The position numbers and the translations under genes were made by a program. A stretch of DNA of 64,000 bases from Rhodanobacter denitrificans (GTDB lineage Bacteria; Pseudomonadota; Gammaproteobacteria; Xanthomonadales; Rhodanobacteraceae), in assembly GCF_000230695.2 (NCBI RefSeq), contig NC_020541.1:2914001-2978000 (forward strand), given 5' to 3'. A model generated the notes under the pieces. It saw only the letters and a list, made by a program, of their open reading frames with translations. It was not told the origin of the DNA and did not search any database. Positions 1 through 64,000 of the stretch are shown piece after piece (position 1 is the stretch's first letter; each line of letters begins with the position of its first letter).

Positions 1-691
1 GCTTGGCGCCGAGGTCGTTGACCAGCCACTGGCGCTTGCCGGCAACGCCCTGCTGGGTCTTTTCTGCGCCGGGCTGGTTGTCGGTGACGACGATCTGGGT
101 GTGTCGACCGAACTCGTCCACGGGGATGGGTTTGGGGGTCGAAGCGAGCGGATAGGATGGCGCGCATACCGTCACCATTTCCTCCTCGCGCAACCAGTGG
201 CGTTCGATGGCGTCCGGATTCACCTCCGGCACGTTCTCGATCGTGACGGCCAGGGCGCACAGCTTTTCGAGCACCAGGTGCTCGCCGCCCTGCATGGTGG
301 TGATGCGCAGGTTGATCGCGGCGGTCGGAAACTCCTGCTGCAGCGTGCGCAAGCAGTCGATCAGGTGGGTGCGTGGAAAGTAGGCATCCACCGCCACCGA
401 TACCTGCGGCACCCCCACCTTGGCGATCGCGCCGGCGCGGTTCTTCATTTCCTCGGTGCGTGAGATCACCGCACGCGCGTCCGGCAGGAGGCTGCGGCCC
501 GCGGCGGTGAGCTTCGCCTTGCGTGTATTGCGCTCGAACAACTCGACATCGAACGCGCTTTCCAGCGCCTTGATCGCGTGGCTGATGGCCGACTGCGCGC
601 GTGCCAGTTTCCGCGCCGCACCCGAGAAGCTCCCCTGGTCGCACACCGCAACGAACGCACGCAGCTGGTTGATGGTGACGTTGTCGAGCAC
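1..691 (-). CDS. LysR-family transcriptional regulator (3' end off the window)
   Basis: Reading leftward from a GTG at 689-691, an open frame of 230 codons runs off the window edge. The N-terminus has the LysR winged helix-turn-helix: a helix over residues 8-30 (LRAFVAVCDQGSFSGAARKL), then SAISHAIKALE and a wing ending in LFERNTRKAKLT. The start of the substrate-binding domain follows (about residues 90-230). It is divergent from the reductase/SDR pair at 827-2207, the usual arrangement for a LysR activator and its targets, so it probably controls them. The inducer is unknown. The C-terminal part, about 60-80 residues by family length, is outside the window. Confidence 0.9.
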   Translation of the reverse strand, partial: MLDNVTINQLRAFVAVCDQGSFSGAARKLARAQSAISHAIKALESAFDVELFERNTRKAKLTAAGRSLLPDARAVISRTEEMKNRAGAIAKVGVPQVSVAVDAYFPRTHLIDCLRTLQQEFPTAAINLRITTMQGGEHLVLEKLCALAVTIENVPEVNPDAIERHWLREEEMVTVCAPSYPLASTPKPIPVDEFGRHTQIVVTDNQPGAEKTQQGVAGKRQWLVNDLGAK

Positions 692-730
692 GGGCTATCC
701 AGAAAATAGATCGTATTAAGCGATGTTTCG

Positions 731-751
731 TCAATTGTGTTGATACGTCAA
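731..751. promoter_or_regulatory. Candidate LysR-type operator in the divergent intergenic region
   Basis: The 135-bp gap between the divergent LysR and reductase genes contains TCAATTGTGTTGA (731-743), which fits the T-N11-A LysR box with inverted TCAA/TTGA arms. A further TCAA at 748-751 makes a second inverted pair with the TTGA at 740. The block is AT-richer than its surroundings. That it is an operator is inferred from position and symmetry. Confidence 0.45.
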
Positions 752-826
752 GCGACCCAGATTGATGGGGCAACCGGCCCGAGCGGGCCGGCCCACTCCA
801 TCCCCGTACTGAAAAGGATCATCTCC

Positions 827-1435
827 ATGAGCTACGCCATCATCGGTTTCGGCGCCATCGGTCAGGCCCTCGCCCGCGCTTTCGCCCGCAACAACATCGA
901 AGTCTCCGTCGCCAGCCGGCGCGCGCCCGAAGCGCTGCTGCCGCAGGCGCAGGCGATCGGATCCACGGTCGTTCCCCGGACGCTGCAAGAAGCGCTCAAG
1001 GCGGACGTGATTTTCCTGGCCGTTCTCTTCGAGGGGCATCGCGAGGTCGCCAAGATGCTGCCGAGCTGGCAGGGCAAGACGATCGTGGATGCGATGAACG
1101 GTTTCGAGGGCCTGTCTTCTGCCGACGTCGCCAAGGCCTTCCCCGGCGCCCGCTTCGTGAAGGGCTTCAACCATCTGCCCGCGAGGACGCTGGCCGCCGA
1201 TCCGAACGTCAACGGCAGCCACCGCGTGGTGTTCCTGTCGAGCGACGACCAGGCCGCCGCGGCGCAGGTGGCGGACCTGTCCGAACAACTGGGTTTCGCA
1301 CCCGTCAATCTCGGGAAGCTTGCAGAAGGCGGCGCGCTGGTACAGGTGCGGGACAAGCGCTGGGCGCCGCTGATCTTCCAGGACCTGTTCAAGAACGAAC
1401 CCGAGCGACCGGCGACCGCCGGCGCCGCATCGTAA
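827..1435 (+). CDS. NADPH-dependent F420-reductase-family (NAD(P)-binding) protein
   Basis: A 202-residue Rossmann-fold protein. It opens directly with the dinucleotide motif GFGAIGQAL, followed by a short basic stretch (ASRR) that usually indicates NADP(H) preference. The family (NADP oxidoreductase, coenzyme F420-dependent) includes small reductases in bacteria that lack F420, so the real substrate cannot be named. The ATG at 827 is chosen over an upstream in-frame start because AAAAGGA lies 8-14 bases before it and the Rossmann motif starts at once. It is followed within 40 bp by an SDR gene, probably co-transcribed, and is divergent from the LysR gene. Confidence 0.85.
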   Translation: MSYAIIGFGAIGQALARAFARNNIEVSVASRRAPEALLPQAQAIGSTVVPRTLQEALKADVIFLAVLFEGHREVAKMLPSWQGKTIVDAMNGFEGLSSADVAKAFPGARFVKGFNHLPARTLAADPNVNGSHRVVFLSSDDQAAAAQVADLSEQLGFAPVNLGKLAEGGALVQVRDKRWAPLIFQDLFKNEPERPATAGAAS

Positions 1436-1472
1436 TCACCTATCTGTGCCATCCCGACCAAGGATCAAAGAC

Positions 1473-2207
1473 GTGACCAGACTGAATGGAAAAACCGCCG
1501 TGATCACCGGTGGCGCCACCGGCATCGGCCGCGCGGCGGCAAAGCGTTTCATCGATGAAGGCGCGTTCGTCTTCATCTTCGGCCGCCGGCAGGAAGCGCT
1601 CGACGCTGCCGTGGCTGACCTCGGGCCCAACGCCCGCGCGGTGCAGGGCTCGGTGTCCGACGAGGCCGATCTCGACCGCCTTTACGCGGCAGTGAAGGCC
1701 GAGCGCGGCACCCTCGACATCGTCTTCGCCAATGCCGGGACGGGAAGCCTGCTTGCGCTCGGCGAGATCACCGCCGAACACATCGACGAAACGTTCGACA
1801 CCAACGTGAAGGGCACGATTTTCACGGTGCAGAAAGCACTGCCGCTGATGGGCACGGACGGTTCGATCATCCTGACCGGATCGAGCGCCGGCACCACTGG
1901 TGCCCCGGCATTCGGCGCCTACAGTGCGAGCAAGGCGGCCGTGCGCAACCTCGCCAAGACCTGGGCGGAGGACCTGAAAGGCACCGGCATCCGCGTCAAC
2001 GTGCTGTCGCCCGGTCCGACGGCGACCGAACTGGCGAAGGCCGCGGTGGGCGAGGAGGGCCTGAACGCCTTCGCCTCGATGAACCCACTCCAGCGCATGG
2101 CCGATCCGGCGGAGATCGGCGCGGTCGCCGCGTTTCTCGCGTCGTCGGACAGCAGCTTCATGACCGCCAGCGAAGTCGCCGTCGACGGCGGCCTGGCGCA
2201 AATCTGA
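1473..2207 (+). CDS. SDR-family NAD(P)-dependent oxidoreductase
   Basis: A 244-residue classical short-chain dehydrogenase. It has the cofactor motif TGGATGIG near the N-terminus, an NAG motif (FANAG), the catalytic Ser in LTGSSAG, and the YxxxK pair in YSASKAAV. The C-terminal VDGGLAQI is typical. GTG at 1473 is preferred because AAGGAT sits 7 bases upstream and the protein then starts at the usual SDR N-terminus; an in-frame GTG at 1446 would add nine residues. It lies 37 bp after the F420-family reductase, likely the same operon under the divergent LysR protein. The substrate cannot be deduced. Confidence 0.85.
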   Translation: MTRLNGKTAVITGGATGIGRAAAKRFIDEGAFVFIFGRRQEALDAAVADLGPNARAVQGSVSDEADLDRLYAAVKAERGTLDIVFANAGTGSLLALGEITAEHIDETFDTNVKGTIFTVQKALPLMGTDGSIILTGSSAGTTGAPAFGAYSASKAAVRNLAKTWAEDLKGTGIRVNVLSPGPTATELAKAAVGEEGLNAFASMNPLQRMADPAEIGAVAAFLASSDSSFMTASEVAVDGGLAQI

Positions 2208-2347
2208 CGCGGCAGGCCCGGCCGGCATCCGCCACGAGCTTTTCAGAAGTCATGCCTGACGTGCTGCCCACGCAAAGCCAGAATTGCAAACATGTGCCGT
2301 GGGAATCGATCGCCAGGGTATTGACGCCGGAGATGCGCTGAACCCGC

Positions 2348-2380
2348 CCAAAAGCGGCGGCATGATGTCGCCGCCTTTGG
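2348..2380. terminator. Hairpin, possible bidirectional terminator
   Basis: In the 230-bp gap between the SDR gene and the lipoate ligase genes, GCGGCG (2354-2359) pairs with CGCCGC across a 9-base loop. The stem is flanked by CCAAAA and CTTTGG, extending it imperfectly. The T-run is only three bases, so termination is uncertain. Nothing else is visible in this gap. Confidence 0.35.
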
Positions 2381-2437
2381 CATGGCGGGCGCCACGAGGC
2401 ACACTTACACAGATTCGAGGACATTCGGGACGCGTAC

Positions 2438-2728
2438 ATGCACGGCGAATACAAGATGCCCGGCGGCAAGCTGGTGGTGATCGACCTCACCGTGCGCGAG
2501 GGCCGTCTCGCCGACGTGCAGCTGAGCGGCGACTTCTTCCTCGAGCCGGACAGTGCATTGGAGGCAATCAACCGCGCGCTGGAAGGCCAGCCGGCGCTCG
2601 CCGACGAAGCGGCACTCGCCGCCGCCGTGAAGCAGGAGCTCTCGCCGGACGTGATGATGTATGGTCTGTCGCCGGAAGCGATCGCGGTAGCCGTGCGCCG
2701 CGCCTTGCACAGGGAAGCCGAAGCATGA
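2438..2728 (+). CDS. Lipoate ligase accessory (C-terminal domain) subunit, LplB-like
   Basis: A 96-residue protein resembling the C-terminal accessory domain of lipoate-protein ligases: a GEYKMPGGKLV start, the VREGRLADVQLSGDFFLEP strand pair, and a helical end. In E. coli LplA this domain is fused to the catalytic domain; in some organisms (Thermoplasma is the known example) it is a separate partner needed for lipoate adenylation. Its stop overlaps the ATG of the next gene (ATGA), giving translational coupling to the catalytic subunit. The family call rests on motif style and the neighbour, not a search. Confidence 0.7.
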   Translation: MHGEYKMPGGKLVVIDLTVREGRLADVQLSGDFFLEPDSALEAINRALEGQPALADEAALAAAVKQELSPDVMMYGLSPEAIAVAVRRALHREAEA

Positions 2729-3501
2729 TACGCACCGACTGGCGCGACCACGACTGGCAGCTGATCCACACCGCGCCGCAATCGCCCACCCTGCACATGG
2801 CGCTGGACGACGTGCTGACCCACGAGGTCGGCGCCGGCCGCCGCGCGCCGACCCTGCGCATCTGGGAATGGGCGTCGCCGGCGGTGGTGATCGGCCGCTT
2901 CCAGTCGCTGCGCAACGAAGTGGACGGCGAGGCGGCCCGGCGCCACGGCATCGAGGTGGTGCGCCGGGTTTCCGGCGGCGGCGCGATGTTCATCGAGCCG
3001 GGCAACACGATCACCTATTCGATCTATGCGCCGCAGTCGCTGGTCAAGGGGCTGTCGTTCCAGGAAGGCTACGCCTTCTTCGACGCCTGGGTGCTCGAAG
3101 CGCTCGGCGAACTGGGCATCAAGGCGTGGTACCAGCCGCTCAACGACATCACCTCCGAAGGCGGCAAGATCGCCGGCGCCGCCCAGGTGCACCGCGGCGG
3201 CGCGGTGCTGCATCACGTCACCATGGCCTACGACATCGACGCGGCGAAGATGCTGGACGTGCTGCGCATCGGCCGCGAGAAACTGTCCGACAAGGGCACC
3301 GTCAGCGCGGCCAAGCGGGTCGATCCGCTGCGCAGCCAGACCGGCCTGCCGCGCGAGGCGGTGATCGAGCGCATGATCGCCACCTTCCGCCGCCTGCACG
3401 GACTCACCGACCACCGCCTGCGCACGGACGAACTGGCCCAGGCCGAAGCGCTGGCGCAGACCAAGTTCGGCAGCCCGGCGTGGCTCGCCGACGTGGCGTG
3501 A
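2725..3501 (+). CDS. lplA: Lipoate-protein ligase A family, catalytic subunit
   Basis: A 258-residue protein with the biotin/lipoate ligase (BPL/LPL) catalytic fold. It attaches lipoate to 2-oxoacid dehydrogenase E2 or glycine cleavage H proteins in the cytoplasm. Visible motifs are the substrate loop VVRRVSGGGAMF (about 80-91), the ligase motif NDI, and the catalytic lysine in GGKIAGAAQ. The protein ends without a C-terminal accessory domain; that domain is the preceding gene, overlapping by 4 bp. The pair therefore looks like a split ligase. A lipoyl/octanoyl transferase role (LipB- or LipM-like) cannot be excluded. Confidence 0.8.
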   Translation: MIRTDWRDHDWQLIHTAPQSPTLHMALDDVLTHEVGAGRRAPTLRIWEWASPAVVIGRFQSLRNEVDGEAARRHGIEVVRRVSGGGAMFIEPGNTITYSIYAPQSLVKGLSFQEGYAFFDAWVLEALGELGIKAWYQPLNDITSEGGKIAGAAQVHRGGAVLHHVTMAYDIDAAKMLDVLRIGREKLSDKGTVSAAKRVDPLRSQTGLPREAVIERMIATFRRLHGLTDHRLRTDELAQAEALAQTKFGSPAWLADVA

Positions 3502-3541
3502 ACCTCCACTCCCGTTCCCGGCCGGAGCAACGGGATGAACG

Positions 3542-4030
3542 CTACAGCCGCGTATACGACCACGATTGCATGCGGCCGTCCCGGTACGGCATCACGCCGT
3601 GGAACGGGCGCGGGTCGGCGTCGAACACCAGCGGCAGGAAATGGCGGTCGCCTTCCCACATCGGCAACTCCAGCAGGCGCGTGCGCGCCACCCATTCCAG
3701 CGTGCCCTCGTGGTTGGCCGTCTGCGGCGTGCCGCTGTAGCGGTCGATCACGAAGATGAAACCCAGCCAGTCTTCGCCATGCTTGCCGAAGCCTGGCCAG
3801 TTCAACGTGCCGCGCAATTGCATCGACTCGCACTCGATGCCGGCCTCCTCGCGGATCTCCCGGCGCATGCACACGGCGATGTCCTCGCCCGGCTCCATCT
3901 TGCCGCCGAGGCCGTTGTACTTGCCCAGGTGCAGGTCGTCCGGCCGCGCGTTGCGGTGGATCATCAGCACCTCGCTGCGGTCGGGCGACAGCACGTAACC
4001 GAGCGTCGCCACTATCGGGGTATAGGGCAT
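3542..4030 (-). CDS. Nudix hydrolase (8-oxo-dGTP diphosphatase-like)
   Basis: A 162-residue Nudix protein with a complete Nudix box at residues 42-65: GGKMEPGED, then REIREEAGI, carrying the metal-binding glutamates. It starts with VATLGYVLSPD, as in MutT/8-oxo-dGTP diphosphatases, and hydrolyses a nucleoside diphosphate linked to another group. The C-terminal half has the WVARTRLLELPMWEGDRHFL pattern seen in MutT-type sanitation enzymes, but substrate specificity cannot be read from the sequence. It is a single gene, convergent with lplA and divergent from the gene at 4127. Confidence 0.85.
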   Translation of the reverse strand: MPYTPIVATLGYVLSPDRSEVLMIHRNARPDDLHLGKYNGLGGKMEPGEDIAVCMRREIREEAGIECESMQLRGTLNWPGFGKHGEDWLGFIFVIDRYSGTPQTANHEGTLEWVARTRLLELPMWEGDRHFLPLVFDADPRPFHGVMPYRDGRMQSWSYTRL

Positions 4031-4126
4031 GGGCGGGCACCGCGCAAAGAACCCAGTTTAGCGGCAGCGGCCGCATGGCGCAGGTGCGGACTTGCACCGG
4101 CGCGGCCGGGCGGCGACCATCGACGG

Positions 4127-4951
4127 ATGCGCGTACCCGCTTCCCTGCCCCGTCCCTTTCCGGTTTCGCCGCTGCGACGCATGCTGCCGCGCGTGCTGCC
4201 GCTGCTGCTGCTTGCCGGCGTGTACGGCTGCGCGCCGGGCGCACGAGCACTGGACAGCCGCGAGCTGGCGTTCGAGGGCCAGAACTACCGCGTGGTGCAC
4301 GTGAACCTGAAACGCGAGCAGCTCAGCCTGCACTGGCGCGAACCCGCCAGCGGCCAGCCGTTCGGCAGCATCGAGGCGCTGCGCCAGTGGGGCGAGGCGC
4401 GTGGCCAGCGGCTGCTGTTCGCGGCGAATGCGGGCATCTACGACCACAAGTTCGCGCCGCTGGGCCTGCATGTTGAGAACGGCAGGACCGTGGTGCCGCT
4501 GAACCTGGCGCACGGCAACCCGGCTTCGGGCAATTTCTCGCTGCTGCCGAACGGCGTATTCGCCGTGTACCCGGACGGCCACGCCGCGGTGCGCACCAGC
4601 GCCGCGTTCAAGGCCGACGGCAAGAGCGCGCAGTGGGCCACCCAGTCCGGGCCGATGCTGCTGATCGACGGCAAGCTCAACGAGAAGTTCCTCGACGACT
4701 CGTCCAGCCTGAAATGGCGCAGCGGGGTCTGCGCGAAGACGCCCACCGAGGTGGTGTTCGCGGTGAGCGAGACGCCGGTGAACTTCCACGCGTTCGGACG
4801 GCTGTTCCGCGACAAGCTGGGCTGCCGCGACGCGCTGTACCTGGACGGCAGCATCTCGCAGCTGTACGTCGACGGCGAAGGCTACGCCGGCGCCCCGGCG
4901 TTCATGGTCAAGCCGTACGCGGGCATCTTCGCGGTGTTTTCCCGGCCATGA
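4127..4951 (+). CDS. Phosphodiester glycosidase-family protein (DUF2233-like), exported
   Basis: A 274-residue protein with an N-terminal hydrophobic segment (LPLLLLAGVYGC, a possible lipobox) and a domain like NAGPA/phosphodiester glycosidases. Recognisable landmarks are FAANAGIYD, the GVFAVYPDG strand, QSGPMLLIDGK, the charged AVSE segment and LYLDGSISQLYV. Eukaryotic members remove GlcNAc from phosphodiesters; the bacterial substrate is unknown, perhaps an envelope glycan. The ATG at 4127 gives the signal-like N-terminus; a second ATG at 4181 would shorten it by 18 residues. Its stop overlaps the ATG of the penicillin-acylase gene, so the two are translationally coupled. Confidence 0.75.
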   Translation: MRVPASLPRPFPVSPLRRMLPRVLPLLLLAGVYGCAPGARALDSRELAFEGQNYRVVHVNLKREQLSLHWREPASGQPFGSIEALRQWGEARGQRLLFAANAGIYDHKFAPLGLHVENGRTVVPLNLAHGNPASGNFSLLPNGVFAVYPDGHAAVRTSAAFKADGKSAQWATQSGPMLLIDGKLNEKFLDDSSSLKWRSGVCAKTPTEVVFAVSETPVNFHAFGRLFRDKLGCRDALYLDGSISQLYVDGEGYAGAPAFMVKPYAGIFAVFSRP

Positions 4952-7362
4952 CGGTGCGCCGCCGGCAGCTCCTGCGCGTCCTGCTGCTCGCCCTGCCGGC
5001 GCTGCTGCTGGCCGCCTTCGTCACCGGCTGGTATCTGCTCGCCGGCAGTCGCGCCCGGCTGGATGGAGTGCGTCCCGCCGCCAGCCTGGCTGCCGCGGTC
5101 AGCATCACCCGCGATGCGCTGGGCACGGTCACCATCGAGGGGAAGAACCGCGCCGACATCAGCTATGCGCTGGGCTACGTGCACGCGCAGGAGCGCTTCT
5201 TCGCGATGGACCTGATGCGCCGCCTGAGCGCCGGCGAACTGTCCGCGCTGGTCGGGCCGGCGGCGCTGAAGGTCGATCTCGACCATCGCCGCCATCGGCT
5301 GCGCGCGATAGCCGCGGCCGCGTACGCGCACTTGCCGCCCGCGGAGCGGCACCAACTCGACCGTTACCGCGACGGCGTCAACGCCGGCCTTGCCGACCTG
5401 CGCGTGCGGCCGTGGGAATACCTGCTGCTGGGCAGCCGGCCGCAACCGTGGCGCGCGGAAGACAGCATGCTGGTGATCGCCGCGATGTACCTGGACTTGA
5501 ACGGCGACGCCCGCAACGAGCGCGAACTGCGCATGGCGCAGATGCGCGCGGTGCTGCCCGGCCCGCTGGTGGATTTCCTGCTGGCGCCCGACCCCGACTG
5601 GGAGGCACCGTTGCGCGGCCGGCTGTCGCGCTCGCCGGTGCTTCCCGCCGCCGACGTGTTCGACCTGCGTCGACTCGCACCGGCGACCGGATCGTCGACG
5701 GCGCTGGCCGCCGCACTGGTGCCGGCGCTGGATGCGCCGCGCCCCGGCAGCAACAACTTCGCCGTCGCCGGCACGCTCACCGGCAGCGGCGCGGCGCTGC
5801 TGGCGAATGACATGCACCTGGGCCTGCGCGTACCGAACATCTGGTTCCGCACGCGCCTGCGCTACCCCGACCCCACCGCGCCGGGCGGCCGGCGCGACGT
5901 CAACGGCGTCAGCCTGCCCGGCACGCCGGCGATCATCGTCGGCTCCAACGGCCAGATCGCCTGGGGTTTCACCAACAGCTACGGCGACTGGCAGGACTGG
6001 GTGCGCGTGCGGCGCGACCCGGCCGATGCTTCCCGCTACCGCGTGCCGGACGGCTGGGCGGCCATCGAAACCCACGACGAGCACATCCAGGTCAGGGGTC
6101 GCCCCGACACCATCCTCAAGATCGAGGACACCCGCTGGGGTCCGATCATGGGCACCGACACCGACGGCACGCCGCTGGCGCTGGCCTGGATCGGCGGCCG
6201 TCCGCACGGCTACAACCTCGACCTGATGCAGCTGGAGCATGCGCCCGACGTGGCCGCGGCGCTCGATCTGGCGCCGCATCTCGGCATGCCGCCGCAGAAC
6301 CTGCTGGTCGCCGACAGCCGCGGCGAGATCGGCTGGACCCTCGCCGGCAACAGCGTCCCGTTGCGCGCCGGCATCGACCCGCTGCTGCCGTCGGATTGGT
6401 CCAGGCCCGGCAGCGGCTGGCAGGGCTGGGCTGCGCCCGCCAGCTACCCGCGTATCGAGAACCCCGCCGACGGCCGTCTGTGGACGGCAAACAACCGCAC
6501 CGTCGACGGCGACGCGCTGACCCTGCTCGGCAACGGCGGCCACGACCTCGGTGCCCGCGCCCAGCAGATCCGCGACGACCTGCACGCCCGCCCCAGCTTC
6601 ACTCCCGGCGACATGCTCGACATCCAACTGGACGACCGCGCCGTGTTCCTCTCCCGCTGGCAGCGCCTGCTGCAGGACACCCTGGCCGACAACACCGATC
6701 CATCGCTGCAGCCGCTGCGTCGGCTCACCGCCGCCTGGCGCGGACGCGCCGCCGTCGACAGCGTCGATTACCAGCTGGTACGCGCCTTCCGCCGCCAGGT
6801 CAGCGCGGCCGTGCTGGCACCGTTTGCCGCCCGCGTGAAACAGCGCTACGCGGATTTCGGCTGGCCCGGCGAGAACAGCGCCGAAGCCGCGGTGTGGACG
6901 CTGCTCCAGCAGCAACCCGCGCAACTGCTCGATCCGGCCTACCCGGATTGGCACAGCCTGCTCATCGACGCGGCGAAGCAGGTGACGGACGAACTCGGCC
7001 AACAACCCGGCGGCCTCGCTGCCCGCCGCTGGGGCAAGCACAACCGCACCGGCATCCGCCACCCGCTGTCCGCCGCCCTGCCGTCTTGGCTGGCCCGCTT
7101 CATCGACATGCCCGACCAGCCGATCTCCGGCGACAACAACATGCCGCACGTCGCCGCCCCCGGCTTCGGCGCCTCCGAACACCTCGATGTCGCCCCCGGC
7201 CACGAGGCCGAAGGCATCCTCAACATGCCTGGCGGCCAGAGCGACCACCCGCTGTCGCCGTATTTCGGCGCGGGTCACGCGGACTGGCTCCAGGGACGAC
7301 CGACGCCGCTGCTGCCGGGCGCGACGCGGCACACGCTGGTGCTGCAGCCGGCCTCGCGCTGA
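4948..7362 (+). CDS. Penicillin acylase-family N-terminal nucleophile hydrolase
   Basis: An 804-residue precursor with a membrane/signal segment at about residues 8-32. It has the alpha-chain motif YALGYVHAQERFFAMDLMRR and the autocatalytic cleavage site PGSNN at 266-270, where Ser268 would become the N-terminal nucleophile of the beta chain after removal of a spacer. The beta chain has HLGLRVPNIWF and the TPAIIVGSNGQIAWGFTN segment. The family cleaves amide bonds of acylated compounds (beta-lactams, acyl-homoserine lactones) in the periplasm; which applies here is unknown. It overlaps the upstream gene by 4 bp. Confidence 0.85.
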   Translation: MTVRRRQLLRVLLLALPALLLAAFVTGWYLLAGSRARLDGVRPAASLAAAVSITRDALGTVTIEGKNRADISYALGYVHAQERFFAMDLMRRLSAGELSALVGPAALKVDLDHRRHRLRAIAAAAYAHLPPAERHQLDRYRDGVNAGLADLRVRPWEYLLLGSRPQPWRAEDSMLVIAAMYLDLNGDARNERELRMAQMRAVLPGPLVDFLLAPDPDWEAPLRGRLSRSPVLPAADVFDLRRLAPATGSSTALAAALVPALDAPRPGSNNFAVAGTLTGSGAALLANDMHLGLRVPNIWFRTRLRYPDPTAPGGRRDVNGVSLPGTPAIIVGSNGQIAWGFTNSYGDWQDWVRVRRDPADASRYRVPDGWAAIETHDEHIQVRGRPDTILKIEDTRWGPIMGTDTDGTPLALAWIGGRPHGYNLDLMQLEHAPDVAAALDLAPHLGMPPQNLLVADSRGEIGWTLAGNSVPLRAGIDPLLPSDWSRPGSGWQGWAAPASYPRIENPADGRLWTANNRTVDGDALTLLGNGGHDLGARAQQIRDDLHARPSFTPGDMLDIQLDDRAVFLSRWQRLLQDTLADNTDPSLQPLRRLTAAWRGRAAVDSVDYQLVRAFRRQVSAAVLAPFAARVKQRYADFGWPGENSAEAAVWTLLQQQPAQLLDPAYPDWHSLLIDAAKQVTDELGQQPGGLAARRWGKHNRTGIRHPLSAALPSWLARFIDMPDQPISGDNNMPHVAAPGFGASEHLDVAPGHEAEGILNMPGGQSDHPLSPYFGAGHADWLQGRPTPLLPGATRHTLVLQPASR

Positions 7363-7410
7363 CGCAGCGCCCGCGTGCGGCATTGGACCGCACGAATCGC
7401 CCGGCCATAT

Positions 7411-7424
7411 CTGATCGAAGTCAA
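7411..7424. promoter_or_regulatory. FNR/ANR/DNR-type binding site upstream of the nos operon
   Basis: CTGATCGAAGTCAA matches the FNR/CRP-superfamily anaerobic consensus TTGAT-N4-ATCAA at 8 of 10 defined bases. It lies alone in the gap before the nos operon. If its centre (7417.5) is at -41.5, transcription would start near 7459 and the -10 hexamer would be 7447-7452, which reads CATGAT (4 of 6). This is the class II FNR geometry. nos operons are known targets of FNR/DNR regulators; the site itself is a prediction. Confidence 0.6.
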
Positions 7425-7446
7425 AAGTACCGCCTTCGTGTGCGCG

Positions 7447-7452
7447 CATGAT
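7447..7452 (+). promoter_or_regulatory. Predicted -10 element of the nos operon promoter
   Basis: CATGAT stands exactly 22 bases after the FNR-type box, where a class II activated promoter needs its -10. It overlaps an in-frame ATG at 7448, so a transcript starting near 7459 would exclude that codon and favour the ATG at 7481. Confidence 0.45.
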
Positions 7453-7480
7453 CCGCACCGTCCACACGGCGGATTCATCC

Positions 7481-8560
7481 ATGATCAGCTGCGACACCGT
7501 CATCATCGGAGCGGGCCCGGTCGGCCTGTTCCAGGTTTTCGAGCTGGGCCTGCTGGGGCAGGATGCGCACGTGATCGATGCCGTGCCGCATGCCGGCGGC
7601 CAGTGCACGGAGCTGTATCCGGACAAGCCGATCTACGACATCCCGGCGTTGCCGGTGTGCAGCGGACGCGAACTGATCGAGCGGCTGCAGCAGCAGATCC
7701 GCCCGTTCGCGCCGAAGTTCCACCTGGGCCACACCGTCACCGCGCTGCAGCGCATGGACAACGGCCGCTTTCACCTGCGCACCAGTGGCGGCCTGGCGTT
7801 CAACGCCGGCGTGGTGATCATTGCCGGCGGCCTGGGCGCGTTCGCGCCACGCACGCTCGACCTGCCGGAAGCCGCGCCGCTGGTGGATCGCACGCTGCAC
7901 TACAAGGTGACGCAGCCGGCGCTGTTCGACGACCAGGACATCGTGATCGCCGGCGGCGGCGACGTGGCGCTGGATTGGGCGCTGGCCCTGGTCGAGCGGG
8001 TACGCAGCATGGTGCTGGTGCATCGCTCGTCCAGCTTCCGCGCGGCGCCGGCCAGCGTGGCGCGCATGCAGACGCTGTGCGACGAGGGCCGCATGCAGTT
8101 CTGCGAAGGCGACATCGTCGGGCTGGAAACCAGCGATGAAACGCTGGCGCAGGTCCGCGTGCGCACGCGCAGCGGCATGGTCCGGCGTATCGAGGCGTCG
8201 CAGCTGCTGGTGTTCTGGGGCCTGCATCCGGCGCTGGGGCCGATCGCCGACTGGGGACTGGCGCTGGAGCGCCAACAGCTGGTGGTGGATCCGTCGACGT
8301 TGCAGACCTCGGTGCCTGGCGTGTTCGCGGTGGGCGACATCAATACCTATCCCGGCAAGAAGAAGCTGATCCTCTGCGGCTTCCACGAAACGGCACTGTG
8401 CGCCTTTGCCGCACATGCGCACCGGCATCCCGGCGACAAGGCGAACCTGCAGTACACGACCACCAGCCCGGCACTGCAACGGCGCCTGGGTGTGCGCGAT
8501 ACCGCAGGCGCCGACGTCGTGGCGCAACCGCCGCCACGGGTCGAAGCCAGCGCGGCCTGA
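7481..8560 (+). CDS. Ferredoxin/flavodoxin--NADP reductase (TrxR-like type), first gene of the nos operon
   Basis: A 359-residue two-Rossmann flavoprotein of the thioredoxin-reductase-like FNR type. It has an FAD motif GAGPVG (residues 10-15), an NADPH motif GGGDVALD (about 158-165), the FAD-closing VPGVFAVGDINTYPGKKKL and no redox CxxC, separating it from thioredoxin reductase. Such enzymes move electrons between NADPH and ferredoxin or flavodoxin. As the first gene of the nos unit it may feed or balance the electron path into NosR; that role is inferred. ATG 7481 is chosen over ATG 7448 because the predicted promoter would start transcription between them. Confidence 0.8.
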   Translation: MISCDTVIIGAGPVGLFQVFELGLLGQDAHVIDAVPHAGGQCTELYPDKPIYDIPALPVCSGRELIERLQQQIRPFAPKFHLGHTVTALQRMDNGRFHLRTSGGLAFNAGVVIIAGGLGAFAPRTLDLPEAAPLVDRTLHYKVTQPALFDDQDIVIAGGGDVALDWALALVERVRSMVLVHRSSSFRAAPASVARMQTLCDEGRMQFCEGDIVGLETSDETLAQVRVRTRSGMVRRIEASQLLVFWGLHPALGPIADWGLALERQQLVVDPSTLQTSVPGVFAVGDINTYPGKKKLILCGFHETALCAFAAHAHRHPGDKANLQYTTTSPALQRRLGVRDTAGADVVAQPPPRVEASAA

Positions 8561-8612
8561 CGCTCCCCACCCTTTCGCATTCGCACCAAGACGCACGCCG
8601 GGAGGCCCTTCC

Positions 8613-9680
8613 ATGCACGGCTCCATCGAACCCACCGAACCGCGCTCGCCCGAGCGCCGGCGACTGCTCCGGCAGGCCGGCCAGCTCGCCATCGCCGGCG
8701 GCCTGCTGGCCGGCGGCGGCTGGGCCGTGCTCAGGCGCAAGCAGAACCTGTGGCAGGTGCGCCGCGAGCGCACGCTGATGCAGACCTCGGTGGCGGTGAC
8801 CTGCCTGGCCGACGACGTGCAGGCGGCCGGCGCGGCGATCGAGGCGGCGTTCGCGCGCATGGCCGCGACCGCCGCGCAGCTGACCCGCTTCGACCCGGCC
8901 AGCCCGCTGGCGCGGCTGAACCGCGACGGCCAGCTGGCGCAGGTGCCCGCGCAGCTGGACGCGGTGCTGCGCCAGGCGCTGTCGCTCTCGCGACTGACCG
9001 ACGGCGCGTTCGACCCGACCGTGCTGCCGGTGCTGCGCTACTTCGAAACGCTGCGCGGTACGGCGACAACCAACGCGCACGAGCAGCGCGTGGCCGAAAG
9101 TCGCGACGCGCTGGTCGGCTACCGCGACCTCGCGCTGGACGCACGCGGCGCGCGGCTGCTGCGTCCGGGCATGGCGATCACCCTGGACGGCATCGCCAAG
9201 GGCCACGTGGTCGACCAGGGCATCGCCGCGCTGCGCGGCGCGGGCATCGAGTACGCCCTGATCGACGCCGGCGGCGACATCCACGCGATCTGCGGCAACG
9301 ACCCCGAGCGGCACTGGAACGTCGGCATCGTCGACCCGCTCGACGTCAGCCGCGTGGCGGCGGTGCTGCAGCTGCGCAACGCGGCGCTGTCGACCTCGGG
9401 CAACTACCGGGTGTTCTTCTCCGCCGACCGGCGGCTGTTCCACATCGTCAACCCGCGCACCGGCTGGTCGCCGCAAAGCTACTCGAGCGTCACCGTGATG
9501 GCGCGGCGTTCGGTGCTGGCCGACGGCATGAGCACCGCAGCGTTTTCACTGGAGCTACCGCGGCTGTCGTCGTTGATGAACGCGCAGGACCACCAGTGGC
9601 TGGCCTTCTCGCGCAGCGGCGAGCAGCGCTGGCGCTCGCGCGAACTGCCGCTGATCGCCGGCACGGCGGAGCTGGCCTGA
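8613..9680 (+). CDS. apbE: FAD:protein FMN transferase, NosX-type
   Basis: A 355-residue ApbE/NosX protein that transfers FMN covalently onto a threonine of NosR in the periplasm. It has a Tat-like N-terminus (ERRRLLRQ at residues 14-21, then a hydrophobic AIAGGLLAGGGWAVL) and ApbE landmarks: LTRFDPASPLARLN, TDGAFDPTV, ALDGIAKGHVVD-like ITLDGIAKG, IDAGGDIHA and LSTSGNYR. GGGAGG-like GGGAGGC at 8599-8605 sits about 8 bases before the ATG. Its stop overlaps the nosR start (TGATG), so the modifying enzyme and its substrate are translationally coupled. In many nos clusters nosX is last; here it precedes nosR. Confidence 0.9.
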   Translation: MHGSIEPTEPRSPERRRLLRQAGQLAIAGGLLAGGGWAVLRRKQNLWQVRRERTLMQTSVAVTCLADDVQAAGAAIEAAFARMAATAAQLTRFDPASPLARLNRDGQLAQVPAQLDAVLRQALSLSRLTDGAFDPTVLPVLRYFETLRGTATTNAHEQRVAESRDALVGYRDLALDARGARLLRPGMAITLDGIAKGHVVDQGIAALRGAGIEYALIDAGGDIHAICGNDPERHWNVGIVDPLDVSRVAAVLQLRNAALSTSGNYRVFFSADRRLFHIVNPRTGWSPQSYSSVTVMARRSVLADGMSTAAFSLELPRLSSLMNAQDHQWLAFSRSGEQRWRSRELPLIAGTAELA

Positions 9681-11872
9681 TGCGCGACGCACGCTCCCGC
9701 TCCTTCATGGCCAGGCTGCTGCTCGCGCTGCTGTTGCTGCTGCCCGCCTCCGCGGCGCTGGCCGGCATCGACGCCCGCTTCCCGCAGCTGCACCAGGTGT
9801 TCCCCGACGCCGACCGCTTCGGCGACGTCGAGGGCACCCCGCCCGCGGCGGCCGTGTACCGCGGCGGCAAGGTGGTCGGCTACGTGTTCGAGACGGTGAT
9901 GGTGGCGCCGGTGCCGGCCTACTCCGGCGCGCCGATCAACGTGCTGGTGTCGATCGGCACCGACGGCACCATTCGTGACGCCCGCGTACTGGAGCAGCAC
10001 GAGCCGATCCTGCTGGTCGGCATCCCGGTGCAGAAGCTGTACGACTTCGTCGCCCGCTACGTCGGCCACCGCGTGGACGACCAGATCGTGGTCGGCGGCG
10101 GCGCCAGCGGCAGCGTGCGCATCGACGCGATCAGCAGCGCCACGGTGACCTCGATGGTCGCCAACGAGACGATCATGAACTCGGCGCTGAAGGTGGCCGC
10201 CTCGCGCCAGCTGATCGCCGGCGCGGCCGACACCGGCGCGGCCGCCGCGCAGGTGCGCGCCGACCACTTCGTGCCGGCCGACTGGCAGGCGCTGACCGGC
10301 AACGGCGCGATCGGCCACCTGCAGCTGGCGCGGCAGGCGGTCACCGACGCCTTCAAGGGCCAGCCGGAAAGCGGCCTGGTCGACGACCCCACCGCGCCCG
10401 CGCCCGGCCACGGCGCAGACACCTTCATCGACCTGTACTTCACCGACGTCACCCCGCCCACGGTGGGCCGCAACCTGCTCGGCGCCGCGGCCCACGCCGA
10501 CCTGATGAAGCTGCTCAAGCCCGGCGACTCGGCGATCGCGGTGATGGCCAACGGCATCTACTCGTTCAAGGGCGTGGGCTACGTGCGCGGCGGCATCTTC
10601 GACCGCGTGCACCTGCTGCAGGACGGCAAGCTGGTGCTGTTCAAGGACGCCGACCTGGTGCAGCTGAACGACACCCCGCTGCGAGGCAAGCCCGACTTCG
10701 CCGAACAGGCGATCTTCATCGTGCGCCACGGCGGCAGCGGCTTCGACGCGACCCGGCCGTGGACGCTGCAGCTGATGGTGAACCGCCAGGTCGGCCCGCT
10801 GCAAAGCATCTACCACACCTTCACCCGCGACTACCGCATGCCGGCGGTCTACACCACGCGGCCGGACGCCGCCGAAGCGCAGGCAGACGCGCTGCCGGCC
10901 GATGCGCCGCTGTGGCAGAAGGTCTGGTACGGCCGCCGGGTCGACATCGCGCTGCTGCTGGCCGGACTCACCGTGCTCACCCTGATCCTGATGTTCCAGG
11001 ACTGGATCGTGACGCGCCCGCACCTGCTCGAACGCCTGCGCGTGGGCTTCCTGATCTACACGCTGGTGTTCATCGGCTGGTACGGGCTGGCGCAGCTGTC
11101 GGTGGTGAACATCCTCACCTTCATCCAGGCGGTGCTGCACGACTTCCGCTGGTCCACCTTCCTGATGGATCCGCTGGTGTTCATCCTGTGGGTGTTCGTG
11201 GCCGCCACGCTGCTGCTGCTCGGGCGCGGCATCTACTGCGGCTGGCTGTGCCCGTTCGGCGCGCTGCAGGTGCTGGTGAACAAGCTGGCGCGCCGGCTGC
11301 ACGTGCCGCAGTTCGAGGTGCCGCAGTACCTGCACGAGCGGCTGTGGGCGATCAAGTACATCCTGCTGCTGGTGCTGTTCGGGATGTCGCTGCAGTCGCT
11401 CAACCTGGCCGAGCACTACGCCGAGATCGAGCCGTTCAAGACCGCGATCACCCTGCACTTCGCCCGCTCCTGGGGCTACGTGCTCTACGCGCTGGCGCTG
11501 GTGGCGGTGGCGGCGTTCAACAACAAGTTCTACTGCCGCTACGTGTGCCCGCTGGGCGCCGGGCTGGCGGTGTCCGGCCGCTTCCACCTGTTCGAGTGGC
11601 TGCGCCGGCGCAAGGAGTGCGGCCGCCCCTGCCAGATCTGCGCGAACGAATGCGAAGTGAAGGCGATCAACGCGATCGGCCAGATCAACTTCAACGAATG
11701 CCATTACTGCCTGGACTGCCAGGTCACCTACGCCAACGACCAGAAATGCCCGCCGCTGGTGGAGCGCCGCAAGAAGCGCGAACGCGCCGCGCGGCCGCTG
11801 CCCACCCCGGTGCTGACGATCATCCCGGCGGCGACGCCGGCAACCCCCGAGCCGGCGAAGGCCGCCGACTGA
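9680..11872 (+). CDS. nosR: NosR, membrane flavo-iron-sulfur protein for N2O reduction
   Basis: A 730-residue protein with a signal sequence (about 1-28) and a periplasmic FMN-binding domain with the flavinylation motif ISSAT (Thr155). Several membrane helices follow from about residue 425, with two CxxxCP motifs (YCGWLCPFG and YCRYVCPLG). The cytoplasmic C-terminus has two 4Fe-4S sites (ECGRPCQICANEC and CHYCLDCQ). It is thought to pass electrons from the quinol pool to NosZ and is needed for nos expression and activity. Length fits clade I NosR (about 700-740). It is coupled to apbE upstream and lies 31 bp before nosZ. Confidence 0.97.
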   Translation: MRDARSRSFMARLLLALLLLLPASAALAGIDARFPQLHQVFPDADRFGDVEGTPPAAAVYRGGKVVGYVFETVMVAPVPAYSGAPINVLVSIGTDGTIRDARVLEQHEPILLVGIPVQKLYDFVARYVGHRVDDQIVVGGGASGSVRIDAISSATVTSMVANETIMNSALKVAASRQLIAGAADTGAAAAQVRADHFVPADWQALTGNGAIGHLQLARQAVTDAFKGQPESGLVDDPTAPAPGHGADTFIDLYFTDVTPPTVGRNLLGAAAHADLMKLLKPGDSAIAVMANGIYSFKGVGYVRGGIFDRVHLLQDGKLVLFKDADLVQLNDTPLRGKPDFAEQAIFIVRHGGSGFDATRPWTLQLMVNRQVGPLQSIYHTFTRDYRMPAVYTTRPDAAEAQADALPADAPLWQKVWYGRRVDIALLLAGLTVLTLILMFQDWIVTRPHLLERLRVGFLIYTLVFIGWYGLAQLSVVNILTFIQAVLHDFRWSTFLMDPLVFILWVFVAATLLLLGRGIYCGWLCPFGALQVLVNKLARRLHVPQFEVPQYLHERLWAIKYILLLVLFGMSLQSLNLAEHYAEIEPFKTAITLHFARSWGYVLYALALVAVAAFNNKFYCRYVCPLGAGLAVSGRFHLFEWLRRRKECGRPCQICANECEVKAINAIGQINFNECHYCLDCQVTYANDQKCPPLVERRKKRERAARPLPTPVLTIIPAATPATPEPAKAAD

Positions 11873-11903
11873 CCCACCCACCTATCCAGAGGGATGGAGC
11901 GCC

Positions 11904-13853
11904 ATGCACGACGAATCGAGCAACCAACCCGGCCAGTCCGGACAAGCTGCGGAACCGGGCAACCCTGCACGCCGCAACTTCATGAAGACCAGCGCGCTGG
12001 CCAGCCTCGCCGGCGCGGCGGGACTGGCGCTGGCGGCCTGCGGCCGCAACGGCGAGCACGCCGGCGTGGACGGCGACGAGCATGAGGACAAGCGCCGACA
12101 CGAAAAAGGTGAGCACGCAGCGGCTTCCGACCACGTGCCGCCCGGCCAGCTCGACGAGTACTACGGTTTCTGGAGCGGCGGCCAGTCCGGCGAGGTGCGC
12201 CTGGTCGGCGTGCCCTCGATGCGCGAGCTGATGCGCATCCCGGTGTTCAATCCCGACTTCACCATCGGCTGGGGTGTCACCAACGAGAGCAAGCGCGTGC
12301 TCGGGCCGAACTTCCCGCCCGGCGGCGACTGCCACCACCCGCACATGAGCCAGACCGACGGCCACTACGACGGCCGCTACATCTTCATCAACGACAAGGC
12401 GCACACCCGCGTGGCGCGCATCCGCTGCGACGTGATGCGCACCGACCGCATCACCGAGGTACCCAACGTGCAGGCGATCCACGGCCTGCGCGTGCAGCGC
12501 GCGCCGCGCACCGGCTACGTGTTCGCTAACGGCGAGTTCCTGGTTCCGGCGCCGAACGACGGCCGCGACCTGGAGGACCCGAAGAAATACCAGACCATGT
12601 TCAGCGCGCTCGACGGCGACACCATGGAGGTCGCCTGGCAGGTGCTGGTGGACGGCAACCTGGACAACACCGAGGCCGACTACGCCGGCAAGTACGCGAT
12701 CTCCACCTGCTACAACAGCGAGGGCGGCATGGACCTGCCCAGCACGATGCAGGCCGAGCGCGACTGGGCGGTGGTGTTCGACATCGCGCGCATCGAGGCG
12801 GCGGTGAAGAAGGGCGACTTCAAGACCATCGGCGATTCGAAGGTGCCGGTGCTGGACGGCCGCCACGGCTCCTCGTTCACGCTATACATCCCGATCCCGA
12901 AGAACCCGCACGGGATCAACGCCAGCCCCGACGGCAAGTACGTGGTGGCCAACGGCAAGCTCTCGCCCACTGTCACCGTGATGGAGTGGAGCCGCATCGA
13001 CGACTGGTTCGCCGGCAAGCTCAAGGACCCGCGCGACACCGTGGTGGCCGAGCCCGAACTGGGCCTGGGCCCGTTGCACACCGCCTACGACGGGCGCGGC
13101 AACGGCTACACCACGCTATTCATCGACAGCCAGATCGCCAAGTGGAACATCGCCGACGCGATCGCCGCCCACGACGGCAAGAAGGTCAACTACCTGCGCC
13201 AGAAGATCGACGTGGCCTACCAGCCCGGCCACTGCCATACCTCGATGGGCGAGACGCGCGACGCCGACGGCAAGTGGCTGGTGTCGCTGAACAAGTTCTC
13301 CAAGGACCGCTTCCTGCCCACCGGCCCGCTGCATCCGGACAACGACCAGCTGATCGACATCTCCGGCGAGACCATGAAGCTGGTCGCCGACGGCCCGGTC
13401 TACGCCGAGCCGCACGACGTGATCCTGCTGCACCGCCGGCTGCTGATCGACAAGGTCAAGAAGAGCTGGGAGCGCGACGACCCGTTCTTCGCCGAGACGG
13501 TGGCGATGGCCAAGCGCCACGGCGTCAACGTGCTGTCCGACAGCAAGGTCATCCGCGAGGGCCGCAAGGTGTTCGTGTACATGACCTCGGCCGCGCCGAT
13601 CTTCGGCCTGGGCAGCTTCAAGGTGAAGAAAGGCGATGAGGTGACCGTGGTGGTGACCAACATCGACGCGGTGGAGGACGTGAGCCACGGCTTCTGCATC
13701 GTCAACTACGGCATCAACATGGAGATCAGCCCCGGCGCCACCGCCTCGGCCACCTTCACCGCCGACAAGGCGGGCGTGTTCTGGTACTACTGCACGTTCT
13801 TCTGCCATGCGATGCACATGGAGATGAGCGGGCGGATGCTGGTCGAGGCCTGA
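11904..13853 (+). CDS. nosZ: Nitrous oxide reductase NosZ, Tat-dependent clade I
   Basis: A 649-residue copper enzyme reducing N2O to N2 in the periplasm. The Tat signal has RRNFMK at 23-28 and a hydrophobic stretch ending LAAC at 43-46, so it also carries a lipobox. The charged, His-rich linker at 55-77 is unusual. CuZ ligands are all present: His144, 145, 193, 336, 392, 443 and 504. The CuA site is His595, Cys630, Cys634, His638 and Met641; the aromatic residue between the cysteines is Phe632, where Pseudomonas stutzeri has Trp. It follows nosR by 31 bp with GAGGGATGG upstream, and is followed by a strong hairpin. Confidence 0.98.
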   Translation: MHDESSNQPGQSGQAAEPGNPARRNFMKTSALASLAGAAGLALAACGRNGEHAGVDGDEHEDKRRHEKGEHAAASDHVPPGQLDEYYGFWSGGQSGEVRLVGVPSMRELMRIPVFNPDFTIGWGVTNESKRVLGPNFPPGGDCHHPHMSQTDGHYDGRYIFINDKAHTRVARIRCDVMRTDRITEVPNVQAIHGLRVQRAPRTGYVFANGEFLVPAPNDGRDLEDPKKYQTMFSALDGDTMEVAWQVLVDGNLDNTEADYAGKYAISTCYNSEGGMDLPSTMQAERDWAVVFDIARIEAAVKKGDFKTIGDSKVPVLDGRHGSSFTLYIPIPKNPHGINASPDGKYVVANGKLSPTVTVMEWSRIDDWFAGKLKDPRDTVVAEPELGLGPLHTAYDGRGNGYTTLFIDSQIAKWNIADAIAAHDGKKVNYLRQKIDVAYQPGHCHTSMGETRDADGKWLVSLNKFSKDRFLPTGPLHPDNDQLIDISGETMKLVADGPVYAEPHDVILLHRRLLIDKVKKSWERDDPFFAETVAMAKRHGVNVLSDSKVIREGRKVFVYMTSAAPIFGLGSFKVKKGDEVTVVVTNIDAVEDVSHGFCIVNYGINMEISPGATASATFTADKAGVFWYYCTFFCHAMHMEMSGRMLVEA

Positions 13854-13858
13854 ACCGC

Positions 13859-13889
13859 GCCGTGCCGCCGCACCGCGCGGCGGCACGGC
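13859..13889 (+). promoter_or_regulatory. Strong intercistronic hairpin between nosZ and nosD
   Basis: Directly after the nosZ stop, GCCGTGCCGCCG (13859-13870) pairs perfectly with CGGCGGCACGGC (13878-13889) around a 7-base loop. No U-tract follows, so this is not a classical terminator. A 3' hairpin here could protect nosZ mRNA and weaken downstream expression, giving more NosZ than maturation proteins. That role is inferred from position. Confidence 0.65.
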
Positions 13890-13905
13890 CGGATCTTCGC
13901 TCGCC

Positions 13906-15171
13906 ATGAATACGCTTCGCTCCCTCGCGGCCCTGCTGCTGGCGCTGTCGCCGGTGCTGCCGGCGCATGCGCACGAGCCGCTGGAACAGGCCGTGGCCGC
14001 GGCGGCGCCGGGCGCCACGGTCAGCGTGCCGGCGGGCGTGCACACGGTGCACCTCAAGCTGGACAAACCCGTCACGCTGATCGGCCAGCCCGGCGCGATC
14101 CTCGATGGCGGCGGCAGCGGCGACGCCGTGCGCATCGGCGCGTCCGGCGTCACCGTGCGCGGCCTGACCCTGCGCCGCAGCGGCAGCGACCTCACCGCGA
14201 TGAACGCCGGCATCTTCGTCGAGCGCCAGGCGCGCGACGTCACCATCAGCGGCAACCGCATCGAGGACAGCCTGTTCGGCGTCTACCTCGACGGCGCCGC
14301 CGACGTGCGGGTCGAGCGCAACACGATCCGCGGCATGCGCACGTTGCGCGTGGCCGACCGCGGCGACGGCATCCACCTGTGGAACGACACCGGCTGCACC
14401 ATCGATGGCAACGACATCGCCGGCACGCGCGACGGCATCTACGTCTACGTCAGCCCGCACAACACCATCGCGCGCAACGTGGTGCACGACGTGCGCTACG
14501 GCATTCACTACATGTATTCGCAGCACAACCTGCTGCTGGACAACGTCAGCCGCGGCAATCTGGCCGGCTACGCGCTGATGTCGTCCGACCACCTCAAGGT
14601 GATCGGCAACACCGCCGAGGACGAGGATTCCTACGGCTTCCTGCTCAACTACATCTCGCACAGCGAGATCGCCGGCAACCAGATACGCCGCATCAACGGC
14701 CTGCGCGACACCCAGGGCGGCCTGATCGACGGCACCGAAGGCAAGGGGCTGTTCGTCTACCTGTCGCAGTTCAACACCATCCACGACAACCTCGCCGCCG
14801 ACTCGCAGATCGGCATCCACGTGACCGCCGGCTCGGAGAACAACCGCCTGTGGGGCAACCGCTTCGTGGACAACCGCATCCAGGTGAAGTACGTGCAGAA
14901 CCTCGCGCAGGAATGGTCGGCGAACAGCCGCGGCAATTTCTGGAGCGACTACCTCGGCTGGGACCTCGATGCCGACGGCATCGGCGACATTCCGTTCCGT
15001 CCCAACGACGGCGTCGACGTGCTGCTGTGGAAATACCCTTCCGCGCGCAACCTGATGTCCAGCCCCGCGGTGCTGCTGCTGCGCTACGTGCAGCGCGCGT
15101 TCCCGGTGTTCACGCCACCCTCGGTGCAGGACAGCCACCCGCTGATGAAAGCCCCCCGGTCAAGCCCATGA
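13906..15171 (+). CDS. nosD: NosD, periplasmic copper-delivery protein of the NosDFY complex
   Basis: A 421-residue protein with a cleavable signal peptide (LLALSPVLPAHAHE) and a right-handed parallel beta-helix built from CASH/NosD repeats (GVTVRGLTLRRSG, NVVHDVRYGIHYM, NNRLWGNRFVDN and others). The C-terminal signature NFWSDYLGWDLDADGIGDIPF is characteristic. NosD with the ABC transporter NosFY delivers copper and sulfide for the CuZ centre. It ends with a helix and a 4-bp overlap with nosF. Confidence 0.95.
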   Translation: MNTLRSLAALLLALSPVLPAHAHEPLEQAVAAAAPGATVSVPAGVHTVHLKLDKPVTLIGQPGAILDGGGSGDAVRIGASGVTVRGLTLRRSGSDLTAMNAGIFVERQARDVTISGNRIEDSLFGVYLDGAADVRVERNTIRGMRTLRVADRGDGIHLWNDTGCTIDGNDIAGTRDGIYVYVSPHNTIARNVVHDVRYGIHYMYSQHNLLLDNVSRGNLAGYALMSSDHLKVIGNTAEDEDSYGFLLNYISHSEIAGNQIRRINGLRDTQGGLIDGTEGKGLFVYLSQFNTIHDNLAADSQIGIHVTAGSENNRLWGNRFVDNRIQVKYVQNLAQEWSANSRGNFWSDYLGWDLDADGIGDIPFRPNDGVDVLLWKYPSARNLMSSPAVLLLRYVQRAFPVFTPPSVQDSHPLMKAPRSSP

Positions 15172-16109
15172 ACCACGCGATCGAATGCGAGGCACTCGCC
15201 AAGCGCTACAGCGCACTCGCCGCGCTGGACGGCATCAGCGCCCGCGTGCCGTGCGGCCAGGTGATCGGCCTGCTCGGCCACAACGGCGCCGGCAAGTCCA
15301 CCCTGATCAAGCTGATCCTCGGCCTGATCGCGCCCAGCGGCGGCCGGCTGCAGGTGCTCGGCCAGTCGCCGTGGCGCGCGCACGCGCTGCGCCGGCGCAT
15401 CGGCTACCTGCCCGAGAGCGCCACGTTCTACGGCAACCTCAGCGGCCGCGAACTGCTCCACTACCTGGCGCGCCTGAAGCAGGCGCCACGCGAGCAGGTA
15501 TCCGCCCTGCTCGAACGCGTCGGCCTAGCGCCCGCCGCCGACCGGCGCATCGGCACCTATTCGAAGGGCATGCGCCAGCGTCTGGGCCTGGCGCAGGCGC
15601 TGCTCGGTTCGCCCGAGCTGGTGCTGCTGGACGAACCGACCACCGGCCTCGACCCGCAGGCCACCCGCGAGCTGTATCGCATCGTCGGCGAGCTGCGCGC
15701 GGACGGCCGCTGCGTGCTGGTCTCCTCGCACCTGCTGGCCGAGCTGGAGCCGCACATCGACGGCGCGCTGATCCTGCGCCAGGGCAAGTTGCTGGCCGCC
15801 GGCAGCCTGCACGCGCTGGGCGAACAGGCCGCGTTGCCGGCGCAGGTGCTGCTGCGGCCACGCGAGCAGGCGATGCCCGAGCTGATCGCGCGTCTCGAAA
15901 GCGGTGGCCTGTCGGCGCAGCCGCGCCCCGACGGCCGGCTGGAGCTGCAAGTCCCCCGCGCCGGCAAACTGCGCACGTTGCGCGAGCTGCTGGACGACCC
16001 GGCGGTCGTCGACGTGGACGTGCGCGAACCCACGCTGGCGCAGCTCTACGACTGGCTCGGCGCCGGCCCGCCGTCACCCGTGCCATCCGCCGTGCAGGTG
16101 AACGCATGA
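15168..16109 (+). CDS. nosF: NosF, ATPase of the NosDFY complex
   Basis: A 313-residue ABC ATPase that energises CuZ assembly at the cytoplasmic face. It has Walker A GHNGAGKST (37-45), the ABC signature YSKGMRQRLG, Walker B LVLLDEPTTGLD and the switch histidine in VSSHLL. A C-terminal extension of about 90 residues follows the ATPase domain. It overlaps nosD by 4 bp and nosY by 4 bp, which keeps subunits in step. Confidence 0.95.
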   Translation: MNHAIECEALAKRYSALAALDGISARVPCGQVIGLLGHNGAGKSTLIKLILGLIAPSGGRLQVLGQSPWRAHALRRRIGYLPESATFYGNLSGRELLHYLARLKQAPREQVSALLERVGLAPAADRRIGTYSKGMRQRLGLAQALLGSPELVLLDEPTTGLDPQATRELYRIVGELRADGRCVLVSSHLLAELEPHIDGALILRQGKLLAAGSLHALGEQAALPAQVLLRPREQAMPELIARLESGGLSAQPRPDGRLELQVPRAGKLRTLRELLDDPAVVDVDVREPTLAQLYDWLGAGPPSPVPSAVQVNA

Positions 16110-16939
16110 ACCCGATCCTCACCGTCGCCGCCAAGGAATTCCGCGACGACTTCCGCAACCGCTGGACGGTCGCGCTGACCGTGCTGTTCGCGCTGCTGGC
16201 GCTGGGCATCGCCTGGTTCGGCAGCGCCGCCGCCGGCCGGGTCGGCTTCACCTCGTTCGACGCCACGCTGGCCAGCCTGACCACGCTGGGCGCGTTCGTG
16301 ATCCCGCTGATCGGCCTGCTGATCGCCTACGACACCATCGTCGGCGAGCGCGACGACGGCACCTTGCTGCTGATGCTCAGCTATCCGCTGGCACGCGGCC
16401 AGCTGGTGGCCGGCAAGTTCCTTGGCCACTGCGGCGCGTTGGCCGCAGCCACCCTGGCCGGCTTCGGCCTGGCGGTGGCGATCATGCAGTGGATGCAGCC
16501 GCCCACGCAGGCACTGCAGGCGTGGCTGCAGATCGGCCGCTTCATCGCGAGTGCCTCGCTGCTGGGCGCCTGCTTCGTCGGGCTGGCCTGCCTGATCAGC
16601 GTGCAGACCGCCGACAAGTCGCGCGCCGCCGGCCTGGCGTTGATCGGCTGGCTGGCCAGCGTGGTGCTGTTCGATCTCGCGCTGCTGGCGCTGCTGGTGA
16701 TCAGCGGCGGCAACCCGGTCGAGCGCGCGGTGTACCCGTACCTGCTGCTGCTCAACCCGGTCGACGTGTTCCGCCTGGTCAACCTCACCGCCTTGGGCGA
16801 CGGCGCCGGCAACGACCTGCTGACCGGCATGACCGCCCACCACACCTATTCGCCGCTGCTGCTGAGCCTGGTGCTGCTGGGCTGGGCGGCGGCGCCGTTT
16901 GCGTGGGCGATGCTTGCGTTCCGGCGCAAGGAAATCTGA
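16106..16939 (+). CDS. nosY: NosY, permease of the NosDFY complex
   Basis: A 277-residue ABC-2-type membrane protein with six predicted helices (about 20-40, 60-80, 108-130, 145-165, 180-205 and 250-270). The amphipathic N-terminus (ILTVAAKEFRDDFRNRW) is usual for this family and contacts the ATPase. The region IVGERDDGTLLLMLSYPL is the conserved cytoplasmic coupling segment. It forms the membrane channel with NosF and docks periplasmic NosD. Confidence 0.93.
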   Translation: MNPILTVAAKEFRDDFRNRWTVALTVLFALLALGIAWFGSAAAGRVGFTSFDATLASLTTLGAFVIPLIGLLIAYDTIVGERDDGTLLLMLSYPLARGQLVAGKFLGHCGALAAATLAGFGLAVAIMQWMQPPTQALQAWLQIGRFIASASLLGACFVGLACLISVQTADKSRAAGLALIGWLASVVLFDLALLALLVISGGNPVERAVYPYLLLLNPVDVFRLVNLTALGDGAGNDLLTGMTAHHTYSPLLLSLVLLGWAAAPFAWAMLAFRRKEI

Positions 16940-16951
16940 AGGAGCCCGCGC

Positions 16952-17611
16952 ATGCACCCGTTGCCGTTGACCGTCATCCGCCGAGCCGGCTTCATGCTCG
17001 CGCTGGTCCTGCTCGCCGGCTGCAGCGGCCGCCCGTCGCCCGCCAAGCCCGCGGTCGATACCCACGCGGACGACGCCTGCACCGTCTGCGGCATGTACCT
17101 GGACGGCTCGCCCGGCCCGCGTGCGGAAGCCTGGGTCAGTGGCCGCGCCAAGCCGCTGGTGTTCGATTCCACCCGCGACTTTTTCGCCTACGTGCTGCAA
17201 CCGGAGAACCAGTCCGCGCTGCAGGAACTGTACGTGCAGGACAGCGCACGCATCGACTGGCAGCAGCCCAGCCACGCCGCGGTCAGTTTCATCGACGCGC
17301 GCCGTGCCCACTACGTGGCCTGGCAGCCGCTGCCCGGCTCGATGGGACCGACCCTGGCGCCGTTCGCCAGTCACGCGGCGGCGGAAACCTTCGTGCGTGA
17401 ACATGGCGGCGCCGTACTCGCTTTCGACGAAGTCACGCCCGCGCTGGTGGCCACGCTGGACTACCGCTGCCCCGCCCAGGCCGCCGGCCGTCACGGCGCG
17501 CCGCAATGCCTGGCTCCGGCCGCGCCGTCCCTCGGCCTGTCGGCCCATCCGCAACCCGCGTTTCCGCCGGCGTCGCCACCGCCGCCGGCTCACCCACACC
17601 CACATCCGTAA
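16952..17611 (+). CDS. nosL: NosL, outer-membrane-anchored copper chaperone lipoprotein
   Basis: A 219-residue lipoprotein with lipobox LLAGC (Cys24) and the NosL copper motif CTVCGM (Cys43, Cys46, Met48), followed by the two-lobed NosL fold (FDSTRDFFAYV, AHYVAWQPLPGSMGPTLAPF). It hands Cu(I) to NosD and apo-NosZ. The last ~40 residues, after YRCPAQ, are a Pro/His-rich tail ending in HPHPHP that is not part of the NosL fold and might bind extra copper. AAGGAG lies 10 bases before the ATG, 12 bp after nosY. Confidence 0.93.
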   Translation: MHPLPLTVIRRAGFMLALVLLAGCSGRPSPAKPAVDTHADDACTVCGMYLDGSPGPRAEAWVSGRAKPLVFDSTRDFFAYVLQPENQSALQELYVQDSARIDWQQPSHAAVSFIDARRAHYVAWQPLPGSMGPTLAPFASHAAAETFVREHGGAVLAFDEVTPALVATLDYRCPAQAAGRHGAPQCLAPAAPSLGLSAHPQPAFPPASPPPPAHPHPHP

Positions 17612-17625
17612 CGGGAATCCGGAAC

Positions 17626-17826
17626 ATGCTCGGACTGAACAGTTTTTCGCACTGGATCGTGCTGCTCGTACTGGTACTGCTGGTGTTCGGCACCGGCAAG
17701 CTGCGCCATGCCGGCCGCGACCTCGGCAGTGCCATCGCCGATTTCCGCAAGGGGCTCAAGGGCGGCCCACCGGGCGACACGTTGCCAGCGGCACGGTCGG
17801 ATGCCGGCGACGAGCCGAGGCCCTGA
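17626..17826 (+). CDS. tatE: TatA/E-family protein translocase subunit at the end of the nos operon
   Basis: A 66-residue protein with one N-terminal membrane helix (HWIVLLVLVLLVFG), the TatA hinge FGTGKL and an amphipathic helix LRHAGRDLGSAIADFRKGLKG. TatA-type proteins form the Tat pore; a dedicated copy beside nosZ also ends the nos cluster of Pseudomonas stutzeri (tatE). Here it likely supports export of folded NosZ and NosX. It starts 14 bp after nosL and is the last gene in this direction before convergent dapE. Confidence 0.9.
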   Translation: MLGLNSFSHWIVLLVLVLLVFGTGKLRHAGRDLGSAIADFRKGLKGGPPGDTLPAARSDAGDEPRP

Positions 17827-17863
17827 TGCGCTGACCCTTCCTGCGCGAAGCCCGACACAGGGG

Positions 17864-19012
17864 CTAGCCGGATCGGGTCCCGGTCAGTAGCCGCTCGCAC
17901 ACGGCACGGTACAGCCGCGGCAGCAGTTCCAGCTCATCCAGCGCCACGCACTCGTCCACCTTGTGGATGCTGGCGTTGACCGGGCCAAGCTCCACCACCT
18001 CGGCGCCGAGCGGCGCGATGAAGCGGCCATCCGAGGTGCCGCCGCCGGTGCTTTGCTCGGGATCGATGCCGCACAGCTCGCGGCATACCGCCACCACGAC
18101 TTCGCGCAGCACGCCGCCGGGCGGAGTGAGGAACGGTTCGCCGGACAGGTTCCAGTCCAGCGCGAAGTCCACGCCGTGCCGCTGCAGGATCGCCTCGGTG
18201 CGCGCGCGCAGGTCGTCGGCGCGGCTGGCGGTGCCGTAGCGGAAGTTGATCAGCGCGGTGAGTTCGCCGGGAATCACGTTGTTCGCGCCGGTGCCGGCGT
18301 TGAGGTTGGAGACCTGGAACGAAGTGGGCGGGAAGTCGGCGTTGCCTTCGTCCCAGCGCGTGGCCGCGAGTTCGGCCAGCGCGGGGGCGAACGCGTGGAT
18401 CGGATTCGACGCCTTCTCCGGATAGGCCACGTGCCCCTGCACGCCGCGCACGACGAGCGTGCCGGAGAGCGAGCCGCGGCGTCCCACGCGGATCAGGTCG
18501 CCCAGTGTTTCCTTCGCCGACGGCTCGCCCACCACGCACCAGTCGATGCGCTCGCCGGTGGCGCGGAAGCGTTCGGCCACCTTGCGCACGCCGTCGAGGT
18601 TGGTCGGACCTTCCTCGTCGCTGGTCAGCAGCAGGCCGACCCGGCCGCGATGGTCGGGATGCGCCGCCGCGAACTGCTCCAGCGCCACCACCATCGCCGC
18701 CACCGAGCCCTTCATGTCGGCGGTGCCGCGGCCGTATAGACGGCCATCACGCACGGTCGGCTCGAACGGCGGACTCTGCCACGCCGCTTCCGGGCCGCTG
18801 GGTACCACGTCGGTATGACCGAGGAAGATCAGCGTGGGACTGCTCGCGCCGTGGGTGGCCCACAAGTTGTCTACCTCGCCGTGGCGCAGGTATTCGATGG
18901 CAAAGCCGGCACGCGCCAGCCGCCCACCGACCAGCGGCAGGCAGCCGGCGTCCTCCGGCGTCACCGAACGGCGGCGGATCAGGTCACGGGCGAGTTCGAG
19001 CACGTCGGACAT
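17864..19012 (-). CDS. dapE: Succinyl-diaminopimelate desuccinylase
   Basis: A 382-residue M20 metallopeptidase of the lysine/meso-diaminopimelate pathway; it hydrolyses N-succinyl-LL-DAP. Motifs in order: GHTDVVPSG (first metal His and active-site Asp), GRGTADMKG (bridging Asp), TSDEEGPT (catalytic Glu and metal Glu), [15 protein letters not shown] (dimer-domain His), and [11 protein letters not shown] followed by NASIHKVDE (last metal His). Start CAT at 19010-19012 gives the usual length of about 375-380 residues. It is in a minus-strand group with dapD, with two genes between, an arrangement seen in gammaproteobacteria. Confidence 0.97.
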
Positions 19013-19082
19013 GGGATTCACGGAACGGGCGGCAGGCGGCAGGCGCCGGCGCAGCATAGCAAGCGCGGCGGAACGTGCGCCC

Positions 19083-19580
19083 TCAATCGTCGCACTCCCC
19101 ATCGTGCTGGCCCAGGAAGAGCAGCGCGGCCAGCAGCACCACCACGAAGCGGAACGCACTGGCCAGGCCGTTCCATTGCGTGGACATCCACATGCCGAAC
19201 CATTCGCCGCCGATCGCCATGAAGCCGCCCAGCCACAGCAGCACGCCGAGCGTGAGTCCGGCTACGGCGGGCCGCATGGCACGCCGGAACGTCGCCGCGG
19301 GCGTGCGGCGCGTGTGCCACAGGCGCCAGGCGCCAGCGCCGCACAACGCGGCGGCCAGCGTTTCGGCGGCAATGATCAGCACGTAGGCGGCGTGCTGCAG
19401 CAGCGGCGCGTGGATCGCGCGGTAGTGGATGGCGGCGTCGGGGAAGATCGAATCCATCGCCAGCACGTGCTGCACGAAGGCGAGGTTGCTGCCGTAGTCG
19501 GTAAGGTTGCCGAACGCGACCAGCCCCAGCCACAGCGCGATCGTCGCCACCAGCGCGATCTTCGAGAGGCGCAGCGTCAT
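19083..19580 (-). CDS. DUF2165-like small integral membrane protein
   Basis: A 165-residue protein with four hydrophobic segments (about 8-25, 65-85, 105-125 and 140-155) and the recognisable DUF2165 elements [24 protein letters not shown] and [10 protein letters not shown]. The function of this family is not known. It sits between the ArsC-like gene and dapE on the same strand, 1 bp from the former, so it is probably expressed with the dap genes. Confidence 0.8.
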
Positions 19581-19581
19581 G

Positions 19582-19934
19582 TCAACGCCCGAACAGCTTC
19601 TTGAAGCCGTTGTCGCTGAAGCCCACGCTTACCGTGCCGTCCGGCAGCAGCACCACCGGACGGCGGATCAGCGCGGGATATTCCTTCAGCAGCAAGGTCC
19701 ACTCCGGGTCGCTGCCGGGGTTCTTGCGTTGCGGCAGCAGGTTGCGCCAGGTGGTGGAGGACCTGTTGACCAGCTGCTCCCAGCCGCCGAGCTGCGCCGC
19801 CCAGTGTTTCAGCGTCGCCGCCGGCACCGGGGTGGCGCGGTAGTCGACGAAATCGTGCGCCACGTCGAAGCGGGCCAGCCAGTTGCGCGCCTTGCGGCAG
19901 GTGTCGCAGGTCGGCAATCCGTACAGGGAGGGTT

Positions 19935-19938
<4 letters not shown>
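19582..19938 (-). CDS. ArsC/Spx-family (YffB-like) thioredoxin-fold protein
   Basis: A 118-residue protein of the arsenate-reductase-like family: [16 protein letters not shown] with a CxxC pair near residue 10, [10 protein letters not shown], and the [19 protein letters not shown] segment. YffB-type members are commonly linked to dapD/dapE; their role is unclear, possibly glutathione-dependent thiol chemistry, and a true arsenate reductase function is unlikely. Its ATG overlaps the dapD stop by 4 bp. Confidence 0.88.
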
Positions 19939-20762
<824 letters not shown>

Positions 20763-20996
20763 GGGACTCGTTCGCTTGGGGCCGGGACGGCGGCCACGGC
20801 AGGGTTCGGCCATCCGCGATGGCGGGTGCGCCATTCTTCCACAGCCGGCCCGCACGCCGCGAATCGGAGCCCGGCCAGGCGGGGGCGCAAGATTCCATTT
20901 TCACCGTGCCAAGACGAGAGCCGTGCCCATCATGCGCCAAGGCCCGCGACCGCCCCGCGGCGCCCCTCCGCCAACCCGCCCCGGGGGGATCACGAC

Positions 20997-21275
20997 ATGC
21001 GCGAACAGATCAACGAGGGTTCCATGGTTTTCATCGCCGACGGCAGCGAAGGCATCGGCTCCGTCCGCGAGATCCGGCACGGGCTGCCCGAGCTGCTCGT
21101 CTACATCGAGAACGCCGGTGATTTCGTGGTGCCGATGTCGGCCGTCAAGGCGATCCACTCCGGCAAGATCGTTCTGGACTTCGACCACCTGGACCTGCGC
21201 CTGCGCAACGCCATCCGCCATGCGCGCGATTCGGAGGACCCGAACTACATCTCACCTTCGTCGGAGGATGAATAG
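20997..21275 (+). CDS. Small acidic protein of unknown function (DUF2171-like)
   Basis: A 92-residue protein beginning MREQINEGSMVFIADGSEGIGSV and containing a short beta-rich block (LLVYIENAGDFVVPMSAVKAIH) that resembles the PRC-barrel/DUF2171 style. The C-terminus (SEDPNYISPSSEDE) is acidic. GGGGGAT at 20984-20990 is a strong ribosome-binding site 6 bases before the ATG. No function can be assigned. Confidence 0.7.
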   Translation: MREQINEGSMVFIADGSEGIGSVREIRHGLPELLVYIENAGDFVVPMSAVKAIHSGKIVLDFDHLDLRLRNAIRHARDSEDPNYISPSSEDE

Positions 21276-21361
21276 GGAATGTACCCGTCGGCCCGTCGCC
21301 GGCGGCAAGCGCGGGTTTGCCGATACGATGGGGCTTTCCGTGGAAGGGTCGCTCGCGCCGC

Positions 21362-21685
21362 ATGACCGACAAAGACGAGGACGGGCTCAACCGGCAACTC
21401 GACCGTTTCGAGCGGGAACTGCCGCCAGGCATCGGCCGCAGCCTGCGCTGGTTGCGCGAACCGTCGGCGCGCTGGGTACGCCTTCCAGTGGGGTTGCTGC
21501 TCATCGGCGGCGGCATCTTCAGCATCCTGCCGGTCCTGGGCCTGTGGATGCTGCCGCTCGGCCTGCTGCTGCTGACGCAGGATCTGCCCTTCCTGCGCCG
21601 CCCGATGCGACGCGCGCTGCTGTGGGCGGAACGGCGCTGGGTACGGTGGAAGCAGTCCCGCCGCCCGCCGCAAGGCAGGGACTGA
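21362..21685 (+). CDS. Small membrane protein of unknown function
   Basis: A 107-residue protein. The N-terminal third is charged (DRFERELPPG), then two hydrophobic stretches (WVRLPVGLLLIGGGIFSILP and LWMLPLGLLLLTQDLPFL) separated by a short turn form a helical hairpin, and the C-terminus is Arg/Trp-rich (RRALLWAERRWVRWKQSRR). The ATG at 21362 is used; an upstream in-frame TTG at 21317 is less likely. It probably sits in the inner membrane with a basic cytoplasmic tail; no family is recognised. Confidence 0.65.
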   Translation: MTDKDEDGLNRQLDRFERELPPGIGRSLRWLREPSARWVRLPVGLLLIGGGIFSILPVLGLWMLPLGLLLLTQDLPFLRRPMRRALLWAERRWVRWKQSRRPPQGRD

Positions 21686-21742
21686 AACCCGTTTCCCGAT
21701 GGGTATATGGTTCGTTTGCGTGTTGGTTGCGTGCCAAAAAGC

Positions 21743-21769
21743 AAAAAGGCCACCCGGTAAAGATGGCCT
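21743..21769 (-). terminator. Rho-independent terminator after tRNA-Val
   Basis: On the minus strand the stem AGGCCA...TGGCCT closes an 11-base loop and is followed by TTTTT. It lies just downstream of the tRNA gene. Confidence 0.75.
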
Positions 21770-21784
21770 AAGTGCTTGATATAT

Positions 21785-21859
21785 TGGTGGGCGGTACAAG
21801 GATCGAACTTGTGACCCCTACCATGTCAAGGTAGTGCTCTACCGCTGAGCTAACCGCCC
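21785..21859 (-). tRNA. tRNA-Val (anticodon GAC)
   Basis: A 75-nt cloverleaf folds completely: acceptor stem GGGCGGT/ACCGCCC, D-arm GCTC...GAGC, anticodon stem CTACC/GGTAG with loop TTGACAT (anticodon GAC), and T-arm ACAAG/CTTGT around TTCGATC. A is the discriminator and CCA is encoded. GAC reads GUC/GUU valine codons. It lies between the convergent small membrane gene and uvrB. Confidence 0.96.
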
Positions 21860-21891
21860 GTATCGCGCTTGACCAGCCACGCGAGCCGCGC

Positions 21892-21920
21892 AGTATACGG
21901 CAGCCGCCGGTGCTCGACAA
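21892..21920 (-). promoter_or_regulatory. Promoter of tRNA-Val
   Basis: On the minus strand TTGTCG (21915-21920) and TATACT (21892-21897) are separated by exactly 17 bases and end 32 bases before the tRNA 5' end: a good sigma-70 promoter match (4 of 6 and 5 of 6). Confidence 0.6.
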
Positions 21921-21947
21921 TATCCCGCCGGCCATGCCGCTGCCGGC

Positions 21948-23972
21948 TCAGCGCAAGGCCTGCTCGCGCAACTGGTGGATCTGGTCGCGCAGGCGAGCCG
22001 CATCCTCGAACTCGAGGTTCTGCGCGTGCTTGTACATCTGCGCCTCCAGCTTCTTCAGCAGGCCTGCCGCCTGCGGCGCGCTGAGTCCCGCGTAATCGGC
22101 CGCCTGTTCGGCCACGGCAGCGCGCCCGCGCGCGGATGACTTGCCGCCGCGGCGATTGCCGACCTCGCTGCGCGCGCCTTCCATGATGTCGGCGATGCGC
22201 CGCACGATGGTGGTCGGGGTGATGCCCTGCTGCAGATTCCACGCCACCTGTTTCTCGCGGCGGCGGGCGGTCTCGCCCATCGCCGCCTGCATCGAGCGGG
22301 TGACGTTGTCGGCGTACAGGATCGCCTTGCCGCGCACGTTGCGGGCAGCGCGGCCGATGGTCTGGATCAGCGAACCGGTGGAACGCAGGAAGCCTTCCTT
22401 GTCGGCGTCGAGCACCGCCACCAGCGACACCTCGGGCATGTCCAGCCCCTCGCGCAGCAGATTGATGCCGACCAGCACGTCGAATTCGCCCAGACGCAGG
22501 TCGCGGATGATCTCGCTGCGCTCGACCGTCTCGATGTCCGAATGCAGGTAACGCACCTTCACGTCGTGCTCGGCCAGATATTCGGTGAGATTCTCGGCCA
22601 TGCGCTTGGTCAGCGTGGTGACCAGCACGCGGTCACCGATCGCCACGCGCTTGTGCACTTCGCTGAGCAGGTCGTCGACCTGGGTGCGCACCGGACGCAC
22701 CTCGACTTCCGGGTCGACCAGGCCGGTCGGGCGCACCACCAGCTCGGTCACCGCGTCGCCGGATTTGTGCAGCTCGTAATCGCGCGGCGTAGCGGAGACG
22801 TAGATCGCGCGCGGCACGCGTGCCTCCCATTCCTCGAAGCGCAGCGGCCGGTTGTCCATCGCCGACGGCAGGCGGAAACCGAACTCCACCAGGGTTTCCT
22901 TGCGCGAGCGGTCGCCCTTGTACATCGCGCCCAGCTGCGGCACGGTGACGTGCGACTCGTCGACCACCAGCAGCCCGTCGGCCGGCAGGTAGTCGAACAG
23001 CGTGGGTGGCGGCTCGCCCGGCGCGCGCCGGGTCAGGTGGCGCGAGTAGTTTTCGATGCCCTGGCAGTAGCCCACCTCGGCCATCATCTCCAGGTCGAAG
23101 CGGGTGCGCTGTTCCAGCCGCTGTGCCTCGACCAGCTTGTTTTCGCGATACAGATATTCCAGCCGCTCCTTCAGCTCGACCTTGATCGTCTCGATCGCGT
23201 TCAGCACGCTCTCGCGCGTCGAGGCGTAATGCGTGCGCGGATAGACCGTGTAGCGCGGTATCTTGCGGATCGTCTCGCCGGTGAGCGGGTCGAACAGCGC
23301 CATGTCCTCCACTTCGCCGTCGAACAGTTCGATGCGCAGCGCCTCGGTTTCCGATTCGGCCGGGAACACATCGATGATCTCGCCGCGTACGCGGTAGGTA
23401 CCACGGCGCAATTCCATCTCGTTGCGGGTGTACTGCAGCTCGGTCAGCTGGTGGATCAGCTTGCGCTGGTCGATCCGCTCGCCCTTGGCCAGGATCAGCC
23501 GCAGGCTCAGGTAGTCCTCCGGATTGCCCAGGCCATAGATCGCCGACACCGTGGCCACGATGATCGAATCCCGCCGCGATAGCAGCGCCTTGGTCGCCGA
23601 CAGCCGCATCTGCTCGATGTGCTCGTTGATCGAGGCATCCTTCTCGATGAAGGTGTCCGACGCCACCACGTAGGCTTCCGGCTGGTAGTAGTCGTAGTAG
23701 CTGACGAAGTACTCCACCGCGTTGTGCGGGAAAAACTCGCGGAACTCGCCGTACAGCTGCGCGGCCAGCGTCTTGTTCGGCGCCATCACGATGGTCGGGC
23801 ACTGCACCCGCTCGATCACGTTGGCGATGGTGTAGGTCTTGCCCGAACCGGTGACGCCCAGCAGGGTCTGCGCGGCCAGGCCGGCCTCGAAACCTTCGGT
23901 GAGGCGGGCGATCGCCTGCGGCTGGTCGCCGGAAGGCTGGTAGGGGGCGACGAGTTCGAAGCGGTCGGTCAT
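21948..23972 (-). CDS. uvrB: Excinuclease ABC subunit B
   Basis: A 674-residue UvrB, the damage-verifying helicase of nucleotide excision repair. Visible elements are Walker A GVTGSGKT (39-46), the beta-hairpin region [15 protein letters not shown], the helicase motifs [10 protein letters not shown] and [60 protein letters not shown], and the C-terminal UVR domain ([24 protein letters not shown]) that meets UvrC. Length and motif spacing are normal. It has a hairpin about 40 bases upstream. Confidence 0.98.
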
Positions 23973-24012
23973 CGGCTACAGATGTGGGTGGGATGGCGCA
24001 TTTTAAATCGCC

Positions 24013-24037
24013 CCTGCTGACAGCACGCGTCAGCAGG
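24013..24037. repeat. Inverted repeat in the uvrB leader
   Basis: CCTGCTGAC (24013-24021) and GTCAGCAGG (24029-24037) form a perfect 9-bp stem around a 7-base loop, 40 bases upstream of the uvrB start. It does not match the LexA box (CTGT-N8-ACAG), so it is noted only as a possible operator or leader hairpin. Confidence 0.4.
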
Positions 24038-24125
24038 CACCGACACCCGGATGGCGGGCGGACGGCTGCCCGGACGAAGGCCGCGCCCTAGCATGCCTCT
24101 CCGGGACCATGCAGGAGGCGATGCC

Positions 24126-24686
24126 GTGTCGATGTCAAGGAATCCCAGGCCGCTGCGCCGGCAACGCGGAGTGACCCTGATCGAGCAGATCATGGTGCTG
24201 GCCATCATCGCGGTGCTCATCGGCATCGCCGCGCCGCCCTTGCGGCAACTGCTGAGCCGCAACACGCTGCGGGTCGCCCAGACCGATTTCATCGCCGTCC
24301 TGCGGCACGCCCGCGAGACGGCAGTGATGAGCGGCAAACGCACGCTGCTGTGTCCCACCCGGGACGGCAGCCGCTGCAGCGATACCACCAGCTGGGAGAG
24401 TGGCTGGCTGCTCGGTCGTGACGGCGACGGCGACGACCAGCCCGACGGCAGCCCCTTGCGCGTCGGCAGCGGCTACGGGGGCAAGCTGCTCATTCGCAGC
24501 AGCAGCGGCCGGCATGTCGTGCGCTTCCGCCCCGACGGCAGCGCCAGCGGCAGCAATATCACCCTGCTGTTCTGCCAGCCGTCCCGCGCAGCCGACGCCC
24601 TGGCCGTGGCGGTTTCCAACGCCGGTCGTATCCGCGGCGCGCCCGCCAATACCGCCCAGGTCGCCAGCTGTGCCCAGCTGAACTGA
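24126..24686 (+). CDS. GspH/FimT-family pseudopilin
   Basis: A 186-residue prepilin-like protein. The leader ends RRQRG, cleaved before VTLIEQIMVLAIIAVLIGIAAPPLRQLL, with the conserved Glu at +5; the first mature residue is Val, not the usual Phe. The C-terminal globular part has a cysteine pair (CPTRDGSRC) and another (LLFCQP...VASCAQ). FimT/GspH proteins are minor pilins of type IV pili or type II secretion, and FimT binds DNA in natural transformation of Legionella and Xanthomonads. Start GTG 24126 fits the GGAGG at 24114-24118; ATG 24132 is in frame but further away. It is not beside other pilus genes. Confidence 0.8.
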   Translation: MSMSRNPRPLRRQRGVTLIEQIMVLAIIAVLIGIAAPPLRQLLSRNTLRVAQTDFIAVLRHARETAVMSGKRTLLCPTRDGSRCSDTTSWESGWLLGRDGDGDDQPDGSPLRVGSGYGGKLLIRSSSGRHVVRFRPDGSASGSNITLLFCQPSRAADALAVAVSNAGRIRGAPANTAQVASCAQLN

Positions 24687-24725
24687 GCCATGGCGGCGCC
24701 ATCCGCATGACGGCATGGCATTCCC

Positions 24726-24739
24726 TTGACTCCGATCAA
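24726..24739. promoter_or_regulatory. FNR/ANR-type binding site upstream of the SDR-USP-ATPase group
   Basis: TTGACTCCGATCAA matches TTGAT-N4-ATCAA at 9 of 10 defined bases. 22 bases further on (24762-24767) is CATGCT, in the same relative position as the CATGAT element after the nos box. The centre would be at -41.5 of a transcript starting near 24774, leaving a leader of about 23 bases before the ATG at 24797. Confidence 0.6.
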
Positions 24740-24796
24740 CACCCGGGCGCGCCGCTGCGCACATGCTGTGCTCCGACTCCCCGAGCAGGCATGCCC

Positions 24797-25558
24797 ATGG
24801 ACAGACTGAGCGGCAAGGTGGCGCTGGTGACCGGCGCAGCCATGGGCATCGGTGCGGCCTGCGTGCGCCGCCTGCTGGAAGCGGGCGCGCGAGTGGCCCT
24901 GGTCGACCTGCACGACGGGCCGGGGCAACAGCTGGCGGCGGAGTTCGGCGACGCCGCACGCTACTTCCATGCCGACGTCTCGGTGGAAGCCGAGGTAGCC
25001 GCGGCGGTCGCCGCCACCGTAGCCGCGTTTGGACGGCTGGACGTCCTGGTCAACAACGCGGGCATCGCCGGCGCGAACAAGCCCACCCACGAGCTCAGCG
25101 AGGCCGAATGGGACCGGGTACAGGCGATCAACGTGAAGGGCGTATTCTTCTGCACCAAGCACGCGATCGCGCCGTTGCGCGCAGCCGGCGGCGGCAGCAT
25201 CGTCAACCTGTCGTCGATCTACGGCCTGGTTGGCGCGGCCGACTCGCCGCCCTACCATGCGTCCAAGGGTGCGGTGCGGCTGATGAGCAAGACCGACGCG
25301 ATGCTGTACGCCGCCGATCGCATACGGGTCAATTCGATCCACCCCGGCTTCATCTGGACGCCGATGGTGGAGCAGCACATCGCCTCGATGGGCGGCGACC
25401 CCGCACAGCATCGGCGCGAAACCGGCGCACTGCATCCGCTGGGCCACATGGGTGAGCCGGACGACATCGCCTGGGGCGTGGTCTACCTGGCTTCCGACGA
25501 ATCGAAATTCGTGACCGGCAGCGAGCTGGTCATCGATGGCGGGTATACCTGCCGCTGA
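24797..25558 (+). CDS. SDR-family oxidoreductase (glucose-dehydrogenase-like)
   Basis: A 253-residue short-chain dehydrogenase with TGAAMGIG, DVSVE, NNAGIAG, the catalytic Ser in VNLSSIYG, the YHASKGAV Tyr/Lys pair, and the C-terminal IDGGYTCR. ATG 24797 fits the purine-rich GAGCAGG eight bases upstream; the ATG at 24791 is too close to that site. The acidic residue after the second strand (ALVDLHDG) suggests NAD(H). It is the first gene after an FNR-type box and lies 25 bp before a universal stress protein, so an anaerobic role is plausible; the substrate is unknown. Confidence 0.85.
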   Translation: MDRLSGKVALVTGAAMGIGAACVRRLLEAGARVALVDLHDGPGQQLAAEFGDAARYFHADVSVEAEVAAAVAATVAAFGRLDVLVNNAGIAGANKPTHELSEAEWDRVQAINVKGVFFCTKHAIAPLRAAGGGSIVNLSSIYGLVGAADSPPYHASKGAVRLMSKTDAMLYAADRIRVNSIHPGFIWTPMVEQHIASMGGDPAQHRRETGALHPLGHMGEPDDIAWGVVYLASDESKFVTGSELVIDGGYTCR

Positions 25559-25583
25559 TCTTCCCGAGCAAGAGGAGTTCACC

Positions 25584-26021
25584 ATGTTCAAACACATCCT
25601 GCTGCCCACCGACGGTTCCGAGCTGTCCATGCGGGCGGTCGACACCGGCATCGAGCTGGCCGCCAAGCTCGGCGCCCGCGTGTATGCGTTCCACGTCATC
25701 GCCCCCTTCCCTGCCTCGGTCTACTTCGCCGAGTTCGTCGTGGCCAACGAGCCGAGCTATACCCGCGAAGCCATCGCCAACGGCGAACGCTACCTGGCCG
25801 ACGTGCGCCAGCGTGCGCAGGCTGCCGGGGTTCCGTGCGAGGGCAGTTACGAGATCGACGCCCGCCCCTATTCGGCCATCGTCGGCGTCGCCCGCAAACA
25901 ACAGTGCGACCTGATCGTGATGGCCTCGCACGGCTGGCGCGGCTTCGACCGCCTGCTGCTGGGCAGCGAGACGCACAAGGTGATCCTCAACGGCGATTTG
26001 CCGGTGCTGGTGTGCCGCTGA
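25584..26021 (+). CDS. Universal stress protein (UspA family)
   Basis: A 145-residue UspA-type protein: N-terminal KHILLPTDGSELSMRAV and C-terminal LIVMASHGWRGFDRLLLGSETHKVILNGDLPVLV, which contains the G-2X-G-9X-G(S/T) ATP-binding pattern. Such proteins bind ATP and support survival in growth arrest and low oxygen. Start ATG follows AAGAGGAG by 5 bases. It is in a group with the SDR upstream and the P-type ATPase 37 bp downstream. Confidence 0.92.
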   Translation: MFKHILLPTDGSELSMRAVDTGIELAAKLGARVYAFHVIAPFPASVYFAEFVVANEPSYTREAIANGERYLADVRQRAQAAGVPCEGSYEIDARPYSAIVGVARKQQCDLIVMASHGWRGFDRLLLGSETHKVILNGDLPVLVCR

Positions 26022-26058
26022 GCAGCGATACCGGCGGGGGCGGTCAGCGAGTCGACGC

Positions 26059-28587
<2,529 letters not shown>

Positions 28588-28738
28588 GACGGCCACGTCG
28601 CACCGCCGAGGGTGCGGGCTCCCGCGCGCCAGCGCCGCCCTGTCCGGGCCGCCCGGTTCGCCGCGGAGCACGAGCATGCCGCTCCCTGCGGCGGCGCGAG
28701 CCGGCACAACCTGCCCACTGAAAGCCACGTCACTCCCG

Positions 28739-28766
28739 TTGACAACCGCTCCAGTTTGCGTAAGAT
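28739..28766 (+). promoter_or_regulatory. Promoter of the tetR-efflux operon
   Basis: A perfect -35 TTGACA (28739-28744), 16-bp spacer and -10 TAAGAT (28761-28766) precede the TetR gene by about 30 bases. Transcription would start near 28773, inside the palindrome at 28767-28780. The surrounding 207-bp gap contains no gene. Confidence 0.7.
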
Positions 28767-28780
28767 AGTAACTAATTACT
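28767..28780. promoter_or_regulatory. Candidate TetR operator
   Basis: AGTAACTAATTACT is a 14-bp palindrome with one mismatch, directly after the -10 and over the expected transcription start. A repressor bound here would block its own promoter, the usual TetR autoregulation. Confidence 0.6.
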
Positions 28781-28794
28781 CACTGAAACGAGCC

Positions 28795-29424
28795 ATGGCC
28801 ACGAACATCCCACGCAAACACCTGCCGGCGGACGAGCGCCGCGCGGTCACCGTCGAGGCGGTCGTCAAGCTGGCCGCCGAACAGAACCCCAGCGAGATCA
28901 CCACCGCGGCGATCGCCACCTCGATGAAGCTGACCCAGGGCGCGCTGTTCCGCCACTTCCCGAACAAGGACGCGATCTGGCAGGCGGTGATGGAATGGGT
29001 CGCCGACCACCTGCTGGCGCGGGTGGAGCGCGCCGCGCGCGACGCCGCGGGCCCGCTGGCCGCGCTGGAGGCGATGTTCATGGCGCACATCGCCTTCGTC
29101 GCCGAACACCCGGGCGTACCGCGCATGCTGTTCGGCGAGCTGCAGCGGGCCGAGGACACGGCCACCAAGCGGATGGTGCAGACCATGATCCGCCGCTACG
29201 GCGAGCGCCTGCGCACGTTGATCGAGGAAGGCCAGGCCGCCGGCGAACTGGACCCGCAGCTGGACCCGGCCGCAGCGGCCACGCTGTTCATCGGCAGCAT
29301 CCAGGGCTTGGTGATGCAGGCGCTGCTGGCCGGCGACACCCGCCACATGCGCAAGGAAGCGGCGGGTGCGTTCGCGATCTACCGCCGCGGCATCGCGCGC
29401 GCCGCCCGCCGGTCGAGGACATGA
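28795..29424 (+). CDS. TetR-family repressor (CecR/YbiH-like)
   Basis: A 209-residue regulator with an N-terminal helix-turn-helix (EITTAAIATSMKLTQGALFRHFPNKDAIWQAVMEW) and an alpha-helical ligand domain. In E. coli the TetR protein YbiH (CecR) controls ybhGFSR, and the same gene set (membrane-fusion protein, double ATPase, two permeases) follows here, so it probably represses this efflux operon in response to a toxic substrate. Its own promoter carries a palindrome, suggesting autoregulation. Its stop overlaps the next ATG. Confidence 0.88.
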   Translation: MATNIPRKHLPADERRAVTVEAVVKLAAEQNPSEITTAAIATSMKLTQGALFRHFPNKDAIWQAVMEWVADHLLARVERAARDAAGPLAALEAMFMAHIAFVAEHPGVPRMLFGELQRAEDTATKRMVQTMIRRYGERLRTLIEEGQAAGELDPQLDPAAAATLFIGSIQGLVMQALLAGDTRHMRKEAAGAFAIYRRGIARAARRSRT

Positions 29425-29846
29425 AGATGACGGCTCACCCGCAACACCGCGTCTGGATCCGGCTGATGTCGCTGATTGCCATCGGCTTCGGCCTGCTGAC
29501 CCTCAGGGAAGGCGGCGCAGTCCTGTTCGTGGACGGCGCCGCGCGCCAGGCCGCCGGCCATTACGTGCCGTTCGTGCTCTGGTTCAATTTTCTGGCCGGG
29601 TTCGCCTACGTCGTCGCCGGCGTCGGACTGTGGCTGCGCCGTCGCTGGGCGGCGTGGCTGGCGCTCGCCATCGCGCTCGCAACGGCGCTGGTCTTCCTCG
29701 CCTTCGGCTTGCATGTGGCCTTGGGCGGTGCGTGGGCGCATCGCACGCCGGTCGCCATGACCCTGCGCACGCTGGTGTGGCTCGGCATCGCGGTCCTGGC
29801 CCGGCGTTCGTCGGCGAACGCAGTGCCGGTGGCGCACACGCGCTGA
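29421..29846 (+). CDS. Small membrane protein of unknown function in the efflux operon
   Basis: A 141-residue protein with four hydrophobic helices (about 12-30, 48-65, 72-95 and 110-125) and a polar C-terminus. It overlaps the tetR stop (ATGA) and precedes the HlyD-like gene by 31 bp. It is not part of the E. coli ybiH-ybhGFSR set. No family is recognised; a membrane accessory of the pump is possible. Confidence 0.65.
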   Translation: MKMTAHPQHRVWIRLMSLIAIGFGLLTLREGGAVLFVDGAARQAAGHYVPFVLWFNFLAGFAYVVAGVGLWLRRRWAAWLALAIALATALVFLAFGLHVALGGAWAHRTPVAMTLRTLVWLGIAVLARRSSANAVPVAHTR

Positions 29847-29877
29847 ACACCTCTCCTCACGTGGAAAACCCGTCGCG

Positions 29878-30912
29878 ATGAAAACCCCGAGCCTTCCCAC
29901 TGGAAAAACCCGCTGGATCGCCATCGCCATCGCGGTGATCGCGCTGGGCGGCCTCCTGGTGTTCTGGCTGTTGCGCGACCGCGGCAACCCGGACGTGCTG
30001 CGCCTGTACGGCAACGTCGACATCCGCGAGGTGGAGCTGGCCTTTCGCCAGCCCGGCCGCCTGACGAACATAGCCTTCGACGAAGGCGACGCCGTCACCA
30101 AGGGCGCGGTGATGGCGCAGCTCGACGCCACGCCGTACCGCGAGAAGCTGGCCGCGGCCGAAGCCGAGCTGGCGGCGGCGCAGGCGCAGCTGGACAAGCT
30201 GCACAGCGGCAACCGCCCGCAGGAAATCGCCCAGGCCCGCGAGCAGGTCCGCCAGGCGCAAGCCAGCGCGGACGAGGCCGCGCGCAACTTCAGGCGCCAG
30301 GACACCTTGCTCAAGTCCGGCGCCAGCAGCCAGCGCGCCGCCGACGCCGCCCGCGCCGCGCGCGACCAGTCCGCCGCCAACCTGGCCGCGGCGCAGGCCT
30401 CGCTGTCGCTGGCCAGCGCGGGCTTCCGTCGCGAGGACATTGCCGCCGGCCAGGCGCGCGTGGCCGCCGCCGAAGCCGCCGTGACCCAGGCGCGCACCGC
30501 GGTGGCCGATGCCACGCTGGTTGCGCCCAGCAACGGCGTCGTGATCGCCCGCGTGCGCGAGCCGGGCAGCATGGTGGCGAGCAGCACGCCGGTCTACAGC
30601 CTGAGCCTGCGCGATCCGCTGTACCTGCGCGCGTACATCGGCGAGGCGGATCTGGGCCGCATTGCGCCGGGCACCAAGGTACGCATCCACACCGATTCCT
30701 CCACGACCGTCTATCACGGCCAGATCGGCTTCATCTCGCCGCGTGCGGAATTCACCCCGAAGACGGTGGAGACCGCCGACCTGCGCACCGATCTGGTCTA
30801 CCGCCTGCGCGTGGTGGTGTCCGACGCCGACGAGGGCCTGCGCCAGGGCATGCCGGTGACGATCGATATCGACACCGCCGGCGCGGCCGGCCAACCCGCG
30901 CGAGGGCGTTGA
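29878..30912 (+). CDS. HlyD-family periplasmic adaptor (YbhG-like)
   Basis: A 344-residue membrane fusion protein. It has one N-terminal membrane helix (about 13-32), a split lipoyl domain (VDIREVELAFRQPGRLTNIAFDEGDAVTKGAVMAQLD and ATLVAPSNGVVIARVREPGSMV), a long helical hairpin between them (about 85-200, Ala/Gln/Glu-rich coiled coil), and a beta-barrel/membrane-proximal domain. It links the ABC pump to the outer membrane factor. It resembles YbhG and lies 1 bp before the ATPase gene. Confidence 0.92.
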   Translation: MKTPSLPTGKTRWIAIAIAVIALGGLLVFWLLRDRGNPDVLRLYGNVDIREVELAFRQPGRLTNIAFDEGDAVTKGAVMAQLDATPYREKLAAAEAELAAAQAQLDKLHSGNRPQEIAQAREQVRQAQASADEAARNFRRQDTLLKSGASSQRAADAARAARDQSAANLAAAQASLSLASAGFRREDIAAGQARVAAAEAAVTQARTAVADATLVAPSNGVVIARVREPGSMVASSTPVYSLSLRDPLYLRAYIGEADLGRIAPGTKVRIHTDSSTTVYHGQIGFISPRAEFTPKTVETADLRTDLVYRLRVVVSDADEGLRQGMPVTIDIDTAGAAGQPARGR

Positions 30913-30913
30913 G

Positions 30914-32676
<1,763 letters not shown>

Positions 32677-32680
<4 letters not shown>

Positions 32681-33843
32681 ACGCCGCCGCACGCAAGCAG
32701 GGCGATGGCGCGCTGCCGACCGGCTCGCGGCGTTTCGACCGGCGGCGGCTGATGGCCCTGGTGGTCAAGGAAAGCCATCAGGCCCTGCGCGACCCCTCGA
32801 CGCTGCTGATCGCGTTCGTGCTGCCGGTGGTGCTGCTGCTGCTGTTCGCCTATGCGGTGTCGCTGGACGCCAAGAACGTGCGCGTAGGCGTGGTGCTGGA
32901 ATCGCCGGGCGCTTCGGCACAGTCCCTGGCAGCGGCCTTTTCGGGCACCCGCTTCCTCGACGTGCACTTCGCGCACGACCGGCGCGAAGTGGCCGACCAG
33001 CTGGTCTCCGGCGCGCTGCGCGGCTACGTGGTGATCCCGCAGGATTTCGAGCAGCGCTTGGCCCGGCGCGGCAGCGAGCCGCTGGTGCAGATCATCACCG
33101 ATGGCTCCTACCCCAACACCGCCAACTATGTGGAGAACTACGCCCGCGGCGTGGTGCAGTCCTGGCGCGCCGGCCGCGGCGCCGCCGCGCCGCAGCAGAC
33201 CGTGATGCTGGAGCCGCGCTACTGGTTCAACCCCGAGCTGGAGAGCCGTCGCGCGCTGATCCCCGGCGCCATCGCCATCGTCATGACCATCATCGGCACC
33301 ATGCTCACCGCACTGGTGGTGGCGCGCGAATGGGAGCGCGGCACCATGGAGGCGGTGCTGTCCACGCCCGCCTCCGTGGCCGAGATCCTGATCGGCAAGC
33401 TCTTGCCTTACTTCGTGCTCGGCATGCTGTCCACGCTGGGTGCCGCGGCACTGGCGGTGTTCGTGTTCGGCGTGCCGCTGCACGGCTCGCTGGCGGCCTT
33501 GCTGCTGTTGTCGGCAGTGTTCATGGTGCCGGCGCTGGGCCAGGGCCTGCTGATCTCGTCGCTGGCGCGCAACCAGTTCCTGGCGGCACAGATCGCACTG
33601 TTCACCGGCTTCCTGCCGGCCTTCATGCTGTCGGGCTTTTTGTACGAGATCGACGCCATGCCGGCGCCGATCCGCGCCGTGACCCATCTGATCCCGGCGC
33701 GCTATTTCGTCGAATCGCTGAAGACGGTGTTCCTGGCCGGCGACATCTGGGCGGTGTTCGTGCCCAACCTGCTGGCGATGGCGGCGATCGGCGTGGTGTT
33801 CTTCGGGCTGGCCAAGCGCGCCACGCGCAAGAACCTGGAGTAG
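32677..33843 (+). CDS. ABC-2-type permease (YbhS-like)
   Basis: A 388-residue exporter permease. It has one N-terminal helix (about 42-62), a large periplasmic loop, then five helices from about 190 to the C-terminus. The coupling segment REWERGTMEAVLSTPASVAEILIGK is the ABC-2 signature. Together with the next gene it forms a heterodimeric drug-type exporter driven by the double ATPase. It overlaps the ATPase gene by 4 bp. Confidence 0.92.
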
Positions 33844-33847
33844 CGCC

Positions 33848-34966
33848 GTGTCCGGTTCCCTGCTCAGCTTCACCCGCCTGCGCGCGCAGTTCGTCAAGGA
33901 AATCCTGAGCATCCTGCGCGACCCGCGCAGCCGCATGGTGGTGTTCGTGCCGCCGATCCTGCAGCTGCTGGTGTTTGCCTTCGCCGCCACGCTGGAAGTG
34001 CGCAACGTCGATATCGCCGTCTACAACCAGGACGCCGGCCGCTGGTCGCACGAGCTGGTGCAGCGGATGGACAGCGCCCGCTTCATCACCCACGTCCGGC
34101 CCGTGGACAGCCAGCGGCAGCTGCACGAACTGATCGACCGCGGCCAGGTCATCGCCGCACTGGCCATCCCGGCGGATTTCTCGCGCACGATCGCCGCCGG
34201 CGGCAGCGGCCGCGCGCAGGTGCTGGTCGATGGCCGGCGCAGCAACTCCGGCCAGATCACCGTGGCCTATCTCTCGACCATAGCCGCCGAGGTCGGCGCC
34301 GCGGTCGTGCCGGGCACGCAGACGCCGAACCCGGTCGTCGTGCGCCACTGGTTCAACCCGAACCTGGTCTACCGCTGGTTCATCGTGCCGGGCCTGACCG
34401 GTATCCTGGCGCTGTTCAGCGCGCTCCTGATCACCTCGCTGTCGATCGCGCGCGAACGCGAGCTGGGCACCTTCGACCAGTTGCTGGTGTCGCCCACCTC
34501 GACGCCGGAAATCATCATCTCCAAATCGCTGCCGGCGCTGGCGATCGGCACCTTGCTCGGCCTGTTCATGATCAGCGCCGGCGTGTTCCTGTTCGGCATC
34601 CCCTTTACCGGTTCGTTCGGCCTGCTGCTGGCGAGCCTGGTGCTGTTCATCCTGTCGGTGGTCGGCATCGGTCTGATGATTTCCGCGGTCAGCGCGACGC
34701 AGCAGCAGGCTATCCTCGGCGCCTTCGCGATCGGCGTGCCGGCGGTACTGATGTCCGGCTTCGCCACACCGGTGGAAAACATGCCGGTGGCGCTGCAATG
34801 GCTGGCGCAGGCGATTCCGCTCACCCACTTCCTGGTCATCGTCGAAGGCACGTTCCTGAAGACGATGCCGGCGCTGGACATCCTCGCCAACCTCTGGCCA
34901 CTGGCCGTGATCGCGCTGGTGACGCTGACCCTGGCCACGCTGCTGGTGCGCAGCCGCCTGCAGTGA
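33848..34966 (+). CDS. ABC-2-type permease (YbhR-like)
   Basis: A 372-residue paralogue of the preceding permease with the same topology. It begins at GTG 33848 (MSGSLLSFTRLRAQFVKEILSILRDPRSRMVV) and has the coupling segment ARERELGTFDQLLVSPTSTPEIIISK. E. coli ybhS and ybhR are likewise adjacent. It starts 5 bp after its partner. Confidence 0.92.
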   Translation: MSGSLLSFTRLRAQFVKEILSILRDPRSRMVVFVPPILQLLVFAFAATLEVRNVDIAVYNQDAGRWSHELVQRMDSARFITHVRPVDSQRQLHELIDRGQVIAALAIPADFSRTIAAGGSGRAQVLVDGRRSNSGQITVAYLSTIAAEVGAAVVPGTQTPNPVVVRHWFNPNLVYRWFIVPGLTGILALFSALLITSLSIARERELGTFDQLLVSPTSTPEIIISKSLPALAIGTLLGLFMISAGVFLFGIPFTGSFGLLLASLVLFILSVVGIGLMISAVSATQQQAILGAFAIGVPAVLMSGFATPVENMPVALQWLAQAIPLTHFLVIVEGTFLKTMPALDILANLWPLAVIALVTLTLATLLVRSRLQ

Positions 34967-34998
34967 CCGCCACCCAAGCCATGCCTGAAGGAGTTGCC

Positions 34999-36516
34999 AT
35001 GACCTGCTCATCCAATCGCCGCTGCCGAGCGCCCCGCGTGGCGGCCGTCGCGCTGGGCACGCTGTTGCTCGGCGCCTGCGCCGCCGGCCCCGACTACCGC
35101 GGGCCACCGAAGGTCGACACCGGCCATGGCTGGACGCAGCCGGACACCGCCGCGCCGGCGCCGGCCAGCCTGCCCACCTGGTGGACCACGCTGGGCGATC
35201 CGACGCTGGAGCGGCTGGTCGCCACGGCGTTGGCGGACAACCTCGACCTGCGCCAGGCGCAGGCGCGCATCGCCGAGGAGCGTGCCCTGCGCGATCGCAC
35301 CGCCGGCGGCCATGCGCCAACCGTGGGCGCCGGTGCCAGCGTGACCCGGCGCCGGCAGAGCAAGAACGGTCCGCTGCCGATCGGCGCCATCCCCGGACTG
35401 GCACGGGACCAGACCATCCACGACGCCGGCTTCGACGCGGCTTGGGAAATCGACCTGTTCGGCGCCACCCGGCGCGCGGTGGAAGGCGCCGAGGCGCGCC
35501 TGCAGGCCGCGCAGGACGATGCCGCCGGCGTGCGCATCAGCATCGCCGCCGAAGTGGCGCGCAGCTACCTCAGCCTGCGCGGCGCGCAACGCGAGCTGGC
35601 CGCGCGCGAAGCTTCGGTGCAGGCGCTCGCGCAGACGGCGGACCTGGTCGGCCAACGCTTCCGTGCGGGCGACGCGGCGCAGGCCGATGTCGATGCCGCG
35701 CAGGCGCGGCTGGACGCCGCCTCGGCCGGCCTGCCTGCCATCCAGGCGCGCGCGCGTGCCGCGGCGCTGGGCCTGGGCGTGTTGCTGGGCGCGCCGCCCG
35801 AGCGCGAGCTGGCCCTGCTCGACACCGCCGCTGCACCGATCACGCTGGCGCCGATCCCGGTGGGCCAGCGCGCCGACATCCTGCGCCGCCGGCCGGATGT
35901 GCGCGCAGCCGAGCGACGCCTGGCCGCACGCACTGCCGACATCGGCGTGGCGACGGCGGAGCTGTTCCCGAAGCTGTCGATCGGCGCCAGCGGCGGCTTC
36001 CAGGCGCTCGATGCGAGCCAGCTGTTCGACTCCGCCAGCCAGCGCTTCTCGCTCATGCCGCTGATCTCCTGGCGCGTGTTCGACGGCGGCCGCGTGCGCG
36101 CGGAAATTCGCGCCAGCGAGGCACGCGAGCAGCAGGCCGCGCTCGCCTACGAGAAGGCCGTGCTGACCGCGCTGGGCGACGCGGAGCGCGCGCTTGGCGA
36201 CTACCGGCTGGGCGTGGAGGCGGTACGGCTGCAGCGGACCGCCCTCGACGCCGCGCGGCGCAGCTACGCCCACGCGCAGGCACGCTACGCCGCCGGCGAC
36301 ATCGCACTGACCGACCTGCTGGCCGAAGAGCGCGTGCTGCGCGACGCCGAAGACGGTTACGCACGCACGCATACCGCCGCGGCGATCGACCTGGTAGCGC
36401 TGTTCAAAGCGCTGGGCGGCGGCTGGGATGCCGACGCTGGCGATGCCGATACCCGCGGCCAGGAAAAGGTCGGGGCGCGGTCGCCGGCACGGCAGGAGCA
36501 GCCACCCCATGGGTGA
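34999..36516 (+). CDS. Efflux outer membrane factor (NodT-type lipoprotein)
   Basis: A 505-residue RND-type outer membrane channel lipoprotein: lipobox LLLGAC, the N-terminal PPKVDTGHGW and WWTTLGDPTLERLVATAL segment, then two repeats of helix pairs with the landmarks AEVARSYLSLRGAQRELAAR and QRADILRRRPDVRAAERRLAARTADIGVATAELFPKLS. It makes the pump tripartite, crossing the outer membrane; the E. coli ybhGFSR operon lacks such a gene. ATG 34999 fits GAAGGAG (34987-34993); ATG 34981 would add six residues. Confidence 0.93.
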   Translation: MTCSSNRRCRAPRVAAVALGTLLLGACAAGPDYRGPPKVDTGHGWTQPDTAAPAPASLPTWWTTLGDPTLERLVATALADNLDLRQAQARIAEERALRDRTAGGHAPTVGAGASVTRRRQSKNGPLPIGAIPGLARDQTIHDAGFDAAWEIDLFGATRRAVEGAEARLQAAQDDAAGVRISIAAEVARSYLSLRGAQRELAAREASVQALAQTADLVGQRFRAGDAAQADVDAAQARLDAASAGLPAIQARARAAALGLGVLLGAPPERELALLDTAAAPITLAPIPVGQRADILRRRPDVRAAERRLAARTADIGVATAELFPKLSIGASGGFQALDASQLFDSASQRFSLMPLISWRVFDGGRVRAEIRASEAREQQAALAYEKAVLTALGDAERALGDYRLGVEAVRLQRTALDAARRSYAHAQARYAAGDIALTDLLAEERVLRDAEDGYARTHTAAAIDLVALFKALGGGWDADAGDADTRGQEKVGARSPARQEQPPHG

Positions 36517-37084
36517 CAGGCAACCGCAACGCCTGCGCAGGCACTGCCGGCGCCGCGACGGCGCGTGCCGGACGGACGGCTACTTGCGATGGATCCTGCG
36601 CGTGCCCTTGGTGATCACGGCGCTGGTCGGCGGGTCGCTGTCCTTCGCGCAGGCCATGGCCGCCGACGCACGTCCCCCGGATGCCGTCGCCCCACGCCAG
36701 CTCCAGCTCGACCACGGCCAGCGATGGCCCGCCGATCCCGCGTTGCGCGAAGGCATGCGGCGCATCCGCGCCGTCGCACTGTGGATGCAGCAGGCGCAGG
36801 CCGAGGGTTCGCTGTCGGCACGGCAATCCCGCGCCGCCACCGCATCGATCGAAGACAGCGTGGCCGCCATCGTCGATCATCCTCCCCGCGGCGGCGGCAT
36901 GGACGTCAACCTGCGCCTCTTGCTCGGCCGCGTGCTCGCCGCCGACGGACTGCCGCAACTGCTCGACTCGCTCGAACTGTACCCGCGCTATTTCGACGAC
37001 CCGGGCTGGCAGCCGCTGACAGCCAACCCAGCCGCCGACCGGGGATCACCCGACCAGGCATCCACCCAAGCCACACCACCCTGA
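36509..37084 (+). CDS. Hypothetical exported protein at the end of the efflux operon
   Basis: A 191-residue protein whose first 30 residues are Arg-rich, then a hydrophobic signal-like stretch (VPLVITALVGGSLSFAQAMA) with a possible cleavage after AMA. The rest is a helical domain (REGMRRIRAVALWMQQAQAEGSLSARQSRAATASIEDSVAAIV, then VNLRLLLGRVLAADGLPQLLDSL). The ATG overlaps the outer membrane factor by 8 bp and GCAGGAGC lies upstream. Function unknown; probably periplasmic. Confidence 0.6.
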   Translation: MGDRQPQRLRRHCRRRDGACRTDGYLRWILRVPLVITALVGGSLSFAQAMAADARPPDAVAPRQLQLDHGQRWPADPALREGMRRIRAVALWMQQAQAEGSLSARQSRAATASIEDSVAAIVDHPPRGGGMDVNLRLLLGRVLAADGLPQLLDSLELYPRYFDDPGWQPLTANPAADRGSPDQASTQATPP

Positions 37085-37156
37085 CCGCCCGATCGCCGGC
37101 TACCACCGGGCAGCCTTGCCGCCGGCGCGACTGAACGAATCCGGAGAACCGCTACG

Positions 37157-38572
37157 ATGCAGATCACCTTTCTCGGCGCCGCCCGCGAAGTCACCGGCTC
37201 CTGCTTCCTGATCGAGACGACCACGACGAGGTTCCTGGTCGACTGCGGCATGTTCCAGGGCGGACGCGAAGCCGCCCAGCGCAACCGGCAAGCGTTCGGG
37301 TTCGATCCGTCGGCAATCGATTTCGTCCTGCTGACGCATGCGCACATCGACCACAGCGGCCTGCTACCCAAGCTGACGCGCGCCGGCTTCCGCGGCACGA
37401 TCCATGCCACCGCCGCCACCGCCGACCTGCTGCAGGTGATGTTGCCGGACAGCGCCCACATCCAGGAAATGCAGGTGCTGCGCGCGCAGCGTGACGCCCG
37501 CGGCGTGCGCGATGCGCAGGCCATCGCCGCACCGCTGTACACCCTGCACGACGCCGACGCCTGCCTGCGCCAAGTGCAGCCCCACGGCTACGGGCGTGAG
37601 TTGCGGCCACACGCGGATGTCCGCTGCCGCTTCCGCGATGCCGGCCACATCCTGGGTTCGGCGATCCTCGAGGTCTGGGTCAGCGAAGGCGAGCGGACCA
37701 CCAAGCTGGTGTTCAGCGGCGATCTCGGGCAACCGGGCCGGGTGATTCTGCGCGACCCGACGCCGATCGCCGAGGCGGACATCCTGTTCGTCGAATCGAC
37801 CTACGGCAACCGCCTGCACAAGGACCTTGCCGCGACGCAGGAGGAGCTGATCGACGTGGTCGAACGCACCCTGCCCCGCGGCAACGTGATCGTGCCGGCC
37901 TTCGCGGTGGGCCGCACCCAGGAGGTGCTGTACCACCTGCACCACCTGAGCCGGGAAGGGTGGCTGCGCGACCTGCGCATCTTCGTCGATTCGCCGATGG
38001 CCGCCGAGGCCACCCGGATCACGCGGCAGCACCTGGAGCTGTTCGACGAGAACGCCGTGCGCCTCGCCGGCTGGCACGCGCTCGGCAAGGACCTGCCCTA
38101 CCTCAACTTCACCGGCAGCGTGGAGGAGTCCATCGCGCTGAACCAGATCCGCTCCGGCGCCATCATCATCTCCGCCAGCGGCATGTGCACCGCCGGCCGC
38201 ATCCGGCACCACCTGCGGCACAACCTCGGGCGGGCCGAATGCAGCGTGCTGATCACCGGCTTCCAGGCCCAGGGCACGCTGGGCCGGCGGCTGGCCGACG
38301 GCGCCGACCAGGTGCGGCTCTTCGGCGAGGATATTCCGGTGCGCGCCGCGATCCACACCGTCGACGGCTTGTCCGCGCACGCCGACCGGAACGCATTGCT
38401 GGCCTGGACCGCCGGCTTCGCGCGACCGCCGGCGCAGACCTTCGTGGTGCATGGCGAGGAGATGGCGGCGCAGGCGCTGGCCAGCGGGCTGCGTGTGCGC
38501 CCCGGCTGGAACGTGACCGTCCCTGCGGCGGGCCAGCAGGTGCACTGGCACGGCAGCGGAGTCCCGGCATGA
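37157..38572 (+). CDS. MBL-fold beta-CASP RNA/DNA-processing hydrolase
   Basis: A 471-residue metallo-beta-lactamase/beta-CASP protein. Zinc ligands are His61, His63, Asp65 and His66 in THAHIDHSG; further motifs are DAGHILGSA, FSGDLG, a beta-CASP domain (VPAFAVGRTQEVLYHL, SASGMCTAGRIRHHL) and the C-terminal LSAHADRNALLAW and FVVHGEEMAAQALA. The group includes CPSF/Ysh1-like nucleases acting on RNA or DNA; bacterial targets are mostly unknown. Its stop overlaps the next gene's start by 4 bp, so the two act together or need equal amounts. Confidence 0.9.
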   Translation: MQITFLGAAREVTGSCFLIETTTTRFLVDCGMFQGGREAAQRNRQAFGFDPSAIDFVLLTHAHIDHSGLLPKLTRAGFRGTIHATAATADLLQVMLPDSAHIQEMQVLRAQRDARGVRDAQAIAAPLYTLHDADACLRQVQPHGYGRELRPHADVRCRFRDAGHILGSAILEVWVSEGERTTKLVFSGDLGQPGRVILRDPTPIAEADILFVESTYGNRLHKDLAATQEELIDVVERTLPRGNVIVPAFAVGRTQEVLYHLHHLSREGWLRDLRIFVDSPMAAEATRITRQHLELFDENAVRLAGWHALGKDLPYLNFTGSVEESIALNQIRSGAIIISASGMCTAGRIRHHLRHNLGRAECSVLITGFQAQGTLGRRLADGADQVRLFGEDIPVRAAIHTVDGLSAHADRNALLAWTAGFARPPAQTFVVHGEEMAAQALASGLRVRPGWNVTVPAAGQQVHWHGSGVPA

Positions 38573-39423
38573 ACGGCAGCGACGACAGCAAGCGGCGGCA
38601 GGAGGCGATCGTGCACGGTGAGGCCTACCGGCTGGCGCAGGAAGACGTCGCGTTCCTCGCCAGCGACGAGCTGCGCGGCGTGCGCCTGCAACTGGAACTG
38701 CTCAAGCCGGAAATCGCGCTGCACGGACACGCCATCCGTTCCACCGTCGTGGTCCTCGGCAGCTCACGCACCTGTTCGCCCGAGCAGGCCCAGGCCGACG
38801 TGGTGCGGCTCGCGGCCCGCGCGCAGGCCCATCCGGACGAGCCGGAGCTGGCGCGCGAACTCGCCGCCGCACGGCGCCAGCTGGCCGGCGCCCGCTACTA
38901 CGAGGAAGCCCGCCGCTTCGCGGAAATCGTCTCGAGCCGCTTCCAGCGTGAGGGTCGGCGCGATTTCGTGGTGGTGACCGGCGGCGGCCCGGGCATCATG
39001 GAAGCGGCCAATCGCGGCGCCTATGAGGCGGGCGCGCGCTCGATCGGGCTCAACATCACGCTGCCGCACGAACAGCAGCCCAACAGCTGGATCACCCCGG
39101 AGCTGGCCTTCCGCTTCCACTATTTCGCCGTGCGCAAGATGCACTTCATGATGCGTGCGAAGGCACTCGTCGCCTTTCCCGGCGGCTTCGGCACGCTGGA
39201 CGAATTGTTCGAAGTGCTGACTCTGGTGCAGACCGGCAAGATGCCGCGCCTGCCGATCGTGCTGGTCGGCAGCACCTTCTGGCACCGCGCCTGCGACCTG
39301 GCGTTCCTGATCGAACAGGGCATGCTCGACCCCCGTGACGCCGAACTGCTCAGCGTGGTCGAGAACGCCGAACAAGCCGTGGCCGCCATGCATGCGTTCT
39401 ACGACGGCGAGCCGCCGGCATGA
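38569..39423 (+). CDS. LOG-family Rossmann protein (lysine-decarboxylase-like)
   Basis: A 284-residue protein with the LOG motifs GGGPGIMEAANRGAYEAG (138-155) and PGGFGTLDELFEVLTL (204-219). LOG enzymes are cytokinin-riboside 5'-monophosphate phosphoribohydrolases; bacterial homologues, often misnamed lysine decarboxylases, act as nucleotide phosphoribohydrolases (PpnN). The N-terminal ~55 residues are an extra helical region. It is coupled by 4 bp to a beta-CASP nuclease, suggesting a nucleotide/RNA-turnover pair; that is inference. Confidence 0.9.
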   Translation: MNGSDDSKRRQEAIVHGEAYRLAQEDVAFLASDELRGVRLQLELLKPEIALHGHAIRSTVVVLGSSRTCSPEQAQADVVRLAARAQAHPDEPELARELAAARRQLAGARYYEEARRFAEIVSSRFQREGRRDFVVVTGGGPGIMEAANRGAYEAGARSIGLNITLPHEQQPNSWITPELAFRFHYFAVRKMHFMMRAKALVAFPGGFGTLDELFEVLTLVQTGKMPRLPIVLVGSTFWHRACDLAFLIEQGMLDPRDAELLSVVENAEQAVAAMHAFYDGEPPA

Positions 39424-39505
39424 GCGCGGCTTCCGGCAGCGCAACGCGCCAGGCCGGCCTACCCTCCGGACACCCATCGACACCCAGCCCACAGGAGTAC
39501 CGCCC

Positions 39506-39976
39506 ATGCCTCCCACGCCACGCACTCCCACACCGCGACGCGTCGCCGTCGCCTTGATGATAGTCGCCGGCAGCCTGCTGCCGGCGGCCGACGCGGCCGA
39601 TGCGCCGGACCGGACCGCGCCGATGGCGTTGACGACGATCATGCGCGACCTTGGCCACGACATGCAGGGCGCCACCGACGGCATCGCGCGCGAGGACTGG
39701 CCCGCGGTGGCGACCGTGGCGGCGCGCATCGCCGACCACCCGCAACCGCCGCTGGCGGAGAAGCTGCGCATCCTCGCCTTCGTGGGCAAGGACACCGGCC
39801 ACTTCCGCGGCTACGACCAGCAAGCCCACGACGCCGCGCAGCAGCTGGCGCAGGCTGCGCAACGGCAGGACGGCACCGCGGCGATCGCAGCGTTCGCCAA
39901 CCTGCAGGGGGCCTGCCTGGGCTGCCACCAGCAATTCCGCAAACCGTTCCGCGAGCACTTCCACGGCGGACGCTGA
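39506..39976 (+). CDS. Cytochrome c'-like periplasmic protein
   Basis: A 156-residue exported protein with a signal peptide (VAVALMIVAGSLLPAADA, cleavage near 30) and a single haem site CLGCH near the C-terminus (Cys137, Cys140, His141), typical of the cytochrome c' / c556 four-helix-bundle class, where haem binds at the end. c'-type cytochromes often bind NO, which fits a denitrifier. ACAGGAG lies 8 bases before the ATG. It is 82 bp after the LOG gene and may be transcribed with it. Confidence 0.85.
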   Translation: MPPTPRTPTPRRVAVALMIVAGSLLPAADAADAPDRTAPMALTTIMRDLGHDMQGATDGIAREDWPAVATVAARIADHPQPPLAEKLRILAFVGKDTGHFRGYDQQAHDAAQQLAQAAQRQDGTAAIAAFANLQGACLGCHQQFRKPFREHFHGGR

Positions 39977-40096
39977 GCGGCCCGCGAACCCTGCTCGCCG
40001 CCATGCTGGCGATGCTGCTGGCCTGACTGGGGCGGCGACGCCAGCCTGCTGCGCAACGGGTCGCCACGGACGGGCCGGCGCGGCAACGACCGCGCT

Positions 40097-40519
40097 TCAG
40101 CCGGCCCGCCGCAGCACGCCGGCGAGGCGGGTGCCCGGCGCCACCGTGTTGAACACCGTGCCGTACTTGCGCACGTTGTCGTGCAGCAGGGCCAGTCGTT
40201 GCTCGCTCTCGTCGCTGTCCACCAGAATCTCGTAGTCGATCGATTCCAGCCGCGGCGGCACGTCCTGGCGCACGCCATGCACGCGCACCTCGACCCCGCA
40301 CAGCTGGAACTTCAGGATCGGCGCGACCCGTTCGATGCCCTTGATCATGCAGGCCGACAACGCAGCCAGCAGCAGCTCGGCGGGGTTGAACGCATCCATG
40401 CGGCCGGCCAGGTCGGTGTCCAGCCACAGTTCGGCATCCTTGCAGCGGGCGACGCTGCCGTGCGCGTCGGTTCGACGGGCGGTGACCTGGAAGCTCAGCC
40501 TGCGGGTGGTTTCGGTCAT
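40097..40519 (-). CDS. OsmC-family peroxiredoxin-like protein
   Basis: A 140-residue OsmC/Ohr-fold protein. It has NPAELLLAALSACMIKGIERVA, whose Cys is the resolving or peroxidatic position in OsmC proteins, and a beta-rich start. The second conserved cysteine appears shifted (FQLCGVEV), so thiol peroxidase activity is less certain than in Ohr. It is the minus-strand gene after the two-component genes, 38 bp from the kinase gene. Confidence 0.85.
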   Translation of the reverse strand: MTETTRRLSFQVTARRTDAHGSVARCKDAELWLDTDLAGRMDAFNPAELLLAALSACMIKGIERVAPILKFQLCGVEVRVHGVRQDVPPRLESIDYEILVDSDESEQRLALLHDNVRKYGTVFNTVAPGTRLAGVLRRAG

Positions 40520-40557
40520 GGGTCTCTCCGCGAAGATGTGAGGAGTGTTTCGCCCGC

Positions 40558-41937
40558 TCAGGCGTAACCGGGTACATGCGGTGCGGCGCCCGCGATGCGT
40601 GGCAGGCTGAAGCTGACCCGCGCGCCGCCCAGCGCGGAGCGGCCGAAGGTCAGCTCGCCGTGGTGCAGGTGGGCGATCGCCTGCGCGATCGACAGGCCCA
40701 GCCCGCTGCCCTCGCCCACGCTGCCTTCGGGGCGGTGGAAGCGCTCGCCCAGCCGCGCCGTGTCGTCCGCCGCAAAGCCGGCCCCGCTGTCGCTGACCTC
40801 CAGGCTGACCCGCCCGTCGTGGCCACCGACGCGCACGTTCACCTGGCCGCGCTCGGGCGCGTGGCGCAGCGCGTTGTCCAGCAGGTTCTGCACCAGGATG
40901 CCGAGCAGGCTGCGGCTGCCCAGCACGAAGTCGTTGCCGTCGTGATCCAGCGACAACTCGATCGAGCGCGCCGCCGCGCGCTCGCTGACGTCGCGCAGGG
41001 CGGCTTCGGCCACGCCTGCCAGGCGCAGCGGACCGGCGTCGTCCAGTTCGGCCAGTTTCTCGACCCGCGCCAGCATCAAGAGCTGGGCCACCAGCCGCTG
41101 CATGCGGTCGAGCGCGTCCTGCGCGCGCTGCAGGTGCCGCGCACGGGCGGCCGCATCGTCACCGCTTCCGGCCAGGTCCAGTTCCAGCCGCAACGCCGCC
41201 AGCGGATGGCGCAGTTCGTGCGCCGCGTCGGCAGTGAAGCGGCGCTCGTGCTCCAGGCTGAGCCGGAGGCGATCGACCAGCTGATCGATCGCCTCGGTGA
41301 ATGGCGCCAACTCGACCGGCACCCGATCGTCGGTGAGCGAGGCCGCCGCCGGATTGGCGCCGGCGGACAGGCTGCGGGTCAGCCGGTGCAGCGGCTTCAG
41401 CCCACTGCGCAGGCCGGCGAATACCGTCGGCGGCACCAGCACCAGCAGCGCCAGCAAGGCCAGCAGCGCCGGCGCCAGCAGCTTGCGCATCAGTTCGTCG
41501 CGTTCGTCCAACGGTGCGCCGACCTGGATCCAGTACTGGTGCTGCGCATCCCAGCGCTGGAATACCCGCCAGCGCCGCCCGTCGTGGCTGATCGAATGGA
41601 AATGCGCGTCGCCCGGATCGAAGCGCAATATCGGCAGCTCGGCACTCTCCACCAACAGCTCGCCGCGGGCATCGCGCAGCACGATCGCCGGCCGCTGGGC
41701 CGTGGCATCCGAGCCGACCAGTTTCCTGTCCGGCGGGCGCACCGCGCCGGCGCGGGCCGCGTCGTCAGGCATCACCGCGAACACGCTGGCGGCGGTGCGC
41801 ACCAGCATCTGGTCGAAGATCTCGTCGACCTCATGCAGGCTGCGCCAGGCCAGCCAGCCGGCGGCGGCGCACCACACCAGCACGATGCCGGCCACCAGCC
41901 GCAGCACCAGCCGCCGGTTGAGCGAGGGGCGGATCAC
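40558..41937 (-). CDS. Sensor histidine kinase (QseC/TctE-like)
   Basis: A 459-residue membrane kinase. The two membrane helices (about 11-31 and 153-175) flank a periplasmic sensor loop, followed by a HAMP-like linker, the H-box AADAAHELRHPLAALRLELD (phosphorylated His240), N-box LVQNLLDNALRHAP, G1 DSGAGF and G2 GSGLGLSIA. The start is GTG at 41937, overlapping the response-regulator stop. It would phosphorylate the regulator encoded just upstream; the signal is unknown, but linkage to cytochrome b561 suggests redox. Confidence 0.93.
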   Translation of the reverse strand: MIRPSLNRRLVLRLVAGIVLVWCAAAGWLAWRSLHEVDEIFDQMLVRTAASVFAVMPDDAARAGAVRPPDRKLVGSDATAQRPAIVLRDARGELLVESAELPILRFDPGDAHFHSISHDGRRWRVFQRWDAQHQYWIQVGAPLDERDELMRKLLAPALLALLALLVLVPPTVFAGLRSGLKPLHRLTRSLSAGANPAAASLTDDRVPVELAPFTEAIDQLVDRLRLSLEHERRFTADAAHELRHPLAALRLELDLAGSGDDAAARARHLQRAQDALDRMQRLVAQLLMLARVEKLAELDDAGPLRLAGVAEAALRDVSERAAARSIELSLDHDGNDFVLGSRSLLGILVQNLLDNALRHAPERGQVNVRVGGHDGRVSLEVSDSGAGFAADDTARLGERFHRPEGSVGEGSGLGLSIAQAIAHLHHGELTFGRSALGGARVSFSLPRIAGAAPHVPGYA

Positions 41938-42608
41938 GCGACCGGGCCGCCGGGCCGGTTGATCGCGTAGCCGATGCCGCGCAAGGTACGGATCCAGCCC
42001 GGACCCAGCTTGTGGCGCAGGTGGTGGATGTGCACTTCGACCGCGTTGCTGGCCACTTCCTGGTCCCAGCCGTACAGGGCCTCCTCCAGCTGGTCGCGCG
42101 AATAGGCCCGCCCGGGATGGCGCACCAGGGTTTCCAGCAGCTGGTATTCGCGCGCGGTCAGCTCCAGCGCGGCACCCTCCAGCGTGGCGGCGCGGGCGAC
42201 CGGGGTGACTTCGAGCCCACCCACGCGGATCGCCGGTTCGAGCTGGCCATCGGCGCGGCGCAGCAAGGCGCGCAGGCGCGCGGCCAGTTCGTCCAGGTGC
42301 ACCGGCTTGACCACGTAATCGTCGGCGCCAGCGTCCAGCCCGGCGACCCGGTCGGCAAGCTCGTCGCGGGCGGTCAGCAGCAGCACCGGGGTGGCGTCGC
42401 GACGCCGGCGCATGCCAGCGATGATGGCCGGCCCACTGCTGCGCGGCAGGTTCCAGTCCAGCACGGCGGCGGCGTAGCTGGTGTCGGCCAGCGCGACGGC
42501 GGCCTGGTTGCCGTCCGTGATCCAGTCCACCGCATAGCCGAGCTGGCGCAGGCCTTCGGCCAGCGCCTGCCCCAGTGCCCGATCGTCTTCGGCTAGCAGG
42601 ATGCGCAT
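41934..42608 (-). CDS. OmpR-family response regulator
   Basis: A 224-residue regulator: receiver domain with Asp8/Asp9, phospho-acceptor Asp51, Thr79 and Lys101, and a C-terminal winged helix with LTAREYQLLETLVRHPGRAYSRDQLEEALYGWDQEVASNAVEVHIHHLRHKLG and RTLRGIGYAI. It is coupled to the kinase downstream and lies 4 bp after the cytochrome gene. In related bacteria this pair is linked to genes for haem proteins (SHP/DHC type) and cytochrome b561. Confidence 0.95.
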   Translation of the reverse strand: MRILLAEDDRALGQALAEGLRQLGYAVDWITDGNQAAVALADTSYAAAVLDWNLPRSSGPAIIAGMRRRRDATPVLLLTARDELADRVAGLDAGADDYVVKPVHLDELAARLRALLRRADGQLEPAIRVGGLEVTPVARAATLEGAALELTAREYQLLETLVRHPGRAYSRDQLEEALYGWDQEVASNAVEVHIHHLRHKLGPGWIRTLRGIGYAINRPGGPVA

Positions 42609-42612
42609 GGCC

Positions 42613-43035
42613 TCATTCTTGTCGCGTGACTGGACGGCTCACTTGACTTGCCGCAAGTCGCGGTGCTTTTCCGCCGGCTGCGGCATCCTGCCCCAGCGCG
42701 CGCTTGCGGCCGTGGATCATCGCGGCAACCAGGTTCTCGCGGTAGTGCACGCTCTCGCCTACTGCCGCCAGCACGTGCACCACGACCAGCCCCAGCACGC
42801 CGTAGGCCAGCAGCTCGTGCAGTTCCTCCAGCCAGGGCGTGCCGAAGAACGCGTCGGTGGTCTGCAGCCAGCCGGTGACGCCCACCAGCAGCACGCCGGC
42901 GAGCAGGGCCAGGATCATCATCGCCGCCGCCGGGTTGTGCCCCAACTGCCGTTGCGAGCGCCCGGCCAGTCGCGCACGCAGGTAATCGCGCACGCGGTGC
43001 GGGCCGGGCACCCAGTCGGCTGTGCGGGGACACAT
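42613..43035 (-). pseudogene. Cytochrome b561-type membrane protein, 5' half removed by prophage insertion
   Basis: The surviving open frame gives TADWVPGPHRVRDYLRARLAG, then LGHNPAAAMMI with two membrane helices (the family's TM3 and TM4, with His in HELLAYGVLGLVVVHVLAAV). The family normally has four helices and about 180 residues; TM1, TM2 and their haem histidines are missing, roughly 70-90 residues. Homology-like sequence begins at about 43,020, where the prophage left end is inferred, and the first five codons of the listed frame read phage sequence. The partner segment should lie beyond the right end of the prophage. The downstream regulator and kinase may have lost their normal promoter. 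Confidence 0.75.
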
Positions 43036-43101
43036 GGTTTGAGGAATCAGGATATCCCGGGATTGGGTGCGATCTCATGGGATGCCGACCGTTGACACAT
43101 G
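43029..43101 (+). repeat. Repeated GACACATG at the prophage left end
   Basis: GACACATG occurs at 43029-43036 and 43094-43101, 65 bases apart. Repeated short motifs near the tip are expected for transposase-binding sites, but 8 bp is short and this is only a candidate. Confidence 0.3.
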
Positions 43102-43120
43102 CAAAAGGAAGAGGGATAAA
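43092..43120 (+). promoter_or_regulatory. Promoter of the left-tip DUF3486 gene
   Basis: TTGACA (43092-43097), 17-bp spacer and GATAAA (43115-43120) form a near-consensus sigma-70 promoter inside the left end, pointing right toward the ATG at 43151. The DNA around it (43100-43150) is clearly AT-richer than the rest of the window. Confidence 0.6.
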
Positions 43121-43150
43121 ACGGGACGAAAAATAAAGGGCGAAAAATGC

Positions 43151-43531
43151 ATGGCACGGACCTCATCTATCTACTCACTGCCCATGAGCGTGCAGGACGC
43201 ACTCGATGAAAGGCTGCGCACGACGGCATATGCCCAGCTCGATGAACATCGCGAGCATCTGACCTCTGAAGGGTACAACATCAGCCGTAGCGCGCTCGGA
43301 AGGCATGCTCAAGCGCTCAGGGCAGCAGATTCGAGCCTGGGAGACCGGCGAGCAAGGGTTGCTGAAATCAAGGCCAAGCCGAAGGGTAAACGAGACGACC
43401 TATTGATGGAGCTCGGACGGCTGCAACTGGCTCAGTCGCGCATCCTGATGCAACTGCACGCGCTGGAGGAAAGCGGGATAGACGCCGACGATGACGCCCT
43501 GGTCGAGGGCATGAACACCACTGCCGCTTAG
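43151..43531 (+). CDS. DUF3486 (Mu gp27-like) protein, extra copy at the prophage left tip
   Basis: A 126-residue protein opening MARTSSIYSLPMSVQDALDE and containing YNISRSALGRHAQAL, the DUF3486/gp27 pattern. The same family appears in the late block at 58316 (183 aa, LPSRSAVGRYSQQV-like), where Mu has it next to the terminase. Here it is isolated, shorter, carries its own promoter and stands outside the repressor, a position with no counterpart in Mu. It may be a cargo gene expressed in the lysogen, perhaps interfering with packaging of a competing phage; that is speculation. Codon use looks less GC-biased than in neighbours. Confidence 0.7.
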   Translation: MARTSSIYSLPMSVQDALDERLRTTAYAQLDEHREHLTSEGYNISRSALGRHAQALRAADSSLGDRRARVAEIKAKPKGKRDDLLMELGRLQLAQSRILMQLHALEESGIDADDDALVEGMNTTAA

Positions 43532-43582
43532 GTTTGCAAAATCGGGCCGAAAACAAGGCGGCGGACACTAGGATTGCAAAAT
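43529..43582 (+). repeat. Direct repeat TAGGNTTGCAAAAT
   Basis: TAGGTTTGCAAAAT (43529-43542) and TAGGATTGCAAAAT (43569-43582) match at 13 of 14 positions, 40 bases apart, between the left-tip gene and the leftward operon. They might be transposase or repressor sites; the second also supplies the T-run of the terminator. Confidence 0.45.
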
Positions 43583-43606
43583 GAAGCCGGCCGCTGCGCC
43601 GGCTTC
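43577..43606 (-). terminator. Terminator of the leftward repressor operon
   Basis: GAAGCCGGC (43583-43591) and GCCGGCTTC (43598-43606) form a perfect 9-bp stem with a 6-base loop. On the minus strand it is followed by ATTTTGC, fitting a rho-independent terminator 30 bases after the 102-residue gene. Confidence 0.65.
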
Positions 43607-43636
43607 AAGCGTCTTTGAAGGGCGTTTAATCGAGGC

Positions 43637-43945
43637 TCAACGCGCGGGCGGCGAACCTGGTGGATCGCAGGCGGCGTCGAGCGCGGCGCCCAGGTGTTCG
43701 AGACGACCGACCAGCTGCTCCAACTGCTCCAAGTCGAGGCTGGTGATCGCTTCTGCGCCAGCGTTGTAGACGAACGCGTCGAGGTGCGCCTGGAGGCTGT
43801 AGCGCGCGGCGGTCAGCCGGGCGTGCTGCATCAGCGCCTTGCGTCTGGCCGTGCCCAGCGGCCCCTGGCGGCGGTGGATGCGTGGCGTGTCCGGCACCCT
43901 GGCGTCGGCCAGGAGCCTCCTGATGTGCGCGATACGGTCTGACAT
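43637..43945 (-). CDS. Unknown phage protein co-transcribed with the repressor
   Basis: A 102-residue, helical, Arg/Ala/Leu-rich protein (IAHIRRLLADARVPDTPRIHRRQG; then ITSLDLEQLEQLVGRLEHLGAALDAA). It lies 18 bp after the repressor gene on the same strand, so it is expressed in the lysogen. No family is recognised. Genes in this position in transposable phages often influence immunity or exclusion, but no motif here shows that. Confidence 0.6.
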   Translation of the reverse strand: MSDRIAHIRRLLADARVPDTPRIHRRQGPLGTARRKALMQHARLTAARYSLQAHLDAFVYNAGAEAITSLDLEQLEQLVGRLEHLGAALDAACDPPGSPPAR

Positions 43946-43963
43946 ATCTACTCCCCTGTGAGA

Positions 43964-44464
43964 TCAGGCCGCGAATGCGCGCGCGAAGCGCAACACCTTG
44001 GCCTCCGGCAGCCCCTCCACCAGCAACTCATAGATCAGGGCGACCAGCTCGGCGTGCTTGCCGGGGGGCAGTTCCTTCTCGCCGAGTGCTTCTGCGGCCA
44101 GCTGCAAGGCGATGGTCAGCTCCGCATGTCTCACCGCCTGCGAAGCGCTATCTGATGCGGGACTGGCGGGCGCCTCGTGCATGTCGCCCTCGCCCGTCGC
44201 CAGCCAGTCCAGCCGTGCACCAGCTGCCGCGCAAAGCCGCGCGAGAGCCGTAAACGGGGGTTCGTTCTCCTCCTTGATGTACCGCTGCAGGGCGGCGGAG
44301 GACACGCCCATCACCGTATACGCAGATGTGCGCGTTCCGACCAGGTCAGCCACCTCAGAAATGCGACGTCCGATTCCACGGGCGGGAATCGGACGCAGCG
44401 TCCGATTCGGCAGCGCTGCGTCCGATTCGTCGTAAATACCTGATTTATCTTTGACTTTTCCCAT
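43964..44464 (-). CDS. Phage repressor, helix-turn-helix (Mu c-type role)
   Basis: A 166-residue protein with an HTH of the form VSSAALQRYIKEENEPPFTALARLCAAAGARLDWLATGEG, then a linker and a helical C-terminus (about 105-166) probably for oligomerisation. It is transcribed away from ner, as expected for the lysogenic repressor. The first ~28 codons overlap a cluster of repeated GAATCGGAC and CTCAGATGTGCG motifs; in protein they read DESDAALPNRTLRPIPARG, low in structure. Either the gene overlaps its own operators, or the real start is downstream (an in-frame GTG exists in the EVADLVG segment). Confidence 0.82.
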   Translation of the reverse strand: MGKVKDKSGIYDESDAALPNRTLRPIPARGIGRRISEVADLVGTRTSAYTVMGVSSAALQRYIKEENEPPFTALARLCAAAGARLDWLATGEGDMHEAPASPASDSASQAVRHAELTIALQLAAEALGEKELPPGKHAELVALIYELLVEGLPEAKVLRFARAFAA

Positions 44465-44534
44465 GAATCCTCAGATGTGCGAGTGCAGCGGAATCGGACG
44501 CTCGCAGATGTGTTGACTTGTACTCAGATATGCG
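44321..44534 (+). repeat. Five direct copies of CTCAGATGTGCG across the repressor/ner switch
   Basis: Copies, same orientation: 44321-44332 CGCAGATGTGCG, 44354-44365 CTCAGAAATGCG, 44470-44481 CTCAGATGTGCG, 44503-44514 CGCAGATGTGTT and 44523-44534 CTCAGATATGCG. Start-to-start spacings are 33, 116, 33 and 20, close to whole helical turns. One copy overlaps the -35 and another fills the spacer of the predicted early promoter. These are the best candidates for repressor/Ner operators. Confidence 0.75.
44368..44499. repeat. Five copies of GAATCGGAC in both orientations over the repressor start
   Basis: GTCCGATTC at 44368-44376, 44400-44408 and 44420-44428; GAATCGGAC at 44386-44394 and 44491-44499. 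The copies make inverted pairs with gaps of 9 and 5 bases. They interleave with the CTCAGATGTGCG family and mostly lie inside the first codons of the repressor frame. Confidence 0.7.
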
Positions 44535-44540
44535 TAATAT
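44513..44540 (+). promoter_or_regulatory. Predicted phage early promoter (Pe)
   Basis: TTGACT (44513-44518), 16-bp spacer and TAATAT (44535-44540) point toward ner, 37 bases away. Its spacer is occupied by CTCAGATATGCG (44523-44534), so binding there would block transcription of the lytic early genes. Confidence 0.65.
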
Positions 44541-44576
44541 CTACGTCGCAAATATCGCCAAGGGGAAACGCGCCAC

Positions 44577-44933
44577 ATGTCCACCGCCACGGCCCAAAAA
44601 AAGCCAGTCGTCATTGACTGGCACCCCGCCGACATCGTCGCCGCATTGCGCAAGAAAGGTTGGTCGCTGCAGCAGCTCGCGCTGTTCCACGGCTATGCGT
44701 CGCGCACCTCGCTCGCCAAAGCCCTCGCCCAGCCCTACCCGAAGGCGGAGCAGATCATCGCCGAAGCCCTGGGCATCGAAGCCCGCGAGATCTGGCCGAC
44801 CCGCTACAACGCCGACGGCACCACCAACCGCGCGCGCGGTGCGAAGCCCATGCGCCCGGAGCATATCCGCATCGTGTCCAAGGCTACCACCACCGGACGC
44901 GGCGGCAATCCACAACACCGGCACGGCCAATAG
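44577..44933 (+). CDS. ner: Ner-like DNA-binding regulator
   Basis: A 118-residue protein whose central part is a Ner/Nlp HTH: WHPADIVAALRKKGWSLQQLALFHGYASRTSLAKALAQPYPKAEQIIAEALGIEAREIWPTRYNADG. Mu Ner is a negative regulator of both early and repressor promoters. Here it is the first rightward gene after the early promoter, with AAGGGGA as ribosome-binding site. The C-terminus beyond the Ner core (about 40 residues, basic) is longer than in Mu Ner (75 aa). Confidence 0.9.
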   Translation: MSTATAQKKPVVIDWHPADIVAALRKKGWSLQQLALFHGYASRTSLAKALAQPYPKAEQIIAEALGIEAREIWPTRYNADGTTNRARGAKPMRPEHIRIVSKATTTGRGGNPQHRHGQ

Positions 44934-44935
44934 AC

Positions 44936-45310
44936 ATGGCTGCCCTCTATGACAGCCTGGCCCGGGCGAATGGGCGGGGATCAGCCGGACAGTGCCCCGC
45001 GGCGGTAGACGCGAAAACCCCGGCAGTGCGTGAGCTGGTTTGCAGCGTGGCTGCGGGCGTGCAGGCGCGTGCAACCGCGCCGGCGCTGACTCATCTCCCC
45101 AGCGCGAGCGCACAATCCTTTCCCCTCGATGCCGTGCTGTACAACCGGCACGCCATCGGCCGCACGATTCGCGGCGCCACATGGCGCGTGTTCTGGGGCT
45201 TCGGCGACGAGCGCTACCTGGGCTGCGACGCCACCGGCGAGATTACGATCCGCACGGTCGCCGAGCTGGCCGACCGCAGCCAGTGGCAGCAGCTGGGAGA
45301 GCTGCTGTGA
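44936..45310 (+). CDS. Unknown early phage protein
   Basis: A 124-residue protein whose second half forms a compact beta-rich unit (ATWRVFWGFGDERYLGCDATGEITIRTVAELADRSQW). The first half is Ala-rich and low in structure. It starts 2 bp after the ner stop and overlaps the next gene. No family is recognised. Confidence 0.6.
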   Translation: MAALYDSLARANGRGSAGQCPAAVDAKTPAVRELVCSVAAGVQARATAPALTHLPSASAQSFPLDAVLYNRHAIGRTIRGATWRVFWGFGDERYLGCDATGEITIRTVAELADRSQWQQLGELL

Positions 45311-45759
45311 ATCGCCGGGCCGTAGGGGCGGCCTATAGCGGCGACATGTTCGAGATCCCGCAGCCGGTGGTGCCGGTGGCAGGCTCCCTGGACTTCCGGT
45401 CGGTGGTCAGCGAGCTGGTCTCGGCCATGCTGGCCGATGCCCACAAGGCCGGCCTGGACCGCCACGAAGTGGCTGCGCGCGCCAGCCGGCTCACCGGCAA
45501 AGACGTCACGAAGAACATGCTCGACGGCTACACCGCGCCGGCGCGCGAAGAGTTCAACTGCCCTCTGTGGCTGTCGCCGGTGCTGGAAATCGTCTGCTGC
45601 AGCACGCCGCTGGCCAACTGGCACGTGGGCGTGCACGGCGGCCGCATGAGTGTCGGCGCCGAGACCCTGGATTCCGAGATCGGCCGTGTCATGCGCGAGC
45701 GCGAGCTGGCGGATGCGCGGCTGCGTGAGCTGAAAGACCTGCGCCGGAGGGTCAAGTGA
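45307..45759 (+). CDS. Early phage protein preceding the transposase, possible DNA-binding
   Basis: A 150-residue protein from GTG 45307 (overlapping the previous stop); an ATG at 45346 would give 137 residues. A helix-turn-helix-like segment is visible (LDRHEVAARASRLTGKDVTKNMLDGYTAPAREEFNCPLWLSPVLEIV), and the C-terminus is a charged coiled coil (DSEIGRVMRERELADARLRELKDLRRR). It ends overlapping the transposase start. Its place between Ner and MuA suggests a transposition accessory. Confidence 0.65.
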   Translation: MNRRAVGAAYSGDMFEIPQPVVPVAGSLDFRSVVSELVSAMLADAHKAGLDRHEVAARASRLTGKDVTKNMLDGYTAPAREEFNCPLWLSPVLEIVCCSTPLANWHVGVHGGRMSVGAETLDSEIGRVMRERELADARLRELKDLRRRVK

Positions 45760-47711
45760 TGGCCGACGGCACGCAGCACGATCGCTGGTACACGGCCGCC
45801 GACCTGGCCGGTTTGCCGGGTCTGCCCAGCTCCGACCGCCGCATCCATTCGCGCGCCGAGCGAGAGAGCTGGCAGCGCCGGCAGCGCGAGCGCGGCAAGG
45901 GCTTCGAATACTCCTTTTCCAGCCTGCCACCGGTCACCCAAGCCGTGCTGCTGTTGCGCGATCGGCCGGCGCCGCTGGCCGCGCGTCGCCGCAACACCCT
46001 GGCGCCCAGCGAGGCGCACCTGCGCAGCGTATGGCAGCGTTACGAAGCCGCGAAGCAATCCATGAAAGACATGGCCGCGATGCGCCTGCAGACGCTGGAC
46101 ACAGTCGCCAGCCTGGTGCGCGGCGGCACGTCGCTGATGGATGCACGTCAGATCGTCGCCGACCAGCTGCAGCGCGAAGGCGTGCGCGGCGGCAGCGCCG
46201 CAAGCATCGCGCGCTGGATGCAGGATGTGGCGCAGGCCGATCGCAAGGACTGGCTGGCGCTTCTGCTGCCGCACTATTCCGGCCGCACCAGCACGGCCGA
46301 GATCGAGCCAGAGGCGTGGGAGCTGTTCAAGGCCGACTACCTGCGCCAGGAACAGCCCACCGCCAGCAGCTGCTACGACCGCCTGGAACGCATCGCCGCC
46401 GCGCGCGGCTGGGAGCTGCCCAGCCTCAAGACCTTCACCCGCCGGATCATCCGCGAGCTGCCGCGCGCCGTGCGCGTGTTGGCGCGCGAGGGCGAAGAGG
46501 CGCTGGCCAAAACCTACCCCGCGCAGGAGCGCGACCGCTCCATGCTGGAGGCGCTGGACGGCGTCAACGCCGACGGCCACCGCTGGGACATCAACGTGCG
46601 GTTCCCGGACGGCAGCATCGGCCGGCCGTGCATCCTAGGCTGGCAGGATCTGGGCACCGGCAAGCTGCTCGCCTGGCGCCTGGGCGACAACGAAAACAGC
46701 GACATGGTGCGGCTGAGCTTCGGCGACATGTTGCGCGCATACGGCGTGCCCGGCAGCGTGTACCTGGACAACGGCCGCGCGTTCGCCAGCAAGTGGATGA
46801 CCGGCGGCACGCCGAATCGCTACCGCTTCAAGATCCGCGAGGAAGACCCCACCGGCCTGATCACCACACTGGTCGGCGCAGACAACGTGCACTGGGTCAC
46901 CCCGTATCACGGCCAAGCCAAGCCGATCGAGCGCATGTGGCGCGACTTCTGCGACCGCATTGCCAAGCACCCGGCGTTCGCGGGCGCGTACGTCGGCAAC
47001 AGTGTCGCCAACAAGCCCGAGAACTACGGCAGCCGCGTGGTCGAGTGGGCCGAGTTCGAGCGTGTGGTGACCAGCGAGATCCACGCGCACAACGCCCGCA
47101 CCGGGCGGCAGCTGAAATCCTGCGCCGGCCGCAGCTTCGACGCGACATTCGCCGCGAGCTACGCCCGCATCATCGTGCGCAAGGTCAGCGACGAGCAGCT
47201 GCGCCTGCTGCTGCTTGCCGCCGAGGCGGTCAAAGCGGACCCGATCACCGGCAGTGTCCATCTGGCCGGCAACCGCTACTGGACCGAAGCGCTCAGCGAG
47301 CATGCCGGCCGCAAGCTGGTGCTGCGCATCGACCCCTGGCACCTGCAGGGCGTGGCGCACGTGTACGCGCTGGACGGTACGTACATCGCCGCCGCCGAGT
47401 GCACCGCCGCGGTCGGCTTCGCCGACGTCAACGCCGCCCGCGAACACGCGCGCGGGAAGAAGCAATACAAGCGTGCGGCCAAGGACATGCTCGCCGCCGA
47501 ACGGCTGATGGACGCGGCCAGTGTCGCCGCGCAGCTGCCCGACATGACACCGCCCGACGCCGTCGCCGCCGGCGTGCTCGCGCCGGTGTTCGGCCTGCAC
47601 GCGAAGAAACCCGAACCCGCACCCGCACGCGCCACCGGCAGCGAAGGGCCCAGCGCCCTCGACCTGCTGATGTTCGAGCGCGCGCAACGCATGAAGGAGA
47701 ACCAGCTTTAG
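45759..47711 (+). CDS. MuA-like DDE transposase
   Basis: A 650-residue transposase that joins phage ends to target DNA for integration and replicative transposition. It opens with a Mu-type DNA-binding domain (WYTAADLAGLPGLPSSDRRI), followed by end-binding subdomains and the RNase H-like core. The acidic triad is Asp272 (GVNADGHRW), Asp337 (YLDNGRAF) and Glu391 (KPIERMWRDF), very near Mu's 269/336/392. The C-terminal beta-barrel and basic tail, which contacts MuB, follow. ATG 45759 has GGAGG eight bases upstream. Confidence 0.97.
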   Translation: MADGTQHDRWYTAADLAGLPGLPSSDRRIHSRAERESWQRRQRERGKGFEYSFSSLPPVTQAVLLLRDRPAPLAARRRNTLAPSEAHLRSVWQRYEAAKQSMKDMAAMRLQTLDTVASLVRGGTSLMDARQIVADQLQREGVRGGSAASIARWMQDVAQADRKDWLALLLPHYSGRTSTAEIEPEAWELFKADYLRQEQPTASSCYDRLERIAAARGWELPSLKTFTRRIIRELPRAVRVLAREGEEALAKTYPAQERDRSMLEALDGVNADGHRWDINVRFPDGSIGRPCILGWQDLGTGKLLAWRLGDNENSDMVRLSFGDMLRAYGVPGSVYLDNGRAFASKWMTGGTPNRYRFKIREEDPTGLITTLVGADNVHWVTPYHGQAKPIERMWRDFCDRIAKHPAFAGAYVGNSVANKPENYGSRVVEWAEFERVVTSEIHAHNARTGRQLKSCAGRSFDATFAASYARIIVRKVSDEQLRLLLLAAEAVKADPITGSVHLAGNRYWTEALSEHAGRKLVLRIDPWHLQGVAHVYALDGTYIAAAECTAAVGFADVNAAREHARGKKQYKRAAKDMLAAERLMDAASVAAQLPDMTPPDAVAAGVLAPVFGLHAKKPEPAPARATGSEGPSALDLLMFERAQRMKENQL

Positions 47712-47784
47712 AAGGCGCTGCGGCGGTGCTCGAACACCGCCGCGGCTAGGCAGCAGCACCACTCACCACAAGGGGCAACACGCA

Positions 47785-48750
47785 ATGAATGACACCGCAA
47801 CCGTAACCGCAATCTATCAGGGCGACGCCGACCTGCGCGACCAGGTCAAGGGCGTGATGGCGCGCGAGAAGCGCCTCAGCCAGGTCATCGTGGCCAAGGA
47901 AGCCGGCATCAGCCCGGCCACGCTCAACCAGTGGCTGGCCGGGAAGTACGCTGGCGACAACGAAGGCATCGACGCCAAGCTGCGCATCTGGCTCGACGCC
48001 GACATGGCCCGCCGCGCCGCTGGCGGCGCGATGCCGGAAGCGCCGGCCTTCGTCGTCACGCCCACCGCCGCGCGCATCCTCGGCGCGCTGGGCTACGCGC
48101 AGATGGCCGGCGACATCGCGGTCAGCCACGGCAATGCCGGCGTCGGCAAGACCAGCAGCTGCGTGCACTACCGCGACAGCAGCCCGAACGTGTGGATCGT
48201 GACCATGACGCCCAGCACCGCCGGCGTCGTCACGGCGCTGGAGGAGATCTGCGACGCGCTGGGCCTGTCGCCGGGCGGCGGCGCCCGCAAGATGTCCAAG
48301 GCCATCTGCCGCCGCGTGCGCGACACCCACGGCCTGCTGATCGTCGACGAAGCGCAGCACCTGTCCGTGGCCGCGCTCGACGAGATCCGCGCCATCCACG
48401 ACGCCACCACCATCGGCATCGCCCTGGTCGGCAACGACGGCGTGTTCGCGCGCATGGCCGGCGGCCGCAACGCCCAGCAGCTCGACCGCCTGTACTCGCG
48501 CGTCGGCAAGCGGCTGCGCCTGCAGCAAAGCACCGAGGCCGACATCGTCGCCCTCATCAAGGCGTGGGGCATCACCGACACCAAGTGCCACCCCACGCTG
48601 ATCTCCATCGCGCGCGGTGCCGGCGCGCTGCGCACGCTGACCAAGACCCTGCGCCTGGCCAGCATGTACGCCGCCGCCGAAGGCCGCACCGTGTGCTGCG
48701 AGGACGTACGCGCCGCTGCCTCCGAACTGATGTCGGGCGGTGAGAAGTGA
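47785..48750 (+). CDS. MuB-like AAA+ target-DNA ATPase
   Basis: A 321-residue ATPase. The N-terminal HTH (LSQVIVAKEAGISPATLNQWLAGKYAG) is followed by Walker A GNAGVGKT (Lys122) and Walker B LLIVDEAQH (Asp188, Glu189). MuB forms filaments on target DNA, stimulates MuA and provides target immunity. It is slightly longer than Mu MuB (312). It lies 73 bp after the transposase gene. Confidence 0.95.
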   Translation: MNDTATVTAIYQGDADLRDQVKGVMAREKRLSQVIVAKEAGISPATLNQWLAGKYAGDNEGIDAKLRIWLDADMARRAAGGAMPEAPAFVVTPTAARILGALGYAQMAGDIAVSHGNAGVGKTSSCVHYRDSSPNVWIVTMTPSTAGVVTALEEICDALGLSPGGGARKMSKAICRRVRDTHGLLIVDEAQHLSVAALDEIRAIHDATTIGIALVGNDGVFARMAGGRNAQQLDRLYSRVGKRLRLQQSTEADIVALIKAWGITDTKCHPTLISIARGAGALRTLTKTLRLASMYAAAEGRTVCCEDVRAAASELMSGGEK

Positions 48751-49043
48751 GCGGCCTGGCGTGGAAAGTCATGCACGGGGTTCCTGCGCTGCTTGCGGTG
48801 ATGCATGCGAAGCCCCTCGGTGAGGTGCAGGGCAGGCACATCGTGGCAGGCCACGATACCGATGGCACCTTCGTGATCGGTGTCATCCGCTGCGAAAAGC
48901 CCGTGAGCCTGGTGCTCTTCGATGGTGCGTCGCTGGTCGCACTTGCGGCCGCCGAGCTGCTATCGGAAACACCGCCGGTGCCGGCAACAGATCCCGATGC
49001 CTATCTGTTACGGCAGGTCATCGACCCACCCAGTCGCCTCTGA
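48747..49043 (+). CDS. Unknown early phage protein
   Basis: A 98-residue protein from GTG 48747 overlapping the muB stop. Its sequence is mostly short strands (VQGRHIVAGHDTDGTFVIGVIRCEKPVSLVLFDGASLVAL), suggesting a small beta domain. No known family is recognised. Confidence 0.55.
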   Translation: MSGLAWKVMHGVPALLAVMHAKPLGEVQGRHIVAGHDTDGTFVIGVIRCEKPVSLVLFDGASLVALAAAELLSETPPVPATDPDAYLLRQVIDPPSRL

Positions 49044-49053
49044 GGTAGCCGCC

Positions 49054-49437
49054 ATGCATGCCGACACGAACCACAGCAATCTCCTAACGCCCGACGCGGT
49101 GCTGGCAGTCCTGCAGGCCAGTGTCGGCGAAGCGTCCGGCGTTACCGCCGAGCAGCTGGTGCTGGCCCTGACCGGCCGGCGCAGCGAAGCGGACCAGCGC
49201 CGCCTGCGCACCGTCGTCGAGGCGCTGCGCACGGCGGGTCACCGCATCTGCGCCAACCCGACGCACGGCTACTACCTCGCCGCCAACGACAAAGAGCTGG
49301 ACCGGTCCTGCAGCTTCCTGTTCGACCGGGCCATGACATCCCTCCGGCAGATCAGCGCGATGAAGCGCGTCTCGCTGCCGGACCTGCGCGGGCAGCTGGG
49401 GCTGCCCATTGGAGCGAACCATGAATCCCATGAATGA
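49054..49437 (+). CDS. Early phage protein with a winged-helix-like N-terminus
   Basis: A 127-residue protein. Residues 13-75 look like a winged helix (LTPDAVLAVLQASVGEASGVTAEQLVLALTGRRSEADQRRLRTVVEALRTAGHRICANPTHGYYLAA) of the kind found in DNA-binding phage accessory proteins. The C-terminal helix (FDRAMTSLRQISAMKRVSLPDLRGQLGL) follows. It overlaps the next gene's start by 17 bp. Confidence 0.6.
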   Translation: MHADTNHSNLLTPDAVLAVLQASVGEASGVTAEQLVLALTGRRSEADQRRLRTVVEALRTAGHRICANPTHGYYLAANDKELDRSCSFLFDRAMTSLRQISAMKRVSLPDLRGQLGLPIGANHESHE

Positions 49438-49708
49438 GATCCTCCGCGGCGCCGCCTGCAAGGCCCTGGGCGCACTGTTCTTCCTCGACGAGGCCGGCGC
49501 CACCGTGGTCTCCATCGAGGTGCGCGGCGGTCGGCCGCTGATCGTGCTGGATGGCGCACCGAGCCGCTTCATCAAGGGCGCCATCCGCAAGAGCCGCCCC
49601 ACCGGCGGCCTGCGCGAGCACGTGATGGTGGCCGTGGTGCAGGGCTGCCAGGTGGAATGGCTGGTGCACACCGTGCGCGGCGACGTGGCCGCGCGGGCGG
49701 GTGTGTGA
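49421..49708 (+). CDS. Unknown early phage protein
   Basis: A 95-residue protein, mainly beta-strand (LGALFFLDEAGATVVSIEVRGGRPLIVLDGAPSRFIKG; VMVAVVQGCQVEWLVHTV). It is in tight overlap with both neighbours. No function recognised. Confidence 0.6.
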   Translation: MNPMNEILRGAACKALGALFFLDEAGATVVSIEVRGGRPLIVLDGAPSRFIKGAIRKSRPTGGLREHVMVAVVQGCQVEWLVHTVRGDVAARAGV

Positions 49709-50418
49709 TGGAAGCGCTGCGCCAGGATGTATTGATGTGCCTGCGCCGCGTGCGCCAGCCGCAGCCGCCGCAGCATATTGCCGCCACGGTCGGTGCCACG
49801 CTGGCGGACGTGTACGACGAGCTGGGCTACCTGGTCCGGCATGGCGCCGCCCGGCGCCACCACTGCGACGATGCGGTGATGCGCTATTCCGGCGTGCACG
49901 CGGTGCGCAAGCCGCCGGAGATTACGCCGCACACCCGCCGCGAGCGCGTGCGCCTGGTGCGCCCGGCGCCGATGGCTGATGCGGTGCTGGCCAGGATGGG
50001 CGCGGCGCCGATGCGCTCGCGGGAAATCATCGCCGTCTGCACGGGCGTAGCGACCGGCGCGCAGGTGCACGTCGCCCTGCAGGTGCTGCAGCGGCGCGGC
50101 GCGGTGAAGAAAGTCTCGGGCGCCACATCCAACGCCGCATGGCAGCGCGTCGCTGGCGGCGGCGACATCAACCATCTGGACATGAAGGGCGAAACCATGC
50201 CCGACAACACCCTGCCGCCATGCCTTAACGCGGCGCAGCGCCAGCCCATCGACACCGATGACGAACTTCCGCCGCTGCTGGCCCACAGCCAGCGCGCGCC
50301 GCTCGATGACGACGACGAGCTGCCGCCCTGGCTTGGCGAGCGCATGCGCAACGCCACCCACGACATTCACCGCGCCGCCTTTGAAGCGGCGCTCGATTCC
50401 AAGGACGCAACACCATGA
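49708..50418 (+). CDS. Early phage protein with two winged-helix-like segments and a repeated acidic tail
   Basis: A 236-residue protein. Two similar DNA-binding-like segments (ALRQDVLMCLRRVRQPQPPQHIAATVGATLADVYDELGYLVRHGAARR and MADAVLARMGAAPMRSREIIAVCTGVATGAQVHVALQVLQRRGAVKK) precede a tail holding two copies of a short acidic motif, DTDDELPPLL and DDDDELPPWL, 19 residues apart. Such tails can contact another protein or carry a binding peptide. ATG overlaps the previous stop. Confidence 0.6.
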   Translation: MEALRQDVLMCLRRVRQPQPPQHIAATVGATLADVYDELGYLVRHGAARRHHCDDAVMRYSGVHAVRKPPEITPHTRRERVRLVRPAPMADAVLARMGAAPMRSREIIAVCTGVATGAQVHVALQVLQRRGAVKKVSGATSNAAWQRVAGGGDINHLDMKGETMPDNTLPPCLNAAQRQPIDTDDELPPLLAHSQRAPLDDDDELPPWLGERMRNATHDIHRAAFEAALDSKDATP

Positions 50419-51032
50419 CAGCAGACAACACCATCCCCGCGGGCCACCGCCGCGACGCTCGCGGCGCCTTGTGGGCGGAGAGCCAGATCAAGCCCATCGA
50501 CCGCACCCGCGACGAACTGGTGCGCGAGCTGTGGGCCAAGGCCGAGGCGGTCAACAAGGCCCTTCGGGAATTCAAGCTGGCCGCGTTCGCCGACATAGAG
50601 GCGTTCGTGGATCTGTCCGCCAACGAATACGGCGTCAGCCTCGGCGGCAACAAGGGCAACGTCCAGTTGCTCAGCTTCGACGGCGAGCTGCGGGTGCAAC
50701 GCGCCATCGCCGAACGCATCGTGTTCGACGAGCGCCTGCAGGCGGCGAAGAAACTGATCGACGAGTGCCTCACCGAGTGGACGAAGGGCGCCCGGCCGGA
50801 GATCGCTCTGCTGGTACAGGACGCCTTCCGCGTCGACAGCGCCGGCAACATCCGCACCGGCAACGTGCTGGCTCTGAAGCGCCTGGCCATCGAGGACGAA
50901 CGCTGGCTCCGCGCGATGGAAGCCATCGGCGACGCCGTGCAGGTCGTGGGCAGCAAGAGCTACATCCGCTTCTACCGCCGTCAACCGAACGGCCGCTACC
51001 AGGCGCTGAGCCTGGATCTATCGGGGGTGTGA
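50415..51032 (+). CDS. DUF3164-family protein
   Basis: A 205-residue protein of the DUF3164 type: GHRRDARGALWAESQIKPIDRTRDELVRELWAKAEAVNKALREFK at the start, a central NEYGVSLGGNKGNVQLLSFDGELRVQRAI, and DAFRVDSAGNIRTGNVLALKRLAIEDERWLRAMEAIGDAVQVVGSKSYIRFYRR. This family is a marker of Mu-like early regions; its role in phage replication is not established. Overlaps the preceding gene by 4 bp. Confidence 0.85.
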   Translation: MTADNTIPAGHRRDARGALWAESQIKPIDRTRDELVRELWAKAEAVNKALREFKLAAFADIEAFVDLSANEYGVSLGGNKGNVQLLSFDGELRVQRAIAERIVFDERLQAAKKLIDECLTEWTKGARPEIALLVQDAFRVDSAGNIRTGNVLALKRLAIEDERWLRAMEAIGDAVQVVGSKSYIRFYRRQPNGRYQALSLDLSGV

Positions 51033-51033
51033 C

Positions 51034-51477
51034 ATGGCCGAGATCCTGGAACAGCGCACCACGTGCATGCTGCAGGTCAACACCAGCGGCGCCTGGCGCA
51101 ACGTGCTCACGTTCGACCCGGCGCAGCGCGCCGCGATCGTCGCCGGCCTCGCCGGCCTGGCCAACACCCTGGGCGACGACACCACCTGGTGCCTGCACCA
51201 CCCGGACGGCAAGCGCGAGTGGCTGCATGCGGAGGACTTCGCGCTGGGCGGCTGGTTGCCGGTCACCGAGGAAGAGCCGGCACCGTTGGTCGACGTGATG
51301 GTCTCGGCCTATTGCGCATGCGATCGCACGCCCGACGTGTTCATGGCTTGGCGCAATGCGCAGGGCACCTGGCTGATCTCGGGCACCAACGAACCGCTGT
51401 CGCTGCTGGTCTATGCCTACCGCCCGGTCATCGCACCCGCGCCGGCGCCGGCGGCTGTGCAGGAGAAGGCGGCATGA
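51034..51477 (+). CDS. Early phage protein with a DUF551-like C-terminal segment
   Basis: A 147-residue protein. The second half (DVMVSAYCACDRTPDVFMAWRNAQGTWLISGTNEPLSLLVYAYRPV) has the W/A/P pattern of DUF551-type domains common in phage small proteins, ending in a Pro/Ala tail. The function is unknown. Confidence 0.55.
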   Translation: MAEILEQRTTCMLQVNTSGAWRNVLTFDPAQRAAIVAGLAGLANTLGDDTTWCLHHPDGKREWLHAEDFALGGWLPVTEEEPAPLVDVMVSAYCACDRTPDVFMAWRNAQGTWLISGTNEPLSLLVYAYRPVIAPAPAPAAVQEKAA

Positions 51478-51896
51478 AGAAGGTACATCAAACCCTCTTC
51501 GGCCGCCCGGATGGCCCGACCGCCGAAATCGGCAACTGCTACCCGGCATGCGTCGCCTCGCTGCTTGGCCTTGACCTCGCCAAGGTGCCGCACTTCCACC
51601 AATTGCACGACGATGCCGAGGGCGCGCTTGACGAGATCCTGGCATTCCTGCACGGACAGGGCTATTCGTGCCTGCGCTATGAGTGGGCGCCGTGGGTGAA
51701 TCGGTATCTGCCCGGCGCGCTGGCCATCTTCGGCGGCAAATCGCCGCGCGGTGACTGGTTGCATGCGGTGGTCGGCCAAGTCACCGCCGATGGCTGGCGG
51801 CTGGTGCACGACCCGCATCCGAGCGGCGCCGGCATTCTCGGCGAGCCTGTCGACGTGGAGCTGCTGTTCCCGCTGATGCGCGCGGAGGCAGCATGA
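51474..51896 (+). CDS. Peptidase C39/papain-like-fold phage protein
   Basis: A 140-residue protein that keeps the layout of a papain-like cysteine hydrolase: catalytic-type Cys in NCYPACVASLLGL near residue 23, a His in GDWLHAVVGQV (about 95) and a downstream Asp/Pro in LVHDPHPS. C39-like enzymes cleave after double-glycine leaders or act as transglutaminase/deamidase. In a phage early region it could modify a host protein; this is inference. It overlaps both neighbours by 4 bp. Confidence 0.65.
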   Translation: MKKVHQTLFGRPDGPTAEIGNCYPACVASLLGLDLAKVPHFHQLHDDAEGALDEILAFLHGQGYSCLRYEWAPWVNRYLPGALAIFGGKSPRGDWLHAVVGQVTADGWRLVHDPHPSGAGILGEPVDVELLFPLMRAEAA

Positions 51897-52078
51897 ATCG
51901 CCGGCTCTTAATCATTGGCCCGTGGCGCGGCATGTTTTCACTGGCAATGCGGCGCAAGGGCATCAACAGCCCGTCAGAGGCCATCGCGCCGCCGGTGAAT
52001 CCGCAGGCGAAGCCGACGTGTTACATGCCGCGACCGAACAACCCGGCCGGTGGCAAGCGACGGAGGCAATGGCGATGA
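51893..52078 (+). CDS. Small basic early phage protein
   Basis: A 61-residue protein, Arg/Pro-rich at the end (PRPNNPAGGKRRRQWR), with 4-bp overlaps on both sides. Real by operon logic; function unknown. Confidence 0.5.
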   Translation: MNRRLLIIGPWRGMFSLAMRRKGINSPSEAIAPPVNPQAKPTCYMPRPNNPAGGKRRRQWR

Positions 52079-52212
52079 AAAAAGGCCTCCTGTTCCGCCC
52101 AGGCAGCCTCTGGATCGGCGTGCACTGGTCGCGCCACAACCGGCGCTTCTGCATCAACCTGATTCCGTGCGTGACGATCTGGATCACGCTCGCGGGAGGC
52201 AATACGCCATGA
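52075..52212 (+). CDS. Very small early phage protein (45 aa)
   Basis: A 45-residue protein starting at ATG 52075 (MKKGLLFRPGSLWIGVHWSRHNRRFCINLIPC). It fits exactly between coupled neighbours (ATGA at both ends). This sequence style recurs in phages, but no function is assigned. Confidence 0.6.
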   Translation: MKKGLLFRPGSLWIGVHWSRHNRRFCINLIPCVTIWITLAGGNTP

Positions 52213-52418
52213 ACGAACGCAACCCCTGCATCGACCCGCAGCACGGCGACACGGTCACTGTCGGCAACGAAACCCGCGAAGTGGAGAGCGTCAACGGCGA
52301 TCGCGTGATCTACAGCTGGCCCGGCAAGGTGGCCGTGCGCACGATGTACCTCGACGCCTGGCGCGCCTGGGCGGCGGACGCCAGCGGTTACCACGTGGCC
52401 GAGGCGCAGGCGGCATGA
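52209..52418 (+). CDS. Small early phage protein
   Basis: A 69-residue protein with a short beta unit (HGDTVTVGNETREVESVNGDRVIYSWPGKVAVRTMYLDAWRAW). Coupled by 4-bp overlaps on both sides. Function unknown. Confidence 0.55.
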   Translation: MNERNPCIDPQHGDTVTVGNETREVESVNGDRVIYSWPGKVAVRTMYLDAWRAWAADASGYHVAEAQAA

Positions 52419-52807
52419 CCCGCGACGAATGCCTGGAGGTCGAGCGGCGCTTGGTGTTCCCCGGTGCGTCGGTGAAGCTGCAGTGCGACCAGTTCTGCGT
52501 CGCGCTGGAAGTGCAGCGCGACAAGATGCGCATGGTGGTCATGGTCTACGTCGACGGCCGTTTCAAGGGGAAGTGGATCCTCGAAGACTGCGAGGAGCGC
52601 CGGCGCTTCCTACGTCCTGTGATCCACCGGCCGAAGCCCTACACGATCAAGCAGGTGAAGCTGCTCGGCAAGAAGTGGTGCGACGCGCAGCGCGAGAAGC
52701 ACACGCACACCTATTACCTGCCGACCTGGCCGTCGACGCGCGCGCTGCTGCGCCACCTGCACAAGCACAACAGCTCGGTCGAGCTGGCGTGCGCGGAGCC
52801 AGCGTAA
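52415..52807 (+). CDS. Unknown early phage protein
   Basis: A 130-residue basic protein with beta-strands at the start (VKLQCDQFCVALEVQRDKMRMVVMVYVDGRFKGKWI) and a KLLGKKWCDAQREKHTHTYYLPTWPSTRALLRHLHKH segment rich in Lys/Arg/His. It may bind nucleic acid. No family recognised. Confidence 0.55.
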   Translation: MTRDECLEVERRLVFPGASVKLQCDQFCVALEVQRDKMRMVVMVYVDGRFKGKWILEDCEERRRFLRPVIHRPKPYTIKQVKLLGKKWCDAQREKHTHTYYLPTWPSTRALLRHLHKHNSSVELACAEPA

Positions 52808-53013
52808 TGACACGCCCGCGCGGCCGCCCGCCGCTCGCACGCCAGCGCGCCATGCGCTTCGCGCTGTGGGCGCGTGCGCAGCCGAGCGTACCGACGCCGG
52901 TGCAGATCGCCGACTTCCTGGCCATCACCCTGCCGGAGGCGCGCACGTGGCGCGCTGCCTGGCTGGAAGTCATCAGCCCGACGGCCGGAGCCGCTCATGT
53001 CGCTCACCGCTAA
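52807..53013 (+). CDS. Small early phage protein with HTH-like segment
   Basis: A 68-residue protein with an Arg-rich start (RPRGRPPLARQRAMR) and a helix-turn-helix-like stretch (TPVQIADFLAITLPEARTWRAAWLEVI). It overlaps the gemA start by 17 bp. Confidence 0.55.
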   Translation: MTRPRGRPPLARQRAMRFALWARAQPSVPTPVQIADFLAITLPEARTWRAAWLEVISPTAGAAHVAHR

Positions 53014-53452
53014 AGCCAAGACTCAACGCAACCGCGAGCTGGCCGCCATCCACGTGCTGGCCAGCAAGCGGCTGCACCTGGACCGCGACACCTACGTGGC
53101 GCTGCTGCAGCGCGTGGGCAACGTGCGCAGCAGCGCCGACCTGGACCAGCGCGGCCGCGCCCAGGTGCTGGACGAGCTGCGCCGCCTGGCCGGCGAAGGC
53201 CAGCAGCAGATGCGCAACGCCGTGAACCTGCCCGATGCGCCGCAGAACGTACGCGACGAGATCGCCGGCATGGTGAGCAAGGTCGGCGCGCTGCTGGCCG
53301 AGGCCGGCAAAAGCTGGAACTACGCGCACGGCACGGCCCAGCGGATGTTCAAGGTGCACCGGGTCGAATGGCTGCGCGCCGACCAGCTGCACAAGCTGGT
53401 GGCGGCACTGAGCTACGCGCAGAAACGGCAACGTAAAACCAAGGGGGAATGA
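52997..53452 (+). CDS. gemA: GemA-like regulatory protein (Mu gp16, DUF1018)
   Basis: A 151-residue GemA protein. Landmarks are a helical start (QRNRELAAIHVLASKRLHLDRDTYVALLQRVG), a central segment, and the C-terminal WNYAHGTAQRMFKVHRVEWLRADQLHKLVAALSYAQKR, which is the family signature. In Mu, GemA changes host gene expression and DNA supercoiling/replication. It is the best-conserved marker of the early block here. Confidence 0.88.
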   Translation: MSLTAKAKTQRNRELAAIHVLASKRLHLDRDTYVALLQRVGNVRSSADLDQRGRAQVLDELRRLAGEGQQQMRNAVNLPDAPQNVRDEIAGMVSKVGALLAEAGKSWNYAHGTAQRMFKVHRVEWLRADQLHKLVAALSYAQKRQRKTKGE

Positions 53453-53453
53453 C

Positions 53454-53696
53454 ATGGCGACGATGCACACCAAATACCGCTGCGACACGTGCGGCCGCGT
53501 TTTCGAAGACGACGACAACGCGCGCGAATGCTGCCAACCGAGAATCAGCGAGGTCTACCAATGTTCGGTTTGCCACGCGGTGTTCGAGGATGAAGGCGTG
53601 GCGGACGAACACTGCTGGACGCATGACGAGGACGAGCCCGACGTTCCCACGCCCGCAGAGCTGGAAGCGCACGGCCAGCAGAGGTTGCCCATCTAA
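53454..53696 (+). CDS. Small double zinc-ribbon phage protein
   Basis: An 80-residue acidic protein with two cysteine clusters (YRCDTCGRVF ... ECC and YQCSVCHAVF ... EHC), each like a C2H2/zinc-ribbon half site. It may bind metal and another protein. It starts 1 bp after the gemA stop. Confidence 0.6.
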   Translation: MATMHTKYRCDTCGRVFEDDDNARECCQPRISEVYQCSVCHAVFEDEGVADEHCWTHDEDEPDVPTPAELEAHGQQRLPI

Positions 53697-53956
53697 TGTC
53701 GATCATCAATCCGCTTTCGCCGCAAGAGATCCGCGCGGACTTCACCCATTACGGCTGGCTCGCGTTCTGTCCCGTGTACCTGGCCGAGGACGGGCCGGAT
53801 GGCGTCAAGGTATGTGAGCGCAACGGCATCCCGGCGTGGGTGTTCGGCGCCGCCGAGGCGGTCATGGCATTGGCGATCTTCCTGCTCAGCGCCGTCGATC
53901 ATTACTACAAGCCGCAGTGGGGCTTCATCGTTACAGGGGAGATTGAGCATGCGTGA
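53696..53956 (+). CDS. Small phage membrane protein
   Basis: An 86-residue protein with one hydrophobic segment (VFGAAEAVMALAIFLLSAVD, about residues 47-66), so probably membrane-inserted. Function unknown. Confidence 0.55.
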   Translation: MSIINPLSPQEIRADFTHYGWLAFCPVYLAEDGPDGVKVCERNGIPAWVFGAAEAVMALAIFLLSAVDHYYKPQWGFIVTGEIEHA

Positions 53957-54218
53957 CGAGAACAACTACGCACTTCAGCGCGGCATGTCGCGCGGCGCGG
54001 CGGCATCGACCGCGATCATCAAGGACATGAAAGGGCAATCCGACATGGGTGCCGATTACTGCTACGGCTACCTGGCCAACCACATCAGCGGGTTGCTTGG
54101 CTATGCCGCGGCGATCATCGGCCATGACTCGGTGCGCGAGCTGGTGAAACAGATCAGCGCCACCGTGGATATGGGTCTGGCTTCTATTGAGTCCGGCGCC
54201 AGCACGCGGGTGAACTGA
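53949..54218 (+). CDS. Small phage protein
   Basis: An 89-residue helical protein (GMSRGAAASTAIIKDMKGQSDMG; NHISGLLGYAAAIIGHDSVRELVKQISATVDMGL). It overlaps the preceding gene by 8 bp and the next by 1 bp. Function unknown. Confidence 0.55.
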   Translation: MRDENNYALQRGMSRGAAASTAIIKDMKGQSDMGADYCYGYLANHISGLLGYAAAIIGHDSVRELVKQISATVDMGLASIESGASTRVN

Positions 54219-54808
54219 TGCACGTCACGTGTCCCACCTGCAGCGAATCCTTCCCCATCGTCGCCGGCTTCCTGGAGCCGGACGGCAAGCGCTTCGGCAT
54301 GCTGCTGGCCGGCATGGATCCGGTGTTGGGTCGCGCGGTGGTGGAGTACCTGGCGCTGTTCACGCCGGGCAAGCAGAAGCTGCGTCTGGTGCGCGCGGTG
54401 AAGCTGGTCACCCTGCTCGACGCCCTGGTGCGCGAGGGCACCGTGTGCCGCGACGAGCGCGGCGGCGTGCGCCGCCCGGCCACGCCGGTGCAGTGGGCGG
54501 CCGGCATCGAGCAGATGCTTGAGCAGCGCGGCAAGCTCACGCTGCCGCTGGCCAACCACCACTACCTGCGCGCGATCGTGTTCGGCATCGCCGACCAGGC
54601 CGGCGCCGCCGCCGAGCAGGCGCGCGAAACCGCGGCCCGATCCGGCCGGCGCGCTGTAGGGCCGAGCCCGCCGACGGCGGCAGCGGATCCGTTGACCGAG
54701 CAGCTCGCCTACCTCGACAAGATGCACGACTACGGCAAGCTGACCGATGCGGAATGGGACGCGGAGCGCGCGAAGGCGTTCGCGAAGTACGGGAAGGCGC
54801 CGGCGTGA
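54218..54808 (+). CDS. Unknown phage protein with zinc-finger-like start, upstream of mor
   Basis: A 196-residue protein starting MHVTCPTCSESFPI (a CxxC pair). The middle is helical with charged residues (GKQKLRLVRAVKLVTLLDALVREGTVCRDERGG) and the C-terminus is a charged helix (EQLAYLDKMHDYGKLTDAEWDAERAKAFAKYGKAPA), a pattern seen in short SHOCT-like tails. It is coupled to mor by 4 bp. Function unknown. Confidence 0.6.
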   Translation: MHVTCPTCSESFPIVAGFLEPDGKRFGMLLAGMDPVLGRAVVEYLALFTPGKQKLRLVRAVKLVTLLDALVREGTVCRDERGGVRRPATPVQWAAGIEQMLEQRGKLTLPLANHHYLRAIVFGIADQAGAAAEQARETAARSGRRAVGPSPPTAAADPLTEQLAYLDKMHDYGKLTDAEWDAERAKAFAKYGKAPA

Positions 54809-55218
54809 CGGATCTGCACGCCGCCATCGATGCCGGCGACCTGCCGCCGCGCCTTGCGGCGCTGGCCGAGCTGATCGGTCTGCCCGCCATGCTGCGCCTT
54901 GTCGAGGCGCGCGGCGGCACGCGCGTGTACGTGCCGGACGTGGCCAGCGCGGACCACTGGCTGGCCCGCCTGATCGGCTTGCCGGCAATGGAACAGCTGG
55001 TGGCGGAACACTCACGCGACTACATCGAGCTCGACCGCGCGGCAGCCGCGCTGCGCGCTGCGCGTGATCGCAAGATCGTCGCGGACAATGCCGCCGGCAC
55101 GTCGACCGCCACGCTCGCGCTGGAAAATGGCTTGACGCAGCGACAAGTGTTCAACATCCTTGCACGTACCGGTGGCCCCGTCGCCGACCAGCGCGACCTG
55201 TTCCAGCAAAGCCGCTGA
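54805..55218 (+). CDS. mor: Mor-type activator of middle/late transcription
   Basis: A 137-residue protein of the Mor/C family: a dimerisation N-terminus (LPPRLAALAELIGLPAMLRLVEARGGTRVYVP) and a C-terminal HTH (DRKIVADNAAGTSTATLALENGLTQRQVFNILAR). Mor activates the Mu middle promoter with RNA polymerase alphaCTD/sigma. GTG 54805 overlaps the previous stop. It is the last early gene, and late genes begin 131 bp later. Confidence 0.92.
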   Translation: MTDLHAAIDAGDLPPRLAALAELIGLPAMLRLVEARGGTRVYVPDVASADHWLARLIGLPAMEQLVAEHSRDYIELDRAAAALRAARDRKIVADNAAGTSTATLALENGLTQRQVFNILARTGGPVADQRDLFQQSR

Positions 55219-55265
55219 AGCGCTTCAGTCTGATTACCCCTCCCTTGCATCCGTAGCCTGACCGC

Positions 55266-55294
55266 TACAGCGCGCTCCCCCCTTGCGCGCTGTA
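55266..55294 (+). promoter_or_regulatory. Hairpin 1 in the mor-holin intergenic region
   Basis: TACAGCGCG (55266-55274) pairs with CGCGCTGTA (55286-55294), 9 bp around an 11-base C-rich loop. No U-tract follows. It may separate early and late transcription or be part of the Mor-dependent promoter region. Confidence 0.5.
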
Positions 55295-55295
55295 C

Positions 55296-55329
55296 GCCGG
55301 CGGGGCTGATCCCCTGCAGTCCCGCCGGC
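55296..55329 (+). promoter_or_regulatory. Hairpin 2 in the mor-holin intergenic region
   Basis: GCCGGCGGG (55296-55304) pairs with CCCGCCGGC (55321-55329), 9 bp around a 16-base loop, immediately after hairpin 1. Together they fill much of the 131-bp gap ahead of the lysis genes. Confidence 0.5.
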
Positions 55330-55349
55330 ACCTATTCAGGAGCCGGTGC

Positions 55350-55673
55350 ATGGACTTCAAATCCCGTTTGAGCGCGACTTACCAGGGCTTTGCCGCCGCC
55401 CTGGATGACTTCGGCCGCATGGCGCTGTGGGCGCTGCTGAGTCTGCTGCTGCTGGTGGTGATCGCCTGGTTCCTCAACCCGGCGAAGATCGGCAGCTATC
55501 TGTGGATCGTGAGCAAGCTGAGCCTGGCCGCGGTGCTGGGCTACGGCTTCGACCGCGCGGCTTCACCGTATGCCCGCCCGCACCAGCTCGACGGCATCGA
55601 GCGCGCGATGGCGCAGACCCGACGCGCCACGTTGATGGCCGCGGCGATCGTGGCGGCGGGGTTGATGCCATGA
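55350..55673 (+). CDS. Holin-like membrane protein
   Basis: A 107-residue protein with hydrophobic segments at about 25-42 (MALWALLSLLLLVVIAWFL), 50-65 and 92-106. It opens the lysis cassette and has the size of a phage holin, which would permeabilise the inner membrane to release or activate the endolysin. GGAGCC lies 7 bases before the ATG. Assignment is by position and topology. Confidence 0.7.
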   Translation: MDFKSRLSATYQGFAAALDDFGRMALWALLSLLLLVVIAWFLNPAKIGSYLWIVSKLSLAAVLGYGFDRAASPYARPHQLDGIERAMAQTRRATLMAAAIVAAGLMP

Positions 55674-55864
55674 ACTTCATCCATCTGGCATTCGCCGTGT
55701 TCTTCTGGCTGCTGGGCGGGTGGCTGATCCCGACCAAATTGGGTGCCGCGACCAGTCCGCTGGCGCCGTATCGCGCCATTCGCGGCGTGTTCTATCTGCT
55801 GATCGGCCTCGGCTTCTGGCTGGCTGCCATCGGCTTTCGAGTCGCCGTGGTGATCGCTCCATGA
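55670..55864 (+). CDS. Small two-helix membrane protein of the lysis cassette
   Basis: A 64-residue protein with two hydrophobic helices (LAFAVFFWLLGGWL and GVFYLLIGLGFWLAAIGFRVAVV) and 4-bp overlaps on both sides. It could be a second holin or antiholin; no motif decides. Confidence 0.6.
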   Translation: MNFIHLAFAVFFWLLGGWLIPTKLGAATSPLAPYRAIRGVFYLLIGLGFWLAAIGFRVAVVIAP

Positions 55865-56613
55865 TCGGCGCACTCCTGCTCCTGCTGCTCGGCGGCTCCT
55901 TCATCTACGACGCGACCACCCGGCGCATGTGGGGCTTCCTGCCGCCGCCGCGCTGGCAGACGCCCGTCGGCATCGGCATGTGCGTCGCCGGGCTGATCCT
56001 GCTGGCCACGGTGGCCAGCGCTGCACCGGCAAAGCCTGCGGCCGCCGCCCACGTGCGCGTGGCGGTGCCCGAGGTCAACACCATGTATCGACGCTACGTC
56101 GAGCAGGCCGTGGCCGAGGAATGGGGCGTGGAAGGCTCGCCCGCGCGGTTGGCCGCGCAGATCCACCAGGAGTCGAGCTGGAACGCGAAGGCGCGTAGCC
56201 CGGTGGGCGCCGAGGGCCTGGCGCAGTTCATGCCGTCGACCGGCGCGTGGATCGCCGAGGCGTTCCCCGACAAGCTGGGCCAGTTCGACCCGTGGGACCC
56301 GCAACAGGCTGCGCTGGCCGCGGCGGTGTACGACGCCTGGCTGGTCAAGCGCAACCCCGGCACTACCCAGTGCGATAGCTGGGCGTTCGGCCTCAGCGCC
56401 TACAACGGCGGCGAGAAGCGCCTGCACCAGGAGATGCAGTTGGCCGAGCGGAAGCGCCTTGATGCCGGCACCTGGTTCGGCAGTGTGAGCGACCAGCGCG
56501 CGCGCAGCGCGGCCGCCTGGCGCGAGAACCGCGGCTACGTGCGACGCATCCTGCTGGTGCTGGAACCCGCGTATCTCGATGCCGGTTGGTCGGGCAAAGA
56601 GGTGTGCGCATGA
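55861..56613 (+). CDS. Membrane-anchored lytic transglycosylase (phage endolysin)
   Basis: A 250-residue protein. Two N-terminal hydrophobic segments (IGALLLLLLGGSFIYD and TPVGIGMCVAGLILLATVASA) are followed by an SLT domain: catalytic Glu in AAQIHQESSWNAKARSPVGAEGLAQFMPSTG, and AFGLSAYNGGE. It cleaves the glycan chain of murein. The N-terminal anchors suggest a signal-anchor release type of endolysin, held in the membrane until the holin acts. Confidence 0.87.
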   Translation: MIGALLLLLLGGSFIYDATTRRMWGFLPPPRWQTPVGIGMCVAGLILLATVASAAPAKPAAAAHVRVAVPEVNTMYRRYVEQAVAEEWGVEGSPARLAAQIHQESSWNAKARSPVGAEGLAQFMPSTGAWIAEAFPDKLGQFDPWDPQQAALAAAVYDAWLVKRNPGTTQCDSWAFGLSAYNGGEKRLHQEMQLAERKRLDAGTWFGSVSDQRARSAAAWRENRGYVRRILLVLEPAYLDAGWSGKEVCA

Positions 56614-57053
56614 AGTACGTCTATGCCTTGCTGGCCCTGCTGGCGCTTGCTGTCGCGCTGGAATGGCACGGCCACTCCCGCGGCTACGACGACGGCGTGG
56701 CGGCAACGCAGAAGTCGGCACAGAAACAGGTGGACCAGGCGAACGGCGACCGCAACCTGGCCATCGCCGAGCGCGACGCCACCGCGCAGACCCTGGCGAA
56801 CGTGCAGCGATTGCTGGACGCGAAGAAGCGCGAGCTGCAGATCGCCAACTATTTTGCCGATGCGGCGATGACCGAGCGCGCCGGCCTGCAACGCAAGCTG
56901 GCCGCCGCCCAGCAAGCCCGCGAAGACACACTCAGGAAAGCAGCCCATGAATCCCCGGATTGCGCTGACCTGGCTCGCCTGCCTGTTTGTCCTGCCGTCG
57001 CTGAGCGGCTGTGGGGCAAAACGGCAGGTGCCCCGGCCGACGCCCGTCATTGA
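56610..57053 (+). CDS. Rz-like inner membrane spanin
   Basis: A 147-residue protein with an N-terminal membrane anchor (YVYALLALLALAVALEW) and a long periplasmic coiled coil (about 35-110), typical of i-spanins that fuse inner and outer membranes at lysis. The o-spanin gene is nested in its 3' part in another frame. Confidence 0.8.
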   Translation: MKYVYALLALLALAVALEWHGHSRGYDDGVAATQKSAQKQVDQANGDRNLAIAERDATAQTLANVQRLLDAKKRELQIANYFADAAMTERAGLQRKLAAAQQAREDTLRKAAHESPDCADLARLPVCPAVAERLWGKTAGAPADARH

Positions 57054-57267
57054 AGTCCCCGTGCCCGCCTACCGGCCGCTCGATGCGACGTTGACGCAGC
57101 CGATCGCCGAGCCAGCACCGCCAGCGGCGCACTGCAGCTGGCGCGGCGCGCCGGCGGTATGCGTGCTGGACGGGCTGGCGTGGATCGAACAGTGGCGAGG
57201 GAAGTTGCAGGCGGCCAACGCCGACCGCGCCACCTCGGCCAAGGTCAGCGCGGGGCCGCAACCGTGA
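56947..57267 (+). CDS. Rz1-like outer membrane spanin lipoprotein (overlapping Rz)
   Basis: A 106-residue lipoprotein: signal with lipobox LSGC (Cys22), then a proline-rich segment (RPTPVIEVPVPAYRPL). It starts inside the Rz-like gene in a different frame and extends past its end, the classical Rz/Rz1 arrangement. Confidence 0.8.
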   Translation: MNPRIALTWLACLFVLPSLSGCGAKRQVPRPTPVIEVPVPAYRPLDATLTQPIAEPAPPAAHCSWRGAPAVCVLDGLAWIEQWRGKLQAANADRATSAKVSAGPQP

Positions 57268-57479
57268 GCCTGACCGAATGGACGAAGGATGCGCAGGCGC
57301 TGATCCGCGAATGGCAGGGCGACGCCGCCGAGCAGGAGCGCATTGCGCAGCGGCTCACCGGCGCGGAACGCAGCGCCGCGATGGCGCACGGAAATACGAA
57401 GTCGGCCTGCGCCAATGCGCTGCAGCGGCTGATGTGGATGCACGGCTTCGCGCCTGTGCCGAAGGGAGTGAAGCCTTGA
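57264..57479 (+). CDS. Small phage protein after the spanins
   Basis: A 71-residue protein from GTG 57264, overlapping the Rz1-like stop. It is helical (WTKDAQALIREWQGDAAEQERIAQRLTGAERSAAMA) and basic at the end. No function recognised. Confidence 0.5.
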   Translation: MSLTEWTKDAQALIREWQGDAAEQERIAQRLTGAERSAAMAHGNTKSACANALQRLMWMHGFAPVPKGVKP

Positions 57480-57718
57480 GCGATGACATCGACCGCGCGC
57501 AGGAAAGCGACGCACAGGACCGCGATCGCGCGATGGCCTCGACGCTGCAGCGCATCGCGGATGCGCACTCACCACGCAACACGTCGATCGATGGCATCTG
57601 CATCGACTGCGATGAACCGATCGAACCGGCGCGACTGGCCGCGCTGGATCACAAGACCAGCCGCTGCGCCAGCTGTGCGGCAGACCACGAACACCGCTTG
57701 AAAGGCTACCGCCGATGA
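57476..57718 (+). CDS. TraR/DksA-type C4 zinc-finger protein
   Basis: An 80-residue protein, from a TTG start at 57476, with an N-terminal helix (DDIDRAQESDAQDRDRAMASTLQRIADAH) and the DksA/TraR zinc finger CIDCDEPIEPARLAALDHKTSRCASC. Phage TraR proteins bind the RNA polymerase secondary channel and mimic ppGpp/DksA effects. Similar genes sit in this position in many Mu-like phages. TTG suggests low expression. Confidence 0.75.
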   Translation: MSDDIDRAQESDAQDRDRAMASTLQRIADAHSPRNTSIDGICIDCDEPIEPARLAALDHKTSRCASCAADHEHRLKGYRR

Positions 57719-58008
57719 ACGAAACCGTTGCCGCCGTGATCATCGCGCTGCTGGTAATCGACCTGATCGGACTGCTGCTGGTCGGCATCCGCATCAGCGG
57801 GCAGTCGGCCGATAGCCGGCAGATGTGGGGGCGGCTGATCACGCTGGAGGGCCGAGTGGACAACTTGCCCACCCACCGCGATCTCACGGAGCTGCGCAGC
57901 GGCATCAGCGAAGTCGTGGAGACCGTGGCCACGATCAGCGGCCAGACCCAAGCCATGACGCAGATGCTGCGAACCATCCAGGAGCACTTGCTGGAGAACG
58001 ACCGATGA
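57715..58008 (+). CDS. Mu gp25-like protein (DUF2730)
   Basis: A 97-residue protein with one N-terminal membrane helix (VAAVIIALLVIDLIGLLLVGI) and a periplasmic or cytoplasmic coiled coil (MWGRLITLEGRVDNLPTHRDLTELRSGISEVVETVATISGQTQAM). It resembles Mu gp25 and begins the conserved gp25-gp26-gp27-gp28 block. Function unknown. Confidence 0.75.
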   Translation: MNETVAAVIIALLVIDLIGLLLVGIRISGQSADSRQMWGRLITLEGRVDNLPTHRDLTELRSGISEVVETVATISGQTQAMTQMLRTIQEHLLENDR

Positions 58009-58313
58009 GCAAAACCTTCACCGACCGCCTGCGCGAAGATCGCCGCCTGGTGCTGCTGCGCCTGCTCAGCGAGCAGCCGGGCTACCGCGCCAACAGCAGC
58101 AACCTGCACGCCGGTCTGTACGCGCTGGGCATCGCCGCCACGCGCGACGACGTGACCACCGACCTGCACTGGTTGCGGGAGCAGTCCCTGGTGCGGCTGG
58201 AATCGCTGCCCGAGGTGCCGGACCTGACCATCGCCAGCATCACCTCGCGCGGCGACGACGTGGTGCGCGGCATCGCCATCGTGCCCGGCGTGCGCCGGCC
58301 GGGGCCGCGGTAA
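58005..58313 (+). CDS. Mu gp26-like protein, winged-helix-like
   Basis: A 102-residue protein whose centre looks like a winged helix (DRRLVLLRLLSEQPGYRANSSNLHAGLYALGIAATRDDVTTDLHWLREQSLVRLE). It takes the Mu gp26 position, before the gp27-like gene, overlapping gp25 by 4 bp. Function not established. Confidence 0.72.
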   Translation: MSKTFTDRLREDRRLVLLRLLSEQPGYRANSSNLHAGLYALGIAATRDDVTTDLHWLREQSLVRLESLPEVPDLTIASITSRGDDVVRGIAIVPGVRRPGPR

Positions 58314-58315
58314 CC

Positions 58316-58867
58316 ATGCCGCGCGCCTCCACCATCAAGCGCCTGCCCGACGAGCAGCGCCGCTACCTGGAAAAGCTGATCCGCGAGGATCGCCACACCC
58401 TGGACGAAATCCTCGCCCAGGTGCGCGAGCGATTCCCCGCGGCCCAGGTGCCCAGCCGCAGCGCGGTTGGCCGCTACAGCCAGCAGGTGAACGAGCTGGC
58501 CGGCCGCATGCGCGACATCCAGGCCGCCAGCACCGCGCTGGTCACCGAGCTGGGCGAAGACCCGAACGACCGCGCCGGCCAGCTGCTGGTGCAGGCGGTG
58601 ACCACGCTGGCCACCGACGCCGCGCTGAAAGCGCAGAACGCCGACGACGGCGTGTCGATCAAGCAGATCGGCGAGCTGGCCCGCGGCGCCCGCGCCGTGC
58701 TGCAAGCGCGCAAGATGAGCCTGGCCGAACGGCAGGAGATCGCGCGCCTGGCGCGCGAGCAGCTGCAGGCGGAGCAGGCCGAGGCGCTCAAGGGCGTGGT
58801 GCAGGCCGGCGGCATGACCGCCGCCACCGCCGAGACGATCCGCAAGCAGATCCTGGGCATGGCATGA
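58316..58867 (+). CDS. Mu gp27-like protein (DUF3486), probable small terminase
   Basis: A 183-residue protein of the DUF3486 type in the normal late position, just before the large terminase and overlapping it by 4 bp. The N-terminus has MPRASTIKRLPDEQRRYLEKLI and the HTH-like VPSRSAVGRYSQQV; a long helical part follows. Position suggests a small terminase that recognises phage ends. A short paralogue lies at 43151. Confidence 0.82.
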   Translation: MPRASTIKRLPDEQRRYLEKLIREDRHTLDEILAQVRERFPAAQVPSRSAVGRYSQQVNELAGRMRDIQAASTALVTELGEDPNDRAGQLLVQAVTTLATDAALKAQNADDGVSIKQIGELARGARAVLQARKMSLAERQEIARLAREQLQAEQAEALKGVVQAGGMTAATAETIRKQILGMA

Positions 58868-60468
58868 CCGAGCCGCTCGCCCTCGCCGATGCCGTCCGCC
58901 AGGCGCTGCCGAACACCGCCGATAGCGATGTGCCGGCGGTGCTGCTGCCGTACCAGCAGCGCTGGCTGGCCGACGACGCGGACCTGAAGGTGGCGGAGAA
59001 AAGCCGCCGCACGGGCCTCACCTGGGCCGAGGCCGCCGACGACGTGCTGATCGCCGGCCGTGCCGGCAGCGCCGGCGGCATGAACGTGTATTACATCGGC
59101 TACAACATGGACATGGCCATCGAATACATCGAGGCCTGTGCGATGTGGGCGCGCATTTTCGGCCAGGCGTGCGAGGCGATGGAGGAAGGCGAGGAGATCT
59201 TCGCCGACGGCAAGGACGAGAAGGCGATCAAGACGTACACCATCCGCTTCGCCAGCGGGTTCCGCATCGTGGCGCTCAGCAGTCGGCCGGCCAACCTGCG
59301 CGGCAAGCAGGGCGTGGTGGTGATCGACGAGGCCGCGTTCCACGGCCAGCTCGACGAGCTGCTCAAGGCCGCGATCGCGCTGCTGATGTGGGGCGGCAAG
59401 GTGCGCATCATCAGCACCCACAACGGCGTAGACAACCCGTTCAACCAGTTGATCGAGGACATCCGCGCCGACAAGCGGGCGGGCAGCGTCCACCGCATCA
59501 CTTTCGAGGATGCCTGCGCCGAGGGCCTGTACCGTCACGTGTGCCTGCGCCAGCACAAAGTGTGGTCGGATGAAACGGAGGCCATGTGGAAGGCGGCTAT
59601 CCGCAAGACGATGGGCGATGCGGCCAGCGAGGAGCTTGACGTGATCCCGTCGCAGGGCAGCGGCAGCTGGCTGTCGGGCGTGCTGGTGGAGGCGCGCATG
59701 GTGGCGGCGCCGGTGCTGCGTTACACCTGCCCGCCGGGGTTCGAGAAAGAACCCGATGTGTACCGCTACCAGGCCATCCAGGAATGGCTCGACTTCGAGG
59801 TGGCGCCGTTGCTGGCGGCGCTCGACCCGCAGCTGCAGAGCGTGCTCGGCGAGGACTTCGGCCGCAGCGGCGACCTCACCGTGATCACGCCGGCGCAGAT
59901 CGAGCAGAACCTGACGCGCCGCGTGCCGTTCATGTTGGAGCTGCGCAACATGCCGCACCGCCAGCAGGAACAGATCCTGTTCTTCGTGTGCGATCGCCTG
60001 CCGAACTTCGTCAAGGCAGCGGTGGATGCTCGCGGCAACGGCAGCGCCGTGGCCGAGTTCCTCGCCCAGCGCTATGGCTATAGTCGCGTCGAGCTGATCA
60101 TGGCCACCGACTCCTGGTACCGCGAGCAAATGCCGCCGCTTAAAGCGGCCTTTGAAGACGGCACCATCCTGATTCCGCGCGACAAGGACGTGGCCAGCGA
60201 CCTGCGCCTTGTGAAGATGATCCGCGGCGTGGCCCGCGTGCCGGACGAACGCACCACCGGCAAGGATGGCAACAAACGCCACGGCGATGCCGCCATCTCC
60301 ATCGCCATGATGCATTACGCCAGCCGGCACCCCGGCGCCGAAATCGCCTGGCAGGCATTGCCCATCCAGCCCCGCGGCTTCGACAACCGCCTCGCCGACG
60401 ACGGCGGCATGCGCATGCGCGCCGACGATGGCGCCGACTTCGCACTACCGGAATCCAAAGCATGGTGA
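58864..60468 (+). CDS. Large terminase subunit (Mu gp28-like)
   Basis: A 534-residue packaging motor. The ATPase part has a Walker A-like KSRRTGLTW and Walker B VVVIDEAAF; the nuclease part has GEDFGRSGDLTVI with its acidic cluster, and DAVHGDAAIS-like KRHGDAAISIAMMHYA near the C-terminus. It fills the prohead and cuts DNA with the headful mechanism plus flanking host DNA. Length is close to Mu gp28 (551). Confidence 0.92.
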   Translation: MTEPLALADAVRQALPNTADSDVPAVLLPYQQRWLADDADLKVAEKSRRTGLTWAEAADDVLIAGRAGSAGGMNVYYIGYNMDMAIEYIEACAMWARIFGQACEAMEEGEEIFADGKDEKAIKTYTIRFASGFRIVALSSRPANLRGKQGVVVIDEAAFHGQLDELLKAAIALLMWGGKVRIISTHNGVDNPFNQLIEDIRADKRAGSVHRITFEDACAEGLYRHVCLRQHKVWSDETEAMWKAAIRKTMGDAASEELDVIPSQGSGSWLSGVLVEARMVAAPVLRYTCPPGFEKEPDVYRYQAIQEWLDFEVAPLLAALDPQLQSVLGEDFGRSGDLTVITPAQIEQNLTRRVPFMLELRNMPHRQQEQILFFVCDRLPNFVKAAVDARGNGSAVAEFLAQRYGYSRVELIMATDSWYREQMPPLKAAFEDGTILIPRDKDVASDLRLVKMIRGVARVPDERTTGKDGNKRHGDAAISIAMMHYASRHPGAEIAWQALPIQPRGFDNRLADDGGMRMRADDGADFALPESKAW

Positions 60469-62090
60469 CCTCGACGATCCTCGGGTTGGACGGCCAGCCG
60501 ATCCGCACGGCGGATCTGGCCGAGCCGCAAACCAGCCGCAGCCTGGCGCTGCGCAATGAATGGCAGAACCATCCGAGCCGCGGCCTCACGCCGTCGCGCG
60601 TGGCGGCCATCCTCGATGGCGCCGAGCAAGGCGACCTGGTCGCGCAGTGCGAGCTGTATGAAGACATGGAGGAAAAGGACGGCCACCTGGCCAGCGAGAT
60701 GCTCAAGCGCCGCGGCGCCATCCGCGAGCTTGACTGGGACATCGTGCCGCCGTCGTCGCCGTATGCGGCGGAAAAGAAGAACGCCAAGCAGCTGAAGGAG
60801 CTGCTGGCGGAGATCCCCGACTTCGACGAGCTGGTGTTCGACGTCACGGATGCGATCGGCAAGGGCTACTGCTGCCTGGAGATCGAGTGGCACCAGCTCG
60901 ACGGCTGGTGGCTGCCCAAGACCGTCACGCACCGGCCGCAGAGCTGGTTCACCGTGCACCGCGGCTACCGCGAGGAGATCCGCCTGCGCGACGGCACTGT
61001 CGCCGGCGAACCGCTGCAGCCGTTCGGCTGGATCACCCACACGCACAAGGCCAAGAGCGGCTACCTGGCGCGCAGCGGCATGTTCCGCGTGCTGGTGTGG
61101 CCGTACCTGTTCAAGAACTACAGCGTGGCGGACCTGGCCGAGTTCCTGGAGATCTACGGCATCCCGTTGCGCGTGGGCAAGTACCCGCCGGGCAGCAGCA
61201 AGGCCGAAAAGGCCACCCTGTTGCGCGCGCTCAGCGAGTTGGGCCATAACGCCGCCGGCATCATCCCCGACGGCATGACGCTGGATTTCCACGACGCCGC
61301 AACGGGCGACCCCGATGCCTTCGTGGCCATGATCGACTGGTGCGAGAAGACCCAGAGCAAGGTGATCCTGGGCGGCACGCTCACCAGCCAGGCCGACGGC
61401 AAGACCAGCACGAACGCGCTGGGCAAGGTGCACGACGAGGTGCGCAAGGACCTGCGCGACGGTGACGCCAAGCAGATCGCCGCCACGCTCAGCCGCGACC
61501 TGATCTACCCGATCGCCGTGCTCAACGGGCTGGCCACCAACCTGCGTCGCGCACCGCGCCTGATCTTCCCGGTCGAGGAAACCGAGGACATCAAGACGTA
61601 CGCCGACGCGCTGCCGTCGCTGGTGGCGATGGGCATGAAGATCCCGCGCCAGTGGGCGCAGGAGCGCATCGGCATCCCGGAGCCGGAAGCCGACGACGCG
61701 GATCTGCTGGTGGCCCCGAAGCCGGCGGCGCCAGTCGTGGCGTCGCCCGCGCCCGCGCCCGCTGCCGCACCGGCGCCGGCTGATCCTGCTGTTGCGCCGC
61801 CCGCGCCCGGCACGGCCGTTGCCACCGCGCAGCCCGCCACGCCGCTGGACCCTCCCGCGCGCATGGTCGACCAGCTCGACACCGCGGTGGCGCCGGCGAT
61901 CGGCGACTGGCTGGCGCAGATCCGCGCGCTGGCTGGTCGCGTCGACTCCCTCGAAGCGCTGCGCGATGGCATCCTGCAGCTGGCGCCGGACATGAGCCTG
62001 GAGCAGTACGCCGAGGCGATGGCGCAGGGGCTGGCGGCGGCCGCGCTGGCTGGACGCTACGAGATCCTGCAGGAGGCGAGCGGCGCATGA
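60462..62090 (+). CDS. Portal protein (Mu gp29-like, DUF935)
   Basis: A 542-residue portal of the DUF935 family: LTPSRVAAILDGAEQGDLVAQCELYEDMEEKDGHLASEMLKRRGAI, DITDAIGKGYCCLEIEW-like VTDAIGKGYC, and ALSRDLIYPIAVLNG. An Ala/Pro-rich linker (about residues 425-465) precedes a C-terminal helical domain, about 30 residues longer overall than Mu gp29 (512). It starts 6 bp before the terminase stop. Confidence 0.93.
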   Translation: MVTSTILGLDGQPIRTADLAEPQTSRSLALRNEWQNHPSRGLTPSRVAAILDGAEQGDLVAQCELYEDMEEKDGHLASEMLKRRGAIRELDWDIVPPSSPYAAEKKNAKQLKELLAEIPDFDELVFDVTDAIGKGYCCLEIEWHQLDGWWLPKTVTHRPQSWFTVHRGYREEIRLRDGTVAGEPLQPFGWITHTHKAKSGYLARSGMFRVLVWPYLFKNYSVADLAEFLEIYGIPLRVGKYPPGSSKAEKATLLRALSELGHNAAGIIPDGMTLDFHDAATGDPDAFVAMIDWCEKTQSKVILGGTLTSQADGKTSTNALGKVHDEVRKDLRDGDAKQIAATLSRDLIYPIAVLNGLATNLRRAPRLIFPVEETEDIKTYADALPSLVAMGMKIPRQWAQERIGIPEPEADDADLLVAPKPAAPVVASPAPAPAAAPAPADPAVAPPAPGTAVATAQPATPLDPPARMVDQLDTAVAPAIGDWLAQIRALAGRVDSLEALRDGILQLAPDMSLEQYAEAMAQGLAAAALAGRYEILQEASGA

Positions 62091-62221
62091 ATGCCCATCA
62101 ACGTCGGACACGCCTGCGGAAGCTGCTTGCTGAAGCGAAGCGGCTCGGCATGACTCTGCAGCCCTATCAAAGAGGATGGCTCTTGGCGGACGCGATCCGC
62201 GCGTGGAAGCGCCGTGGCTGA
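62087..62221 (+). CDS. Very small basic phage protein between portal and MuF genes
   Basis: A 44-residue Arg/Lys-rich frame from ATG 62087 (MNAHQRRTRLRKLLAEAKRL) to a stop at 62221, coupled to both the portal stop (ATGA) and the MuF start (8-bp overlap). Real by operon logic; function unknown. Confidence 0.5.
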   Translation: MNAHQRRTRLRKLLAEAKRLGMTLQPYQRGWLLADAIRAWKRRG

Positions 62222-63479
62222 CCGCGTCGCCTACGGCTCCCTCCCGTTCAAGGAACAGATCGCGTTCTTCCGCGCAAAGAAGAACGTGCTCACCGAAGCC
62301 TGGACCGACGTGTGGGAGGCGGAGCACGACCACGCCTTCATGGTCGCCGGCGCCAACCGGATCGACTTGCTGGTCGATCTGCGCGCGGCGGTGGACAAGG
62401 CGATCGCCGAGGGAACCGGCCTGGAGGCGTTCCGCCACGACTTCGATCAGATCGTGGCCAAGTACGGCTGGGCCTACAACGGCGGGCGTAACTGGCGCAC
62501 GCGCGTCATCTACGAAACCAACCTGCGCACCAGCTACGCGGCTGGCCGCTACGCGCAGCTGCAGGCGCTGAAGGCAGTGCGGCCGTACTGGCGTTACCGG
62601 CACAGCGACGCCGTGCAGCATCCGCGGCCCATGCACCTGGCATGGAACGGCCTAGTGCTCGCTGCCGACGATGGCTGGTGGAACACGCACTACCCGCCGA
62701 ACGGCTGGGGCTGCCAGTGCACCGTCGAGGCGCTCAACGCACGCGACCTGGCGCGCCTGGGCAAGACCGGCCCGGACACCGCGCCGCCGGTGGACATGCA
62801 GGAGGTCGTGGTGGGCCAGCGCGGCCCGCACCCGCGCACCGTGCAGACGCCGGCGGGCGTGGATCCAGGCTTCGGCTATGCGCCGGGCAAGAGCGCCTTC
62901 GAACGCAGCATGCCGCCCGTGCCGGTGCCGCCGCCGCGCGCGCCGCTGGTGCGCCTCACCCAGGACACCGTGCGCAAGGCCGCCCAGCTTCCGGCGCTGA
63001 GCGGCGCCGAGCTGCTGGCCCAGCTGCTGCAACGGCCCGGCGTTGCCCAGGTGCTCGATGCCACCTTCGACGCCTGGCGGCAATGGCTAATCGGACTCGG
63101 CCTGGCGGCCGCCACCCAGGTGCCGCACGACGACCTGGTGCTGGGCGCGCTCGATGCCGACACCGTGCAGGCGCTGGTCGCGGCCGGCATCACGCCCGCC
63201 AGCGCACCCATCGGCTCCGGCGACGCCGCGCTGGCCCGCAACGCGGGCGATGTCCCCCGCGTGCTGCGCAAGGCCGACGCCGTGCTGCTCGATCGCGCCG
63301 GCGGCCAATTGCTGTACGTGCTCAGCGGCGCCGGCAGTAACGCCAGCGTGGCGCGCGTGCAGCTGGCGCAGGCGCCCGGCGCCATCAATGCCTACGCCGG
63401 CCGCGAGATCGTGCCCACCGCCGGCCTGCAGGCGCGGCTGGCCAGCGGCGAGCTGGTGCTGTTGAGGGGCGCGCTGTAA
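62214..63479 (+). CDS. MuF head-morphogenesis protein (Mu gp30-like)
   Basis: A 421-residue protein with the MuF/SPP1-gp7 domain, whose core reads RTRVIYETNLRTSYAAGRYAQL and HSDAVQHPRPMHLAWNGLVLAADDGWWNTHYPPNGWGCQCTVEAL (about 90-185). It is a minor head protein injected or used in head assembly. The C-terminal part from about 240 (after a proline-rich linker PPVPVPPPRAPL) is a separate domain of unclear identity. Start GTG 62214. Length equals Mu gp30 (about 427). Confidence 0.88.
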   Translation: MADRVAYGSLPFKEQIAFFRAKKNVLTEAWTDVWEAEHDHAFMVAGANRIDLLVDLRAAVDKAIAEGTGLEAFRHDFDQIVAKYGWAYNGGRNWRTRVIYETNLRTSYAAGRYAQLQALKAVRPYWRYRHSDAVQHPRPMHLAWNGLVLAADDGWWNTHYPPNGWGCQCTVEALNARDLARLGKTGPDTAPPVDMQEVVVGQRGPHPRTVQTPAGVDPGFGYAPGKSAFERSMPPVPVPPPRAPLVRLTQDTVRKAAQLPALSGAELLAQLLQRPGVAQVLDATFDAWRQWLIGLGLAAATQVPHDDLVLGALDADTVQALVAAGITPASAPIGSGDAALARNAGDVPRVLRKADAVLLDRAGGQLLYVLSGAGSNASVARVQLAQAPGAINAYAGREIVPTAGLQARLASGELVLLRGAL

Positions 63480-63958
63480 TGGCCGGCGCGCGCATCGAGC
63501 TTCAGCTCGACGTCGGCGAAGCATCGGCGGCGCTCAACGACGCCGCGGCCAAGCTGAGCCCCGAAGGCTCGCGCCTGTTGCTCTCCGACATCGGCGAGTA
63601 CCTGCTACGCAGCACGCGCGACCGTGGCGACCACGAAGTGGACCCCGACGGCCGTCGGTGGCGCGCGCTCGAACCGTCCTACAGGCGCTGGAAGGCCAAG
63701 AAGCGCCCTGGCGTGCCCATCCTCAAGTTCGACCATCACATGCTGGGCGACCAGCTCAGTTGGCAGCTCGATGGCGACACGGCGGTGCTGGTCGGCACCA
63801 ACGCGATCTACGGCGCCGTCCACCAGTTCGGCAGCCGCGACCCGAACCGGGGCATCCCCGCTCGCCCTTGGCTCGGCATCAGCGCCACCGATGCCGACGA
63901 GATCGTGGCGCTGACCCGCGATCACCTGCTCGCCGCCTTTTCCGGGCCGGCCGCCTGA
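63479..63958 (+). CDS. Phage virion morphogenesis protein (Mu gpG-like)
   Basis: A 159-residue protein of the phage virion morphogenesis family: ALNDAAAKLSPEGSRLLLSDIGEYLLRSTRDR, DPDGRRWRALEPSYRRWKAKKRPGVPILKFDHHMLGDQLSW, NAIYGAVHQFGSR and RPWLGIS. In Mu, gpG is the tail-completion/head gene after gp30. It overlaps the MuF stop by 1 bp. The last 42 bases of the window show no further gene start. Confidence 0.88.
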   Translation: MAGARIELQLDVGEASAALNDAAAKLSPEGSRLLLSDIGEYLLRSTRDRGDHEVDPDGRRWRALEPSYRRWKAKKRPGVPILKFDHHMLGDQLSWQLDGDTAVLVGTNAIYGAVHQFGSRDPNRGIPARPWLGISATDADEIVALTRDHLLAAFSGPAA

Positions 63959-64000
63959 CGCGCCCTGTGAGCGCCTCCGGGGCTCCCGGTGGCGGCACTG

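Follow-up and report, generated by a model that had tools for sequence, protein, structure and literature searches.

Why should a Mu-like prophage that already encodes a small terminase of the Gp27 (DUF3486) type carry a second, short gene of this type at its left tip, and what might its product do there? The question arises in Rhodanobacter denitrificans, in a stretch of 64,000 nucleotides that was analysed as a whole and is called here the window. To our knowledge, the recognition of the packaging start in Mu-like phages is poorly defined. The original prediction was that the second gene, expressed in the lysogen from a promoter of its own, could serve in superinfection exclusion; the short gene, the promoter-like sequence and the conserved position all stand, and a purely lysogenic role in exclusion is disfavoured.

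The prophage and its left end

The prophage spans 39,787 bp, from 43021 to window coordinate 82807 (the right end is in L036:3808; loci of relatives are cited by such handles), and has what is expected of a Mu-type transposable phage: a flanking 5-bp target duplication, TCGGC (left copy 43016-43020), inverted TG..CA ends, with TGTG at the start and TACA at the finish, and a Mu-type transposase (PF02914). A host gene for cytochrome b561 has been split by it into halves at 42613-43035 and L036:3610-4035, with PF01292 found in each; a histidine kinase and a response regulator, both leftward, adjoin the split gene (window 40558-43035).

As had been predicted, the short gene stands at the left tip and outside the repressor, and its ORF starts 130 bp inward of the prophage left end. 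The interval originally given for it, 43092-43531, ends correctly, but 43092 is the start of the -35-like hexamer and the gene begins at 43151. Three sites, L1, L2 and L3, appear to be putative transposase sites (Table 1) and resemble those of the right end, where GGACACTTGGTTTGC[AG]AA occurs twice, inverted; the left-end version is at 43027, in L1. Since L1 precedes the gene and L2 and L3 follow it, the whole gene lies within the L1-L2 spacer, and L2 overlaps its stop codon.

Table 1. Features of the prophage left end and of the phage genes discussed, in window coordinates
Feature	Coordinates	Strand	Remarks
Prophage left end, starting TGTG, with transposase-like site L1 (GGGACACATGGTTTGAGG)	43021..43047	+	Core 43038
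GGGA[TC] repeats	43059..43127	+	At 43059, 43079, 43113 and 43123
Promoter-like TTGACA-N17-GATAAA	43092..43120	+	-10 overlaps the GGGA[TC] repeat pair
Short Gp27-type gene, 126 aa	43151..43531	+	Predicted homeodomain-like HTH, residues 1-66; C-terminal helix, 81-107
Transposase-like sites L2 and L3	43523..43582	+	L2 core 43533; L3 43562-43580, core 43573
GC-rich hairpin, GAAGCCGGCC..GCCGGCTTC	43583..43606	.	After L3; also in L006, L068 and L005
Small accessory gene between short gene and repressor	43637..43945	-	No family match
Repressor, HTH	43964..44464	-	phrog_3037, 8e-9
Ner-like winged HTH	44577..44933	+	PF13693
Mu-type transposase A	45759..47711	+	PF02914, 2.2e-50
Canonical Gp27 / small terminase, 183 aa	58316..58867	+	Followed by large-terminase ORF

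The accessory genes at the same place in L005, L006 and L068 had no family match either. By eye, the accessory gene of L069 (L069:330-775) runs straight into a ner-like gene and the repressor is absent; this may be a lytic variant, the result of a deletion, or a chimera of the assembly. The GC-rich hairpin occurs in relatives with and without the short gene; a T-run follows it in the gene-less L055 and L052, and the window hairpin is not a typical terminator because this T-run is absent.

The short protein and its family

The product of the 126-aa ORF matched PF11985 (Phage_Mu_Gp27) with an E-value of 9.1e-15 and 55.9 bits against a curated cut-off of 28, which confirms that a second, short gene of the Gp27 type is present. 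It also matched phrog_426, the small terminase, at 2.1e-15 (58 bits), and phrog_15000 at 3e-9 (38 bits) over profile positions 3-107 of 109. Like Mu Gp27 (PF11985, phrog_426), it has the N-terminal HTH and the first ~105 profile positions (model 1-105 of 173), but it lacks the C-terminal part of the full-length architecture, and its gene is 15 kb from the large terminase and not beside it. Proximity of the TerS and TerL genes is usual, not universal, according to PMC9611059.

The canonical gene is followed by an ORF for a large terminase (phrog_2, 1.9e-36), and at an E-value of 0.001 PF11985 matched only these two genes, at 43151 and 58316, in the whole genome. The family had been expected to occur normally once, and this agrees with the survey: among 230 genomes of the host family, 14 had a match (13 above the cut-off) and only that of the window had two, and PF11985 matched 19 of the 23 records of related viruses, two of which had two copies. 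The short protein is 26% identical to the canonical Gp27 of its own phage, on which ground a recent duplication of gp27 within this phage was rejected. Its recognition segment resembles that of the canonical protein; by eye, the recognition-helix residues of a phage's short protein showed no covariation with those of its canonical one.

The structure model of the short protein is moderate (pLDDT 77.8, pTM 0.51), and from it the N-terminal 66 residues are predicted to be homeodomain-like, with a Z that could also reflect a common arrangement. Foldseek gave no significant match (best E 1.5), its matches, every one with E >1, including homeodomains and the G20C/P74-26 small terminases. In a second structural comparison homeodomains came first and terminases aligned only at an rmsd >10 Å; against the sequences of solved structures the best E was 0.2. 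By sequence, the Gp27-type HTH is kept, and a short C-terminal helix of the protein's own replaces the rest of the terminase subunit.

A first search gave six proteins, one being the window protein from a later start and the other five 50-56% identical to it. With a profile of ten short proteins, 37 proteins were retrieved from 4884 candidates (E up to 1e-4) within a length range that admitted canonical-length proteins, and 35 of them have 105-126 aa; the remaining two have 72 and 173 aa. The sequence E-L-G-x-L in the C-terminal helix is kept in 10 of 10 aligned short proteins, and P0036, one of the 35, lacks the C-terminal motif by eye. This is a compact family, with a Gp27-type HTH and an 'ELGxL' helix, to which the window gene belongs instead of being a decayed copy of the gp27 of its phage, and because its members are generally short, the word truncated that was first applied to the gene is misleading. 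Named sources include Vibrio and Shewanella, and libraries and records list the proteins as an unknown PHROG, as 'hypothetical protein' or as DUF3486/Gp27 family protein. A search of ncbifam with the short protein gave no lead, and a scan of genome contigs with A2, from which its own genome was possibly left out, gave no relative.

VPCG_00050 of the Vibrio phage martha 12B12, a member of phrog_15000 (3.5e-57), resembles the window protein in length, HTH, ELGxL helix and left-tip place outside the repressor; the window protein also matches this family over the whole length of the profile. The two are, however, only 26% identical, and for the window protein the phrog_426 score is the higher one. 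The short proteins of L005, L006, L068 and L069 matched phrog_15000 (9e-15 to 5e-11 and 1e-15) with higher scores than phrog_426; KP12_299, like the window protein, scored no better to phrog_15000 than to phrog_426.

Short Gp27 genes were also found in different positions. The last phage gene of a prophage in E. coli strain 571, lying after mor and ~140 bp before a DedA gene without start, encodes a protein of 109 aa recorded as 'phage protein Gp27 family protein'. The region is present at ≥80% coverage in 6 of 5426 E. coli genomes, and this gene is also the final one in Klebsiella phage KP12 clone KP12_2. This protein of BcepMu-type phages (KP12_299) has in common with that of the window the Gp27-type HTH and the place as last gene before the phage tip, but it is in opposite orientation, behind mor, and its C-terminus is without the ELGxL helix by eye. 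In G259 a short Gp27 lies behind a Mor gene (PF08765), near an apparent prophage edge, and in G568 the short gene has a Ner-like gene (PF13693) on one side and a Mu-type transposase (PF09299) on the other; the PF11985 matches of the G568 and martha proteins (E-values 0.0018 and 0.0016) both fail to reach the Pfam cut-off. With kin among early genes in E. coli, G259 and G568, lytic expression is to be expected, which argues against a purely lysogenic exclusion.

Conservation and inheritance of the left end

Left ends were resolved in 11 phages (window, L006, L068, L055, L052, L082, martha, V. tasmaniensis, V. injensis, Mu and D108), and the short gene is present in 6 of the 11. In the window clade, L1 and L2 with the gene between them are 495-496 bp apart (496 in each of L006 and L068, with 40 bp from L2 to L3), and the records of L005 and L069 start exactly at the short-gene ATG, L2 and L3 following the gene. 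In the Vibrio phages martha, V. tasmaniensis and V. injensis the short gene lies outside the repressor, of the S24 type in the two genomes tested, with L1-L2 of 491-492 bp and L2-L3 of 41 bp; L2 and L3 rest there on short motifs like martha's right-end sites, and martha and V. tasmaniensis are near-identical in the left-end region. The gene-less L055, L052 and L082 have only 108 bp from L1 to L2. Mu attL (CGAAA cores) has the same order of L1, L2 and L3, but no gene between L1 and L2, which are 105 bp apart; its L2-L3 spacing is 40 bp, within the 40-41 bp of the relatives. Comparable sites are annotated at 11-27 and 156-172 in the record of D108, a close relative of Mu.

The survey of other transposable phages, called for in the original prediction, thus found the position conserved in the window clade and in the Vibrio phages, and these homologues rule out an insertion unique to the window phage. 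The arrangement shows that a transposition end is able to carry a whole conserved gene. A rough motif search ≤3.2 kb before the transposase of 20 further loci, with left tips mostly unresolved, found no short Gp27, and the record of L037 begins at the repressor stop, its left tip lying outside. The pair of sites was not found in L053, L056-L060, L062-L067 and L083-L089, with single 5-mismatch matches in L063 and L065, in a scan that left out L061, L090 and L091. The Mu-like prophage of V. injensis begins right beside a cas1 gene (PF01867; L143:4999-5998). In RcapMu, a 44-aa hypothetical gene, RcapMu1, lies just inside attL1 (L151:50-184) and has a TTGACA inside it.

The gene lodged between L1 and L2, as well as the GGGA[TC] repeat described below, appear to be new. 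In the accessible part of the open-licence PMC literature no short Gp27 in a phage end is recognised; the genes of a martha-like prophage of V. parahaemolyticus CHN25 (PMC10855970, PMC7756092) could not be tied to the short family, and the portions available of PMC9239132 and PMC2628397 do not mention it.

The short gene is apparently under purifying selection. By the Nei-Gojobori method, dN/dS was lowest in L006-L069 (0.107), followed by V. tasmaniensis-V. injensis (0.138) and window-L006 (0.186); other window-clade pairs gave 0.22 to 0.53, the highest being the recombinant-looking L068-L069; these values are rough because dS is >1 in all pairs given but one, and several cross-lineage pairs are saturated. 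The best pairs (0.11-0.19) speak against a degraded relic. The short genes of L068 (L068:4115-4444) and L069 (L069:1-330) are identical in the C-terminal part and strongly different in the part before it, which suggests recombination within the gene.

Judged from these sequences, the short gene is inherited with the left end and not with the terminase. The short genes of L006 and L069 differ at 12% of nonsynonymous sites, and the canonical Gp27s of the window and L069 are 83% identical to each other; to these two, the canonical Gp27 of L006 can be aligned over no more than 28 aa. The transposase A of relatives is 77-86% identical to that of the window, and that of L005, L068 and L069 37%, so the gene is common to different transposase types. 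On the transposase tree, presence of the gene is explained by three changes, of which two or more are forced, and it clusters no more than shuffled labels do, a pattern of either gain with losses or left-end exchange.

The GGGA[TC] repeat and the promoter-like sequence

Upstream of the short gene, GGGATAAAACGGGAC at 43113-43127 is a 10-bp-phased pair of GGGA[TC]. The pair GGGA[TC]-N5-GGGA[TC] is found in 9 of the 11 resolved ends (window, L006, L068, L055, L052, L082, martha, V. tasmaniensis and Mu); D108 keeps one half, the second, and V. injensis has one mismatch. On the + strand of ten spacers, from L1 to the gene or L2, GGGAT was counted 24 times against 6.5 expected, with a maximum of 14 in 1000 shuffles, a statistic that is descriptive because the motif was chosen after the sequences were seen; the ten include near relatives, and the L052 spacer has GGGAC only. 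In Mu (36,717 bp, both strands) the sole pair is GGGATCTGATGGGAT, at L148:53-67 in the L1-L2 spacer, and martha (33,277 bp, both strands) has one only; the window prophage has one additional pair, at 55323 (- strand), and B3 has one at bp 45. The exact pair is absent from the examined parts of D3112 (2.5 kb) and RcapMu (3 kb), and from phiSHP3, KP12_2, the E. coli 571 region and G259.

The packaging site of Mu was reportedly mapped by Groenen and van de Putte in 1985, and we take the interval upstream of the short-gene start to be where it was placed. We infer that the GGGA[TC] element is a candidate pac or Gp27-binding site.

The promoter first proposed for the gene exists as a sequence, with a -35 of TTGACA (43092-43097, 6/6), a 17-bp spacer and a -10 of GATAAA (43115-43120, 4/6), and its score of 10/12 is reached in 1.6% of 500 dinucleotide shuffles; a consensus promoter scanner does not call it, because the final -10 position is without T. 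L006 (TCGACA) and L068 (TTGACT) have a -35-like hexamer in the corresponding position. Taken singly, the best promoter scores are within chance in L006 (8.4% of shuffles), L068 (7.6%), martha (20%) and V. injensis (67%). The -10 overlaps the repeat pair in the window (GATAAA) and in martha (TATAAT).

Possible roles of the short protein

We tentatively propose, at somewhat less than an even chance, that the product of the gene is a short DNA-binding protein of the Gp27 type, specific to the left end, which represses its own promoter, occupies or marks pac and controls the start of packaging. The protein would bind the GGGA[TC] repeats that directly precede its gene; this binding would repress the promoter, and by occupying or marking pac the protein would direct packaging from the left end at the right time. 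The terminase could be held off pac until replication titrates the short protein, or else the short protein could recruit a Gp27/TerL pair whose own specificity differs; in the simplest reading, it and the canonical Gp27 would bind the same element.

In Mu-like phages packaging begins with a cut beyond one phage end, in the host DNA, and proceeds by headful filling (PMC5557969), and in P22 pac is within terS (PMC9611059), where the packaging start falls in a gene for a DNA-binding protein of the terminase type; that gene, however, encodes a full small terminase, whereas in the window the protein is short and separate and pac is a candidate. Together with the predicted homeodomain-like fold and the Gp27-like recognition segment, these precedents favour a left-end packaging-start protein. 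It would be dispensable for packaging in general, because gene-less relatives and Mu manage without it. A broader version is doubtful, namely that a GGGA[TC] pac shared from Mu onward is read by the left-end short protein as adaptor or governor, terminase genes being swappable and the start kept.

The exclusion of related phages is unlikely as the function of the gene. A short Gp27 made in the lysogen would occupy the pac of incoming relatives or poison their Gp27 rings, for which the promoter-like sequence outside the repressor and the HTH in common with the canonical protein would be suited, and the scattered occurrence in close relatives is what an arms-race gene might show. Variable cargo, however, is not expected at one fixed site in two lineages, and the protein had zero model matches in PADLOC (2023 library), which says little. 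Exclusion is not favoured because the gene travels with the left end and not with the terminase, and because some of its kin are in early operons of other phages; it would be a by-product of the same repeat binding.

Distinctly improbable is a factor of the transposition end, which would shape the elongated L1-L2 spacer or hinder transposase binding in the lysogen. In Mu, HU shapes this spacer. The place of the gene between L1 and L2 agrees with such a factor, as does an L1-L2 length that is near-constant in two lineages despite genes of 109-126 aa, but the constancy can be plain homology, since the window-clade proteins align without internal gaps. Moreover, the kinship of the family is to a packaging protein, and the gene-less L055 and L052, with transposases 77-78% identical to that of the window, manage without it.

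We consider equally improbable a transcription regulator of the repressor or early region that has a Gp27-type HTH and is unrelated to packaging. An HTH with a short helix would suit a dimeric regulator, and the repressor and Ner are neighbours; the short gene and the repressor, however, are convergent and separated by a hairpin, and the repeats, which are found at the start of the short gene, occur in Mu and the gene-less phages as well. Finally, a moron or relic without phage role, to which the absence from close relatives might point, is very improbable in view of the low dN/dS of the three best pairs (with dS >1, and up to 0.53 in other window-clade pairs) and of the single length class of nearly all matches.

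Concluding remarks

The left-end layout is repeated in distant relatives, and the short gene may therefore help to control where or when packaging starts. The repeat and the terminase-type gene in the L1-L2 spacer represent concrete candidates for a packaging signal and its reader, and both can be tested in E. coli K-12 with Mu.
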